DNA of 64,000 nt from Rhizopus arrhizus. Its lineage: Eukaryota > Mucoromycota > Mucoromycetes > Mucorales > Rhizopodaceae. The DNA is taken from contig JAKZZE010000012.1 in NCBI GenBank assembly GCA_024220505.1, positions 992,001-1,056,000 on the forward strand, read 5' to 3'. Every line of letters starts with the position of its first letter. Within the stretch, counting starts at the first letter, position 1. The position numbers and the translations under genes were made by a program. The notes under the pieces are model-generated. The model was not told where the DNA came from. It saw only the letters and a list, made by a program, of their open reading frames with translations, and made no database searches. Shown piece by piece: positions 1 through 64,000 of this stretch.

Positions 1-1090
1 TCTTGGGTACTGGTGATAAGTAGTGATGATGATGATTTGTGACTAGTAACAATTGCTGTTTTAAGCAAAAGCAGGCTCCAACTGTATCAGATTATTTCAA
101 GATAACCCAACTTCGACCTGAATGGTATATTCATTCACTCCAAGACAGTTCAGATGACAATAGATTTCTTTACATCACAATCTTCATTGAGGCCATTCAT
201 AGCTTGTTTGAAAGAGGATGAATTATTTGTAAAATTTTGCAAGGTTACAATGGATTATGTGTACTGATTCTGCTGGGCTTTTTATTATAACTTTAGAATC
301 ACTCTTAAGCTAGTGCACTATATTAGATTCACTTTTTCTCATCCTATTGAAAAGAATAACCAGAATGTTTGCATAAATATCTCATTTTTCCCTTAAAAGT
401 GATGCCTTGTACCAGTAGTTACCAAAGTGCCCAATTGATTTATCTATTATTAATAAAACTTTATTATTCAATAGGACCTTCCTATTTTTCTTTGTTTGCA
501 GCAAGCACATCAAAGCGCTTGATGTAAAAAAGTGATAAATCCAGCAGTTAGAATACAAAGCCAATATTAAGATATCTTGTGTATGAATAAAGAATCTTAC
601 ATTACTCTCATCCTGCCTTGTTACAAAAGTAAGCAAATGAACTATAAACAAATGAAAGGTACATATTGAAATGTAACAATAACAAAAAAAGCACATCACC
701 TCTCCGCTTTGATGCTTTTTGGGCACAAAGTCTGTACAGAACAAAATTGATAGCAAATGTTTAGTGGCAAAAGAGAGCAAGGTGTATAGATATCTTTGAC
801 ACAAGTAGGTTAACAATAAGAAAATTTAAAATTATTTAGATCGTTTGGATTTAAACGACTTTGATCTACAAAAAAAAAAACTTAAACGCGCCCCCCTTAG
901 GTTTTGTTTCGTCTATCAAGTTATTTATCAAGCAACCTATCAAGGGAAGCATAACAAATACCAATAATAATAAGTTGATTTAAAAATTACGTAGTAATCA
1001 TCTTTTCTATACATAATCAATAAACTTATATCAAGGCCTTTCTCTTTAAAAAGAAGAATGATAATAATGAAAAACTAAAGAGGAAGATGA

Positions 1091-1131
<41 letters not shown>

Positions 1132-1545
1132 TTCTATCCCTTGATGCATATATAAATGCCTATGTGTTTCTGTCAAGTGCATAATGTTTTAACTTGTCTT
1201 TTTTTAAAAAGAATCGGTTTTTTACGTGATTACTAGCAAGAATAAAAAGAAGAAAAAAAAAAGAAAAAAGTTTAATTGTAAAGTAATCATGCTATATAAG
1301 CAATACAAATGTTTATTCGAGTAAAGATGACTGATGATTGAAATTAATTTAAATAGTGTACAAACTAATGCATACGAAGCATAACAATAATTTATTTTAT
1401 GTTGTAAAAAGTATAGCAAACACATATATTTTATTTCTGTTGTACAAAATGAAATAGTTTTACATTATTTTCAAAATTTCCTTGAACGTAATCTTTTGAC
1501 TTGCTTATTATCTATTTTATCTAATATAAGTTTAGTTGTTTCTGG
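1..1545. other. Intergenic, AT-rich, no supported gene
   Basis: I see no convincing coding sequence here. A 144-codon minus-strand frame at 382-816 has a composition rich in Phe, Leu, Ile and Cys, as random AT-rich DNA gives, and no recognisable motif. A 33-T homopolymer lies at 1096-1128. The stretch ends at the stop codon of the TALE homeobox gene, so its right part is that gene's 3' flank. Confidence 0.5.
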
Positions 1546-2256
1546 TCATGACATATGCACAGGTTCACCCCCCCTCCCCCTTTTTATACCTAATTCATTC
1601 TTTGACTTTCTTTTCACTGATTTATTCTTGATTGTCTCTGTGTTATCGATTGCTAATAAACTTGGTAATAAACGTCTGCGAGCGTTAATAAACCAATTAC
1701 TGATTTGATTTAAAGAAAGTTGTGTCTTTTCTACAAGTGATTTCTTTTCTTCGTCTGTTGGATAAGGATGCCCTGAGTGTTCCTTTAGCCACTCCTTCAA
1801 GACAGCTGTCACATCCTTAGGTAGGTTGCCCCTTCTTCTCTTCTTCTTTGACTTGGGTTTCTTCATCTTTGCTGGTTCTTCTACATCAGATATAATCACA
1901 ATCTCCTCTTCATCGTCTTCCTCTTCTTCTTGATACTTTCTTGTAGGGCTTTGATTAGATGATGACAAAGAAGGTGAACGAAAAGTGGAAGGTGTTTGGG
2001 GTGGAGAAGAGTAACGGGTACTGAGGATCATATTGCTCCAAAACTGACCATTTGATTTTAACATGGCATTGACTTGTGTCCTTTTTAGCTCAATAAGATG
2101 ATGATCACTACTGTAATTGTCATGAAATAAGATGACAGGACTAAATATACGAAACTATACATGAACTCGTTTAGTTTAAAACAAAATAAACATACGATGG
2201 TCTCTTACACTCGTATCTACTGTAGAAGGATGATGGTGAAAGGCTGAGTAAGACAT
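1546..2256 (-). CDS. TALE-class homeobox transcription factor
   Basis: Two exons (2256-2209 and 2154-1546) joined across a 54-nt intron give 218 residues. The homeodomain lies at about residues 120-180. It holds the three-residue TALE loop (seen as GHPYPTDEEKK) between helices 1 and 2 and a third helix reading ISNWFINARRR, the KN/PBC-type DNA-binding helix. A basic stretch just upstream (KKPKSKKKRRRG) is a likely nuclear signal, preceded by an acidic, Ser/Pro-rich segment. It should be a nuclear sequence-specific regulator; TALE proteins in fungi often act in development or mating, but which role applies here cannot be read from sequence. The first exon (start MSYSAFHHHPS) was added because the frame stays open upstream of the internal Met at 2064 and a good donor, branch site and acceptor are present. 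A CA/CT dinucleotide tract lies upstream at about 2380-2415. Confidence 0.85.
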
Positions 2257-4192
2257 AAGATGAGAGAAAAAAATAAAAAAAAAGAAAGAGAAAAATAAGA
2301 ATATATTTATACAAAAAGGGGATATGCAACTGAATGACAGACAAAATTATGATGATCGGCACATAAATATATTTTTATTACACACACACTCTCTCTCACT
2401 CACTCACACACTTGCACACTTTATCAAGACCTAATTTGGCCGATTTTTTAATTTTAATCGTAACCTTCACATTCATCATTGTTTAAACTGAAAAAGCGCT
2501 TTTTTAGGGAGTCGGTCAATTATAGGAGAATAATAATAAGAATAAATAAGAGTAAAAAAAAATGTATGTTTACGTATATGAGCTATTTGTGTGATCATAT
2601 AAACAATGATTTGCATCTTCTCTCACTCATTCACTTTTACACTTTCCCAAAATTGTTTATTTAATAAATCATTAAACGAAGCTTTATAGGAGAAAGAAAG
2701 GGGGTAAAAAGATGCTTTTGTTAATAGGAGCATCTTACTTGACAGTAGTTTGATGTTAAAGGAACGAAAGAGTAAAATTAGATATGTGTCAATAATATAG
2801 GATAATCAGTGAGCTGAAAAACTAATTTTATGTCAAATAAAATTATTTGAGTTGGTTAATAACACGTTATTTTCATCCATCCTATTTCTCTCTCTTTCTC
2901 TCTCTTACCATTCATTTCGGTTCCTTTTTTTTTTTTTTCAGAATTGATTTATAACAAAGCCAATTCAAGCAAACAAATGAACATTTCATGTCAGACTCTT
3001 TGAACTGTTAACATCTAAACCAAAAAGAAGGAAAGTCTTGATTGTCCTTTCTTCATATAAAGATGCATAGAGTCATGTAAGACCTATTTTGACACAAGCC
3101 GATTGGACATTAGATGCCTGAAAGGTTTATTTTAGCTCGTTGAACATTATCTATTGAGCCTACATTTCTTTTATAGCTCTTGCATTGATACATCCCGCCC
3201 TCTCATTTTCTTTGTTACACGTCCATTAAGTTACCCCCTGACAACACTTTATATAGCAAGGACCATATCCTTTCTTTTTTGGGGATTCACCCGCCCATCA
3301 CTCATACGCAGGCTCTTATTTAACATTAAAAATGGTGCATCCTTTTTCGATTTTTAAGCTTTATCTATGATTAGAAGTAAGGTTGGTTTAATTTGACATC
3401 TTAATAAGATGGGAAAAATTATATGCTGGAATGTGACAATGGATCAGGATAAAAGGTGTTTCCATCCATTATAGCTTACCCCCCTTTTTTTTGTTATAGA
3501 TAAGTAAGGGGAGAGTGCTCAAGTTCAAAATGGTTGCTTTCTAATGTACTTGTATCAAAGACAAACATCATTTCTTTTTACATCTGTTTATTAACAAGCC
3601 ACTACTATACCATACGTTTGTAAGTATACAATAAACTATTTAATTTGTTATTGTTGTCATTCAAAGACAACCTTTTGGATTACGTGTCAACATGTAAAGA
3701 CAAATGACTTTTTGGCTCAATAAAAAAAAGGGTATCTGTCTCTGGTTGTTTCTCATACCAGCAAAAGTATTGGGCTGCATTTCTTTAGCGGAATAAAGGT
3801 ATTGCCTTTAGAATGTCTATTCTAAGCCCATCGAATGGTCAATTACTATTTGTTGAAGGTAATCAGTAGGGTCACTTTCCATTTTATCAAAGAAGGAAAA
3901 AGACTGTTTTACATTGCACTTTTTAAATCTTTTGATGAGAATGACCTGACACGCTTCTGTGTACCGTGTTACGACATAATTCTCTATTGTCCTACTTTTA
4001 TTAAAAAAGCACAAATAAACGTTTCACACAATATTTCATAATGAAAAAAATAGAGTACAGAGCTTAAGATGCATATGCGGTTTATTTTTATTATACTTGA
4101 AGTATTCATGATTGCATGTAAGACATAAGTGTATATACATAAAAGGAATTAGGCTGGGTATCTTATTATAAAAGTATGTACGATAAAAGAGT
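2257..4192. other. Intergenic between homeobox and coiled-coil genes
   Basis: About 1.9 kb without a supported gene. It contains the upstream region of the homeobox gene, with (CA)n/(CT)n microsatellite sequence near 2380-2420 and CT-rich sequence near 2887-2908, and the 3' flank of the coiled-coil gene. Only short, low-complexity open frames are present. Confidence 0.5.
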
Positions 4193-6248
4193 CTATGGTT
4201 GAGTCCATGAAGGAGCATTTGGATTCAGTGTTTGTTTTGGTACTTGTTCTTGTGGAATCTTGACAGAGTATCTAGACAATTGACCATTGATTTCGGCTGT
4301 AAATGTCAAATAACCATCTTTTGCAATAAAGCTTTGTGCACGTTTAGAAGCACGTGAAGAAGCCTGTATTTGGTATTTGCAGCAGGCGCAATGCTTGATT
4401 GATTTTTGAGATTTTTTCAATTCAGATTGTAAATAATCCAATTGAACACGATTGATGCTATCCACTTGTTTGAGTTGACGCATTTCTTGTTCACACTCGG
4501 CCCTAAAGTTCTCAAAAATGATTTGTTCTTGTTCTAATCTCAAACAGACTTCTTGATGCGTCTGTTCTAGTTCTTTGTACTTCTTTGCCCAGAGTTCGAC
4601 ATTCTTCTTGGCCTCATCTTCTGATTCCATGATTTCGGCCCATGTAATTTCCTCTTTTCCACAGTTACTCTTTCGCTTCACTTGACCGTTCTTTGCCTCT
4701 AATTCTTTTTGACACTCGGCCAATTGATCATTCAGCTTTCGGTTGGTCTGTTCGACACGAGCTACATGCGCCTTCAACTGCTTATTTTGCGTCTTGAGAT
4801 CAAGGAGCTTGATTTGATGCTTCTTGCGCACCTCACTACTTTCCTCATATTGCTGCAATCGAGCTTCGACTTTTTCCTTATCGATCTGCTGACTCTTGAT
4901 GATCGCCACATCAATCTCATGCTGCTTCTCCAACTCGGCATTTCTGATACGCAGTGCCTCAAGTTCTTGTGATTGACACTGCGTTTGCTGCTGATGCCAC
5001 ACAAGTTCCTGCTTTAACGCAGATAGATCCGCAGTGGCATCGACAAGATTGGCTAGTTTCTGCCGCATCTCTTGTTCGATACGTTCGACCATGGTTTGAG
5101 CAAAGCCAAACACTTGGCTCTTTTGTTCCTCCCAAAACCGTTGGGTCTCGGCTTGACTTTCAGAGATACGCCAGGACATTTGGCCCAGGTGGTATTGAAG
5201 TTGCGCCTGAACCATGTCTGACAGCAGATCGGATTCTTCTTTCTCCTGGATAGGCGAGTTGGTGGAAGGAGGTGAGGGTGGAGCGATCGATGCAAGAGGT
5301 GGAGATGAAGATGGGGTTATGTGAGCAGAGGGTATTTTAGGAACAGGTGGTATATCCTGACTGTTGGTATAAGAGAGTCCATAGTTTGGCAACTGCAGTA
5401 AAAGGTGAATAAACAAAATCACTTTTTGTATCCTTGGATACTTACATTGGTTACTTCACTCAGCTTTCGAAGTGACATGAATCTTGGACTAACGGCACTG
5501 TGATTACTGAGCTCTTTTTGACATTCACTTACAAGTGAATGCTGTCGACTCATCTCTACGGGTGCTGCTGTTGTAGATGGTTCAGTATGGTTGTTTTTGG
5601 AAAATCTCCTGGCCTTCAAGGCATGAGAAGGAGGCGTTAAAGCATGAAGGATAGAATCAGCTTGAGAAGAAGACCTTCTGGTCTTTTTTGCTCGTGTTGC
5701 AAAGACAGAAGCAGTATAAAGAGCCTCTTGAGCTGATAAACTATTGACGTCATCCAAAGAAAGGCTGTGATAGTGACCGATACCTAGGAAGAAGTAAGTA
5801 AAAATGAAATATTCGAGAACGTAGATCTTCTTACCTGCTTGATCTTCTCTTAATCCATCAAATGAAGTATGACGACAGTTTGGATAAGCATAATGATCTT
5901 CTGAATCATCCATTTTAGATTCTAACATTAAAGATGTCATTTCCTAAAAATAATATTAGAAACCGAGTAATCTTTAAACAGGATTTCATGACACTAACCT
6001 CATTTTCAAAAGAGTAGGTGTCATCTTCCGTATCATCTTCTGTGTCTTGACTCTTTTTGAAATATATTACGTTATTGTTCTTTTTTAACAAAAAGCTGAT
6101 ATTAGTTTATGATATTAATGGCAGAAGGTCTAATTACCATATTTGTGCTTTCGCTGATTGATTCTTTGACTTTATTATTCAAATTGACACGTGGTGGCGC
6201 ATCAGAACTTTGAGTGATGACTGTTTCTGATAGTTGTTGTTGATTCAT
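4193..6248 (-). CDS. Coiled-coil protein of unknown function
   Basis: Five exons (6248-6138, 6052-5999, 5943-5835, 5783-5446, 5392-4193) give about 603 residues; the exon-2 acceptor is the least certain junction. The N-terminal 200 residues are acidic, then Ser/Thr-rich and disordered-looking. From about residue 255 to 545 the protein is a long Glu/Gln/Lys-rich coiled coil with heptad-like spacing. It ends in a compact tail starting with a CACC cluster, followed by a short hydrophobic/basic segment that may be a small folded domain. I do not recognise the family. The architecture suggests a cytoskeletal, polarity or scaffold protein, which is inference only. It is transcribed toward the homeobox gene; the start codon (MNQQQLSETV) is the first Met of an open frame after an AT-rich upstream region. 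Confidence 0.8.
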
Positions 6249-7261
6249 GATGCTTTTTGTTTTCTATAGAAATTGTTGAGTATTTGTGTCTTGCTTATTT
6301 TTTTTTTTACATTGTATGTACGTGTATTAATTGATTTTATTTTCTAATTCGTGTATGTGTTTTTTATATTGAAAGAAAAGAAAAAAAGGGAAGAAAAAGA
6401 ATAAACAATGAGAATTAGAAAAGAAGATTAAAGAAGGTACTCCTTTTTATAATAAAAGCTTCTCTTGCCATAGGTGTGCCTAAAAAAGTGACACGACATC
6501 AAAGACTAATAAAAAACGTGGGTAATGTTACACGATAACTACCAATGCAGGTTCATTGGATTCAACCCAAATTAGGACAGACAATGGTGAGGTAGATCCA
6601 TCCAGACATAAAGAATGATTTAAATGTATTTCACGTGATTAACTATCTGAAAAAGGCTTCTTTGCTTGTTTTAGTGTCAAACAAAAAGGTTTATTTAGTT
6701 CCATGGATCAAGATTTAAAGTAAAAAATCATACTATTTATTAATATAGACACCATTTATTATTTATTAGGCTTGCTTTTAATTTATAATAGCGATCGCGT
6801 TATTTAATTAAAATAATAAAAAGTAATTTTTAGCATTGATTACCCCATAAAATATATTATTTTCTTTTATTCTAGCGTGAGCTTCTTCTTCACGTGGTTC
6901 ACTAGTCCCGCTTGTCAACTCCATCTGATTGATCCTCTCCTCTCCGCTGCTAAGCTTCTGCATACAATTAGAATAAGAATCATAAAAGGATAAAGTAAGA
7001 TGAAAACATCACATCCACTCTCCCCCGTGTCTTCTCACTACTTTCGGTAGCCAACACATTGAAGAAAGGGTAAACTCTGTTACCATGTGGTTGCCATGCG
7101 TACACTATTCTTAAGAGCTTCAAACTATCGGTAATGAATATAAATAGGCCGTTATTGTCACATGTATAAATACATTTCTACTTTCTTTTATTCGATTGAC
7201 TCGTTTCATATTAAAAAATAGAATATTTTCTTTGAATGAACTCGAGGCCCATTGTCGTATT

Positions 7262-7343
<82 letters not shown>

Positions 7344-8453
7344 GAAACAACATTATTCTTGAATAAGTTTTAAAGAGTTCAACTCTTTAGTCTAAAAAGG
7401 TTACTTTAATAACAAGTCTCTTTTTCGCTCTTTATAAACTTTGTATTTAATATTTCCCGCTATTTTTATTTTTATTCCATTGGTCACAAAAAGTAATAAT
7501 GCCAAACAAGGAAGTTCAAAGTTGGAGGCCAAGGCGTTTGTATGACAGGATAGAGTCAACAGATAAACTTTAAAAAGAAGCTGTAATAAATAAAGATTGG
7601 TTGAATGAAAAAAAAAAAAATAAAGTGATTATTTTACTCTTTAATGAACATTGCTTGCATTCTATTAAATTTTTTTATTTGTTTTTTAAAATGTACTCTT
7701 TACATCATCCTTCTTGACTATTTCTCACAGTTTCATGTTTTTCTTGTAAGACAAGGGCTACTAAGCGATATATTTGATATCAACAAAGGCAATTATATCA
7801 TTCTTGGTTTATTCTGAATAACATTCAAAAATAATCCTTTCTCTCTCTCTCTCTTTTTTTATTTTTATTTCCAAACAAGACCAGTTTGATTAAATACATG
7901 TAAAATAAGAAATAATATATGGTTTAATAAAATAAACAAGTTAAACTCACTATCATTTCTGATCTATAAAAAAGGGGAAGAGTGCATTCCTATCATAATA
8001 AATATGCACATAATCAAACTTACTTTCTGTTTTCTGAATCAAAACAAGTTACTTTTTATAAAGGGAAGGTGTTTGATAAAGAATACGCCATTCAGTTGTT
8101 GTTGTTGTTTTTTTTTTAAAGAAAAGTGAATAGCGCATCTTCCTATTTATTAATATATGCTTGAGAAAGTATCGAGTTGTGTGTGTGTGTGTGCAGGATG
8201 CATTATGATTTAAAAAGGAAGATGAAACACAAAAAGTACTATTTTTGTCAATATTTATCTATTTTTTATTGGTGTAGACAAACTAAGGAAAAGAATGCCT
8301 ATGTTTTTATCCTTGTTCTCCTTATTGTTAGAAAAGTAACAAATCATATCAGATTACTTTTCTTGTTCAAAGATTTATTTTGTTTCACCAACAAGATGAA
8401 ACACTCCTTTTACCAAATATAGAATTGATAAACAAAAATAATAATTTTTTATT
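6249..8453. other. Intergenic with 74-T homopolymer
   Basis: About 2.2 kb with no supported gene. It contains a very long poly(T) run at 7266-7339, a short (TG)n run near 8179-8192, and only fortuitous open frames. The poly-lysine 'protein' that can be read opposite the T run is an artefact of the homopolymer. Confidence 0.5.
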
Positions 8454-9279
8454 TCATGTAAAGACAGCAGATGGGGGAGTATTATAAATCAAATCTTGAG
8501 AGTGAGAATTATAAAAGCAATATTTGTTCACAAAGTCAGTATAACTCATTTCGAAAGGATCTTGCTTTTGAATGAAGATGGGTAAGGTATATTCAATAGG
8601 TGGTGTTATAGGTGGTGAAGAAGGTGGTGAGAAATCATATCTTTTTGATAGCGTCTTCTTTTGCTGCAGTTGCGGTTGCGGTTGTGCTATGACTGGAAGT
8701 GCGATGGTAACTTGATAATTCAAGCCATTATTATTATCCCAATAGTCTTGTCCGTTGACTGAATATTTTAGTGCAAAATAAATTGTTTGTTCTTTTGCTT
8801 CAATCGGAATTGAGAATAAAAATCGATCCCAAGTATTGGATGTACTCGGAATGGATTCCTTAAATATTCCCGTTGTTTCTTGATATGTACTCCACAAGTC
8901 AAATGTATAACGGACGGTTACGATCTTTTGATAAGAAATATTTAAAGCACGACAACGACCTTCCATAACAAATTGATTCTTTTTACAGTCTTCACCATCT
9001 AAGAGTTTTACGTTTTCCATACGAATCTTGTTATCTTCATAAAGCAGCCTTGTTCTTGATGGCCAATTAGGTTTAGTGATTGTACATTCATCAGCCAATA
9101 TCACATCATCTTCTTGTTCATGAATTGACTTGGGTGATCTTGATTTATAGAAATAAACGACTTGTTCAAGTTGTTCATCATTGAATCGAACACTTTTCTT
9201 TTTTTGTAATGATTCATTATAAATTGGATAATAAGGAATTGAACGTTTTAATACAATTCTTTTTTTATGTGTTAATAAG

Positions 9280-9310
<31 letters not shown>

Positions 9311-9314
9311 ACAT
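8454..9314 (-). CDS. CBM21 glycogen-targeting regulatory subunit of protein phosphatase 1
   Basis: A single exon of 286 residues. Near the N terminus KSVRF (residues 40-44) fits the RVxF motif that docks on the PP1 catalytic subunit. Residues about 95-235 form a CBM21 domain: the segments VRYTFDLWSTYQET, NTWDRFLFSIP, FALKYSVNGQDYWDNNNG and LNYQVT match the conserved beta-sandwich pattern of Gac1/PPP1R3 proteins. Such subunits bring PP1 to glycogen to activate glycogen synthase. The open frame continues upstream to 9638, but that extension reads into the inverted-repeat arm of a transposon, so the Met at 9314 (MS followed by ten Thr) is the sensible start. The Thr run is a (TAG)n trinucleotide repeat on the plus strand and likely length-variable. 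The transposon end sits about 210 bp upstream of the start, inside the promoter region. Confidence 0.85.
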
Positions 9315-9525
9315 TATGAATATAATACAAAAAGGGAAGTTTGATATTGGAGAAGGAAAAAAAAGAGTGTTAATTTTCTTATTTTTATAGTGAAAATACG
9401 GATCAAATATTTTGTTGTACAACAAAAACTCAGTTCGACAAGCATTCTGGAACCCAAATTGATTGGCTGAAACCATTTTTGGTTTGATTTGATATACCCA
9501 CATTATAAAGTCATTTTCCCGTTTA

Positions 9526-9863
9526 CAGTTTTTTAACCTAAATTGAGACGACTCTCTTATTTTTTGGATAAAGTAGAAATAAAACCGAGACAGAAAAAGA
9601 ATTTCTTTATAGACATTTAGCATCTCAATGGGCCACACTAACTATAAGCCTTTTGTCATTCAACCATACGTTGATGATCAAACGGGGACGCAGAATATAG
9701 AGTGAAAGTTGAGAGTTTAGCTTTCTAATATGGTGATACCATTAAACTAGTCAAGCTTGACACAGACCCTGTTCATGAATATCATAGTTGGACATAAACT
9801 TCATCACAAACCGTGTATAAAAGGTTTGGCACTAACATAAGCATATCACTATCTTCATATTGT
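9526..9863 (+). repeat. Left terminal inverted repeat
   Basis: This 338-bp arm pairs with 11118-11495. It lies upstream of, and is readable in frame with, the PP1 regulatory subunit gene, so it may contribute promoter or 5' UTR sequence to that gene. Confidence 0.88.
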
Positions 9864-11117
9864 ATTCCTGATACATTTATAAAAAAGATTTTGACTGAAA
9901 GGCAAACTTAAAGTATCATCATCAGGAAGTTGAAAGTAATAATTTTAATACATTTGCTCAAATTAACCAGAATATATCCTAAACCATTGTATCAGATTAC
10001 ACTATCCTGACTCAAGCTCCTACTTATACAACAATCTCATAGTCTGCAATGTTCTCGTTTTCTATAGCTTTAATTAAATATTGACACTGTTTCTTTTTAA
10101 AGCATGAAATACATTCCGAAAGAACAGAAAAAAGAAAAGAAATCCATATATTTAACAAGCACTTTTTTCTTGTTTTGGATTTTTCTTAACGAAAGCAGTT
10201 TATTTATAAACTTTAAAAGTATGATTGCGTATACTATAACTTTTATTATATTGAGTTTGATGTACTCAGAGGACACTTTGTCAATACTCACTGCAAGCAC
10301 TCATAGCATACTTACTTATATTCTGATACACCAAACCATGCTTTTTTTAGTATCTTGCACACGCTCCGGCCTTAACATGAATTTCAAACAACTTTAAGAA
10401 AAATGGAAATTGTTTACTGGCAAGACAATTGAGAACACCTTGTACGAATTCGGTTAATTGTGTTTAATAGATTATCCTGTATGTTCAATCAAATTGGAAC
10501 TGAAGGATAAAACGTATTTACAAGAAGGACTTTTCACACAACAAGAAATTAATAAAACGAAAGATAAGAATGCTATTAATCTTATAAAGCCAGTATCTAA
10601 AGTCCTGGCTGATTACACACATAGCTTTAATCATGATAATATCCAAAATCTTTGCCTTTAACTTCTCAAACTACATTATTGAAAAGAAAATTATAACATC
10701 AGTAAACAGCATGATTTGATCGGACGAGGCATACTATACATCCATTTAAGGCTTTATGAATAAGGAAACCTTGAAAGGATCCAAAAAGAAGCACGGTATA
10801 GCATCCATGTATGGTTACTTGTTGATATTTTATTTGATAATGTAAAAGATCTTTAGGTTGTACGGAAAGTAAATCAACTAAACGTGCTTAGGTATTGTTA
10901 TTAATCGTATTATGTTGTTGTGGTAAAGTATCAAGTGCTGTAAGTAACAAAAAGAAACGATAATCGAATAATTGGTTCCAAAGATACTATGTCCAAGTCT
11001 ATTACAGGTTATAGGTACAGCTTGATAGTAAGAGAAGCAAAAGTACCAATGGCTTAATCAGTATTTATAGTCGTGTAATTTTGGGATATGAGTAATGGAG
11101 TTGCATGTAGAGGTCTG

Positions 11118-11495
11118 ACAATATGAAGATAGTGATATGCTTATGTTAGTGCCAAACCTTTTATACACGGTTTGTGATGAAGTTTATGTCCAACTATGAT
11201 ATTCATGAACAGGGTCTGTGTCAAGCTTGACTAGTTTAATGGTATCACCATATTAGAAAGCTAAACTCTCAACTTTCACTCTATATTCTGCGTCCCCGTT
11301 TGATCATCAACGTATGGTTGAATGACAAAAGGCTTATAGTTAGTGTGGCCCATTGAGATGCTAAATGTCTATAAAGAAATTCTTTTTCTGTCTCGGTTTT
11401 ATTTCTACTTTATCCAAAAAATAAGAGAATCGTCTCAATTTTTTCTTGGATCGTCCAAAAATTGTCCAGTCGTCTCATTTTAAGTTAAAAAACTG
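11118..11495 (-). repeat. Right terminal inverted repeat with partial internal duplication
   Basis: Reverse complement of the left arm. Its outer part contains an additional copy of the terminal GAGACGACT-type motif (near 11431-11440 and again near 11470-11477), separated by a GACGATCC-containing spacer that the left arm lacks. Confidence 0.85.
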
Positions 11496-12175
11496 TATAA
11501 TCATCTTGTACAAAAATTCCCGCTTTTATTTGAAACATTTTTTTTTTCTACTTCGGCTCTTTATCCTGTCTGTTCCGATCCATGATAATCCTTATTTAGA
11601 AAAAAAAATTATTTTTTATTTATTTTTCTTTTATTTATATCTTGAATGGCAGATTGTAGTACGCATAACTTTAAAAAGATGCTTGGAAATAAAAAAGAAA
11701 GAGGGAAAGTTTAGGGAGTGAATAAAGAGAGAAAGGGGCTTATCTATCAAATCCTCAATGAAGGGAGAGGATAAAATAAATATAGATTATTCTTAATGAT
11801 AGATTAATAATCGTTATGTTATTAATAATGTAATTCTATCTGAGGAACAATGATATGATTGATTTTAGGGTGGGAAACGATAAACAAGATAATAAAAGTC
11901 TAGATTTCTATTTAAAATACGATTATTGTTCCTCTTATTTAATAAATGGGAACCATTTACAAAAGAGTTCAATTGAAGCGTCAAGTTTTCAACTAATCAA
12001 TATCAAGAATAATGCTTCTCTCTCTCTCTCTTTTCAATCGTTTTGCTCAGCAGATCACGATTACTAACAATAAACAATACGCGGGAAATCATAGAAGTGA
12101 ATTTAGTTTAGTTTACATCCCGTTGTTTTACAATTCCGTGTGAACAGTACGCAATTTTGTTTCTAAACAATTTTA
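11496..12175. other. Intergenic, no supported gene
   Basis: AT-rich spacer between the inverted-repeat element and the 3' end of the DTWD1-like gene. Short open frames at 11446-11721 and 11855-12067 have no recognisable content. A CT dinucleotide run lies near 12017-12030. Confidence 0.45.
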
Positions 12176-13025
12176 TTATTCATCTTTAATGTAATTGGCT
12201 TTATGTCGCCAACAAAACCTTCTATCTTTATGTTCTCCTTTTCGATAACTATACTGAATCAAGTCATACAAGTGCTTATAGTAAAATAATAAATTGTCAT
12301 ATTGTCCGTTATATCCTTTCTCTTCATAAGCTTGTGTGTATTCTACATAAAGATAATAAATTGCTTCAATTGTAGATAAATAATTCACGCTCAAATTTTG
12401 GTATCGCCAAAAGAAAGTCAGACGTGGTTCTATTGTCACTTTTTGAACTTTACTTAAAAGTGGTGTATCTCTGACCATTATTTTCGCTTGTTTCCATGTA
12501 CCATCAATCACAATCAGTCTATCAAAGCATTTCCTTGGTATCTCACTTAATTTTTTAGCATCCTATTCACAACCATTACCATTTTGTACTCGTAGAATTG
12601 TTTAATAACTTACTGGTCCAGGAAAAAGCATAAGAATACGCTCTGGTTGTTCATACTGTGGCATTTCTTTCCAGTTGTAAATATTGACATCTTCAGGGGC
12701 AATCACTCGAGCATGAAGTGCTGTTGTTTTACCATCAAGCTCATACTCATGTTTTATACTAAATACTGTGAGTTTATGTATCTAATGTATCTTAATCTGA
12801 TTACATGTCTATAGGTGCTGGTAGCTTAACAAAGGGAACTTGTGATCTATCCATTCCCAACACTTGGAAACAATGATAACAAAAATATTTCATTCTCTTG
12901 TTACATGCTGAACAAGTATATCTTTCTGTTTTTTTATATAATTCTATATCGTCTTGTATCTTTAAATGTGCAAAAGGCGACTTTTGTCTAATTTCTTCAA
13001 TCTCATCAAGATCAATAATGGCCAT
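12176..13025 (-). CDS. DTWD1: DTW-domain tRNA-uridine aminocarboxypropyltransferase (DTWD1-like)
   Basis: Three exons (13025-12805, 12758-12614, 12562-12176) give 250 residues. The N-terminal part carries a Cys-rich zinc-binding segment (CSACNKRMKYFCYHC). It is followed by the family signature stretches DIIKHEYELDGKTTALHA, APEDVNIYNW and LMLFPGP. The DTW motif appears as IDGTW (residues 141-145), and the C-terminal segment RLTFFWRYQ...LSTIEAIYYL matches the SPOUT-like DTW fold. Human DTWD1 transfers the acp group from SAM to uridine 20 of tRNA; the same role is inferred here. All junctions use canonical GT...AG and restore the conserved reading frame, notably at DIIKHE. It is convergent with nothing nearby; the repeat element begins about 0.7 kb past its stop. 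Confidence 0.9.
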
Positions 13026-13927
13026 TGGTTGCAGTAATTTCTTTTTCTTTTTTCTTTTTTGAAGGAGTTTTAGATTCGAATTTTATTAGTGGCCGAAAAG
13101 CGGACACAGAAAATTGTCTTTAGAGTTTAGTCCATGTTTTAGAGAGATTAGCAATGAGCGAAATGCAACTTTTTTTTTTTTTTTTTTTTTTTTTTACTAA
13201 GGATACAACAGACAAAAAAGCTTAAATGAGATTTACTAGAGATTACAGCAAAGCAGAAGAAGTGGAGATTTTCCCATAAGCAAAAGTTGTTCTTGGAAAG
13301 TAGTTTGTATGAGTTTTGAAGCAGATTGTATAATCAAAAGGGAGCAGAACGAATAGTCATTCAAAACAAATGAGCTGCGACTTCGCCAAAGAGCCAGTAA
13401 GATAGATTCAAGAAGGAAAAAAATAAAGATAATAGTAGAAGCTTTTGTGATAGAAAAGCATATCCAAAAATCTGCTCCTTGTAATGCAGCATTAAAAATT
13501 GCAATGTTGGAACGTGTAAATAACATATACGATGGCTGATAGGGAACGAGGTAACTGAGTGTACACGGATCAAAAAGGACCAAGATCAGCTATTACATGC
13601 AGAACATTGCTTACAGTAAAAAAAGAAAAGAAAAGAAAACGTGTGGTATGATTGAATTACTTTTGATTACAATCGATTGCGTGCCCTGAATACTTTAGAG
13701 CAATGTGCTAAACCAATTGCACATAGATTTAGTATTTTGATTTTCTTTTGTCATTCTCTGCGAATTATTACTCATGTGAATATTACACCTTGATGGATAT
13801 TTTACTCGTTTTATGTGATCAATATATGAATGGTTTCTAAGGGGGTTTTTTTTATAATAATAAATTGCTTTTGCTACTGCTCTGTATTAAAAAATTTATT
13901 TCGAGAGAAAGAATAGTTCATTAGGGT
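13026..13927. other. Intergenic between DTWD1-like and hexosaminidase genes
   Basis: About 900 bp. A 25-T run is at 13171-13195. A 115-codon minus-strand frame (13236-13583) is hydrophobic and could encode a small two-helix membrane protein. An overlapping frame is equally hydrophobic and neither shows splice context, so I do not call a gene. Confidence 0.45.
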
Positions 13928-15656
13928 TTAATTTAAAGGTTTTTCAAGATTACATTGATTAGGATGAAGTAAACACCACCGAGGAGCATTTGGCTCAGCA
14001 CCAATGCCACGCTCTATTAATCGCATCACCCAATCATTCAATCGAGGTTGAACTTGCCCAAGTGTACGACGACTCCCCTTATGGTCATAACTACCCGACC
14101 AATATACTTCAGCAGCTGCAGAAGCACGAGGCCATAGGCGACTGTCTAGCACAGTTGGTCCGGATTGCTCAGACCAAAGAGCGACTTCACCGCCCAAGAC
14201 TTTTCCTTTGTCTGATTTGTGTAACCCATAAGTCATATCATAACTGTAGATACGCTGCCATGTCTTGAAGGGTGCGCACCAAGAACCGCCTAGACCACCA
14301 TAATTAAAGGTATCCTCACTTGTTTGAGTTTGTATAGGAGAAATGTAACGTGTGTCGTTACCAACCCAGCCTATACAATATATTCATATTTTTTTCTGTA
14401 CTGTTTAATTCTTATTTACCTCCATGTCCACAGTCAAGATAAAAGTAATCATAATTAGAAACAATCACATCATACCCAGCCCGCGTATAATTAGAAGGTG
14501 GATTCAGCCATGTTTGAACAACAGCCTCAGTGGAAATCTTGCCACCATCCTTAATTGAGTCTTCCCAAATGATAGGTCGCTTCTTTTGCTGCTGAACATA
14601 GCCAATCACATCATTTGTAAAATCATACCAAAGCTGAGAAAAGCTTGTGTTGTGCGCTTTGACATACTCTGTCATTTGCTTATTGGTTGGCCAACAGTTT
14701 GCATTCAATTCGTCACCACCAGCGTGATAAAGGGTATCAGGAAAGCGGCGAGTCACATCCTCAATAATGTCCTTGACGAGCTTGATAGTTGCAGGATGGA
14801 TGACGTTCAATTGACCAGCGGGTGGCTCAGCTGCGTAGGTTCCCCACCAAAGCCCATGACATGCCATGAGCTCAGGATGAGACAAGGCAATGGAGTCAGT
14901 ATGCGCAGGCATATCTATTTCTGGAACAATACGTATACCACGTGATTGGCCATACTGGATGATCTTTTGGACATCCTTTGGGCTATAGACCATCTTTGAT
15001 GTATATGCACCTTTTTGGGAAAGCTCTGGGTGGGATGCAATATATAGTGGCCATGATTGAGAATCAGTGATGTGCCAGTGAAGTACATTGAGTTTGTTGT
15101 AGACTAAGGCATCAATGGTCCGAAGGATATCAGCAACAGGATAAAAGTTTCTAGATGTATCCAAGAGAATACCACGATGGGGGTATGTAGGTGAGTCCTG
15201 AATAATGACTGTGTGAGCTGTGAGGTGTCCATCTTGTTGGATCACCAGTTGAGAAAAGGTTTCAATACCACGAAGGGCACCCACCCATGTTTGAGCCTCA
15301 AGTGTCGCTTGACGTCCCTGGCGTGGGACAGTGAGTGTATAAGATTCATTCACATTTAAATCGAGCCTGACAACATTATCTTGAACTACAATTTGAAGAC
15401 GTGAGAGTGTTTCACCTCGTTCTAATGCTTGTTTGGTAGTAACCTGAACAGGAACCCATCTCTCTTTATATATCAGGCGAAGATAGCGGTCTGCAGCTTC
15501 TTTTAGATAAACATGTTTTGCACCTATAATTTGAAAATCATTTGAAAGGGGTACTTGGGCATCTGTCCATGAGACAACTTGAGGGATTGGAAATAAAAGT
15601 GTCTTTGCATTTACTACAGAAAACAAAATAGCAGTAGTAATAAGAGTAAGTTTCAT
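13928..15656 (-). CDS. Secreted beta-N-acetylhexosaminidase, GH20
   Basis: Two exons (15656-14420 and 14370-13928) joined across a 49-nt intron give 559 residues. A signal peptide covers about residues 1-17 ([17 protein letters not shown]). It is followed by a GH20b-type N-terminal domain and the catalytic TIM barrel. Seen in order are [37 protein letters not shown] and HAGGDELN, with the catalytic Asp315-Glu316 pair. The C-terminal exon holds [10 protein letters not shown], the conserved substrate-pocket segment near the end of the barrel. The enzyme removes terminal GlcNAc/GalNAc residues and in fungi works mainly on chitin oligomers, in wall turnover or feeding. Length and motif order are normal for the family and nothing suggests inactivation. 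The short intron falls inside the conserved C-terminal part of the barrel. Confidence 0.95.
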
Positions 15657-16755
15657 TTTTGATAAAGAAGGAAGAAGCAGAAATAAAACGAGTTTTAAGT
15701 GTAATATTTATATCAAATGACCCTCAAATTAGATAATCGGGAACCCTTTCGTTTGGTCCCTGATTTCTATTTTTTTTTTTTTTCAGGGAAAATAGCGGAG
15801 TGTCAAACAGTACCATTTGTTCATTTGAATAAGGAAATAACAGTAAAGAACCAATAAATGAGGTTAGTTTTAATACACAAAATTGTATGATGTATACAAT
15901 GAAATAATCTATTCTGTAATGATTCTATAATGAGAATAGCGTGCAATAATACGATGTGATTGATTGTGATATTCGTTTAGCGATTCATGCAGATTAAGTG
16001 CTTGGATATCAAAGCAACAGTATAACTCTGTTGACAGTGAGAAAATGAATATGAATCAAATCAGCTATCATTTAAATTGTGAATTAAACGATTCTTTTTT
16101 CTCACGACAGAGCCCGATCGCTTTCCTGATCGAACAGTGTATGATGTTAGTCTTTATTATAAATATACTCTATTCAAATATATACACAAAGAATTGAGTA
16201 ACTTTAAAAGCTATATTCATATGATTTGTGTAGCGGATACAAGTTAAAAGATCTTGTTCATTTAAATTATTTTCAATAAGTAATGTCGCTCTATCACAAA
16301 CCATATTATTGCATTTCTTAAGAATAGATCTCATGTATCTTTAAATTAAACCTTACATTATCCCAAAGAAAACAAGTCTTATTTTTCAAAAGTAAGCGCA
16401 TTCTAAGAAATCAAAGAAATACTAGCCCTTCCACGATTTTTTGAAATTGACAATGATTGCTGTCTTCACAGGCGTGATACAAGGACAATGTTATTGATTC
16501 TGGTTGAGAGACTGTGACAAATTGGTAGAGAAGCAATTTTAAGAATCGTCCATATCCAAAAACATTTAGTGGATCATTATGATTCATCTTGCAAGGGATG
16601 ATCTTTCGGACCTTTTGAGTGTTACCAAAGAAAACCCCAATCTCTTTTTTCAGGATTTGATTGCTTCTTAATATATCCATAGAAGTCAAGTAGAGCTTTG
16701 AATTGTCAAATCATCTGATTGGCTACAAGTTACTAAAGAAGGTTTTGTTTCAGTG

Positions 16756-16795
<40 letters not shown>

Positions 16796-17315
16796 CCAAC
16801 ATAGTGATTTATTTCTCGTTTCAAATGACTCCAGATATCAATGAATTCATGGCATTGGCTAGCTAACCGTATCTTGAGGCTTCTCCAGAGTAAAAGTTAT
16901 GAGAGTAAATATAGATATTGATCTGATGCTTAGGCAGGAAGGTGTGTGAGTACACTATTTTAAGTAATTATCTGTAAACTGAATTGAAGTAATTGGAAAA
17001 AAGATAAAAATTGGTAAAGAAACGTAACACAATTGACAAGAAAAGAGTCCAAATAGAAAGCAAAGAAAATATCCAAATGTATATAAAATAAAAGAAATTT
17101 GGGTTCATCTTTGGTTGTGTTGTTTAGTATACTCACATGAAAGTGAGAATGATCATTGTGTGCATGGAGTTGAAAATATACATATAAAAAAGAAAATACG
17201 AGTTAAAACCTAAAAACCACTATTATATTTATCATTTACACTTAATGCTTCTAGATGTTGAACAGCGATAATTATTCAAGAGAAATTATCAGTTCCTTGG
17301 GAGGCTGGCTGAGTG
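15657..17315. other. Intergenic with 39-A homopolymer
   Basis: The first few hundred bases are the hexosaminidase upstream region. The rest is AT-rich spacer with a poly(A) run at 16756-16794. A 92-codon minus-strand frame (16411-16689) has no recognisable motif and is left uncalled. Confidence 0.45.
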
Positions 17316-18960
17316 TTAGTCTTGTAGGTCGTCAGCATGCTCTCTGAGTCTTCTTGGCCCTCTTGGTTGTTGAGGAACATCATATCCGAGCCTTTCAGGG
17401 ATCTAAACATTTCCACGAAGCGAACAAACAACATGCAACATGTTGAGGCAGGCAACTAATTTGCAATTCTAGAGGCGAAATTAGTCTCTACTGTTGGCAT
17501 CCCATTGTCATTATCTACTGACACTCGGCAGTTTTGATGTGTACATCTTAATAGGCTGTGTCTAATAACTTGCGGAAGGGCTTGTCTTCAATAAAGATAA
17601 GGATCAAGTGCCATTCGAAATATCTCCAGGGTCATTTCTTCAGAATCTGGGCAGTATTTACTTGTACAAAATTCATCAATCAAAACAATGTGAAAACCAT
17701 GCTTTTGAAGAAACCTTTAAAAAAGAACACCATGAATAGCCTCATGAAGCCTGGAGTTTGGATCAGACCAGTTTCCAATCACAAAGGTAGCTTAATCAGC
17801 AAACTGGTTCTTGAAATATGGCGATAGCTGAAGCTTTTGGTGAATCGGGTGAACAGTAGCATAGTTGACTCGTGTGCTCACATAATGAGTCTGAAGAACA
17901 GCAGTATGTTCAGAGCGACTGCTAAGAAAAGCAACGTAATATTCCATCTCCAAAGCTCTGGAATAAATTAAGCCACGTTCAGCTAGAGCAATGTTGTCGG
18001 GATTGATCTCTTGAAAAATATGACGGTAACTTTTTGACTTACAAGATTTGTCTTGCTGTGGGCTGATGTACCTGTATTGCATCGTCTCTTAAACAATAGA
18101 TCTTCATTAACACAGTAGAGTATATCTCTTCTTCTAGGATCAACAACCACACAGAAATATCCCATTAGTTGCTAATTTGCTGAGGGAAGATCCTCGATGA
18201 AGCTTGTTGATTCACATTGAACAGTATACCATGAAGAGTAATGACCTTGAGTATCAAACCGCTTTTTGAGAAAATTCACACCAACGCCACCTGTCTGAAT
18301 CGTTTCCCGGAAACGCAGATCACGATCTTCATCTCGAAAAGGTGAATTGTTTAAGTTAACCACTCCACACCAAAGAACTATCTGGTCAGCGCCATTTATC
18401 CATATACGGTCTAGGGTCTTTTGGCACAAGATCTTGCTATCAATAGTAGCAAAATAAGGTAACCTAGAGCAACGTAAAGGGAAGCAATTATAAGCCAAAA
18501 AGTTTAAAGCAGTAAAGGCCTGAGTAAATTGATAGAAAGCCTTGAAATGATCAACAGGATGGGCTTTAATACTATAATAGATAATGTTTTGGCTAAAAGC
18601 GTGACTGCGATCATATGCCAACAGAAGAGGGGCAAGCACATCCAAAGAACGACTATAGAGAAGGTTTTCAAACCACTAAGTAATCTCATCCATACCAGCT
18701 TGACTAATGATATGGACAAAGATGGCTTTTTTTGAAGTTTCTTACAGGAGTAGTGATAATGCGAGAAATCCCCACGGCAGTCGTCTCATGATCTAGACCC
18801 TGTTCATGACAGTGGCGTGCTGCCACCAAAGTATATTGACGATCCTATAGTAGATGATTAACTGCTCGCCTGAGGTGGTTAACAAAGCTCATCTGAATAT
18901 TGAGAGCATGAATATTGTATATCTTGGTGCTCTCATAGATTGAAATTTTTTGGGTGAACA
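17316..18960 (-). pseudogene. Decayed Fanzor (eukaryotic TnpB-like OMEGA nuclease) gene
   Basis: Read on the minus strand, conserved Fanzor segments follow each other in order but in shifting frames with stops. An N-terminal piece (IQMSFVNHLRRAVN, about 18930) is followed by NCFPLRCSRLPYFATIDSKI (about 18470), QTGGVGVNFLKKR (about 18270) and the RuvC-I strand VVVDPRRRDILYC with its Asp codon near 18140. Next come YRYISPQQDKSCKSKSYRHI (about 18060), IGNWSDPNSRLHEAIHG (about 17750), the zinc-finger stretch LIDEFCTSKYCP (about 17670), a second Cys pair (LRCTHQNC, about 17550), and the tail LNMLHVV...IPERLGYDVP ending at 17316. The Asn-Arg-Asp part of RuvC-III is not recoverable. Fanzors are RNA-guided DNA nucleases carried by eukaryotic transposons. 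This copy has several frameshifts and internal stops and cannot make a full protein. The family call rests on remembered motif patterns. It is flanked by Tc1/mariner and LINE scraps. Confidence 0.8.
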
Positions 18961-19139
18961 TAAACCAAAGTTGCTAGTATAGAACAGATAGGGCCATATT
19001 GATTTATACTTGTCTACTTCTATTTTTTATTTTATATTGTTCGCCTTGCCTTGCAGATAAAACACCTGTTAAATAAATGGACTTGTGGTGGGGTTCGTTA
19101 GATGAACACGATTAAAAATTTTTTATTTATATTAAAAAA

Positions 19140-19290
19140 AAAAGACTTGAGTGAACGCATGGTGCTTTTAATACACCTTAATCGCCCAAGTTAGATCAAA
19201 AAGGAATGAAAAAGGATCGAGATAACATCCTTTGGGATGATTAAATGAATATTGTGTTTTCCAAATGCATAAAAAAATGCAACTGCATTA
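19140..19290 (-). mobile_element. LINE 3'-end fragment (minus)
   Basis: Read on the minus strand, this stretch has the same arrangement as other LINE 3' tails in the window: CCCAAAGGATGTTATCTCGA, then CATTCCTTTTTGATCTAACT, then a GC-containing CGTTCACTCA end. It resembles 19850-20020 and the right edge of the window. No coding part is left. Confidence 0.5.
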
Positions 19291-19324
19291 ATGAGAAGCA
19301 ATAACTTAAACACGGAAGAAGATA

Positions 19325-19425
19325 AACCCATTTGTAGTCTCTTTTTCAATAAAGTCCCCCACATTAACAATTTTGTGAATAGAAGCATCGTCCATAACAA
19401 TATAATAGTTTTTTCCACTCATTCT
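19325..19425 (-). pseudogene. Tc1/mariner transposase scrap
   Basis: The minus-strand peptide KNYYIVMDDASIHK corresponds to the second catalytic Asp block of IS630/Tc1 transposases (compare YIVMDNAPIHK in the transposase at 46.7 kb). About 30 residues survive before the similarity ends. It lies between the Fanzor relic and LINE fragments. Confidence 0.6.
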
Positions 19426-19499
19426 TGTCAGTAACACTCATTACATTGTCTAATTAGTTAAAAAATGCTCAGTTCTTGTATCTATTTTTGCTCATGGAT

Positions 19500-20020
19500 T
19501 CCATCCTTTGATTTTCCATGTCCTATTCTCAATGCAGCAGATGTGTTCGTTGGAGGCTTGACTATCTGCCTAGTGACCAACCAAAGCCCTGTTTCAAGCA
19601 ATTTGATATCTCTTTTACTAAAAAGCATGTCATTCAATGTCTCGATATGCATCGAAAGTTATAAATGCCAATTACTGCTGAAGATCCTTCGTCTTTACTG
19701 CCTCTCTCGAAGACTACGTAACTTTCAATCCGTTTCATCCTGGTTCCTCCTCTGGCCCACCATGTGTCTGATTCTTTTTGAACTCGATTATCTTCATCAT
19801 CAGTAATTGCCTCCCTCACCTCCACTTTCTCCTAGAAAACGACTCTTAGACTGGTTGCCCCAGAACTAGCATTGATATCTATGATACGTCTTTCTCTCCT
19901 TACTCATTCCCTTTTTTTTCCTTGGCCCCAAAGGATACTTTTGATTCCTGTACACTTATTTTGATCTGGCTTGCGCGATTAAGTTATATTAAAAACGCTG
20001 CGTGCTCACAATCTTTTTTT
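19500..20020 (+). mobile_element. 5'-truncated LINE 3'-end fragment
   Basis: The plus strand contains the C-terminal LINE segment: KHVIQCLDMHRKL, then MPITAEDPSSLL. These align with HAIQCLNMHNRLQMP and ENPLSFLLNLLP of the longer LINE at 44.2-45.5 kb. Frameshifts are present. Downstream come the shared 3' tail (CTCATTCCC, a TTTGATTCC/GATCTGGC stretch, then GCGTGCTCAC) and an AT-rich terminus. Only the last few hundred bases of the element are here, as in typical 5'-truncated insertions. Confidence 0.7.
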
Positions 20021-20568
20021 TTTTATTGTAAATAAAAATTTATGTTTAGTCGTATATTAAACACAACGTCTTTTGGTAAGCTTTCTAGGCTATCGTCTGT
20101 AAGATATAGCTTATAGCATTTGTTTTTTTAATAAATATATTGTAAACGCTTTTTTTTTATTTCGATATTATCTTCAAAGCAAAAGAAAACGTATTGAGCT
20201 AATTTTTTCTTTTTCTTTTTGTAAACTCATCTCCAACAGGAACAATCAAACTTGTGTTGCACATACCGATTCGAAAACATCAACATAAATAGAGAGATCC
20301 TGACAATAGTTTTGGCTATAGCAACAATAAACATAATACATGTTCTCATTTATCCTTAACCTAACGACATTTTTTGTTCCTCTTGGCTTTTTTTTTATTG
20401 CATGTGTGTTTAAATATTATTTAGATGTAATCAAAAGGTATGTAGTTGAAGCACAATGATTTAAACATACGATTACTTATTTATGTGTGTATGATATGTC
20501 AATAAGTACATTACAGAGCCACCTTCCTTTAAACTGGGTTATTACGGAGGTGGCAATTGATTTTCAAA

Positions 20569-20627
<59 letters not shown>

Positions 20628-21143
20628 GAAACAAGATGTTAGAATATACATTTCTTTTGTGTATAATGAAAGAAGCCAATATGTACATTTAACTGTATAT
20701 AATGACTATTTCTTATCTGAGTATGTGCAATATATTCCTAGTTATGAATCAAAGGAGAGGAAGAGATTAAATGTACTGTGTTCCCTTGATAGTGAAAAGG
20801 ATAAACAGGTTTTTATTAAGAAATAAAAATATGTGATAATAACAAATTTTAAGGGATGTGGTTAACGATAAATAAACAAGGAGCGTTTACTTTATCCAAA
20901 AATAGCTGTCAATTCCAACATTTTTCTTTGTTTATATAAAATGACAATAGATGATGAAAGGTAGGAGAGAAAATACTTTAAGGGTCTGAATCATAGATTA
21001 TAAACATAGGAGAGTTTATTTATAAAAAAAATGAGGGGTATGGGTGAGAATGCATATATATTGTATAAGTTGCCTACTCTTACATGTAAAAAACAAAAGG
21101 AGAACAAAAACTTTTTTATTTAAAGGAGAAAGATAGAGGCGAA
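20021..21143. other. Intergenic with 56-T homopolymer
   Basis: AT-rich 3' flank of the RGS gene. The poly(T) run is at 20571-20626; the open frame around it is an artefact. Nothing else is supported. Confidence 0.5.
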
Positions 21144-23091
21144 CTAGGCTTGAGTTTCAACATTACCGTTAGTTAAAGAAGGATTATAAAATGTATCATC
21201 CTTTATGTTCATAGCTTCTTTTTGTTTTTTACGTTCGGCCTTTTCAATAGCTTCAGCGATTTTACAGTATTTTTCAGTTTTAATAAATTTAGGAACAGAA
21301 TCAGATGCCATCAGTCGACAGATATGATCATTAACTCTATCAAATAACTTGAGTATCATCCTCAGGCTTTGTGAAGCAGAGGCAGCAGTGATCAAGATGG
21401 TGGGTTTTCCTTGTCCAGGGTATGCAGGTATAACAGTAACAACAGAATTGACAATCCTGGCCATCTCTTGACAGAGTGAGTGCTCCACATTGAGTTCACA
21501 CGAAGAGCCAGGTGCTAGATAAGTAGACCAGATATCATATGCATCCTCTAAGAGGTCTTTTTGATTTTGAGACGGTAATGCCGGACTTTGGTTTCGACAC
21601 TTTCTCCTTAACGTATTATAATCAATCCAGAAATCCAGATTTTCCTCACAAAAGTTGGCTCGTAAAAAGTCTTTAAAGGGAGAACGTAATTTAGCGTTTT
21701 CGAGGATGATCTGAAGTCGAGCAGAGTTACTCTCTTTGGGATCCATGCTTGTTTCGACAGCAATACTGGAAGGTCGTGGATTTTCATCTTCCCCTTCTTC
21801 TTCTGCTTCAGTTGTGACAGATTGGGTGATAACTAAAGAATCAGGATCTTGTGATAAGATCTCCCTCAAAGTGGCTTGATCTTCTCCTGGAGCCTTGGGC
21901 GTTTTTTCCAAGATCGCGGCTTGCTGGGGTACTGCCAGAACAGGGCTGACAACTGCTGGCTGCTTGCCTGCTTCGGATATCACTTGCTTTCCTTTTTCTG
22001 TTACGACAAATAATATTGCCTTGGAAGCTTTCAGAGGGGTGTCCTTGCTGTTATATTTAGGATCTTGATATTTTAACCAATTATGTTTTAAGAATTCGCT
22101 AGCCATAGCCTCGGCTTCTTCTCTGCAAGAGGTTGTACTATAATCTAATAACCAATCGCAACACATTTGGGATGAGAATACAGTAACCATTGACTTGATT
22201 GTCCTTGGTAAAATCTTGTTGCTGTCTGATTTTGATAGTGTTAAAAGATAATTCCCGAGCAGTTGAACACGAGTATCACCGCCAGCAACAGAGGAAGCCA
22301 TGGCAAATGGAGCACTCAAGGACGGTAAAGATGATGAGTTGGCTGAAGAGACAGATGAAGTAGTTGAAGAAGGAGGTGTTGATACATCATTGGTTTGCCT
22401 TGTTGAAACAGAAACAGAACTAGCATTACCCGCTGATTCAGCACTCTCAAGTGGCAAAGAGGTCATCATGACTCGAAAGATGATTGACGCACAAGCCCTA
22501 TTGAGAATGAGCTGATCATCATCTGGGTTACGTTCCAGTCGAACGAGATGAATGGGTTCCATATGACTAAAGTGTTTTCTCAATGCGGTCACGTTCACCT
22601 CCGTTCGTATACAAAAATCTTGCAAGATACAAAGCCCCTTGGGAGTCAAATGCCAAATACCTTTATCACGAAACGTTCTGTTTTGAGGATCAACCGCATT
22701 CTCCATCAAACGGCAGTTTTGAAATTGTTGACAAAGCGTCTTAGCCATTTCTCGCGCCATGTTGAAGGTTGTTGTGGTCGTTGTTCGCTGAAGACGGGAT
22801 GGGTCATTGGGGTCAGGAACACTGACAGTGTGAGAGAAACGGAGGTTGCCTAGGGCTTGGATGGCATCCTCTGAAGAGAATGTGTTGTAGTAATTTCTGA
22901 AAAGATAACGATGCGTGTCCAAAGGTATTTGAACAATGAGGGCTGCAAACAAATCATGAATATCCTATTTGATTTCATTTTAAAAACAAGACACTATTGA
23001 AAATTGTAAAGTTTACATTTAAAAATGGACGTCCATCAATAGTAAACTTCATCATTGAAGTATAAGCTTGCTGCGTTACACTAGATTCCAT
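21144..23091 (-). CDS. RGS protein with DEP domains (Sst2/FlbA type)
   Basis: Two exons (23091-23017 and 22964-21144) give 631 residues. The first exon is short and leads into GRPFLNDIHDLFAALIVQIP, the start of the fungal DEP-type N-terminal domain. A second DEP-like domain at about residues 283-350 includes MVTVFSSQMCCDWLLDYS and a LKASKAILFVVTEKG strand. Between them lies a Ser/Thr-rich linker. The RGS domain is at about 437-590, starting with ILENAKLRSPFKDFLRANFC and containing CEENLDFWIDYN; a long basic helix follows. Sst2/FlbA proteins speed GTP hydrolysis on heterotrimeric G alpha subunits, with DEP domains tethering them to receptors or membranes. This points to control of pheromone/nutrient or development signalling. 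The splice junction restores the conserved DEP start, which supports the Met at 23091. Confidence 0.92.
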
Positions 23092-23663
23092 AATTCTTTA
23101 TGATTTAAAAAATAAAAAATAAAATAAAAAGAAGAAGAGAGGATGTTGTTTGTTTTATTGAAAACAGCTTTTTCTGATTTTTATTAAAAGTAAGAAAAAT
23201 AAGGAGAGCGTAAAGACCAGTAGACAAGAAAAAAAGAAGTATTTGTGTTTTTGTTGTTTTTACTTTACTTGATTGAATAAAGGGCTCCTTAACTCTATTT
23301 AATAACGTGTCCTACCTTTACGCTTGGACATTTGTTGTTACTTTTTTGGACGTAAATAGTATTCAATCATATTTTTATGCAATCCTCCTTTTTTTCTTCT
23401 TGAAATCTTTACATTTTCATAGAACAAAGTGTCAATTGTTTAAAGCAGAAATAATAAAAACTATTTTTTTAATTCGACTCCATGTAATGCAACTAATTCA
23501 TAAAAACTCTAAAAGGTCTTTTCATTCCTCCCTTGTTTGCTGTTCATTATATTTTTTATATCAAACTTAAAAACAACAACCCCTTAAGACATTGTAACAC
23601 TAAAGACATGTCAACCCCATTAAATTGTAAGATGTAAAGAGGACGACAAACTAGATTATTTTA
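23092..23663. other. Intergenic, upstream of RGS gene
   Basis: AT-rich spacer holding the RGS gene's upstream region and the 3' flank of the EDE1 homologue. No gene supported. Confidence 0.5.
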
Positions 23664-26600
23664 TTAAGATTGATCGAGCAAAAAGTTCGTAGCCTTTTCC
23701 AAATCTTGGTCATATCTGTCTAATGCTTCTTTGGCGGCTTTTGGATCAAATCCCATGTTTACTAGTTCCGCAATATGGCTATCATGGATGGTGCCGCTGT
23801 ATTTATTATTATTTGCAGGAGTAGTAGCAATTGGAGATTGTGTAGCTATCGGCTGCTCATTAGCAGAAGATGTATGTGATGCTGTGATCTTTGTGTTGTT
23901 CTTGCTGTTACGTCGTGCTTCTTTTTCTGCTCTTTTCTTCTTCTTTTTCTCGCCATCAAATCCTCCTAATGTCTTTGCCCAGCTCATAATGTTCTTCTTC
24001 TTTTTCTTTTTCTTCTTATCATCTATTTCGGGTGTCATCTCCTTTGTAGGGGCTTCTTCTTGTATTCCCCTGTCATGCTCTCCTAGGTTAATTTTTTTAG
24101 CTTCAGTAGTATTTAACATGTCTTCATTCTCGTGTCGTTCGTCTAAAGAACTTGCAATAAGTGAATGGTTGTTTAAACCGCTATCATTCTCGCTCGTTGA
24201 CATTTGATTTTCTCTGCTTGAGCCAAGAGAGGAAGTTGATGGACCTTCTTGTTCATATGGATTCTTTGGCGTGGGTGAAACAATGCTGGTGGTTTTACCA
24301 TTTTTAGTCTCCTCATTTTCCAAGTGACTAGCAAACTGGTCATGGTTTTTATTGTTCTTTTGTTTGACTCCAAAAATAGCATCAAAATCATCCGAGCTTA
24401 TCAAGGGCGTTGTTGACACATTCTGTATTGATTTACCAGGTGGTGGTGGTGGTGGTGGTGGTGGTGGTGTGGGAGACTTTTTCGCGTGTGTGCTCGGTTG
24501 AAGTCCCTGTGCTGACGATAATGGCACAGTGGGACGTGCATTTGTGTCAAACATCTCAGATTCAGATAATGAACTGACAATCACTGGCTCCTCCTCTTCC
24601 TCTCTGGCTTTCGTAATTCCAAATACATCATCAAACTCTGCAGCATGGGATTTCTTTGGTATGTGGTGTAAGCTACTGGGATGGTCAATCATGACAAATT
24701 CATTTTCATCCGCAGATGATGAGGTGGTGCGTGTGTCTTGTTTGTGATCATTTATAGCATGTCTAGGGGGATTATTTGTTGAATTGCCAGTATCAATAGC
24801 GTCATAGAAGTCATCCATTGAATCTGTTCCTTCAGCTTCAGTATAACTTAACGCACATTGAAGGGCAATGTCGCCTTGGTTTGTTGTCAAGTCTTGTCCC
24901 TAGGTATTATAGTTAGTATCTCTGTTTTTGGGAGGATTTTATGAAAAACCTACATCCTCTAGGTCTGATTTGCTTGATTCAGTTGATCCTTGACCTGTTT
25001 GTTCCTTTTCATCTGATTTGGATTCGTTAGCATTTATCTCAGTGTTGTTAATTTCATCTGTTATTTGCTTGTTTTCAGTTCCATCTTTTCTTTCACTTGT
25101 GGTGTTAATAGTCTCTGGTAAAACGTTTTGTGGTTTAAATGAATCCTTAATTTGTTCTTTGTCTTTAGTTGGAACTACATCTATTTCGTTCAATTCATCT
25201 CTGAATGGCTGTTCATCATGAATGCCTTGTAATTGGTTTGGTTCCTTTGTATATTCTTTAAAGTTTTCATTTTCAATTATCTCATTATGCCCTAGTTGAT
25301 TAGCAAGAACTTGGGCTTTTTGGCTTTCTTTAGGAGTTTCAAAGAAAATTTGATCTTGTTTAGCTTCATTATACTCTTTTTGTGAAAGAAAATCCCCATC
25401 TTCCTTTTCAGTAGAAGGATTTGATTCAGACTGAATGGTGTCTTTTACTTCTCCATAACCAACATTCTGTAGAACTTCTCGATCAACCAATTCATCTTGA
25501 TTCAGGTGCTTTTTGTTACTCTTTTGCTGCTCTTGATCAATTCTCTGATGTTCCTTTTGCTTCATGTGTTCTTCTTCTTCTTGCTTCTTACGCTCTTCCT
25601 CCTCTTGTCTCTTGCGCTCTTCCTCCTCTTGTCTCTTGTACTCTTCTTCTTCTTGTCTCTTGCGTTCTTCTTCTTCCTCTTGTCTCTTTCGTTCTTCTTC
25701 CTCATCTTGTCTCTTGCGTTCTTCTTCTTCTTGTCTCTTGCGCTCTTCTTCTTTTTCTTGTCTCTTGCGTTCTTCTTCTTCTTGTCTCTTGCGTTCTTCT
25801 TCTTTTTCTTGTCTCTTGCGTTCTTCTTCTTCTTGTCTCTTGCGCTCTTCATCATATTGTCTCTTGCGTTCTTCTTCTTCTTGTCTCTTGCGCTCTTCCT
25901 CATATTGTCTCTTTTGTTCTTCTTCTTCTTCTTCTTGTCTCTTGCGTTCTTCTTCTTCTTCTTGTCTCTTACGCTCTTCTTCTTCTTCTTGTCTCTTACG
26001 CTCTTCTTCTTCTTCTTGTCTCTTACGCTCTTCTTCTTCTTCTTGTCTCTTACGCTCTTCTTCTTCTTCTTGTCTCTTTCGTTCTTCTTCTTCTTGTCTC
26101 TTGCGCTCTTCCTCATATTGTCTCTTTTGTTCTTCTTCTTCTTCTTCTTGTCTCTTGCGTTCTTCTTCTTCTTGTCTCTTGCGCTCTTCCTCTTGCTTCT
26201 TTAATTCAGCAGCGACTCTTTCTGCCTCTGCCTTCTCAGCAGCCCGTTTAGCGGCTCTTTCTTGCTTTCGTTTATGTTTGGCATGAAGCGCATCTAACTG
26301 CTGGGTGTATCGTAAAGCATCGACCTGAACATCATGAACCGTACGACGCAGTCTTTCATTCTCATCTTGACCTTCCTTTAGTTCCTTTTGCGCTTGCTCT
26401 ACCTCTACTCGTGCCGTCTCCAAATCTCGTTGAGCTCGTTCAAATTCCGTCTTGACCTGCTGCCAAACGGTTTCTTCATCCTCCAAAGTCAGTCTTAATT
26501 GTTTCAGTTGCTCGGATTCCGTTTGTTTTTTGGACTGAAGTTGTTCTGATTGCTGCTGCAAATCACTTCTTTTTTCTTGAAGGGTTGTCCAGGCGAGTTC

Positions 26601-27879
26601 GAGTTGATGACATTTTGTTTGGAGATCTTGTGTGGCTGTTTGTGTGGATTCGATTTGGTTTTTAAGGTGATTGAGCTTATTTGTTTCCTCTGTGATTTTT
26701 CCATTATCCCCAAAATCACCTAATAAATCTTGCTCTGGTAATACTTTTTATATATAAGTCAATAAATAAAAATATTTTCTATTTTTCTAAATTTACTTGA
26801 AGCTACCGGCTGAGGAGAAGTAGTAAAAACCGTAGATGAAGGAGACATTGATTTCCCAACAATCTGGGCATGAATGAGATGCATAGCAAGAGCAAATTGT
26901 TCTGAATCCAAAGCATTTCGGCCTTGTGGATCGGCAGTATTCCATACTTCAGCAATCTTCTTATCCGGTAGTTTTGAATTTTTAAAAAAGTTGATGGCCT
27001 CTGCTTTTGTAATCCAACCTTTTTTGGTCTTGTCTAATCGACGAAAGAATGGATCATACTTTGCTCTTTCTTGAGGTGTAATAGTAGAGTGAACTTTTTG
27101 ATTGCCGAGAGCATCATGATAGATAGATTGAGGTAAAATAGATGGTAAGGTTGTAATGGATTTGCTCATCATTTTTTCAATATAATACATTGCAATTATG
27201 AATTCTGTTTCATTTAAATATCCACATTGACGAATATCAGCCAGATTCCTAAATGCATATTAATAAATGCTTTTTTTTTTTATTAATATTAATACAAGTG
27301 CATACCATATCTGAGCCAATTGCTCATTCGATAATTTTGATTTCAAGAATAAATTCTTGGCTGTTTGTGCATCAATTCCATTCTTTGAAGGGTTTTGTGA
27401 ACGATAGATGGCTTGATACTTCGCTCGATCAACCGGAGTTATCGATGCATGATGGTCAGTGATATCTTTTATTCGTGGCAATGGCGTAACTATTTTACCG
27501 AAATAATTAGTGAATTATACAAATATAATTATTAACGTACTTGTAGAAAGTATATGTTTCTTGGGTTTAATATTATTTTGTGCACAAGCAATTAATTTGA
27601 GTGCAATAGCAAATGTATCTTGTGTAAGATAGCCAAGATTTTGTTCATCCGCAGTTTCCCAAATCTATATCGCTTTGTTAGAAATGTTCATTAAACATCA
27701 TTTCTTTTACTACCTACTTCAGATAAGGTTGTGTTTGGTAATCCTGACTTTCCAAAGAATTGAACTGCTTCCATACCAGTAACAGCATTCGGTTGACTTA
27801 AAACAGCTGCTTTGAAACATTGTTTATAAACAGCAACTTCTTCTGGCGTCAACGTGGACTCCCATGTACGTACTGACAT
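23664..27879 (-). CDS. EDE1: EDE1/Eps15-like endocytic scaffold: three EH domains, coiled coil, UBA
   Basis: Six exons (27879-27718, 27664-27541, 27489-27306, 27248-26797, 26743-24954, 24899-23664) give 1315 residues. Three EH domains occupy about residues 5-90, 105-190 and 210-295; each shows the (I/V)W..AD helix ending, as in SEIWETADE, AQIWNLADIR and AEVWNTADPQ. A coiled coil follows from about 310. From about 489 to 702 it becomes a highly repetitive Glu/Arg/Lys/Gln tract built of EEERKRQ-type units. An acidic linker, a run of about ten prolines and a C-terminal UBA domain (LVNMGFDPKAAKEALDRY) complete the order known from yeast Ede1. Such proteins nucleate clathrin-coated endocytic sites, binding NPF motifs through EH and ubiquitin through UBA. 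Every exon joint preserves the EH signature, so the model is firm. It is divergent from the signal peptide peptidase gene. Confidence 0.94.
25560..26205 (-). repeat. Coding minisatellite encoding EEERKRQ-type repeats
   Basis: Tandem 15-24-bp units such as GAAGAAGAACGCAAGAGACA and variants fill about 640 bp of the EDE1 homologue without breaking its frame. Unit lengths vary by whole codons (two to six Glu between KRQ blocks). The opposite strand reads open in all frames, producing long artefactual Leu/Phe/Ser- or Lys-rich 'proteins'. Confidence 0.9.
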
Positions 27880-28516
27880 TATTTTAAAATAAATAAAAAT
27901 AAAAAGAAAAGAGTCAAAAGAAAAAAAAGAAAAAAAAAAAAAAAAAAAAAAAAGTATCTCCGAACTAAACAATAGAGAAAACGCTTGAAATAAGTCATGT
28001 GATGACACTATTTTTATTTAAAACACACCTGTTTGATGTGGATGTCATCTTAAGGTTGTTGTCTTGCGTTGCTTGCAAAGAAATAATGACATAATTTGAA
28101 CTGACATTTAATTTGGTCGATCTTTTTATAACACAGAAAACTTTGTAAACTTGGTCATCTCTTTATTTTATATAATAAGGATGAATATGTAGGAGATCAT
28201 TTTTATCAGGGCATTACATTAAATAAATTCCTTTTATGGCTTTACTATAGCTTGATTAATTTTTAAATTCGTGTTTACTAATAAATATAATGTGCACTGA
28301 CTGAATTCGATTACAAGATAGTGCGTAGAGGAAAGATGCTTAAATGATTAAACGCATTCCGGTCCGTACTACATTTATTAAATAAACTCAGCTTGTTATT
28401 GGATAACGTACAGTTGGCCAATGAGATAAAATAACGTTGGAGAAGAGAACCTGAAATTAATAAATACATATTTTTAGCAACAATTTTTTCTTGTTTTTCT
28501 CTCTTTTTAGCATTAG
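27880..28516. promoter_or_regulatory. Divergent promoter region, EDE1 homologue / signal peptide peptidase
   Basis: This 637-bp interval separates two outward-facing start codons and holds both upstream regions. A 22-nt A run lies close to the EDE1-side start (about 27931-27952). No TATA box stands out; sequence just upstream of 28517 is CT-rich (TTTCTCTCTTTTTAG). Confidence 0.5.
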
Positions 28517-29818
28517 ATGGATTCAGAAACTAATAAAGAACTTGGCTTGTACATTGCTTATGGTGCCATGGTGACTATGGCTGCCATTCCCATCTACATG
28601 GGATCAGTAGGTTCCTTAAAAAGCATGAAGAGACCAGCCAACGCGCCTAAACCAAAGAAATCAGAGAGTCCATTAGAAGATTCAGAAGATGAAGATGAAA
28701 CAATTACTGAAAGCCTTACATCCAATGATGCCTACATGTTTCCAGTGATTGGTTCTGGTGTCTTGTTCTCCATGTACCTTGTGTATAAATACGTAGACAA
28801 AAAGTACATTAATTATGTCTTGACTACCTATTTCTCTATTATGGGTTCTGCTGCTGTGACAAAGGCTTCCTTGGATGTTCTCAAGAAACTTATCCCTGCT
28901 CAATGCTTGAAATGTGTTGCTAAATACAAAGTCACTCTTTCTAAGCGATCTAAATGTAAGTTTGTAGCGGTTGTAAGATGCCAAACTAATGACTCTGTAG
29001 ATATTTCACACTTTAACTTTACTGTGATTCATTTTATGCTCTTGTTTGCCTCAATTGCTTTAACTGTTTATTACAGTTTAACAAAGAATTGGATTGCTTC
29101 CAACATCTTTGGTTTATCCTTTTCTGTTAATGCCATTCAATTACTCTCGCTTGACTCCTTCAAGACAGGTATCATCTTATTGAGCGGTTTGTTCTTTTAC
29201 GATATATTTTGGGTCTTTTATACACCTGTTATGGTCTCTGTTGCCAAAAATTTTGATGCTCCTATTAAGCTCTTGTGGCCTAGAAATATTTTTGAATATC
29301 TTTTTGAAAACTCAAGCTCCTTTGCCATGCTGGGATTAGGTGATATTGTGATTCCTGGTATCTTTGTTGCTCTCACCTATCGTTATGATCGTCACATGTC
29401 TTGGAAGCGTCAGCCTGTAGGTCAATTTAGATCAACCGATTTTCCCAAACCTTATTTTAAGGCTTGCTTTACTGCTTATATTCTTGGCTTAATCACTACA
29501 ACTGCTGTTATGCATATCTTTCATGCTGCTCAACCTGCTCTTCTTTATCTGTCGCCTGCTTGTATTCTGTCTGTTTTGATCACTGCTTTTGTTCGTGGTG
29601 AGATGAAAGAATTATTTTTGTATACAGTTGAAGAAGAAAAGAAGGATGAAAAGTCGGAAAAGAAGACAGAAAAGAAGATTGAAGATGAAAAAGAGATTCT
29701 TAAAGAAGAAGAAAAGAAAAGAAGACATGAATCACAAATTATTGAACAAACAATTGAAGAAAAAATCATTGAAAATAAGGAAGTTGAAGTAGAAGAAATT
29801 GAATTGGAAGAAGATTGA
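28517..29818 (+). CDS. Signal peptide peptidase, intramembrane aspartyl protease
   Basis: A single exon of 433 residues with about nine hydrophobic segments. The active-site motifs are all present: YD in FFYDIFWVF (Asp229), GLGD in AMLGLGDIVIPG (Asp276) and the C-terminal PAL motif in AQPALLYL (about 340-342). The protein is ER-resident in the family and cleaves leftover signal peptides and some tail-anchored proteins within the membrane. After the last membrane segment comes a strongly charged Lys/Glu tail of about 60 residues, longer than the short KKxx-type tails of animal SPPs. The acidic loop after the first membrane segment (LEDSEDEDETI) is also seen. It is intronless, unlike most neighbours. 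Confidence 0.95.
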   Translation: MDSETNKELGLYIAYGAMVTMAAIPIYMGSVGSLKSMKRPANAPKPKKSESPLEDSEDEDETITESLTSNDAYMFPVIGSGVLFSMYLVYKYVDKKYINYVLTTYFSIMGSAAVTKASLDVLKKLIPAQCLKCVAKYKVTLSKRSKCKFVAVVRCQTNDSVDISHFNFTVIHFMLLFASIALTVYYSLTKNWIASNIFGLSFSVNAIQLLSLDSFKTGIILLSGLFFYDIFWVFYTPVMVSVAKNFDAPIKLLWPRNIFEYLFENSSSFAMLGLGDIVIPGIFVALTYRYDRHMSWKRQPVGQFRSTDFPKPYFKACFTAYILGLITTTAVMHIFHAAQPALLYLSPACILSVLITAFVRGEMKELFLYTVEEEKKDEKSEKKTEKKIEDEKEILKEEEKKRRHESQIIEQTIEEKIIENKEVEVEEIELEED

Positions 29819-30367
29819 AAGTTGTAAATACCCACTCAATGCATCTTATATAAAATAAAAAGCAAAATTTCAATTCTTTCACACTACATTCATTTAAGTA
29901 GCCATTCTATAAGAAGCAAATACTCTTTTGTTATAGATAGAGAGCTGTTAGCATTTGGAATATCACATTGATGAAATAATCCAGAGTTATCTTTTAATAA
30001 GCCCAACAACAGAGTGGAGTAATCCCCTGTTGTGGAATATAATAGTATCACCATCTTATTCATTAACAAGCACATTTTCAGGACCTGTGCTAGATTTTCA
30101 AGTTTACACAAGATGTCTCTTCCCTTCAAGTCATTGGCTTTCCACTAATAACCAAGTTTTCTAAAGCAATCGAGTTATTGAAGATGGGTCTTGTTTGTCA
30201 CTGGATTCTTCCATAACTATCGTAACCTAAATTTATTATTAAATGAAGGCTTACCACAAATATCCGTTTCATTTATTTTGGTAATTCATCTTTTGAAGTT
30301 CTTTTCCTTCAGCAACCATGCGTTAATTTGTAGAATTGGCTTTTGCTTTGGAAACTCAAGAGTGAGG
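29819..30367. other. Intergenic, no supported gene
   Basis: The 3' flank of the signal peptide peptidase gene and AT-rich sequence up to a LINE insertion. Several 60-80-codon frames on both strands have no recognisable motif. A decayed repeat is possible but cannot be shown. Confidence 0.4.
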
Positions 30368-30380
30368 ATGTGCTGTATAC

Positions 30381-30555
30381 GATTAAACAGATTTTTATTT
30401 ATAAATAATTAAACCTCTATTGGGCGCACGATTGTAATATTACATCTTTTCCGCCCGAGGCAGTTCATAAAGTAAGGATAGTGGTGACTAAAAAACCCTT
30501 TTGGGATCAAGGGTAAAAATGCTTTGGAAAAAGTGAAATGGGATCAAGTGTAAGA
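30381..30555 (-). mobile_element. Short LINE 3'-end insertion flanked by 13-bp target duplication
   Basis: The sequence ATGTGCTGTATAC occurs at 30368-30380 and again at 30556-30568, flanking a 175-bp segment. In reverse complement this segment matches the 3' tail of the LINE at 45.3-45.5 kb: a CCCAAAAGGGTTTTTTAG-type stretch, CGGGCG, AGATGTAATA, a GCGC box and an ATTTATAAATAAAA-rich end. It is a severely 5'-truncated retrotransposed copy. The inserted DNA begins in the 3' UTR, so there is no coding capacity. Confidence 0.75.
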
Positions 30556-30563
30556 ATGTGCTG

Positions 30564-30671
30564 TATACACTATTTCCAGAAATTAATTTCGCCGTGACTT
30601 GTCGCAATTGCATATAAATTGTATTATAAAACTTTACAAAATGCGATTTTAATTTTTAGAAATAGTGTATC
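30564..30671. mobile_element. ~104-bp MITE with TACACTATTTC termini
   Basis: The left end TACACTATTTCCAGAAATTA and the reverse complement of the right end (TACACTATTTCTAAAAATTA) form an imperfect inverted repeat of about 28 bp. The interior is AT-rich and non-coding. TA-bounded ends suggest a Tc1/mariner-derived miniature element. The LINE target duplication overlaps its left end, so the LINE fragment inserted at the edge of a pre-existing MITE. Confidence 0.6.
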
Positions 30672-31748
30672 TAACTTAAGTTTTAAATGAGTGTTATTTT
30701 GATTCAGGAGACAAGATTTCAAACGCGCTTTGATCAGAAACAACTAGTGAATTATACTCATTTTCCTTGTCAAACCGGTACACACCATAAGTTTACGAGC
30801 TATTGTTCCTAATCGAATTATAATTTCATCATCATAGTGTCTACTTCTCTTCTTGATTCCTATTTAAATGGTTATTTTTTATTTGTTTGTATTTATTCAT
30901 TTGCAGGATTCTTTATATTAAATAAAACTGTTACCTTGGAAAGTTTTAGCTTATAAAAAAGCAATATCCATTGTTTCCTTTGTTATAATTGTTCTATGAA
31001 ACATAATATGACTAGAATGTGTTAACTTCAATATCACAATGATTTTTTTTCCAATAAACAAACTTGGTATGGTATGAATATATGAGAGATATATTAAACA
31101 ATGATGAATGCAGTTGCAAGGCGTATGTCTCCGTGACTGTATGATCGATATTGCCTGAGTCAAACCTTTTGATTAAATATAAAGCATGGAAAGCTCTTCT
31201 TTTACGATTGTTCCAAGATCAAGACGATGAATGATTGTATCAAAATCAATAACGGTGTGTTTAAAGGATGAAATAATGAATTTAATAGTAAAAGTCATTA
31301 AAAATAGAAAAGAAAAATGATTTAAATAAAAGAGAGCCGGAATATAAGCGTGATATATAACTCCTCAATGGAGTCAATTTGTTTATCTTTGCTCTTTTTC
31401 TCACACTAGACAGTCAATAGCATTTGTACTTGACAATGTTCTATTATGTAACACATATCATCTTAATATCTGGCAGTGAAGATGAATAGGTGTATCATTC
31501 GATTTATTTAGTCTTAGCTTTATGAATACTACACTATTATTTACGCATATGTGAATTACTGTTTATCAATCATGTGAAATTTTATAATTTACAGAAAATA
31601 TGTGAATGATAGGCTATCACTACCTTTGTGTTTTTCATCTGTCCGTTCATATCCGTTATCGAACGTCATTTTATTTATATAACAATTCTTGTTCACGATT
31701 GCGTACTTTTAGATTTGCACCATTGAGTAGTACAATTCACTCATTTAA
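30672..31748. other. Intergenic upstream of GATA factor
   Basis: About 1.1 kb of AT-rich upstream sequence. A TTATTTATATAACA stretch about 75 bp before the GATA-factor start could be a TATA-like element. No gene is supported. Confidence 0.4.
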
Positions 31749-32535
31749 ATGAATCATTTCGCCATTCATAAAATAAACATATTCCATTCTCTTTCTTTTT
31801 TTTATCGAATGCAGCAAACATTTCATATCCATACTTCTTTATTTCCTTATTCACAAGATGATAACACTTGTTGGAATTATAACAATCAAATTGATTTTAA
31901 CAAGCCAGCTCTCGATTTAGTTTTCACAAACAATAATCCATCCTTATTGAGCCATCAAGACTTTATAAATGAAAATATTCTTTTAAATCGTCATCACTCA
32001 TTCTCTTATCCTCTTTTCATCAACCACACAGATCATTTATTCCCTTCTTCTTCTTACCCTTTAAATGATGAAATCAATTATTCACAAAAAGAAAATACTA
32101 CATTTGATCTCGTAAAAGATGAAGAAGTCGATTCCACCCAAAAAGCGATATCTTTTGGTAAAGAACATGATGTAGCAAAAGTCAAGGAAAAAGAAAGAAA
32201 GAGAAAGAATAAGACTGTATCTAAACATCAAATTAATTCAACACGATGCTTCAATTGTCGTACTGGTAATACCCCTCTTTGGAGAAGAAATCCTCAAGGA
32301 CAACCTCTTTGTAATGCATGCGGCTTATTTTTTAAGCTACATGGTACAGTCAGGCCTCTCAGTTTGAAAACAGATATCATCAAGAAACGTAATCGTAATC
32401 AAACAAAACGCAAAACAACGCGTCGTAAATGTCAGTATCAGCAAGATGATGAGACTACTTGCTCTGAATTAGACGAAGAAGAATATGAAATGAAGACAAT
32501 AACAAAATATTATACTTTATCAAATGATTTTCTGT

Positions 32536-32537
<2 letters not shown>
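31749..32537 (+). CDS. GATA-type zinc-finger transcription factor
   Basis: A single open frame of 262 residues. One class-IV GATA finger lies at about residues 167-191: C-F-N-C, a 17-residue loop containing [13 protein letters not shown], then CNACG. It is followed by the basic tail ([20 protein letters not shown]) typical of AreA/Nit2-like fungal factors. The N-terminal 160 residues are Asn/His/Ser-rich and disordered-looking, ending in a basic stretch. GATA factors of this type control nitrogen or iron use or light responses; which applies here is not visible. The start is uncertain. Met21 (31809) is alternative, and the CTTTCTTTTTTTTATCGAATGCAG just before it resembles a splice acceptor, so an upstream exon is possible. 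A 33-T run starts within a base of the stop codon. Confidence 0.85.
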
Positions 32538-32577
<40 letters not shown>

Positions 32578-33553
32578 ATTGTGAATAAAACTTTCTATTT
32601 TTGTTGGAATTTTATATTTAAGGAAATCTATCATAAAATGACCTGCTTTTTGTTATTAACATTTGTACAAGCAATAGGAACTTCAATTGATAATAATCCA
32701 TCATTTAGCCTATTCTTTAACCATCTTTACATCTTCACTTTAAACAAAAGGAGAAAGGAAGATCAAAAACCTTATTTTTTTTTTTAACTTTTAAATCAGT
32801 CAAAAGAATTTACTCATCTTATTTACTCTCTAATTTCATAATGCTTTAAGTTTTTCACTTTCTGACTATAAACACTAAAGTATTACTTTTGGATGATAGT
32901 CCCTTAGACATTTGCTTGAGTGCGTACCTGTTGAAACTCGCGTCGATCCAGACTATCTTTTGCTCATTAGATATTCGAACAGTAATCTGAAATTGTATGA
33001 AAATTTGAATACTTTCTTTAGGGAATTGTAGATTCAACTCGGCTGTAATAGTTTAGTAACAATCTTTCTTCAAAACCTTGATCATATTTTAGCGGATGCT
33101 GACAGTGTTAAAATTTTATTTTTTTATAATCAATCATTGTTTCTAGACAGTGGCAGATATTAAAACACCGCATGCCTTTCTTTTTCTTTTTTTTTTCCAC
33201 TTTCACTCTCCTTGAGTTGTTCTCTTGTTATTACTTGCTCCTCTGTTTATAAAGTACGCCGAATGGTTCAAATAAACCACTGTCATATCAAAAATCCATT
33301 CTCCAAATCCAAGGTATTTTTCAACATAGCTACGGGCAGTTTTGTTTTCTATTTTAGCAGTGGCAGGACTACGGAAATAAACATATTAGAATAAAAAGTC
33401 TAGGTTAAGCAAAGAAACCACTGATTACTGAATGCCAGTCGAGCGTTTGATTCCAGCCAAAAGTGCAGAGATTAACACAGCATCAAATACGTAATGTAAT
33501 AATTTACTCATTGAAAAAGAAAAAAAAAAAAAAAAGATGCGAAAAAAAAAGAT
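32538..33553. other. Intergenic between convergent GATA factor and UbiB-like kinase genes
   Basis: Starts with a 33-T run (32538-32570), then AT-rich sequence with short fortuitous frames. It is the shared 3' flank of two convergent genes. Nothing else is supported. Confidence 0.5.
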
Positions 33554-35410
33554 TTATTCTATTAGCTTTCTATTATTATCAATTAAAGACAATTTTTCTA
33601 ACCATTTTGCAACCAACTGATATAGCCATAATGAATAGGCTAATGATTCATGCTGCCACCAGGCTTTCACCAGTTCCTTTAAAAGGTGAAAACTGAGACC
33701 AAATGTTCTCACTTTTTCTAATATGTGTCTCTTTGTATCCAACCATACTGCTTTAGAACAATAGGACCCCATAATAACATAAGTCATGCGTTCATCGTGT
33801 GTATTGCTTAATTTCTCGTCGACATGGCGTAACAGGTCATTGGTTTTAAGTAGCAGCAAGACTACACGAGGCAATTTACCAAGAATATCAGCCACCTCCA
33901 CAATTCTTTCAATAGCACCTTCTGTCATTCTGCCTACTTCTTGTACTGTCCTAGCAGAATTCAAATCGGATTGATTGATCGTTTCCCATTCTCTTCCTGT
34001 GAGCATACATGCGAATAATTGATAACCTTCTGTTCCAGCAACTTTGAAAGAATATGTACGAATGCCTTGTTCATTTCCTTTGATCAATGAAGTCCACAGA
34101 TGTGCATAATTTGATCGAAGCTCGTTGGATAGTTCTCTATATAAACCATGATCTAGCAAAACTAGATCAAAATTATATTTGGAATGCTTTGGATCTTTGG
34201 CAGGTCGAACAAATACATTTCCAGGATCTGGTGTGATAAAAGTAAGTTTAATCATCAGCAATATTGTAGTCTCTTACGTGGATCGCAGTGAACAAATCCA
34301 TGAATAAATATCATTTCAGAAAACACCCGAGTTAATTCCTTGGACACCTCATTAGGGTCAATATTATGATGTTTCATGTAATCTAAATCATCTATTCTAG
34401 CTCCAGTAATAACTACAAGGGAAAATTTAGCTTATACAATCCAAAGCATATTATCCTTCCTTACATTCCATGCACATAATCCTTCTCTTTGCCCAAATAA
34501 CTTTGGGAACAACTAATGCAAATTCTTTTCTAATGCAATCTTCATAAAAGTTTGCTTGTACTCTTTGAGAATTTTCCGCTTCATGAACAAAGTCTAGTTC
34601 TTTAGGCAACGACTCCCTCATCTCGTCTGCCAGCCAGCCAAATCCAAATTCAGGAAATACTTTTTTCACAATTTCAATAATAAATGATACTGTTTCCATA
34701 TCTACTTTACAATAGTCGTCTAAATAAGGGTGCTGGAGTTTAACAGCGACCCATCTATCTTGCTCTTCTTCATCTTTCACTACTCCTTTCCTTAATTTTG
34801 CACGATGCACTTGAGCCAAAGAAGCAACACCTAAAGGCTCCCAATCAAACTCTTCAAATATATCTTCAACAGGCACACCGTAATCCGACATGAACAGTGC
34901 TTTAATATCTTCGGGAGGTGTAGAATCACACTTATCCTGTAAGATAGCCATGGTTTCACACCATTCACTGGGCAAGATATATTGCATGACTGAGATGTGC
35001 TGACCCAGTTTAACATAAATTCCTCCCAATCTTTGAATCGCTAACAATACTCTATCGGCTGAGCGCTGATGGCAGTGACTCTTGGCTTGTTCTAACTCCA
35101 GCTCATTTTCATAGTCTTTAGAAAGCGTTCGATAATAATCGTAAGCGACATGAGCGCCTACTGCTCCTGCCACACTGCAGCGTTCCAAGGCCTTGACAAC
35201 ATGTCGAAATTGATCGTTGTTTTGGTACAAGACTGTTCCACCAATGCCTACTGTACCAGCAGTAACAAGTGTGATCAATCCAGCACCCTGAAGTATTTTA
35301 CGAAATGCATTCGGTCTTTTTACTGTTGCTGATGTATTTCTTCGTAGCAGTAAAGGGGATTGTGTGAAAAGTACATTGGATCTATTAAATAATAAGCGAC
35401 CTCTGTTCAT
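33554..35410 (-). CDS. Mitochondrial UbiB/ABC1-family atypical kinase (Mcp2/ADCK1-like)
   Basis: Three exons (35410-34465, 34412-34278, 34227-33554) give 584 residues. The N terminus is Arg/Ser-rich (LLLRRNTSATVKRPNAF), like a mitochondrial presequence, followed by a possible membrane segment (LITLVTAGTVGIGGTVLY). The UbiB signature KxGQ is seen in YVKLGQHISV (about 131-140). Also present are LGVASLAQVHRA, the VAVKLQHP lysine strand, PKELDFVHEAEN, the catalytic-loop HGFVHCDPHPGN spanning the exon 2/3 joint, and LLDHGLYRELS. Yeast Mcp2 (Cqd2) and human ADCK1/5 are the closest architecture; they act in inner-membrane lipid and coenzyme Q homeostasis. Both introns sit in conserved blocks and splice them precisely. 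A 33-T run lies about 40 bp upstream of the start. Confidence 0.92.
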
Positions 35411-35448
35411 TAAAAAGCTGTTAAAGAGAGAGCTTAGTTTCTATCTAA

Positions 35449-35485
<37 letters not shown>

Positions 35486-35655
35486 CACCGGTAAAACCAA
35501 TTAAGCACATACTCATGTACTCTAGCTTTAATAGGCGCACTAAATAACATAAAAAGGAAAGCAAGTTGCTTGCGTAGTTTTTTTAATAAGACAATACAAT
35601 AAGTAATGCAGGGTCCTTCAAATTTCCCAAATGCGTTGTACAAATTTTTTTTTAT

Positions 35656-36959
35656 TTAATCTTCATCCTCTGATAATAACTCACGGTTGTTTTCAATCAC
35701 ACCAGTTAAGAGTTTTCTGTAAAGATTCATTGTAGGAAATAATATGTGGTTGTAGTCCATATCATACCAATAATTAATCGCAATCACACCCTCTTGGCCC
35801 TTTTGCAGTACTTGATGAAACCATAATGCTACAGATAATGTTAACTGGTGCTCTCATATGTACATAAAACAGATTTTACCTGGAAGATAAAGTAAATCAC
35901 CTTCATCGACCGTCACTTTAATCGGACAAGCATTCTTAAATCTTGGAAATCGATCCATATCGGGACAAAGAGGATTGACAGGTATCCAAGGTGTACTAGA
36001 ATCAATTGGTTTTATCTCCAAGAGATCTGTTTCTTTGTTTGGTTCATAAATGGCATTTTGATAAACAGATTCTATATGAAAAACTAATTAGTCAACAAGT
36101 ATACTATTCGTTTACATTGCTTGTACCATGCATACAATAATATTCTGTAGGAGGAAAGAGAATAAATTCCTTTTGACCGCGAATGACAGCATAACAATTC
36201 TCATATGGATCTTTATGTAGGGATGTGATACTTTTATCGTCCCCAAACCAAAAATTGACTGCATCTGGCTTCTTACCGAGTGCTTCACTACACCACGCTA
36301 TATCTTCATCAACATCTTTTTCAAGCGCACTGTATTCTACAGGGAGACTTCCATTTTGTAATGAAATATAGTTTGCATTTTGAGATTGTTGTTTGCCTTC
36401 GATAATATCTAAAAACGAATTGAATGACATCTTTTGTTCGTGTGGCATAACAAAATATTCTTTTTGTGTGACAGGATCAAAGGTAACTGCATCTGCATAT
36501 CTAAGTATATATGTATTAAGCATATACAATTATTCTTTTTTGTTCTTTTTACCCATTGGGTGTTACTATAGTTTTATGAGAATTATTGCTTTTTTCTTTT
36601 TGTTCTTATCAAATTACCAGCTACTGTGACCGTAGATTTACCCATTTTTGTCCTTAAATATTCGTTTGACCAAGCAGTACGTGCAGGCCAATGATCAAAG
36701 GCACCTACAACGAAATGTTTACTGATCAACTCAACAAAACATGTATTTTTCTACCTTTTATAATAGCCGGTCTATTTGACTGCACACTTGTTCTTAAAAA
36801 TTCAAGAGCAGTAGGAGGGTTATCATACACATGAACATAAGTCCCATTTATCTCTATTACTGTCATAAGTAAAAGCATTTACTAGAAGTGTATTGTTTTA
36901 CCTTGATATTCTTTTACATAGCTTGTAAACACCTTTTCAATATCTTCAAGTGAAGGCAT
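35656..36959 (-). CDS. JMJD7: JmjC-domain protein, JMJD7-like lysyl hydroxylase
   Basis: Six exons (36959-36902, 36859-36755, 36704-36618, 36492-36127, 36071-35880, 35828-35656) give 326 residues. After an N-terminal LEFLRTSVQSNRPAIIKGAF block typical of the JMJD7/cupin-8 family, the double-stranded beta-helix carries the iron-binding His176-x-Asp178 (SLHKDPYENCY). Next come IRGQKEFILFPPTE and a distal His274 in ALWFHQV. In animals JMJD7 is a 2-oxoglutarate oxygenase that hydroxylates a lysine in the DRG1/DRG2 translation GTPases; the same activity is inferred. Five small introns all fall in phase 1 and rebuild the conserved frame. It shares a 162-bp divergent promoter interval with ribosomal protein eS17. 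Confidence 0.92.
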
Positions 36960-37121
36960 AGCTGGAAAAAAAAATAACTGGGAAATGAAACTCCTTCAAC
37001 AGCGTAAGAAAAAAAATAAGAAAAAAAAAAAGCCACAGAAGGTAGAACAATGAAAAATAAGATCTTGTTAGCATCTTCGTTTCTCGTTTTTCTTTTCATA
37101 TTAGATCAATAATCATTCAAT
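36960..37121. promoter_or_regulatory. 162-bp divergent promoter between JMJD7 and RPS17
   Basis: Two outward start codons (36959 minus, 37122 plus) leave 162 bp for both promoters and 5' UTRs. The RPS17-proximal half is pyrimidine-rich (TTCTCGTTTTTCTTTTC), as is common in fungal ribosomal-protein promoters; the other half holds A-rich tracts. The closeness implies shared regulatory DNA, which is inference. Confidence 0.7.
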
Positions 37122-37862
37122 ATGGTAAATATAATGAATGAATGGATGGATGGATGGATGGATGAATGGATGAATGGATGTTTTTAACTCTGGATGATTT
37201 AGGGTCGCGTTAGAACCAAGACTGTCAAGAAGGCTTCTCGTGTAGTCATTGAAAAGTACTATCCTCGTCTTACTCTCGACTTCCAAGTCAACAAGAAGAT
37301 CCTTGACGAGGTCACCATCATTCAATCCAAGCGTCTTCGTAACAAGATTGCTGGTTTCACCACCCATTTGATGAAGCGTATCTCTCGCGGTCCTGTCCGT
37401 GGTATTTCCTTCAAGTTGCAAGAAGAAGAACGTGAACGTCGTGATAACTACGTTCCTGAATTCTCTGCTTTGGATACCTCTGCTGTCGAAATTGATCCTG
37501 AAACTGAGGTAAGCCGATATTATACATGACTCCTCTTTTTTTTTTTCTTTCTTTTTTATGGGAAACATACTCGGATTTTTTTTCTTGTTTCATCCTTTGA
37601 GAATGAAGCTTTTAAAAAGTTCGTGTGTCGGGTGGAGATCTTTTGATGGCCATACTGAACAAAAAAAAATCCTTTTTTTTTTTGAGGTGTCAGGATCTCT
37701 CACAAACACATGAACCTAACATTTTGTGTTTTTTAATAGTCCTTGCTTAAGGCCATCAACTTTGAAAACCTTCCTGGTGTTAAAGTGACTGCTCCCGTAG
37801 CTGCTTTCACTCCTCGTGGTCGTAACACTCGTCCTCGTAAGACTGCTGAAGCTCAAGCTTAA
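37122..37862 (+). CDS. RPS17: 40S ribosomal protein eS17 (RPS17)
   Basis: Three exons (37122-37124, 37203-37508, 37740-37862) give 143 residues. The first exon is only the ATG, interrupted immediately by an intron, a layout common for ribosomal-protein genes. The body begins [20 protein letters not shown] and contains [31 protein letters not shown] and [17 protein letters not shown], all diagnostic of eS17. The protein sits in the head/beak region of the small subunit. Codon use is biased toward C-ending codons (GTC, CGT, AAG), unlike neighbouring genes, which fits high expression. Intron 1 contains a GGAT/GATG tetranucleotide repeat (37136-37180); intron 2 is unusually long for this window (231 nt). 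Confidence 0.97.
37136..37180 (+). repeat. GGAT/GAAT tetranucleotide microsatellite in RPS17 intron 1
   Basis: About eleven tandem copies of ATGG/ATGA-type units within the first intron of RPS17, directly after the start-codon exon. Confidence 0.9.
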
Positions 37863-39162
37863 ATTACATAATATTTTAGTCCAATAAAATTTGTGTGTGT
37901 ACATAGAAAATGCTACTCCATGCATTCACACTAAATCTGAAAAGTATAGACTATTTTTTTTTGTTTTATCTATCAAAGAGACAAAAAAAATATGCTTGAT
38001 TCAGACTGATTCTTTTCTCCACACGGATTCGGATATCACTACAAAACATTTGGAAAGACTAACCTTACACAGAAAGCGTCAATGAACTTTTTTTTTTTCT
38101 TGGTACGGATATTAGAATAATTTCAATCGAGTGTCCCATCTTCATTATATAATTTACTCTATATGACACCTATATAATAATTGTTCTGCAATCAATTAAA
38201 ACTCTAGATCAAGCGTTTATTTGCCATTACTACCAGTAATATGTTAAGATAATTACATCAGCTTCAACTAGTCGCTTTTATATACATGAAATTACAGAAT
38301 AGTGTGTAAAATTTTTTTGCTCTTAAAAATTGATTGTAACGACATGTCATTTCCAAATTGCGTAAACCGTTCTTTATGATCCTAATTCTTTACATCATTT
38401 CTTTAGCCATATTCATGTGTTACTAGAATGTATATGTAATTATAAATATTATTTTGCATAAGCTTAAATTTTATTAAACAATTAAAATTCCGTTACAAGT
38501 GATGCCTCAAACAAAAGCTTGGAGTCTTGCTGGAAAAAATTCATAGCTCCTGACAATGACCAGAGAGTATCATCGAGAACATAACGCTAGTAAAATTGCC
38601 AGAGTGATGAAAAGGTAAACCCTAAAGGGTGAATATGATCTGAGCAAACTGTATACTGATTATTGGGAGAAGAGAGCGTTGCAAGAGCGAATCACACAGA
38701 GGTTGCGTCAGGAAATTGGTCTGTCAGGCGAAACAAAGACAGCATGGAAGACTGGAATTGCCACTACAGTGGGCACCCTACCATAAAATGGAATGTGTCT
38801 TCAACACCGCTATGACAGATACGGCATACAAGGGAAGCACACTAGGTAACGTTTCTCCGTTGAAGTGTGGGTGCCATGGGCAGACTATCTTGCAGCAATC
38901 TCTACCAGGGAGTGAAGGCAGAGCTTGGAATATCGAAGGTCCAGAATTTCCTCTAGTCCGGGGGCCACCGGTCAATAGCGAATATAATTTGTTATAAATT
39001 GTTTGTCAGCAATGATAAATGTGGCTGAAGTATTGATGACAAACTAATGATTCGTAATTAATCTCAAAAAGGAAACTATCTGTAACCTTATTGTCTGTAT
39101 AAAAAGGTAAGCACGAAAAAACATCACCTTCCTTCAATATACATATTTTTAACTTTCAAAAA
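37863..39162. other. Intergenic containing an unidentified coding relic
   Basis: AT-rich except at about 38520-38995, where GC content rises. One plus-strand frame there reads EYDLSKLYTDYWEKRALQER and ITQRLRQEIGL between stop codons, then continues in other frames. This looks like a decayed protein-coding element, but I cannot name it. A TATAAAAA box (39098-39105) belongs to the downstream GST gene. Confidence 0.45.
39098..39105 (+). promoter_or_regulatory. TATA box of the GST-like gene
   Basis: TATAAAAA lies 58 bp upstream of the start codon at 39163, in a plausible position for a core promoter. The start is preceded by AAAAA, a favourable fungal context. Confidence 0.6.
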
Positions 39163-39945
39163 ATGACTGGCGATCTTACCCTTTACACATTCAAGCTATC
39201 TCTTTGGGCTGGCGCGCCACGACTTGCGATTCATGAGCTTGCTATCCCCAATGTAAAGCAAGTTGAAGTAGACCTTTCTAAAGCTGAAAACTTTGCACCT
39301 AGTTACTTAAAGAAAAATCCTAATCATACTGTTCCTACTTTGGAGATTGATGAAAACAACAACAATAATTATTTACAAGACACGAAATCTGTTGTTGAAT
39401 ACCTTAACTCTTTGGCTGGCAATAAATTATCTCTTCCAAATAAGAAAGCTGAAATAGACGAGTTCATAAAAGAAATGCATGAAAAAGCAGATGTAGGCAA
39501 TCCTCTTTTCTTTACTTCTGGAACCAAGGAAGAACTTGAATCCAAAAAGAACGACATCATTCCTTTTCTAGAAAACCGTATCAAGGGTTGGGAAGCTTAT
39601 TTGAAGGAAGCACCAGAACATGCTGATCTTTACAAGAAGAATATTAATGAGACCAAAGCTGTTTTGGACATCTATAACGGTAGCGATTCCAATGCGATGT
39701 TCCTTTTAAATAAAGAGCTTTGGGAATCAGGAAAACAATTTCTTGATAAGGCTGAATCTTTACTGAAGTCCAATGGTGATTATCTCTTTGGTCCGTACTC
39801 TATTGCTGATATTCATTTCACACCTTACTTATTCCGTTCAACACTTGTACGTAAGCCTGAACAGGTCTTTGAAAACCGTCCTGCCCTCAAGGCATATTAT
39901 GATCGCGTGCAATCCCGTCCTAGTTTCTCTAAAACTTTTCAATAA
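39163..39945 (+). CDS. Glutathione S-transferase-like protein
   Basis: A single exon of 260 residues. The N-terminal thioredoxin-like domain (about 5-85) shows LTLYTFKLSLWAGAPRLAIH at the active-site helix, then LKKNPNHTVPTLEID, with the cis-proline of the VPTL turn, and DTKSVVEYLNSLAG, matching the glutathione-binding Gln/Glu-Ser position. The all-alpha C-terminal domain (about 95-255) includes GPYSIADIHFTPYLFR, with the conserved Asp of the N-capping box, and ends in RPALKAYYDRVQSRPSF. It should be a cytosolic dimeric transferase or related redox/detoxification enzyme; class and substrate are not evident. Codon use is richer in C-ending codons than the neighbours, suggesting good expression. 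Confidence 0.92.
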   Translation: MTGDLTLYTFKLSLWAGAPRLAIHELAIPNVKQVEVDLSKAENFAPSYLKKNPNHTVPTLEIDENNNNNYLQDTKSVVEYLNSLAGNKLSLPNKKAEIDEFIKEMHEKADVGNPLFFTSGTKEELESKKNDIIPFLENRIKGWEAYLKEAPEHADLYKKNINETKAVLDIYNGSDSNAMFLLNKELWESGKQFLDKAESLLKSNGDYLFGPYSIADIHFTPYLFRSTLVRKPEQVFENRPALKAYYDRVQSRPSFSKTFQ

Positions 39946-41218
39946 AGTACCCTAATTACATTTTAAATAAATATATTGTTTTACATATATTCTCCTTTAT
40001 TGGTTGGATTGACTTGCAAAGCAGAGCCCTTTATTGTTATTTGGCGTCATTTTTTCAATTTTGAATTAAATAAAAAAGAGAAGATCTGGACAATAAAATA
40101 GAAATTATAATTACACGAGGATATATAAACTTTATCAATAGATACATATTTATTTATGAAATATATTCATCAACAAAATTTACGCGCTCTTATTTTGATT
40201 CTAATTATCGGTTCAGTGCTCCAAGAGATCTCTTTTCCTTAAAATGTTACTGATTACAACCGTAGTCAAATAAAAGCCAATAAATGCATCTAATTATTCA
40301 CGTTAGCTGTTTGTTATTAACTCAAAAATTTAGAATTTAGTTGATCTACTATGTTAGCTTAGCACATATTTGATGTCTGAATTTGTAATCATTAATTTAT
40401 CTGTTATTACTAACGGATTTAGTTCCTTGATAGAATTGTTGGTTTTGCTATACAGATCCGCTTGTATAAATCAACCAAGTGTATAACATGAGACGTCATA
40501 CTCTTCATTACTGCAGCTCCTAGTGACACTTCTCTCTCGGTTATCTTTCTATATTTCATTTTGATGTTTTCAAGCATGATTACTTTATGTCTTTGATGCC
40601 AGGTCAAGGTAAAATAACTATTTGTATTATATGGCCTTTTTTACGTTTAATTTTATGCTTTTATAATTCGATTAGGAATATACCTATAATTAAGAACGGA
40701 TTCATGGAGGCTTGTTATACCTCGGTTATATTAAAAAATTAAAAACGATCAAGTTAAATCATCTCTTGTAGCAACATAGCTTTTTAAATTTAATTTTCAT
40801 GGATATAACAGCATTTATTACGCAGAATGTATATTTTAGTGTTTTTTTTTTCTTCCCCTCTAAATTTTATAATACATATAACAACTATTCCATTAATTCC
40901 ATGTCAATGTTTGCAGCTATTAAGGTATCTAAATCCTAGCTATAATTCCATTATCTCCTCCCTCCCTGCTTTTTTTAAATTAGAAGTCTTACTTGAAAAC
41001 AATATAAAAGCCCCTTTAATGAACATTCTATATCCATGTTATTACTTGATATCTCACCCTTAATATTCATTTATACATATCCGTCAGACTCTCATCATAA
41101 TCATTATGGTTTTAACATTAATATCACTTTCTTAAACAATAATGATAGGAGAGAGAAAAGGGAGATGTATAAAACGTATTTTTTTTGTGATAAACCTTTA
41201 ACAACACGAAACAAAGTT
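39946..41218. other. Intergenic, no supported gene
   Basis: AT-rich shared 3' flank between the GST-like gene and the convergent methyltransferase gene. Frames of 60-80 codons are present on both strands without motifs. Confidence 0.5.
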
Positions 41219-42874
41219 TTATTTACAATTTAAAGTAGTGTGTTTATATATAATGGGGCTTTTGTGCAATAATACAGTGCCAGTTAATATATGTTCTTGC
41301 TTGACTCCACTCTGCTGGAAATTCTGCAATATAATCATCGTATTTTCATGGCTGAGATTCATGACAATGGATAGCCACGGACGCAATGATTTTAAAAGAA
41401 GCATGTACTGACTTGACATGGCTCGAGAAAACTCAGAATAATTTGGTGCCTTTTCTTGTTTTTCGGTGACGGCTGTTAATCCAATTGCATTTGAGAGATT
41501 GGCGTCTTGAGATACTTCCCAACCAAGACGGCATGACTGAAAGATAGTTTCAATTTTTTTGAATCCATTGATTGAAAGCATTGTAGGTAATCGATGGACA
41601 GCATAGGGATCTTGTTGTCGTAAGCATAATCCAGTAATTACTTTATATAAAAAAATTTAGAATTAAAAACTTTATAAATATATAGAAAGTCTTCACACTT
41701 ACATTTATCGTTTAAGTCGCAATCACTTTTTGGACTATTCTGAGTTTCAAGATCCTAAGATAGATAAAGGTTATTAAACATATCAAAACAGGAGATGATG
41801 TAAATATTTTACCGGCTCCATAAATTCAATCCATCCCCCAGGTTTCAAAATACGAAGGTATTCTTGTATTAATGGTTGCCAGGTTTGAGCCATCAATCCC
41901 CAATTCATGTCCCTTTGATATATATAATCAATGCTGTTGTCAGGGAACGGTAGAGGCAACTGTTCTTGTACTAGCGGATAACACGTACGAAAATGGCAGT
42001 TACGTGGCTTAATATCCTTTGGAAAAAATGTGCTTTGATCAATACCAATGAATGTTGACTTTGGGAAAGCGGTGCTCATTTCCATGGTCCAAGTTCCTGG
42101 TCCACAGCCTACGTCCAAGACCACAATACCCTTTTGAAGCTGGGATCGAATAGGCGAGCAAAAGTCAGAACTAAATAACGTACGCAGAAGATAATGCTGC
42201 GTTACCATGCGGTCTTGTTCATCATTATCTTGCACTAACACATATGGATATTCTGTGATCAATGAATCTCGCTCCTGGTACCTGGTAGTTGGTTCTTTGA
42301 TCGATATTTTTTGTGCTTGTCGAGTTGTGGTTGGTTTGGATAAAGCATCACTGAGGCGTTGTTGGTGTAAACCTAATCTCCTTGATAGGGAAGCAGACCT
42401 GTCTACATGAGACACAGCAAGCAGTTCATTGAGTTGTTGCTGATACTGCTTTTGTAAAAGTCTCTTGTCCATAATTTTTAAGATGTTCTCTGAGCTAAGG
42501 TGTCTTTTCTGATGTTTTTTAATGGAAGGCGTCTGCTGTGACAATGATGAAGTGGAAGATGGGTCTGATGAGCATTTGATTGATGAAGATAATGATAATA
42601 AAGGAGATGTGTTACTGTAGCAGCTTGTATTGGATTGAGATTTGCTTTGACAAGCTACAGGCTGGTTATAAGTCTTTGTTCTTTTCGGTAGTTTATTGTT
42701 AAAAGAATAACTTGCTGCTGCATAAAGTAAATGTTTCTCCTTCCATGAGTTAACCCCTGGGTTATAAGCAACAACATTTGAAGGGCTACTGTTGCGGTTA
42801 GATAATGGTGTTTTTTGCATTATTTTTTGGATAAATATTGGTTTTTCAAATGATAAATATTGGATGACAGACAT
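41219..42874 (-). CDS. SAM-dependent class I methyltransferase, mucoralean type
   Basis: Three exons (42874-41813, 41754-41703, 41640-41219) give 511 residues. The first 210 residues are Ser/Gln/Lys-rich and look disordered. The methyltransferase core starts near 230: motif I is VVLDVGCGPGTWTMEMS (about 250), the acidic end of strand 2 is FIGIDQS, and the later motifs are DNSIDYIYQRDMNWGL and EYLRILKPGGWIEFMEP. The C-terminal exon adds a helical lid (AMSSQYMLLLKSLRPWL). The order fits the fungal class I enzymes that are multiplied in Mucoromycota and loosely resemble LaeA/UMTA-type proteins. Substrate unknown. The last intron uses a weak AAG acceptor but keeps the frame open to a natural stop. 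Confidence 0.85.
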
Positions 42875-44224
42875 AATAGATGAAGAAGAATAAAAAAAAT
42901 TAAACTTCTATAGTTTGTTGTCTCAAAGTAATGTAAACTATTTATATTTTAAATTCAAATAGTCACCGCCCCTGACTTTTTGTTTGTCAGCATCTTAATG
43001 AAAAAAGGAGGATAAATGGGAGATAATTGAAAGATGTTATTATTGATGCTGCTTCCTTCTCTTTCCTTTTTTATTCTTCTTCCTAGTAAGCCTACACAGG
43101 AATATGCAATTTTAATTGTATCCTTTTGCATCTGCCTAGCATGAAGAAAGATTGATTCATAATGAGTTTATAGAAATAAAGTAAGTAATGTAATTAGAAG
43201 GTAATTATACCGGGTTTAGCTACTTATTCAACAAGTTTGGGTACTGGCGGCCGTGCATAGCAAATATTTACTTTTATGGAAATCAACTCCCCTTATTCCG
43301 TTTTCATGTAAAAAGTGATATTATATATTCCCATTTTTGTTGGAAGAACCAATAGAAATAAGTAATTTATGTGTAAATATATACAAGCATATACATGTAC
43401 TATTATCTTCATTGATAGTTTTAGAGTAAAATACAAGCTTGTAGATATACGAGGGTACTTTAAAAGAAAAAGATCGCATGCGTTTCATCTATAATAATGG
43501 AAATGAAAAATAAGATTTTTTAGGGTTATTAAGCGACCTAATTTTCATTTTATTTCCGTAGTCATTGATCTAGCATTACCATCCCCTTTATTGTACTGGA
43601 AGATTGTCTTTTATAGCATTGTATCAAAATTTTGTCAACTTCCGATCTAAGCATATTGTCAAATTATTACGCAATCGTTATATTTCATAATTGAACCATC
43701 CTCATTTTTTATTATGTTACCCGCTATAATAGAAGTTCACAAGAAATTGAGTGAAATTAACAAAATGCTTTAATATCTATTTGAATAAATAAACATTCTT
43801 ATCCCGGAGTCAGCGAATAAATTGGCTCATGTATTCATGTATCTGTGGCATATTAATCAACCATGACTGTGTTTTTTTTTAATAGCATGAGCTACTCTTA
43901 AATGAAAAGGTACTCTAAATATTTATGGCTTTCTATAACCTAAACCTTTAACAGTATGTGATTTTGACAAATGATGCATTTGTTACTAAAATTTTAAATC
44001 CTGTAAATCTGACGGCTGAACAATCATATCATTAGAAAAATAGCACTACAATTAAGATGAAAAACATCAATCGTTCATACAATATTCAATTAAACAATTG
44101 TTTGAGTCACGGAGGCTGAATTAGATGTGTTTTTCATACACACTTTTGGTTAAGCTGCCTATGCTGTTTTTTGAATATGAATTTGCGTTGGGGATTAGAA
44201 AATTTTTGAGCTGATCATAAAAAT
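42875..44224. other. Intergenic, no supported gene
   Basis: About 1.35 kb of AT-rich sequence between the methyltransferase start and a truncated LINE. I see no coding signal, repeat structure or RNA gene. Confidence 0.45.
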
Positions 44225-45525
44225 ATATTTGCGCCAAGGTAAAAATAGATTTGCTAAATGCGTGGTGTTAAGTGACATGAACGATGACTTGAGCTATGAG
44301 CTTTATGGACAGACTTTACTCAAACAGTATTCCTTTTCGTATCTTGGAGTTCCCTTTAAAACAGGTGGTTACCTCAACCCACAAGAACTAATAGAACACA
44401 ATGTTTGCAAGGCATTTGTTATGATGAACGTATTGACTTCTGTAGGTGTCAACCCCAATGGTTTCGACAGGCTTCTATCCACTAGATTCTATGCACAAAT
44501 AGTACGTGCTCGGCTAGAATATGGATTAGCGATCAATCAGCTAACTGCTTCCCAAATAAAAGTGCTCGAAGATGCTCAGAATGAATGCTTACGACGAATA
44601 TATGGCGCATCTAAACGAGCCGCAACTAAAGTTATGCGTCACTTATCACGCTTGCCAACAATGAAAGAGCGACTAAACATACTCCAAGCTCAATTCCTCT
44701 TTCGATATTTTACGCTACCTGAAGACGCTCTCCTAACAAAATTTATGCCGCATATACAACATGATAGACATCAACAATGGTACAAACTATCCAAGTCCTC
44801 ACTTTGGAAAAGCATACCTCCTCCAGTGGAAGAAGCCAGTACCAAGACCTTCAAGGCCATCAAGAAACAGTTTCTGCAACAAGGTCTAGATAACCAAAGA
44901 CAACATAAAAATCAAAACTGCTTTCTTGTTGTAGACCAACAGTCTCACTTGACCCAATCCTTTGATTGCCGATGACCCGAAAAGAATGTAGCCCATGCAT
45001 AAGATGGCACATTGGATAGCTACCTGGCGGCAAACCCAGGCCCTGTCCCATCCATCCAAATCAGATGCTGACAAAATCGCATGCAATTCAGTGTCTCAAC
45101 ATGCACAACCGGCTACAAATGCCTAGCACTATTGAAAACCCTTTATCGTTCCTTTTAAATCTCCTACCAACAAAACTTCCTCGTTCAAGTCGTACAGTTA
45201 CCCTTGAATCCTTCGTTGGCCAACCATGTGTTCAATACTATTTGAACTGGACCATCTTTACAACCATATCGACACCTGTACCAGACCTCCACATGGTCAG
45301 CTCCTTCTAACTTGGCTCTTAAAACATTAAGGATGTTACCACGTTCCAAATACTATTTTATTGACCTTTTTTACCTTTGATCCCGAAGGGTTTTTTAGCC
45401 TCACATTACTTTACTTCATATTGAACTAGTCCGGGCGAACAGATGTGATAAACACCCCGCGCTCAAATGGACTTTATAAATAAATAATCTAAAATTAAAA
45501 AATAATAAATTTTACGCCAAGAGAC
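44225..45525 (+). mobile_element. 5'-truncated LINE (non-LTR retrotransposon) with reverse-transcriptase C terminus
   Basis: An open stretch at 44229-44975 encodes the region after the RT catalytic core: FSYLGVPFKTGGYLNPQELI, then LLSTRFYAQIVRARLEYGLA and ECLRRIYGASKRAATKVMRH. This is the conserved thumb/connection region of Tad/I-like LINEs. The catalytic YxDD box and everything upstream are absent. After a frameshift the C-terminal HAIQCLNMHNRLQMP segment follows at about 45075. The 3' UTR has a GATCCCGAAGGGTTTTTTAG stretch and a GCGCTCAAA box, then an AT-rich end. It is dead as a source element but marks the family that left the other 3' ends in this window. Confidence 0.85.
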
Positions 45526-45605
45526 TAGATAAATAACCAAAAAGATTGCAAGCGATTTAATTACTTTTTTTCTTCTTTTTATTTAATTCAAATATTATAA
45601 CAAAC

Positions 45606-46996
45606 ATGCAAAGCTATAGTGAATTTATTACTAATAAAGAGATTATTTCAGATAATGTTATGGATACTTCATCTGATGATTATATGGAAGTAGACGAGGA
45701 AGAGGAAATCGAAATTGGCCATTTTAATTTGAGCAAAGAATGGATTGAGAAAATAAAAACAAATTGGCAATTCATTATCTTGTGTACGTGAATATATGGA
45801 TGTTGATCTACCAGAAGAAATCAAAGATGAAGATTCATTTAGAGATGCATTTCTTTTTGCAGAGTCAATGCCATTAAAGAAAAAGCACAAGATTCCTCTA
45901 GCTAAAAGTCGAGGTCCTTACAGGAAATATACTGTTAAGCAAATTGAAGAGCTCTTTGATTTAATCATTGAAGAAGGCTTCACTACCAAATATGCAGCTT
46001 TAGTCACTGGGATTAATATTCGTACTGCCCAGAATTATGTAAAAACGTATAATAGTGATCCGCAGAAACGACTTCCGGGATCTTATAACAAACCTCGTGG
46101 AAGACCTTGTTCAAATTTAACTGAGGAGCATTCTAAATTTCTTGTTGACTATGTCAAAAAGAATACTACTGCTGTATTAGATAGGTTAAAGTTAAAACTT
46201 TGCGAGAAATTTGAGGGTTTGAAAATCTTTATTTCTGCCATTCACAAACATTTAGTACACAAACATAATATTACTTTAAAGAAACTTGAAAAGATACCAG
46301 CAGCGAGAAATTCCGACAGAGTAATAGAATTGCGAAAAGCGATTATTGAGCAATATAAGAGTGATACAGACATGGATTTTTCCAAGAATTGTATTTTCAT
46401 TGATGAAGCAGGTTTCAATTTACATACGCAGAGAAACCACGGCCGTTCATTAAAAGGCACACCTGCAAAGAGCACTGTACCAACTGCAAAGGGTGTTACA
46501 TTTACAATTTTAGGTGTAATTTCTCAAGCAGGTACCATAAGTATTGGAGTTAAAAAGCCAGAATTAGCTTCTTCTAAAAAAAAAGGCAGATGGTAAGGAA
46601 GTAAAAATAAATGGTAAAGTTGGAACAAGAACTGAGCACTTCTTGGTCTACCTAACCAACGTAATGAATACATTAGATAAAAATAATATAAAGAGTCAGT
46701 ATATTGTTATGGATAATGCACCTATCCATAAGCCAAAAGTGATTAAAACATTAGTCGAAGAACGAGGACATAGATGCATATATTTACCACCATATTCTCC
46801 TTTCTTGAATTCAATTGAGGAATTTTGGTCAAAAGTAAAAGCTGGTGTTAGAAGAACACCATTGACAGCAGATGATCGTCTCACAGATCATATATGTGAA
46901 TCGGCTGGAAAAGTAACAAAAAAAGATTGTAAGGGGTGGATTGAGCACTCAAAATCTTTTTTTGAGAACTGCTTGAACGAAGAAAAAAATCTTTAA
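45606..46996 (+). pseudogene. Tc1/mariner (IS630-like) transposase, one frameshift from intact
   Basis: The main frame (45796-46596) starts MDVDLPEEIKDEDSF. It has helix-turn-helix blocks (YTVKQIEELFDLIIEEG; AALVTGINIRTAQNYVK) and the first catalytic Asp in CIFIDEAGFNLHTQRN. It shifts frame within the A run at about 46577-46585 and continues to 46996 with VGTRTEHFLVYL, the second Asp in YIVMDNAPIHK and the catalytic Glu in YLPPYSPFLNSIEEFW. All three DDE residues are present. An acidic upstream frame (45606-45791) may belong to the N terminus through another frame change or intron. Only the homopolymer indel visibly breaks the core. I could not identify terminal inverted repeats. Confidence 0.9.
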
Positions 46997-47201
46997 AATG
47001 GTAAGTTATTAGTCGCTATGGGTTCAGCTTTCAATAGACGTGCTTATAAACGCATTATTTTGATGTGATTTGTGTAATAAAAGAATAAAAAAAAAACAAT
47101 AAAAAAAAGCTTATATTGATATTATAGGATAAAAGAAATCTTTCAATGATTTAAATATAATTCATAGTAAGCACATTGAATAGTTTATATTCAAAAAACA
47201 G

Positions 47202-47540
47202 TAAGAACAAAAATCACACTTCTATAAAAAAAAAGATAGTAGAAATTAAATGCTGATGTGGTCTAGGGACAACGCCTCAATGCAATAACCATTCATCAAA
47301 AAGGATACCTTTGGGGTTTTTCACATTCTAATCATCAACATTGGTAGTATGGTCTACTTTCGTGCCGTATCATCCAATGGGGTCATCTGCTTTGTATGGT
47401 CTGCTTGCGTACCGCATAGTGTAGAGAGTACTAACAGTAAGGCCTGCTTTTGTGCCGCTTCAGTTTAGTCGACCTGATGACTAGTTAAGGTCTGCTTTCG
47501 TGTCAGCTTTGCTAGAGAATGTGTTGGCTTCCCCCTTTTT
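47202..47540 (+). repeat. Left inverted repeat of the 3.7-kb element
   Basis: About 339 bp. It includes subterminal copies of a GGTCTGCTTTCGTGCC-like motif at about 47352, 47397, 47440 and 47489. The inner end is TAGAGAATGTGTTGGC followed by a C/T run. Confidence 0.88.
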
Positions 47541-47812
47541 TTAGATAAGTATAATTATGAAAAGCTTTTTGTTCATAAAAAACTAACTTCTGTTTAATAG
47601 GATTTTTTTTGTCTGCATGGCATTTAATTGGCATGTTTACCTCAGGTCCCATAGCTAGGTGATAAACACAATGACAAAATACAAATTTTGTAATCACTTA
47701 TTTTGTTCTTAATAAATTAATAAAGCCCTTATTTTATTATAACTACTATATTTTAAAATAAATACAGATATTTTTTTTTTATATGTATGAAGAGTTTATT
47801 CTTGTGCCGCCT

Positions 47813-48128
47813 TTAGACGCACACTGTAAGAAAGCATTTAAATAGATAGAATAAAATTATAAAATTAATGTGATATCTGATTATTGTCTTGGAAGTCTTT
47901 CTGATAAAGATTTTCTTGGTGCATTCTGCGGAGGAGCATAGTAGCTCTAGCAGCTGCTTCATTTGGCCAAAAGAGCGATCCATCAAAAATATGTTTCCAA
48001 TGAGTTCGCCAGAGGTACAGTACACCACAGGCGATTACTTGGAAAGAATCAAGTTGCCAGTGCGGACGCACTATGGCTGAGATTGCGTGAGGTCGAGAGA
48101 TTTCATCAAATAATAAATACAGATACAC
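47813..48128 (-). pseudogene. Small decayed frame inside the 3.7-kb element
   Basis: A minus-strand frame of about 87 codons with a Trp/Arg-rich block (LYLWRTHWKHIFDGSLFWPN). The pattern faintly recalls the C-terminal segment of LINE reverse transcriptases, but the match is not strong enough to name. There is no clear start and the frame changes upstream. It could be the 3' part of the adjacent nuclease-like gene's host element or a separate insertion. Confidence 0.35.
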
Positions 48129-48183
48129 TTGACTAACTAAATAGCTCCCTCTGGAAGACGAAAAGAAAATGTGGCGTTAATTT

Positions 48184-49417
48184 TTAGACTTTAATGGTGT
48201 CTTGACTAATTAGCACCGGGCTTTTACATGCTTTTCTAGTATAAGCGGTCAAATCCACTACTTCTTCATTTTCACTATTGTACAAATTTAATATTGTGCG
48301 CTCTATGATTTTTTTCATCTGATTCAACTTTTCAATGATTGTTGGTAGTAATAGGATATCATCAGAAATATCTCTGGCAAAATGAAATCTACTGATCTCA
48401 ATCATTCGGTATTGGCCGTTATATTTAATATCCATTTTGTAGGCCACCGCTTTATGATCTTCCACCAATAAGCCAACAACTTCTGGTTTCTTAACTTTTT
48501 TACCACCAACTTGTTTAATGCAATATGCATTTCTTTGCTGAGCTTTATCATGTCGTTTTCCAAGGTGTTATTGCTGTGGTTACCTTTTCTTTTTTACTTC
48601 CATGAAAAATACTTTGTAGTTGATTACTGATGATAATTCGATAAATAAAACAAAGTCGGGCATCATGATTTGCCCATCTGACGTGACTAGATGGTATGTA
48701 ACCTAAAGATGGTGTTAGAAATTGTAACCAATGTAATAAAGCTCATTTTTGAGTAGTTACCAGTCATGTTTAATAAAATCAATTTTTGATATTAAGCTGT
48801 GCAATAAATATGGTTTGATTTTGTCGATAATTATAGCAGCTTCTCCTTGTTTATGGTTGTTGGAGGTAGTATTGTTTAGGAATCTGAACAAACAGTCAGA
48901 AACTATATTTGATGCAAGCTTGATGTCTTTGTTGTTACTATTAATTTTGATTCTAGCGATAGCATCTTCAGCCTCATCTTTAGTTATTTTTTGGTTTGCT
49001 GCAATGAGTTGAATCTCACGACATGCATTTATGACTTCACCATCAACAAGCGTGTACTCTTCTTCATTAATACTTTTCATTACCAATAACTGTTCCCTGG
49101 GTGCCATCTTCGAAATAGCACACCTATCTATAGAGGAAAACAAAAAAATATACGAGACAAAATGCGGCTGTTTGATAAATATTTACGCATCTGTGCTCCC
49201 TCCACCGACACTTGTCTATATAATTTTATAGTGTTGAAACGAACAACTATGCTCATGAGATTCATGTTCATCATCCGAATGTGTCCCATTAGGAATTCCT
49301 AATGTAAAAAAAAAAAGAAACCGACATTAGACTTGGTTGTTGATATTTTTTTTTTTTATAAACTTACATATGACCAATACTTGAGCTTTCTTTTTTATCT
49401 TTTGTACCTTTGGCATC
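48184..49417 (-). pseudogene. Decayed element-borne gene with PD-(D/E)XK-nuclease-like core
   Basis: Read on the minus strand, the frame begins MPKVQKIKKKAQVL (49417), is broken, then runs through 49143-48757 (NACREIQLIAANQKITKDEA). After a probable intron and frame shift it gives SDGQIMMPDFVLFIEL followed by YKVFFMEVKKK. An Asp, then about 20 residues to Glu-Val-Lys, has the spacing and strand character of a PD-(D/E)XK nuclease core. The frame shifts twice more (NNTLENDMIKLSKEM; KKVKKPEVVGLLVEDHKAVA) and ends KACKSPVLIS at 48184. The protein resembles repetitive hypothetical proteins I remember from Mucorales genomes. At least three indels make it a pseudogene. Confidence 0.6.
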
Positions 49418-49606
49418 TAGTGTATTCCATGAAACAAAACAAGGGAGAAAAAAAAGTTGTTGTTTTACTTCTATAATTTGTTAAAATACCGACTTTTTTT
49501 TTTATTTCAAGTAAAAAATAAAATAAAACTTGCTCAAGCAATATATAAGTTATCTTTTGGGATATCATTCAATACAAACTGTATGAAAAGCAACTGTTTT
49601 TGTTTT

Positions 49607-49882
49607 CTAATATAGATAGGCTGTGAATAAGTGTAACATCGGTAAAATAAGGCTACAAAAAAGCACTTCTCTTTTTATGAAAGGTAAGTTCTTAACATTA
49701 TATATATTATATTCCTGTTCTAATGGTGCTTTTACTGTAGTAAATACGTATCGGCTGCTTTCTTTAAGCTTTAAATAATCTTTATAAAGTCTCTTTCCCA
49801 GAATTATCATTGCTTCTTTTACTTGTTGGTATAAGCTTGGCTGGTGTCTTTTTTTCTTTTCTTTTTTTTTTTCATAGTCCAT
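49607..49882 (-). CDS. Small hypothetical protein inside the 3.7-kb element
   Basis: A 91-codon frame starting MDYEKKKEKKKRHQPSLYQQ with a balanced middle part (EAMIILGKRLYKDYLKLKES) and a hydrophobic C terminus. The composition is more protein-like than most random frames here, but there is no recognisable domain, splice context or conserved partner. It may be a fragment of the element's coding sequence. Low confidence. Confidence 0.25.
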   Translation of the reverse strand: MDYEKKKEKKKRHQPSLYQQVKEAMIILGKRLYKDYLKLKESSRYVFTTVKAPLEQEYNIYNVKNLPFIKREVLFCSLILPMLHLFTAYLY

Positions 49883-50299
49883 CTAAAGCAAGGTACTATT
49901 ACTTTTACTACATATACACGATAGCTAATAATTGTTATAGATGAATGCTGCTTTGATTTAGCCTCTTTTATCTCTTTTCTATTTTTGCTTTGGTTCTTAG
50001 GTACTGATATCTTTTCTTTTGCTTTAAATGCCCGGGTCTTTGGGTCTTTAAGTCCTTGTGTCTTTGAATTCTAGAATCCTTGAGCTTGTTTTTTTTCTCT
50101 TCTTTTCTTTTGAGAACTTTCTGAGTCCCACGAAACTAGTTGATGTATTTTTGAATTAGATGCTGCTACTTTGATGACACTAGGTAAGTCAAGTACACTT
50201 TTAAAACACTACAAACAAAGAAATATCATGGTTTGTTATTATTATTTTATTCAAATAAAAAAAAAAGTATTTTTTTAAACCAAATCCCTATTTTTTTGT

Positions 50300-50410
50300 G
50301 TATATAAAACAATATTTATTGCAATATGAATGGTCAATAAAGAAGTATATAAAACAATATGAGTGTTTAATAAAGAAGTATATAAGGCAATATGAGCGGT
50401 CGATAAAAAA
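50300..50410 (+). repeat. Short tandem repeat, three copies of a 33-45-bp unit
   Basis: Units of the form TATATAAAACAATATGAGTG plus TTTAATAAAGAAG recur three times with small differences near the right inverted repeat of the 3.7-kb element. Confidence 0.7.
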
Positions 50411-50683
50411 ACAAAAAAAACAAATAAATTAATGCTTTAAAACGTATCATTCGTTGCCCAAAAGTTGGCTGGAATTGATTAAAGCGTAAAAAATGTTTTG
50501 GTAAGAGAATGCTAAACGACCTCCTCTTGGTTGCTTAAAAGTTACTGAATGCTTACTGAACTGCCGCGAAAAACGTTCACAACAGCAATAAAATTCCGCG
50601 GATTTGCATGAAATTTCGCATGGTTGCGCTCATTTATGCTAAAAAACAACGCGTACTATCTCCAATTATCTGCAGTGAAAAAA

Positions 50684-50932
50684 AAGGGGGGGGGAGGCCA
50701 ACACATTCTCTAGCAAAGCTGGTACGAAAGCAGACCATACAAAGCAGATGACCCCATTGGATGATACGGCACGAAAGTAGACCATACTACCAATGTTGAT
50801 GATTAGAATGTGAAAAACCCCAAAGGTATCCTTTTTGATGAATGGTTATTGCATTGAGGCGTTGTCCCTAGACCACATCAGCATTTAATTTCTACTATCT
50901 TTTTTTTTATAGAAGTGTGATTTTTGTTCTTA
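50684..50932 (-). repeat. Right inverted repeat of the 3.7-kb element
   Basis: About 249 bp, the reverse complement of the outer and inner parts of the left arm, lacking a roughly 96-bp internal block that contains two further copies of the subterminal motif. Confidence 0.88.
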
Positions 50933-51218
50933 GGTAAATATGCTATTCTTTAAATTATAAGAATTGCGTCGAAGCTTGTAGTTTCATGTAATCTTGAATA
51001 TGATAGTTGAAAATCATATTTAACAACGAAAAGAACGTGACTCTGTTCTTTATTGAACAAACCTCTTTGTTAATGTGTACTTATCTAAGCAGATTATGCA
51101 AGTTCAAGGCAACACTTAAGCACTCAATTTATTCAAAATATTATGTTTCTTAAACCTCTTTTTTTTTTAAGAATTACGTTAGGTTTAGTCTAAAATAGTT
51201 TTAATTATATCGCAAACT

Positions 51219-51871
51219 TTAGTAAATCAAGTCTTTTATGGCCAATAAAATCGTTAAAATAGAAATCGCGAAAACAAACTGACTGATTACAAAAACTGGT
51301 GTCAATAAGCCAATGGTAGGCCAAAATGTCAGAGTGAACCCAATAAATGATATCAATGCATTTATGCTTGCTATTTGAATATACCGACGTATTCTTGGTT
51401 CTTGTTGCCAGTTTTTATATTCAGCTCCTGTCATTTGAAGTATTAAAAATACAAGGCACATAAGACCGTAACTTATACATGATACATAAAGTAGAATCCC
51501 ACTAAGCAAAAAATTAATACTCAAAGTATATAGGCTCTCTATCTCTGCTTACTGTTCAAAAAGACTCGAAGTTGAAAAATAAAATAATATTGTAAAAGTA
51601 ACGCTAAGTTGTGGTAATGTAGATGTAATTTGTTGTATGGGATGCTTTCTAGTTTTTTCCAGCTTAAGGCCTTCACTTATCAAAGACACTCCACCATTTC
51701 TATTCTGTGTTGATCTTTTATACATTCTAAAAAGAAAAAAAAAAAAATAAAAGAGCCAGTGCTATTTACTTTCCAGCAGATGGTAATTCAATAGTCGGAG
51801 TTTTGGCATTACCTGTACAATAAGTCGGTAATATTCGCTTGAAACTCGACGCCAAAAAAAACACTTGAAAT
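51219..51871 (-). CDS. Small multi-pass membrane protein, 5' end unresolved
   Basis: Exons 51871-51770, 51726-51553 and 51501-51219 read through in one frame. The N-terminal part (FKRILPTYCTGNAKTPTIEL) joins MYKRSTQNRNGGVS, then four hydrophobic segments: TFTILFYFSTSSLFE, LLYVSCISYGLMCLVFLILQ, ASINALISFIGFTLTFWP and VFVISQFVFAISILTILL. The last intron is 51 nt, so skipping it leaves the frame but adds an in-frame TAA. Canonical GTAAGC...TTGCTTAG borders and a branch-like TATTAAT support removal. I find no start codon before 51871; a shorter product could start at the Met at 51725 (151 residues). Family unknown. It sits among repeats, and expression would decide whether it is a live gene. Confidence 0.55.
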
Positions 51872-52894
51872 CTGATTTTACCTTGATTTCACGTAAAAAA
51901 GAGTAATATTCGAATTTTACTTGTCGTTATTGAACGACATCATGCTTATTCATGTACTTCTTTACATTCTTATTTGTAGAAAGCCTTATCATTTAATATA
52001 CTTCATTGGCATAAAAAACAATATGCTGGGCTTTAAATTATGCTTTTTATTGGATAAAATTTTTTATATTGAAATACGATTTCTATACTTCTTTACGTCT
52101 TTCGAATGGCCAAATACTATATCATTTCAACCTTTTGGCGAAATAACATAGCAATCATCCATACATCCCATCAGCGAACATCTTTCTTTTTTTAACTTAC
52201 CTTGTTTGATGTGTAATAAATAGAATTAAGTTCAATAAAGCCCTTGTAAGTTGCCTATCTTGAGAAAAAGAGCATTTGGATGGTTATACGCATAAAGGAA
52301 CAGCCGCAAAGCACATAGAACAGAAGGATTATGTATGAGCTACAGGATAACTATAAAATAGTCTTCAGGTTAAACATTTTGTAGAGCATCGTATGAGTAT
52401 TATTTACATATAAGCTTCATTTTGGCAATATAGATCCAATAAAGCCATTAGTAATCTTATAAAGCTTGTTTCAATAGCAGTAAAGCTACTCACGAAAATG
52501 CCATAAAAGTATAAACAGAAGCATATCAAACATATTATACAGCCATAAAGAGTAAGCTATTAAAGAAGCAACATACATTTAGTGAACAGTACATTAAACA
52601 TTTCCTTGACTTACAGCTTTAATACATGGAGCCATGAAAATAAGCCATTTAATCTTGCACGTACCTATTTGGATTATTTATACTATTTACACTTTTTACC
52701 TGAAACATGAAGAGGACCTAAAACAAATAAAGATTAAATTAGATATTTTACTGCAATTTAATGAAATAGGTATCTTTAAAAAAGTTGCCATGAAATAAAA
52801 GCAAAAAAAAAAGTTCAATATCTTCAGTTACTTTCTTCAATTCTTTTATTACTGGTATCCTAAGAGAAGAAAAGTAAGTGTTGAAGTTAGGTTC
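51872..52894. other. Intergenic, no supported gene
   Basis: AT-rich sequence between the membrane-protein gene and a nuclease-like relic. It may include the missing 5' exon of the former. No repeats or RNA genes seen. Confidence 0.4.
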
Positions 52895-53410
52895 CTATCG
52901 AGGACGAGAATTATTCATGCATACTACGTTATTGGTTGTATTGAAGATTCCCTGTACGTATTCTGCACAGGCAGAAAAGAGGCCCTCAATTGTATGATTT
53001 TCTATATCCAAGTGTTCATGTAGCTTGCCAGGGATGTGCGAGCTATAGTTAATCGAATATGCACATTGGATGATATACAAGGGTTTAAATACAGTCACTT
53101 TTCAGTGGCACGGAAGCAGTAATTAAGTGCCCTTGTCATAAAAATGGCTGTTAACAACGCATTGGAATTCAATAATAATTGGATGGTGATCATTATCAAT
53201 TGTAGGAGGAATTAATACTAAATTAGATCGTGTATCATTGGACCATTCAGAAATATCGAGGAGATAAATTCCAGCTTCAGCGTTCAATAAAGCATAAGAA
53301 ATAATACCAATCACTTCGGGATTACGGAATACTCCTATGTACATACGACCAGCACCTGGTCTGCTACGAGAAGTTCAAATACCCCTCTTCCACTTTTCAT
53401 CAGCCATTAT
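52895..53410 (-). pseudogene. Fragment of a mucoralean repetitive protein (Rpn/PD-(D/E)XK-like)
   Basis: Two adjoining minus-strand frames, 53344-53123 and 53098-52895, together read GIYLLDISEWSNDTRSNLVL, then HPIIIEFQCVVNSHF, and after a frame change FKPLYIIQCAYSINYSSHIP. The Asp-Leu-Val ... Ile-Ile-Glu-Phe-Gln layout resembles the Rpn/PDDEXK nuclease-like fold and matches a domain I remember as repeated in Mucorales genomes. An upstream stretch to about 53410 (MADEKWKRG, then a stop) may be its N terminus. It is frameshifted and truncated. Confidence 0.45.
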
Positions 53411-56269
53411 ACGCTTTTTTTGAATTTCTATCTTCACTTTTGTCCTCTTGAAAAAAAATTCTTGTAGTTCTCTTCTTTTGACAACAAATCAAGCAGTAAA
53501 ATGAGCAGCATGTGTATTAACGACATTAACTACACTCACTATGAGTAAGTCTTTCATGATGAAAATGTGGTTCATCTTTGTTTTGACAATAAAGCATAGT
53601 TAATAACACATCAAATGAAACCTTCCTGGAGCTTACGAAGGGTTAAAAAGATACTGCTGGTAATAAACCTCCAGTTAAAAAGGCAATGATTGATTGCGGC
53701 CAAATTGAAGTATCTGTTATTTACAAAGTCTTTGATAAATAAATTAGTATAATATTATACCATTGAGATATGGAGAGAGCATGAGAAAACACATAAGATC
53801 AGGTATTAAAGATGTTAATTCTACAATGGAAACTGTACAAGTATATACTACAGCTAGGGCCATTTTAAATGTAATGATTTATATTATCAGTTTTGATTCT
53901 TTTAAAGAAACAGTCCTCTTCTCTTTCAGTTTTAATATGAACAAAAGACAATTATGGGCTTATACTTGAAAAAAATACATTTGTAGCAAATAACTATATT
54001 AAATCATAAAATAATCGGTTAAATTCGCTTTCTTTGCTCGCACCAAAAATACTCGTACAGATAGAATGATCTGTGTTCGTTTACTCGTTGCCTCATTGAC
54101 TATTAATAAGATGATGTATCTGTTCAATTTAGTGCAAAAAAGAATATTTTTATCAAGAAAAGAAAGAGGCAGGTAATGTTGATGCTGACGAATCGATTTA
54201 TATAGTCATAAAATACGAAAATGATGTAAGTTATTTGATTTTGTATTGAGGTACAACTGAAGTATTCCTTTGAAGTAATCTTTTAGATGTAAACCCTTTT
54301 CTGACCTTACTCTCAATTATACTGTTACAATCACAAGAACACTAATTTTTTCAATGCCTTTTGTGATTGGTCGAACATTTGATAATTCAGCATCGTTGAA
54401 ATTGGAATCAGAAGACATCGACCAGCCTATTTTTCTTGCGAGACGAAGTGAAAGAATTCCTCCCGGAAGAGTCACAATGTGGTGCTGAGGCAGCAGTGTT
54501 GGGATGAGACATAGAAATAATGTCTTTGGCGACAATCTCGCTCCATGTAATCTCTGGTTGCGACTTTTTACCAATTTAAACTGGGTTTGAATTTGATGTG
54601 TTTTTTATTAAAAAGCATACAAATAGTTTTTCAAATTGTGTAGAAATGTGAAGTTTGGGGGTGGCGTTGCTTTTTTATTACAGAAAGTAAAGGTGACTGT
54701 AGTGCATAAAGATCATCTTGCACGACTAAATCATGAAAAAAAAATAAGCGTGACATGAACACATAATATAAAAAATAATCATTTGTAATAAAAATAAAAA
54801 CATCTTTCTTTCGGTTTTAAAGATAATTATATTTAGTTGCAAATTGGCGTATAAATTTCTATCTCAAGTTAATTTTGGCTATTTTATAAATGTGGTTGAC
54901 GAAAAATGGCACTGGTGATATATGCACATCTTCATGAACAATTTTATTAATTTCATTTTGGTTATAATTTTGTTTGAAGATTTTTTTTATTTTTGAATTT
55001 GTATTTAAACTATAAAATTTTTAGTTCGATCTCAGTAATTTTTTCTGTGTATTTGCGGCTTCACCAGTGATATCTGCTCTATGAACAAAAAAATGTATTT
55101 ACGGCTTCCAATCCAAAAACTATAGTTCATTTAAAGGCACGGATTGAAACAAAAAGAATTATATTCAAGTATATTTCTCATACACAAAGGAAAAAAAAAA
55201 GTTAAAAAAAAATTCGCAGAGAATAAAAAGGTCGATCTAATTACTTCAAGTTACTTGCGTACATCACGTTAGCCAACATAAAACTTCAGGAATATGTAAA
55301 AGAGAAATATTGTTATTCAATTAATCAAGTATAGCTTATGCTATTGGGCTCTTCAATTTGGTCATGTATTATATTACAACCACATAATTATTAGTCTGCG
55401 CTTTATTAAGTTTATTTTTATAAACATTGATTACAGTTGTATTTCTTAATACAAATGCATGGCACATAAAGCTCTTTTAAGTAGAAACGTGTGGTTTTCT
55501 ACTAGTTTCGTAAGCTTAACATAGGAACTTACATACGATAACGAAAAGAATAGCTTAAGCTTAAAGTAACATCCAACATCGATCCTTGTTCAACGAGATG
55601 AACAGTGAAAGGTCTCGACTTGTCTGAGAATAAAATATCTTTCAACCCTTTTTTTCCATCTATCATTGTTTATAATAAACAAATATTGTGCTTGTGAGCC
55701 ATTATAATTCACTTTCAGGCAATTTATTCATACCATTACATCACCTGCCTTTCTTATCCATGTTATCAAATTCTTTTACTCACAGAATACAAAGATAGTT
55801 ATACAACGGACCTCATTAGCGAAAATATGTGATGATCTGAAATAATTTAAGAATACGGATAAACAAGGTTTGGCCCCTTTATTGAAAGATGGAATGATCG
55901 TCTGTTTTAAACAAGAGCCAAAGGTGCATCAATAAACTATCCTTCTTTTAGAATTGTCTCAAAGACTATGAAACTGGCTAGCATGATTGAGGATCTTTGT
56001 GAAGCGTATGTTGAGTCATGTTTAGAGAACTTTATTAATACAAAATTTCTGCATATGTTTAATAAGATAGAGTGATTAATGAAAGATAAAGGTTAAAGTA
56101 TTAGATTTCATTTTTGGTTCATATTAAGTAAATTTAAGAATGATGACTTTATACAGTATATTTTGAAGCTCCTTTTTTTTTTTTTGTGAGTGCATATGTT
56201 GGATGAAAAAAGGAATGTAAATGGATTGGGTCAAAGCAGTAGATGGAGTGAGTGCGATACTTTCTTTCT
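53411..56269. other. Repeat-poor to decayed AT-rich region, no supported gene
   Basis: About 2.9 kb. A minus-strand frame at 54317-54574 contains LPGGILSLRLARKIGW and NVRPITKGIEKISVL, which looks like real protein, probably a decayed fragment, but is not identifiable. Short frames at 53763-53969 and elsewhere have no motif. The right end is the 3' flank of the DUF4451 gene. Confidence 0.4.
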
Positions 56270-57728
56270 TTAGTGGGATGAAATCCTGTTTGTTGTTTTA
56301 ACAGGAATTTTATGTTTGTCATAAAGATGACACTATAAATATGTTAATATTTTGAAAATGAAAGGAGCATATGCTTCATATCTTACCTTATGAGCATGTC
56401 TATACCATAACATATAATTGTTTTTCTTTTTGCTATTGCATACAGGAACAAACTTTTGACATTGATGACAAAGACCTTCGGTTATATCTCCTTTACCCAA
56501 TCTTTGGTCTACAGGTTTCATGAATGGTTTACCAGTAACAGATGAAATACCATGATAGAATTGCTTATGATACCTATTAAATTATTAAATTGTTATTCTT
56601 TATAATGTATACTTTTGTATATACCAGTAGGCACTGTTTTTCAATTGAAGCCATTTTCCAGAAGGGCAAATATCACAATAACCTTCTTTAAGATGACCTG
56701 TATAGCGAACCCATTTGGGTGTATAGTGATCACCTTCATATCGTAATTTCTGACGGCGTGGCATGGCAAGTAGCATTTGATGACTTTGTACTCCATCGTA
56801 AAACGAATCAGAGAAGGAGTCTAACGCATTACTTAACGCAACGTAATTTGCAGGTTCAACCAACTGATGATGATCATTGTTATCATTTGAGCTACCGTCA
56901 GACGACGATAAAGGAGACGACGTCATGGCGCGATCGTATTGAAGTGATTTCGTACGTTTACGAGGTACTGGAGGATGATCAATGTTAGTCCGGATAGGCT
57001 CACTCATACTGGAAGCAATAGGCGATATGGGGTCTTGTTCTCTTGTCATATACCGTTTTTTCATCTGTCTATTCACTTCTTCTATTGCTTCTTTTGAAAC
57101 CATTGCGCTGATCGGAGTGCTTTGTACAGACGGCGTATATTGATTCTGAGAATAAGTAGTTGCAATAGGCTGCTCAGGCTTCTTTTGTAAAAAGATACTT
57201 TGTTGCCAGCTTAATTGCCCTTCTGAAGGAATGATCATTTTATCTTTCATCATATATTTAGCCTGATAATAACTTGAATGATCCGTTACTAATTGATGGT
57301 TGTTGGTTTTAGATGCGTTATTGGTATCTAATTTTGTATAACTTGGGTACATTTTATAAGACGGTGTAACATTTCTTCCTGTATAAATGTTCTTCTCTAA
57401 TAAACCATGGTAGCTTAAGAATGCTTTTATTATGTACAAATTAGAGTTAGTTAGTGGATAACTATAGTAAAAAAAAATAGTTACAATCCATATCTTTTTG
57501 TTGATTATATTTTTCAGAGTGATGCATTGAATAATTCCAATAATCATTATTAAAAATAGAAAGATCTTCCAATGATAAAACAGAGTTTACTTCAAGAGTA
57601 GGAGCATTTGAATAATAAATATCTTCATTTACGTGTTGCTCTAATGTATTTTGTTGTTGTAGTTGTAAGTAAGGGTTTAAAGAAGCAAAATTTTCTTTTG
57701 TCCCTGGTCGCGTTGCTGTAAAAGACAT
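56270..57728 (-). CDS. DUF4451-type transcription regulator
   Basis: Four exons (57728-57485, 57423-56625, 56573-56387, 56332-56270) give 430 residues. The first 300 residues are Asn/Gln/Ser/Tyr-rich and disordered-looking, with a basic PRKRTKSLQ stretch that may be a nuclear signal. Residues about 308-412 hold the DUF4451 pattern: HYTPKWVRYTGHLKEGYCDI, PSGKWLQLKNSAYWYHKQFY, HGISSVTGKPF and GLCHQCQKFVPV, followed by a WYRHAHKCH ending. The paired CxxC and His residues look metal-binding. Proteins of this class in fungi are thought to regulate transcription; the target is not known here. The last two junctions each restore conserved residues (W-Y-H-K and HKCH), so the model is good. The start Met is the first in the frame. 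Confidence 0.85.
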
Positions 57729-59457
57729 TTTTCTTCAAATAAAAAGAAAAAAAAAAAGAAAAAGAATGTATAAAATAGAGTTTTTCTTGAAAAAAAAAAA
57801 AGGAAAGAGAAAAAAAGGCGTTAATTAAACTTCAATGCCATTTTTTTTTTTTAAAAAAAAAATTAAGTTAGCAATGATAAACCTGGCCAAATGTGACTAT
57901 AGCATGTTGTGTGTTTTTTTTTTCTGAGACACAAAAAAAGTAATTGAGGATAGATCCATATCATGGTGTCCTCATTATTATCAGCTCTGTGTGTTCATAA
58001 ACTATCAGCTGGTTTCGCTATTGAACAAGAAAGAAAGCATGTTCTCCCCTTTATTTTTCTTTTACGGAAGAATGCAAGTAAGAAAAGGAAAAAAAAAAAA
58101 AAAAATACAAATTAAGGAGTTGCAAGACAGACTTTTGTGAAGCTCAACTGGCTGTCAGATTACCAAAGTCATACTTTTATTTCCTTTTTATTTATACACA
58201 ATCAGTATTCACTGGTTTCATCTCATTCATTTTGATTTAACCATACAATTTTTTATGCTTATTTGTCTTATTCCCTCTCAAAAGACAAAAAAAAAGATAT
58301 TTTAGTTTTAGTTTAAACTACATCGGCATTTTAATCGGGTGAGGTGTGTACATGTTTATGGTGCTAGATCATTAAATAAAATAAATGAATATAAAACAGC
58401 TTTGAAGTACGTGGATGAGATGATGAGTATAAATAGTAAACTTACTTTATTGCTATTTTATGACATATTTTGTAAAACATTCACAGTTTTGTCCTGTTCA
58501 ATTTAATACAAAAGGTAACGTATAACAGAGTGCCCTCTCTTAATTGTATCTCCATTCAAAACGAGTTACACGTACAGCTCTATGCAATTGGACGCTTAAA
58601 AAAGAACTGTGTTAGACGAGCAGCGAAATAAAACGAAGACAGTTAAAATCTTAAAATGGTATGTTTACCCGAAAAGTACAATGTGTAAAGCACATGTACA
58701 AATTAAGGGGTTTTCAAAAATAAAAATAAAAAACTAAAAAAAAAAAAATAAAAAAAAAAAATGCAAGCGAGGGAATTAGATACGAATAGGAAAGAATAAA
58801 AAACTGTTGATGATTCAAAAAAAAATTTCGTCTGAAACAAAAAAGAAAGGATTAAAAATGAGAAAGCATTGAAAAAGCAATACCTAAAGTTTGTAGAAGA
58901 AATCATCATTTTGCTAACATCAGAAAAAGTACATTTCATTTGTTTATAACCTTTTTTTTCATTTAAATTTACTAACCTAAGGAAGAAAATAGAGTGAAAA
59001 ACAATTAAACTGAAAGAGGAAAAAAGGTTAAAAAAGAAAAAACAACCTTGCTAGATGGCTACAGATGGTAGTACAAAAGCACAGACAAAAGGATAGATTG
59101 TATCACATAAACATGCGTCTTTCAAATGGTTGATCAATAGAGGGTCTATGCATCCCGCACGCTTTTTTTTCTTTCTTTTTTCAGATTTTCATGAACGACT
59201 CGACTTAATTCTTTTTTTATAGAATACTCACCCTCAGTGACACCCAATATCTATATTTGGAGAATAAAGAGATGATCGATTTATGTTTTTTGTGTACCCT
59301 TTGTTTATCTAATGTTACCATGAAGTAAATTTTTTTATTGTTATTAAAACAGTTAATGTAAAATGTATTTTTGTTTATGTATGTAAAATATAGTAGAAAA
59401 AGCAATGTACAATGAAGAAAAAAAATGTTATAATACAAAAAAAATGAGAAAAAAAAA
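57729..59457. other. Intergenic, A/T-homopolymer rich
   Basis: About 1.7 kb of upstream region of the DUF4451 gene and 3' flank of the F-box/WD40 gene. Many 8-16-nt A or T runs and Phe/Ser- or Phe/Asn-rich chance frames (58703-58939, 59217-59468). No gene supported. Confidence 0.5.
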
Positions 59458-61075
59458 TTAAAATTCAAGACATCTAGTGTTTAAATCATATGCAAAATCC
59501 ATGATTAATATTTTTCTATCCTGACTAGTACTATTTTAATAAAGTTAATAATAATAATAATAATAATACAATAGTAATACCATTTACCTAATAATCCTTT
59601 TTTTATCAAATTGAACGTCAAAAATCCAACTTGAATGTCCACTTTGAAAATTAAGTAAACATGCACCTGAACTAAAACAATAAAATGTCAATGTTTACTA
59701 CTAATTAAAATCATGGGGTCACTTGTGCTCACATACTTTATGTCCCAAACTCGGATAGTTTGATCATAACTTGCACTGACTATTCTGTTGCCATCGAAAC
59801 ATAAGTTTCTTACTAAACCAGAATGACCAGCAAATACCATTGTACACAAACCAGTCTATTTATAAAAATGAATTACAAAAAAAAAAAGGAAATTATTGAT
59901 TAGTTTATTTACCTCAGCATCCCATACGCGGATAGTATGATCGTTAGAGCCACTCACAATATGTTTTCCATCAAATTGCACACAGGCTAATCCATGTTTA
60001 TGACCAGCAAATTCACGAATCATATTGCCTGTAGAAATATCCCACATCTTGACTAATGAATCATTGGATGCTGACACCAAAAGATCTTTATGAATCTGTA
60101 TCGAGTTCACTGCTCCTCGATGTCCCATAATCATTCGTATAGGTTGATATGTCCTCCTATCCCATATTCTAATGGAGGTATCTTTAGATGAGCTAATGAT
60201 ATACTTCTCGTTCATAGCAACGTCACTCACACCAGCAGAATGTCCCTATTTATATATGTTACACACATCTATTGCAATAATTTATATCATTTTTACATGT
60301 AGCTTTGCTCTAATACGTTTAGTTTGCATATCCCAAACTATGACCGTTGTATCTGATGAACCGGATACAATAATTTCTTCATCGTATTGTAAACAAAGTA
60401 CACTGCCTGTATGACCTTCCAAAGTATAGATGCACTGATACTGACAGAGATCCCAAATTTTGATAGTCCGATCACGACTTCCAGTAATGACCTTTTCATC
60501 ATCAAACTGAACACAGTACACACCATCTCGATGGCCCAAGAGATAGTGAGAGGCGACCTTTCCGGTATTCCATCTCATCTCGAGTTGATATCTTTGCTTG
60601 TACCAATAATACCAGCTTTGCTCTTCTTCTGCTAGTGTGACATGCATCGGGATTTTTAATCTCCAATCATTCTCTTGCATCTTCGATTTCCATAATTCAT
60701 CCACGTAAAATAAACTTGCAAATCTTTTGGATACAAATGGAATAGACATTAAACTATTAAAGTCTAATAAAGAGATAATGTAGGAGCACAGTTCGAAAGG
60801 TAAGATAGTTGTGAAATCTATTAAAGATACTTAGTTTCTATGTATTTCAGTATGAATAGAATCAAACCTATTCTTTTCTTTTCCATTACAACCCACTCTG
60901 TTATTTGTGGTTCAAGTTGGCGATAGTGTAAAATACGTTTGGATCGTGACTTGTTTACTGGTTGTTCAAAAGAAGTTTCTGTCATTTCAACATCTCGAGA
61001 ATAAGGTGCTGCAATTGGAATGCCGTAATCATTATTCATACAACTGTGCATACTGTTATTGTGTGGGTAAACCAT
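59458..61075 (-). CDS. F-box / WD40-repeat protein
   Basis: Six exons (61075-60868, 60817-60297, 60245-59913, 59855-59737, 59671-59588, 59530-59458) give 445 residues. The F-box spans about residues 70-115 (DFTTILPFELCSYIISLLDF, then SKRFASLF). A linker with EDELWKSKMQ-like helices leads to about seven WD40 blades, each with GH...V and (I/V)(K/R)(I/V)WD, for example TGSRDRTIKIWDLCQ, SGSSDTTVIVWDMQT and SSSKDTSIRIWDRRT. The protein should be the substrate-recognition subunit of an SCF ubiquitin ligase, like Cdc4/Met30/Pof1 proteins; the substrate is unknown. All joints fall between or within blades and keep the pattern. The last exon is short (LIMDFAYDLNTRCLEF). A (TAA)n microsatellite lies in intron 5 at about 59546-59571. 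Confidence 0.9.
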
Positions 61076-61594
61076 TTTCCAAAAAATTATTATTGTTTTC
61101 TTGAGATTCCTCGTAAATGTGAAGAGTGCAAAAAAAAAAAAGAAAAAAAAAGAGAGAAAAAGGATATGAAACGAAATAAATATTTTTTTTTTTTACAGAA
61201 AATAGAAAAAGCTTTGGTCAATAACTATTTCCATATTCTTTTAAAACTAAACAAAAATATCTAAAAGAAAGGCATTGTTTTGTTTAAGTCCCAAACTAGG
61301 CAATTATCCAAAATAAATAAACATCACGTGCTTTTTGGCTTAGTTACTCCTTGGAGATTAGGAGGCAAAGAACTACATAAACATGAAAGAGCATAATATC
61401 ATTAATCTATCAAAGGCCAAGAGTGTATTGGAATGGCTGCATATGCATATATAAAAAAAAATGAGGCATGAGGGATGAAGAGGAAAGACAATGGGAGATG
61501 CGTTTGTTATTGTTTATTATTTTCTGAAAAAGATGATCTATTTTACTGTACAAAAAAAAAATAGTTTCTATTTACATTATCTACATACACACAA
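61076..61594. other. Intergenic, upstream of F-box/WD40 gene
   Basis: About 520 bp holding the F-box/WD40 gene's promoter side and the 3' flank of the Zn2Cys6 gene. Several A and T runs, no gene. Confidence 0.5.
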
Positions 61595-63586
61595 TTAAAG
61601 GATCTTGTTGTCCACCATGTATTTTCCCATCGTTTCCTTTAATTGCTCAAAATAAGGCGCACTAAATATTTCATGATGAGTATCTTCAGTACACTGACTA
61701 TCATGACTACTTGTCAGACTACTACATTGACTATGATTACTGTACATGCTATCGTTATCATCTTCAGGCAGTAAACGTCTCTGTTGATCAACACCAAATC
61801 CAAATTTTCTTTTGAGCAAACCTGAAAGGATGGCAATATTTATCTTTGCTCTCTGTTGTACAGGTTGATTCATGGTTGTTGATATTAATTTGGCGATATC
61901 CAAACAGGCCGCTAACCAATAAGCTTCTACTAAACAAAGAGCTACATCAGCCAAGCGCGCATATATTTTGGTAGCCGTATCCAGGCAGACAGAGGCAATC
62001 ATCAAGGCGCGATCCTCACCAATACGAAACACATGAGCATCACCCGAGTTCTGCTGAGGAGACTGCATGATCTTTGATTGAAAATTCAACCAATAGACAT
62101 AATAGATTGCATTGGCTCTCAAAGCAAAAGGTATCGTACATTTCATCTCTTTCTCTCTTGTGTATTCAAATGGACCATTTCCGATCCGCAACTCGGGTGG
62201 TAGTGTATCTAGTAGCTGTACAAGAACCTGTTCGAGAGCGTAGATAGAAGCAGACGATATATGATTCACCACGCCACCAAAGTAACCAAGGATCATTCCA
62301 CCTTTTTCATTAATGTAAGACGGACTGGAAAAGATGCGAACAATAAATCGAAAGCAGCAGATCGATTGGTATGTTGTCTGATCCGTCATCTCACAACCCA
62401 AAGGTTCAGGTAAATGGTAAATGGGGATTGCCGTGTTGGTAAAATCGCCAGTGATTTTAGAATTCTTTAGAAAACTGAATTCGTAATAGCGAGACAAATA
62501 AAACGCACGAATGCGTACCTGTTCCTGAATCACAGCATCATCGTTGTCTGGTGGGATGGGTTTCATTCGACTGATGATTTGCCAGCAGAGACTAGAGTAA
62601 GTCTGTGCCTCCCTGCCGTTCAAGCTGAGAATAGAGCTGAGACTCATAAACAGCAAGGCGCAACATACTTCAGGTGTGGGTTCTTGCTCAAATAGGACTT
62701 CTTTCAATTTCTTTTTGGCAATCAATTGACAATACTCAGTGAGTTGTCTTTGAGTGAATGAAAAGCCAGTGAGATTGACGTGATTACAAGTAGTGTATCC
62801 AGTAAAGCCTGCAAGTGCACATGTCAAGAGTGAATCAAGATCATTGCTCAATTTGGGATAATAAACTGGGATTGGAAGAACAGGGTTAAGGGTGCCAAGA
62901 CAGCTAAAGAAATTTTGAAGCATGAGATGTTTGAACAGTCGAGCTTGCTGGTCCAAGGTACCATTGAACGTGAGTCCAACAGGAAGGCCTGTTCTTGCTT
63001 GCTGTCTATTAATAAATATGTCGGTGATTAATAATTCGATTTTCATTATCGGATAAGTGACAGACAACATCTGTCTGCCTCCGGTATCTGAACAGCTCCT
63101 GATTGTGTTTTGCGTGTCAAAAGAAGCTAGTCCTTCCTTTAAAAATTTTTCCAAGTCTGATAAAGTCTTGACTGAGGTCTCTACATGAATACCTCGACTG
63201 CTGCTTGATATAGTTAGACTCCAAGAGTTATGCTGGCAGTTGAGTTGGTTACATATTCGGCATGTCGCTTCCCTTTTTATCTGCGAGAGTTGTAGCTGCA
63301 ATCGTTCTGCTTGTTGTTTCAAGATACACACAGCATTTAATAATCTGTGTTGCTCTGTCATTGAAATGTTCTTTTTGGATTTGGCTGGCCTTTCTATGTC
63401 TTTGTACATGCAATTCACATTCATTCTATGACATCTTTCACAGCTGGATTTGTCTTTTGGGACACACTTTCGTCTTTGATTTCTGCACGCTTCACCTAAT
63501 TTTAAAAACTATAAGAAGCAAAATACAGTAGCTTTTTCTTCTTTGTTACATGGATTAGGTCTTTTTTGTTTGCCTGATTCTTCCAT
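61595..63586 (-). CDS. Zn2Cys6 fungal transcription factor
   Basis: Two exons (63586-63550 and 63495-61595) give 645 residues. The binuclear zinc cluster is at the N terminus: Cys13, 16, 23, 31, 34 and 41 (PCEACRNQRRKC ... CERCHRMNVNC). Its first Cys codon is split by the intron. A short coiled coil follows (MTEQHRLLNAVCILKQQAER), the usual dimerisation element. The middle region (about 200-500) has the helical regulatory architecture of fungal-specific transcription factors: CCALLFMSLSSILSLNG, then SSLCWQIISRMK and RIRAFYLSRYYEF. It should be a nuclear regulator of a metabolic or stress regulon; targets unknown. The short first exon (MEESGKQKRPNP) was chosen because it supplies the missing first Cys and keeps the frame. 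Confidence 0.92.
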
Positions 63587-63835
63587 TCCAATGCCAAAAA
63601 AGTTATTCAATAAAAAAGTTTAAAAAAAAAGCGGGATAGTTTTCCCCTAGAGGCCATTTACTTAATTTGGCATACAGAAAAATTTATCTTGTTAAACTTC
63701 CTTTCAGTATTTTCCTTTATAGAACCAATATTAAACATAATACAAACTTTTCCTTTTTTTTTTATGGATGAAAATTTTAATGTTTATTAAAACTCATCAA
63801 GTATGTGCATACAAGTGATACAAGTATATTAAATA
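63587..63835. other. Intergenic, AT-rich
   Basis: The promoter side of the Zn2Cys6 gene. No other feature seen. Confidence 0.45.
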
Positions 63836-64000
63836 GTGACTCCAAAATGCCTCCCGCTAGTGTTTCTTACACGTGTTACCTTTTCTTTCTCTCCAAACAT
63901 TTTTATCCTTGATCTCATAAGGGGTTTTTAGCTTCCACTCATTCCCTTTTGATCTGACCTGGACGAAAACGATGAGAACTAAGTCATCGCGCACTCATTT
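63836..64000 (+). mobile_element. LINE 3'-end fragment cut by the window edge
   Basis: It contains the same 3' tail layout as the other LINE remnants: TTGATCTCATAAGGGGTTTT, then CACTCATTCCCTTTTGATCT, a CGAAAACGATGAGAAC stretch and the GCGCACTCA box. The element may continue past the window. Confidence 0.6.

Follow-up and report, generated by a model that had tools for sequence, protein, structure and literature searches.

A long-dead Fanzor1 element of Rhizopus arrhizus and a candidate omega-RNA hairpin behind its stop codon

Fanzors are RNA-guided DNA cutters of eukaryotes. For three Fanzor families of the Mucorales, MuDR-type elements have been described as carriers (Bao and Jurka 2013, PMC3627910), and the omega RNAs of GtFz1, SpuFz1 and PpFz1 share a first stem-loop (SL1) of seven base pairs, the PpFz1 RNA being 75 nt long with a second stem-loop (SL2) of four pairs (PMC11423790). 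In Spizellomyces, the scaffold is reported to reach the element end, the guide being taken from the variable sequence beyond it, and 134 'ghost' loci are reported to hold the ends and the guide-RNA region with no protein (Saito 2023, PMC10432273).

The copy described here lies in a stretch of 64,000 nucleotides (the window; G000:C4:992001-1056000, in an assembly of 50.26 Mb in 41 contigs) and is read, with a probability of roughly 0.8, as a 5'-truncated, dead copy of a Tc1/mariner-type transposon with a Fanzor1 gene, behind which a hairpin would represent the first stem-loop of the omega RNA. An earlier reading made from the letters alone (the sequence-only reading) had held that intact sister copies in this genome would be a new source of such systems; Fanzors of Rhizopus and Mucor are already published (PMC3627910, PMC11423790), and it is therefore not a new source in kind. 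With the kind of system known, the hairpin signature is the testable part: it is difficult to recognise Fanzor guide RNAs from sequence, and a stem of seven pairs closed by a constant UUAUCG loop, right after the stop codon, would offer a simple, checkable mark that covers at least three mucoralean Fanzor1 groups, decayed copies and deletion derivatives included.

The Fanzor1 pseudogene and its relatives

The window holds a Fanzor1 pseudogene which, judged from its sequence, is long dead (Table 1). When 40 open stretches (at least 80 aa, Fanzor-sense strand), taken from nine further Fanzor loci in this genome, were used as tblastn queries, their segments matched the window in order from 18979 to 17295 with a best E of 1.3e-49, as against a best E of 3e-4 across 20 windows shuffled in 2-base blocks, while low-complexity matches in the rest of the real window, from F/L-rich non-Fanzor stretches, reached E 6e-9. 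The longest piece (18172-18675, 167 aa) matches the Parasitella parasitica Fanzor1 PpFz1 (PDB 9cf0) at E 1.9e-19 and the Spizellomyces Fanzor1 (PDB 8gkh) at E 2.5e-4. These matches narrow the Fanzor relic of the sequence-only reading to Fanzor1; of the profile check that it had proposed, the Pfam part fell short, since the separate pieces gave sub-threshold matches alone (PF07282, 15.6 bits against a cut-off of 26.3), and those to the unrelated EpmC and NARF were taken as chance.

Table 1. Features of the Fanzor1 element copy, in window positions
Feature	Positions	Strand	Basis
5' limit of sister similarity; the sisters' further 5' DNA is absent from the window	18980	-	DNA comparison
Fanzor1 pseudogene	17290..18979	-	tblastn segments of sister Fanzors, PDB matches, ORF list
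RuvC-I block CVVVDPRRRDILYCVNED	18100..18153	-	tblastn; catalytic Asp still readable
TNB/zinc-finger remnant (LIDEFCTSKYCPDSEE ... LLRCTHQNC)	17501..17716	-	Pfam, tblastn
C-terminal remnant RL*NCKLVACLNMLH...IPERL...HADDLQD	17319..17477	-	tblastn, sister comparison
3' non-coding part of the element, common to sister copies up to the element end	16951..17289	-	sister DNA similarity
Candidate omega-RNA stem-loop 1 remnant, tgaataa-TTATCG-ctgttca, 6/7 pairs	17259..17278	-	
3' terminal repeat (reverse complement TACACTATTTTAAGTAATTATCTG), Tc1/mariner-like, ends in TA	16951..16974	-	

The blocks singled out beforehand (ATIDSKI, QTGGVGVNFLKKR, VVVDPRRRDILYC, IGNWS, LIDEFCTSKYCP and IPERL) are all present on the minus strand within 17316-18960 and, as had been said of them, are scattered across several frames and interrupted by stops: a count by eye on the tblastn and ORF output gives nine or more in-frame stops (near 18845, 18676, 18172, 18089, 17792, 17717, 17588, 17470 and 17405) and three frame changes (near 18730, 18100 and 17490-17480). 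The RuvC-I and TNB zinc-finger blocks stand in order and are closest to Fanzor1 proteins, the open frame and a full set of intact catalytic residues are gone, and the copy is thus a dead member of the group; one zinc-finger Cys has become Ser, and LWNRD of the sisters reads L*NCK. It could be argued from the scores below the Pfam cut-offs that the pieces are left from a domesticated host gene or make up a set of motifs by chance, an explanation of negligible probability, which is refuted by the PDB match and by the distance between the tblastn result and its shuffled controls, and against which the many stops and at least 34 further places with similar DNA also speak. The genes of L012, L016, L018, L019, L025 and L036 have an intron of about 45-70 bp just before the second zinc-finger Cys pair; it is missing from the window family (the window copy, at 17545-17560, and L040, L043, L045, L047 and L048), a difference that may reflect either loss or later gain.

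A DNA search of the whole genome with 17200-19100, in which only the best candidates were scored so that all counts are lower bounds, returned at least 40 rows in at least 35 places, the window included, with identities to the window of 66-81%, a range that leaves out the window's match to itself and a 47-bp piece of 87%. The sister copies found in this way share DNA with the window up to the element end at 16951. A protein search of the genome with the 167-aa piece gave at least 96 rows, 30 of which were taken in as loci. The hope of intact sister copies was borne out for other Fanzor1 families, which have long uninterrupted frames (among the rows listed, six of 617 aa and one of 639 aa in the L025 family, and six of 748-838 aa without stops in the L036 family), and was disappointed for the window's own family, among whose copies no uninterrupted full-length one was seen.

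L036 (G000:C41:95509-98934) and its relatives encode an uninterrupted 838-aa Fanzor1 that aligns with PpFz1 across 698 residues, and hence with inclusion of the PpFz1 RuvC insertion, which PMC11423790 describes from Parasitella and Rhizopus alone. With the L036 frame as query, a protein search gave 76 proteins at E <=1e-30, the best of them from Rhizopus delemar and R. arrhizus (mostly 70-93% identity, over parts or all of the query), together with two Parasitella proteins of 60% and 65% identity, in keeping with the mucoralean genome that had been guessed from the letters. L019 (G000:C28:64350-67476) and L020 (89542-92669) are about 22 kb apart in opposite orientation and 99.46% identical over 3128 bp, and both carry a few in-frame stops. 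Between two sister Fanzor elements, C28:89158-96500 and C40:1259500-1265616, identity is higher in the 3' non-coding part (313/339, 0.923) than in the gene (1835/2146, 0.855; Fisher P 4e-4); the L036/L038 pair shows no such excess of 3' non-coding conservation over the gene.

In a tree of the 167-aa region (28 rows, 26 different; bootstrap not settled, L024 on a long branch), the window groups with L010, L015, L017 and L024 (support 100/98), and this clade is sister to one of 14 rows (99/98) and apart from a PpFz1-like clade made up of L036, L038 and five Parasitella and Rhizopus proteins. Around the 3' end, each of 20 copies differs from the column majority by 9-18%, mostly through transitions and in a star-like manner, a pattern in keeping with neutral decay after an old burst, to which the window copy belongs.

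Ends, carrier and deleted copies

The extent first given to the relic (17316..18960) contains the blocks and is too short for the feature, as similarity to the sisters runs from about 18980 to 16951. Compared with its sisters, the window copy is cut off on its 5' side at about 18980: a sister on C1 extends about 1.5 kb past the equivalent position to 5' module 2 (C1:2195.7k), and further copies have a module 1 of about 0.5 kb ahead of module 2 and, ahead of that, transposase remnants in the opposite sense. At 16951 the 3' end of the element reads ...AATAGTGTA, at TAGTGTA. An inverted copy of this 3' end was met at a single window-family place (L067:571), all other matches of a 24-mer search (up to 4 substitutions, in the loci collected by then) lying at the 3' ends of family copies, and in the sister C28 an inverted 5' end was also recognised by eye. 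The 3' ends are clear in many copies, and a TA duplication is indistinguishable from part of the terminal repeat. The L036 family ends in CCCCACTGTA, beyond which two copies diverge; a third locus ends two bases later.

A transposase-like stretch was found in eight distinct places, the query's own included, and in five of these it adjoins module 1 and is oriented divergently from it; at C6:1258.3-1260.7k and C23:668.2-670.4k, transposase remnant, both modules and Fanzor 3' part follow in series. Fragment matches to the IS630 family reach 36.7 bits in L060 and 51.1 bits in L070, where the mariner fragment is wrongly oriented, against a whole-protein cut-off of 100, and Pfam returned nothing in three other short pieces of the stretch. 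In the sister family C28 a DDE reading (YIVMDN...YLPDYSPELNLIEQLW) lies just upstream of the Fanzor on the opposite strand. The DDE_3/IS630-like transposase is thus seen in relatives only, as fragments below whole-protein cut-offs, and the truncated window copy has no transposase remnant.

Upstream of the relic, at a distance of 128 bp, lies a separate repeat element (19108-20053) with 97-bp inverted ends (77%) and a DDE_3 transposase scrap, YYIVMDDASIHK (15.8 bits, below the cut-off). Its repeat pair was considered as the Fanzor element's own ends and rejected, because it belongs to a separate repeat family whose relatives measure about 560 bp; 74 matching pieces were counted in the genome. 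The proximity of this mariner-like relic, together with the published MuDR-type carriers in the Mucorales, could mean that the Fanzor fragment was carried by MuDR and that the mariner features belong to neighbours, which is improbable given that the ends are short TACACTATTTT repeats adjoining TA, that the transposase remnants linked to module 1 and to the C28 sister family are DDE_3/IS630-like, and that no long inverted repeats occur in six family loci, which may lack one end. From the ends and the relatives' remnants we conclude that the carrier is, in all likelihood, a Tc1/mariner-type element.

Many of the sister copies are, to judge from their junctions, internal-deletion derivatives that keep the 3' end. 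Fifteen among the 40 rows listed start at query 1088-1116; L045 and L047, compared with full copies, are without the N-terminal half and RuvC-I; and in at least eight places module 2 stands within 25 bp of the Fanzor 3' part, so that what is missing is the middle and not the 5' end, for which reason the idea that the sisters of about 1 kb are 5'-truncated retrocopies was rejected. At four places (C41:913954-916490, C3:1214681-1215461, C23:2247353-2249405 and C40:1274690-1275385) the two parts of a family copy lie in opposite orientations, as if internally inverted.

A separate observation concerns the L025 family, seven of nine copies of which have the same 5'-truncated LINE-like 3' end (LINE by eye) before the 5' terminal repeat (L025, L027, L028, L030, L031, L034 and L035, with L049 and L088-L092). 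The junction falls at the same base in all six copies in which it was inspected, three of these ending in LINE 3' UTR and poly(A) and three in another repeat, and the flank behind the Fanzor 3' end is different in every copy. Spread by homing into one LINE site was rejected because the 5' flank alone is shared; the pattern suggests that L025-type Fanzor DNA was carried along as LINE cargo, and inspection by eye revealed no target duplication.

The hairpin behind the stop codon

Just behind the stop codon lies a hairpin whose core is a seven-pair stem with the loop TTATCG (UUAUCG in RNA). It starts 7-8 nt after the stop in L045 and L047 and about 10 nt past the end of the coding remnant in the window, inside the region 17200-17320 where a scaffold remnant had been thought worth seeking. 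Its stem is TGAACAG/CTGTTCA in the window family, AACACAG/CTGTGTT in the sister clade, and ACCAAGG/CTTTGGT, ACCAAGG/CCTTGGT or ACCAAAG/CTTTGGT in PpFz1-like copies; across these three Fanzor1 groups the stems differ and the loop is constant. In L019/L020 the 5' side is shortened, and most PpFz1-like copies have a four-pair hairpin, AATA-CAGG-TATT, five nt behind the first.

Covariation was assessed on a 20-column alignment of 32 rows (30 distinct), from which L043 (3-nt gap) and L019/L020 (2-nt gap) were left out. In the alignment 85.2% of cells are paired, as against at most 46.7% when it is slid, and all seven pairs show changes on both sides in some row. The count of cells changed on both sides (35) was equalled in 0/500 shuffles, that of pairs with double changes in 19/500 and that of pair types in 2/500, controls that are biased in the hairpin's favour because it was first spotted by eye. 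RNAalifold predicted no structure on a 61-column alignment, and folds of 140-nt 3' stretches were no better than shuffles in four of five cases (window z +1.1), the fifth, L020 (z -1.3), sitting inside the 3' non-coding region; Rfam gave nothing in 16500-20500.

The hairpin recurs where it was not used to build the search. When the sister-clade sequence that follows the stop codon was turned into a profile, with the window family left out, seven independent window-family copies were recovered at the same place with E 0.0009-0.07 (L044, L045, L047, L010/L042, L061, L043 and L085), and the window copy itself was missed at E 1. Across the collected loci, 19 TTATCG hairpins were counted, of which 15 are distinct and 12 of these stand behind Fanzor genes; 60 control loops averaged 3.5, and one of them also gave 19. 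The 8-mer GTTATCGC is not enriched genome-wide (678 places, against 858 for the reversed pattern). In a held-out test on the first 100 of the 678 places, with 21 Fanzor rows in range, of which seven rows from motif-finding loci were excluded (n=14), it lies 1.05-1.46 kb downstream on the same strand in 6/14 Fanzor places, upstream in none and on the opposite strand in one, where 0.18 would be expected by chance (P ~1e-8). Each of the six positives has 5 to 7 of the 7 pairs, and since five of them are PpFz1-like they do not represent independent origins; the 8-mer is missing from the other eight places, four L025-type rows among them.

A covariance model was built from the window and sister groups, the PpFz1-like group being left out; run on 23 sources (113 kb), it gave eight matches to E 1: the window (itself in the model), six hairpins behind Fanzors outside the model (L101 at E 8e-5; L099, L102, L036, L038 and L103 at E 0.12-0.22) and one stray match (L011, E 0.52). 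PpFz1-like hairpins (E 0.12-0.22) thus rank among its few matches in 113 kb. Nothing was found by the model in L001-L008, L023, L025, L086 and L087, and to E 1 it misses L096, L098 and L100, which do carry the hairpin. The 3' region of L025 has no TTATCG, and the eight further PF07282 places L001-L008 had no hairpin match in the TTATCG count either.

This conserved hairpin probably belongs to the Fanzor guide RNA, and it fits the published omega-RNA stem-loop 1, with seven pairs in three solved Fanzors. The motif UUAUCG/TTATCG does not appear in the main texts of PMC11423790 and PMC10432273, and it is not claimed here as unpublished. It has been considered, on the other hand, that the hairpin is a feature of the DNA or mRNA, such as a transposase-binding site or a processing or terminator signal, with the omega RNA at the element's very end by the flank. 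This would agree with the distance from the hairpin to the element end, about 170 nt in PpFz1-like copies and about 310 nt in the window family, the Spizellomyces scaffold as described being at the end, and with the C28/C40 pair, which is conserved throughout its 3' non-coding region (0.923 versus 0.855 for the gene). It is nonetheless unlikely: the seven pairs, a loop that stays constant as the stem changes, the location right after the stop and the four-pair hairpin that comes next in PpFz1-like copies all fit the description of the PpFz1 RNA, and the terminal 140 nt (window, L044, L045 and L025) fold in no unusual way.

If the hairpin is stem-loop 1, its position raises the question of where mucoralean Fanzor1s obtain their guide. 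The RNA would be either long, reaching into the flank as in Spizellomyces, or short with a near-identical guide inside the element; a mature RNA as short as the 75 nt of PpFz1 would place the guide inside the element and make it nearly the same in all copies. It is a tentative and rather doubtful extension that mucoralean Fanzor1s keep their scaffold right after the stop, 170-310 nt inside the element, and aim at one fixed site instead of their own flank.

Proposed life of the element and comparison with known systems

The living ancestor would have encoded a DDE transposase and, in the opposite direction, a Fanzor, flanked by short TACACTATTTT.../...AATAGTGTA ends and inserted at a TA target. 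Its transcript behind the Fanzor stop codon would fold the seven-pair UUAUCG-loop hairpin as the first stem-loop of the omega RNA. Guided by this RNA, the RuvC nuclease would cut a DNA site of matching sequence, probably the one left empty by excision, where repair may then restore the element. The spread of the family would date from a single old burst, in part by way of copies with internal deletions in which the ends and the guide-RNA region were kept. Of this account, the sequences show the Fanzor1 identity, the decay, the element ends, the relatives' transposase remnants and the covarying hairpin; the omega-RNA role of the hairpin, the source of the guide and a part in transposon retention are inferred.

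The mariner-borne Fanzor1 elements PGv-1 and PUl-1 (Bao and Jurka 2013, PMC3627910) likewise combine Fanzor1 with a Tc1/mariner transposase and TA ends, and differ from the window element in that they reside in other hosts, the three Mucorales families described there being of MuDR type. In the Spu-1 Fanzor elements and 'ghost' loci of Spizellomyces punctatus, as reported in PMC10432273, deleted copies also retain the ends and the guide-RNA region without the full protein; the derivatives found here, unlike those ghosts, keep about 1 kb including the C-terminal coding half and are old, and their candidate scaffold lies away from the element's very end. The closest solved relative of the window relic is PpFz1 of Parasitella parasitica (PDB 9cf0), whose RNA as described in PMC11423790 has its counterpart in the sister family L036, with a seven-pair and then a four-pair hairpin, whereas the relic itself belongs to another Fanzor1 clade, is broken and has a different hairpin stem sequence.
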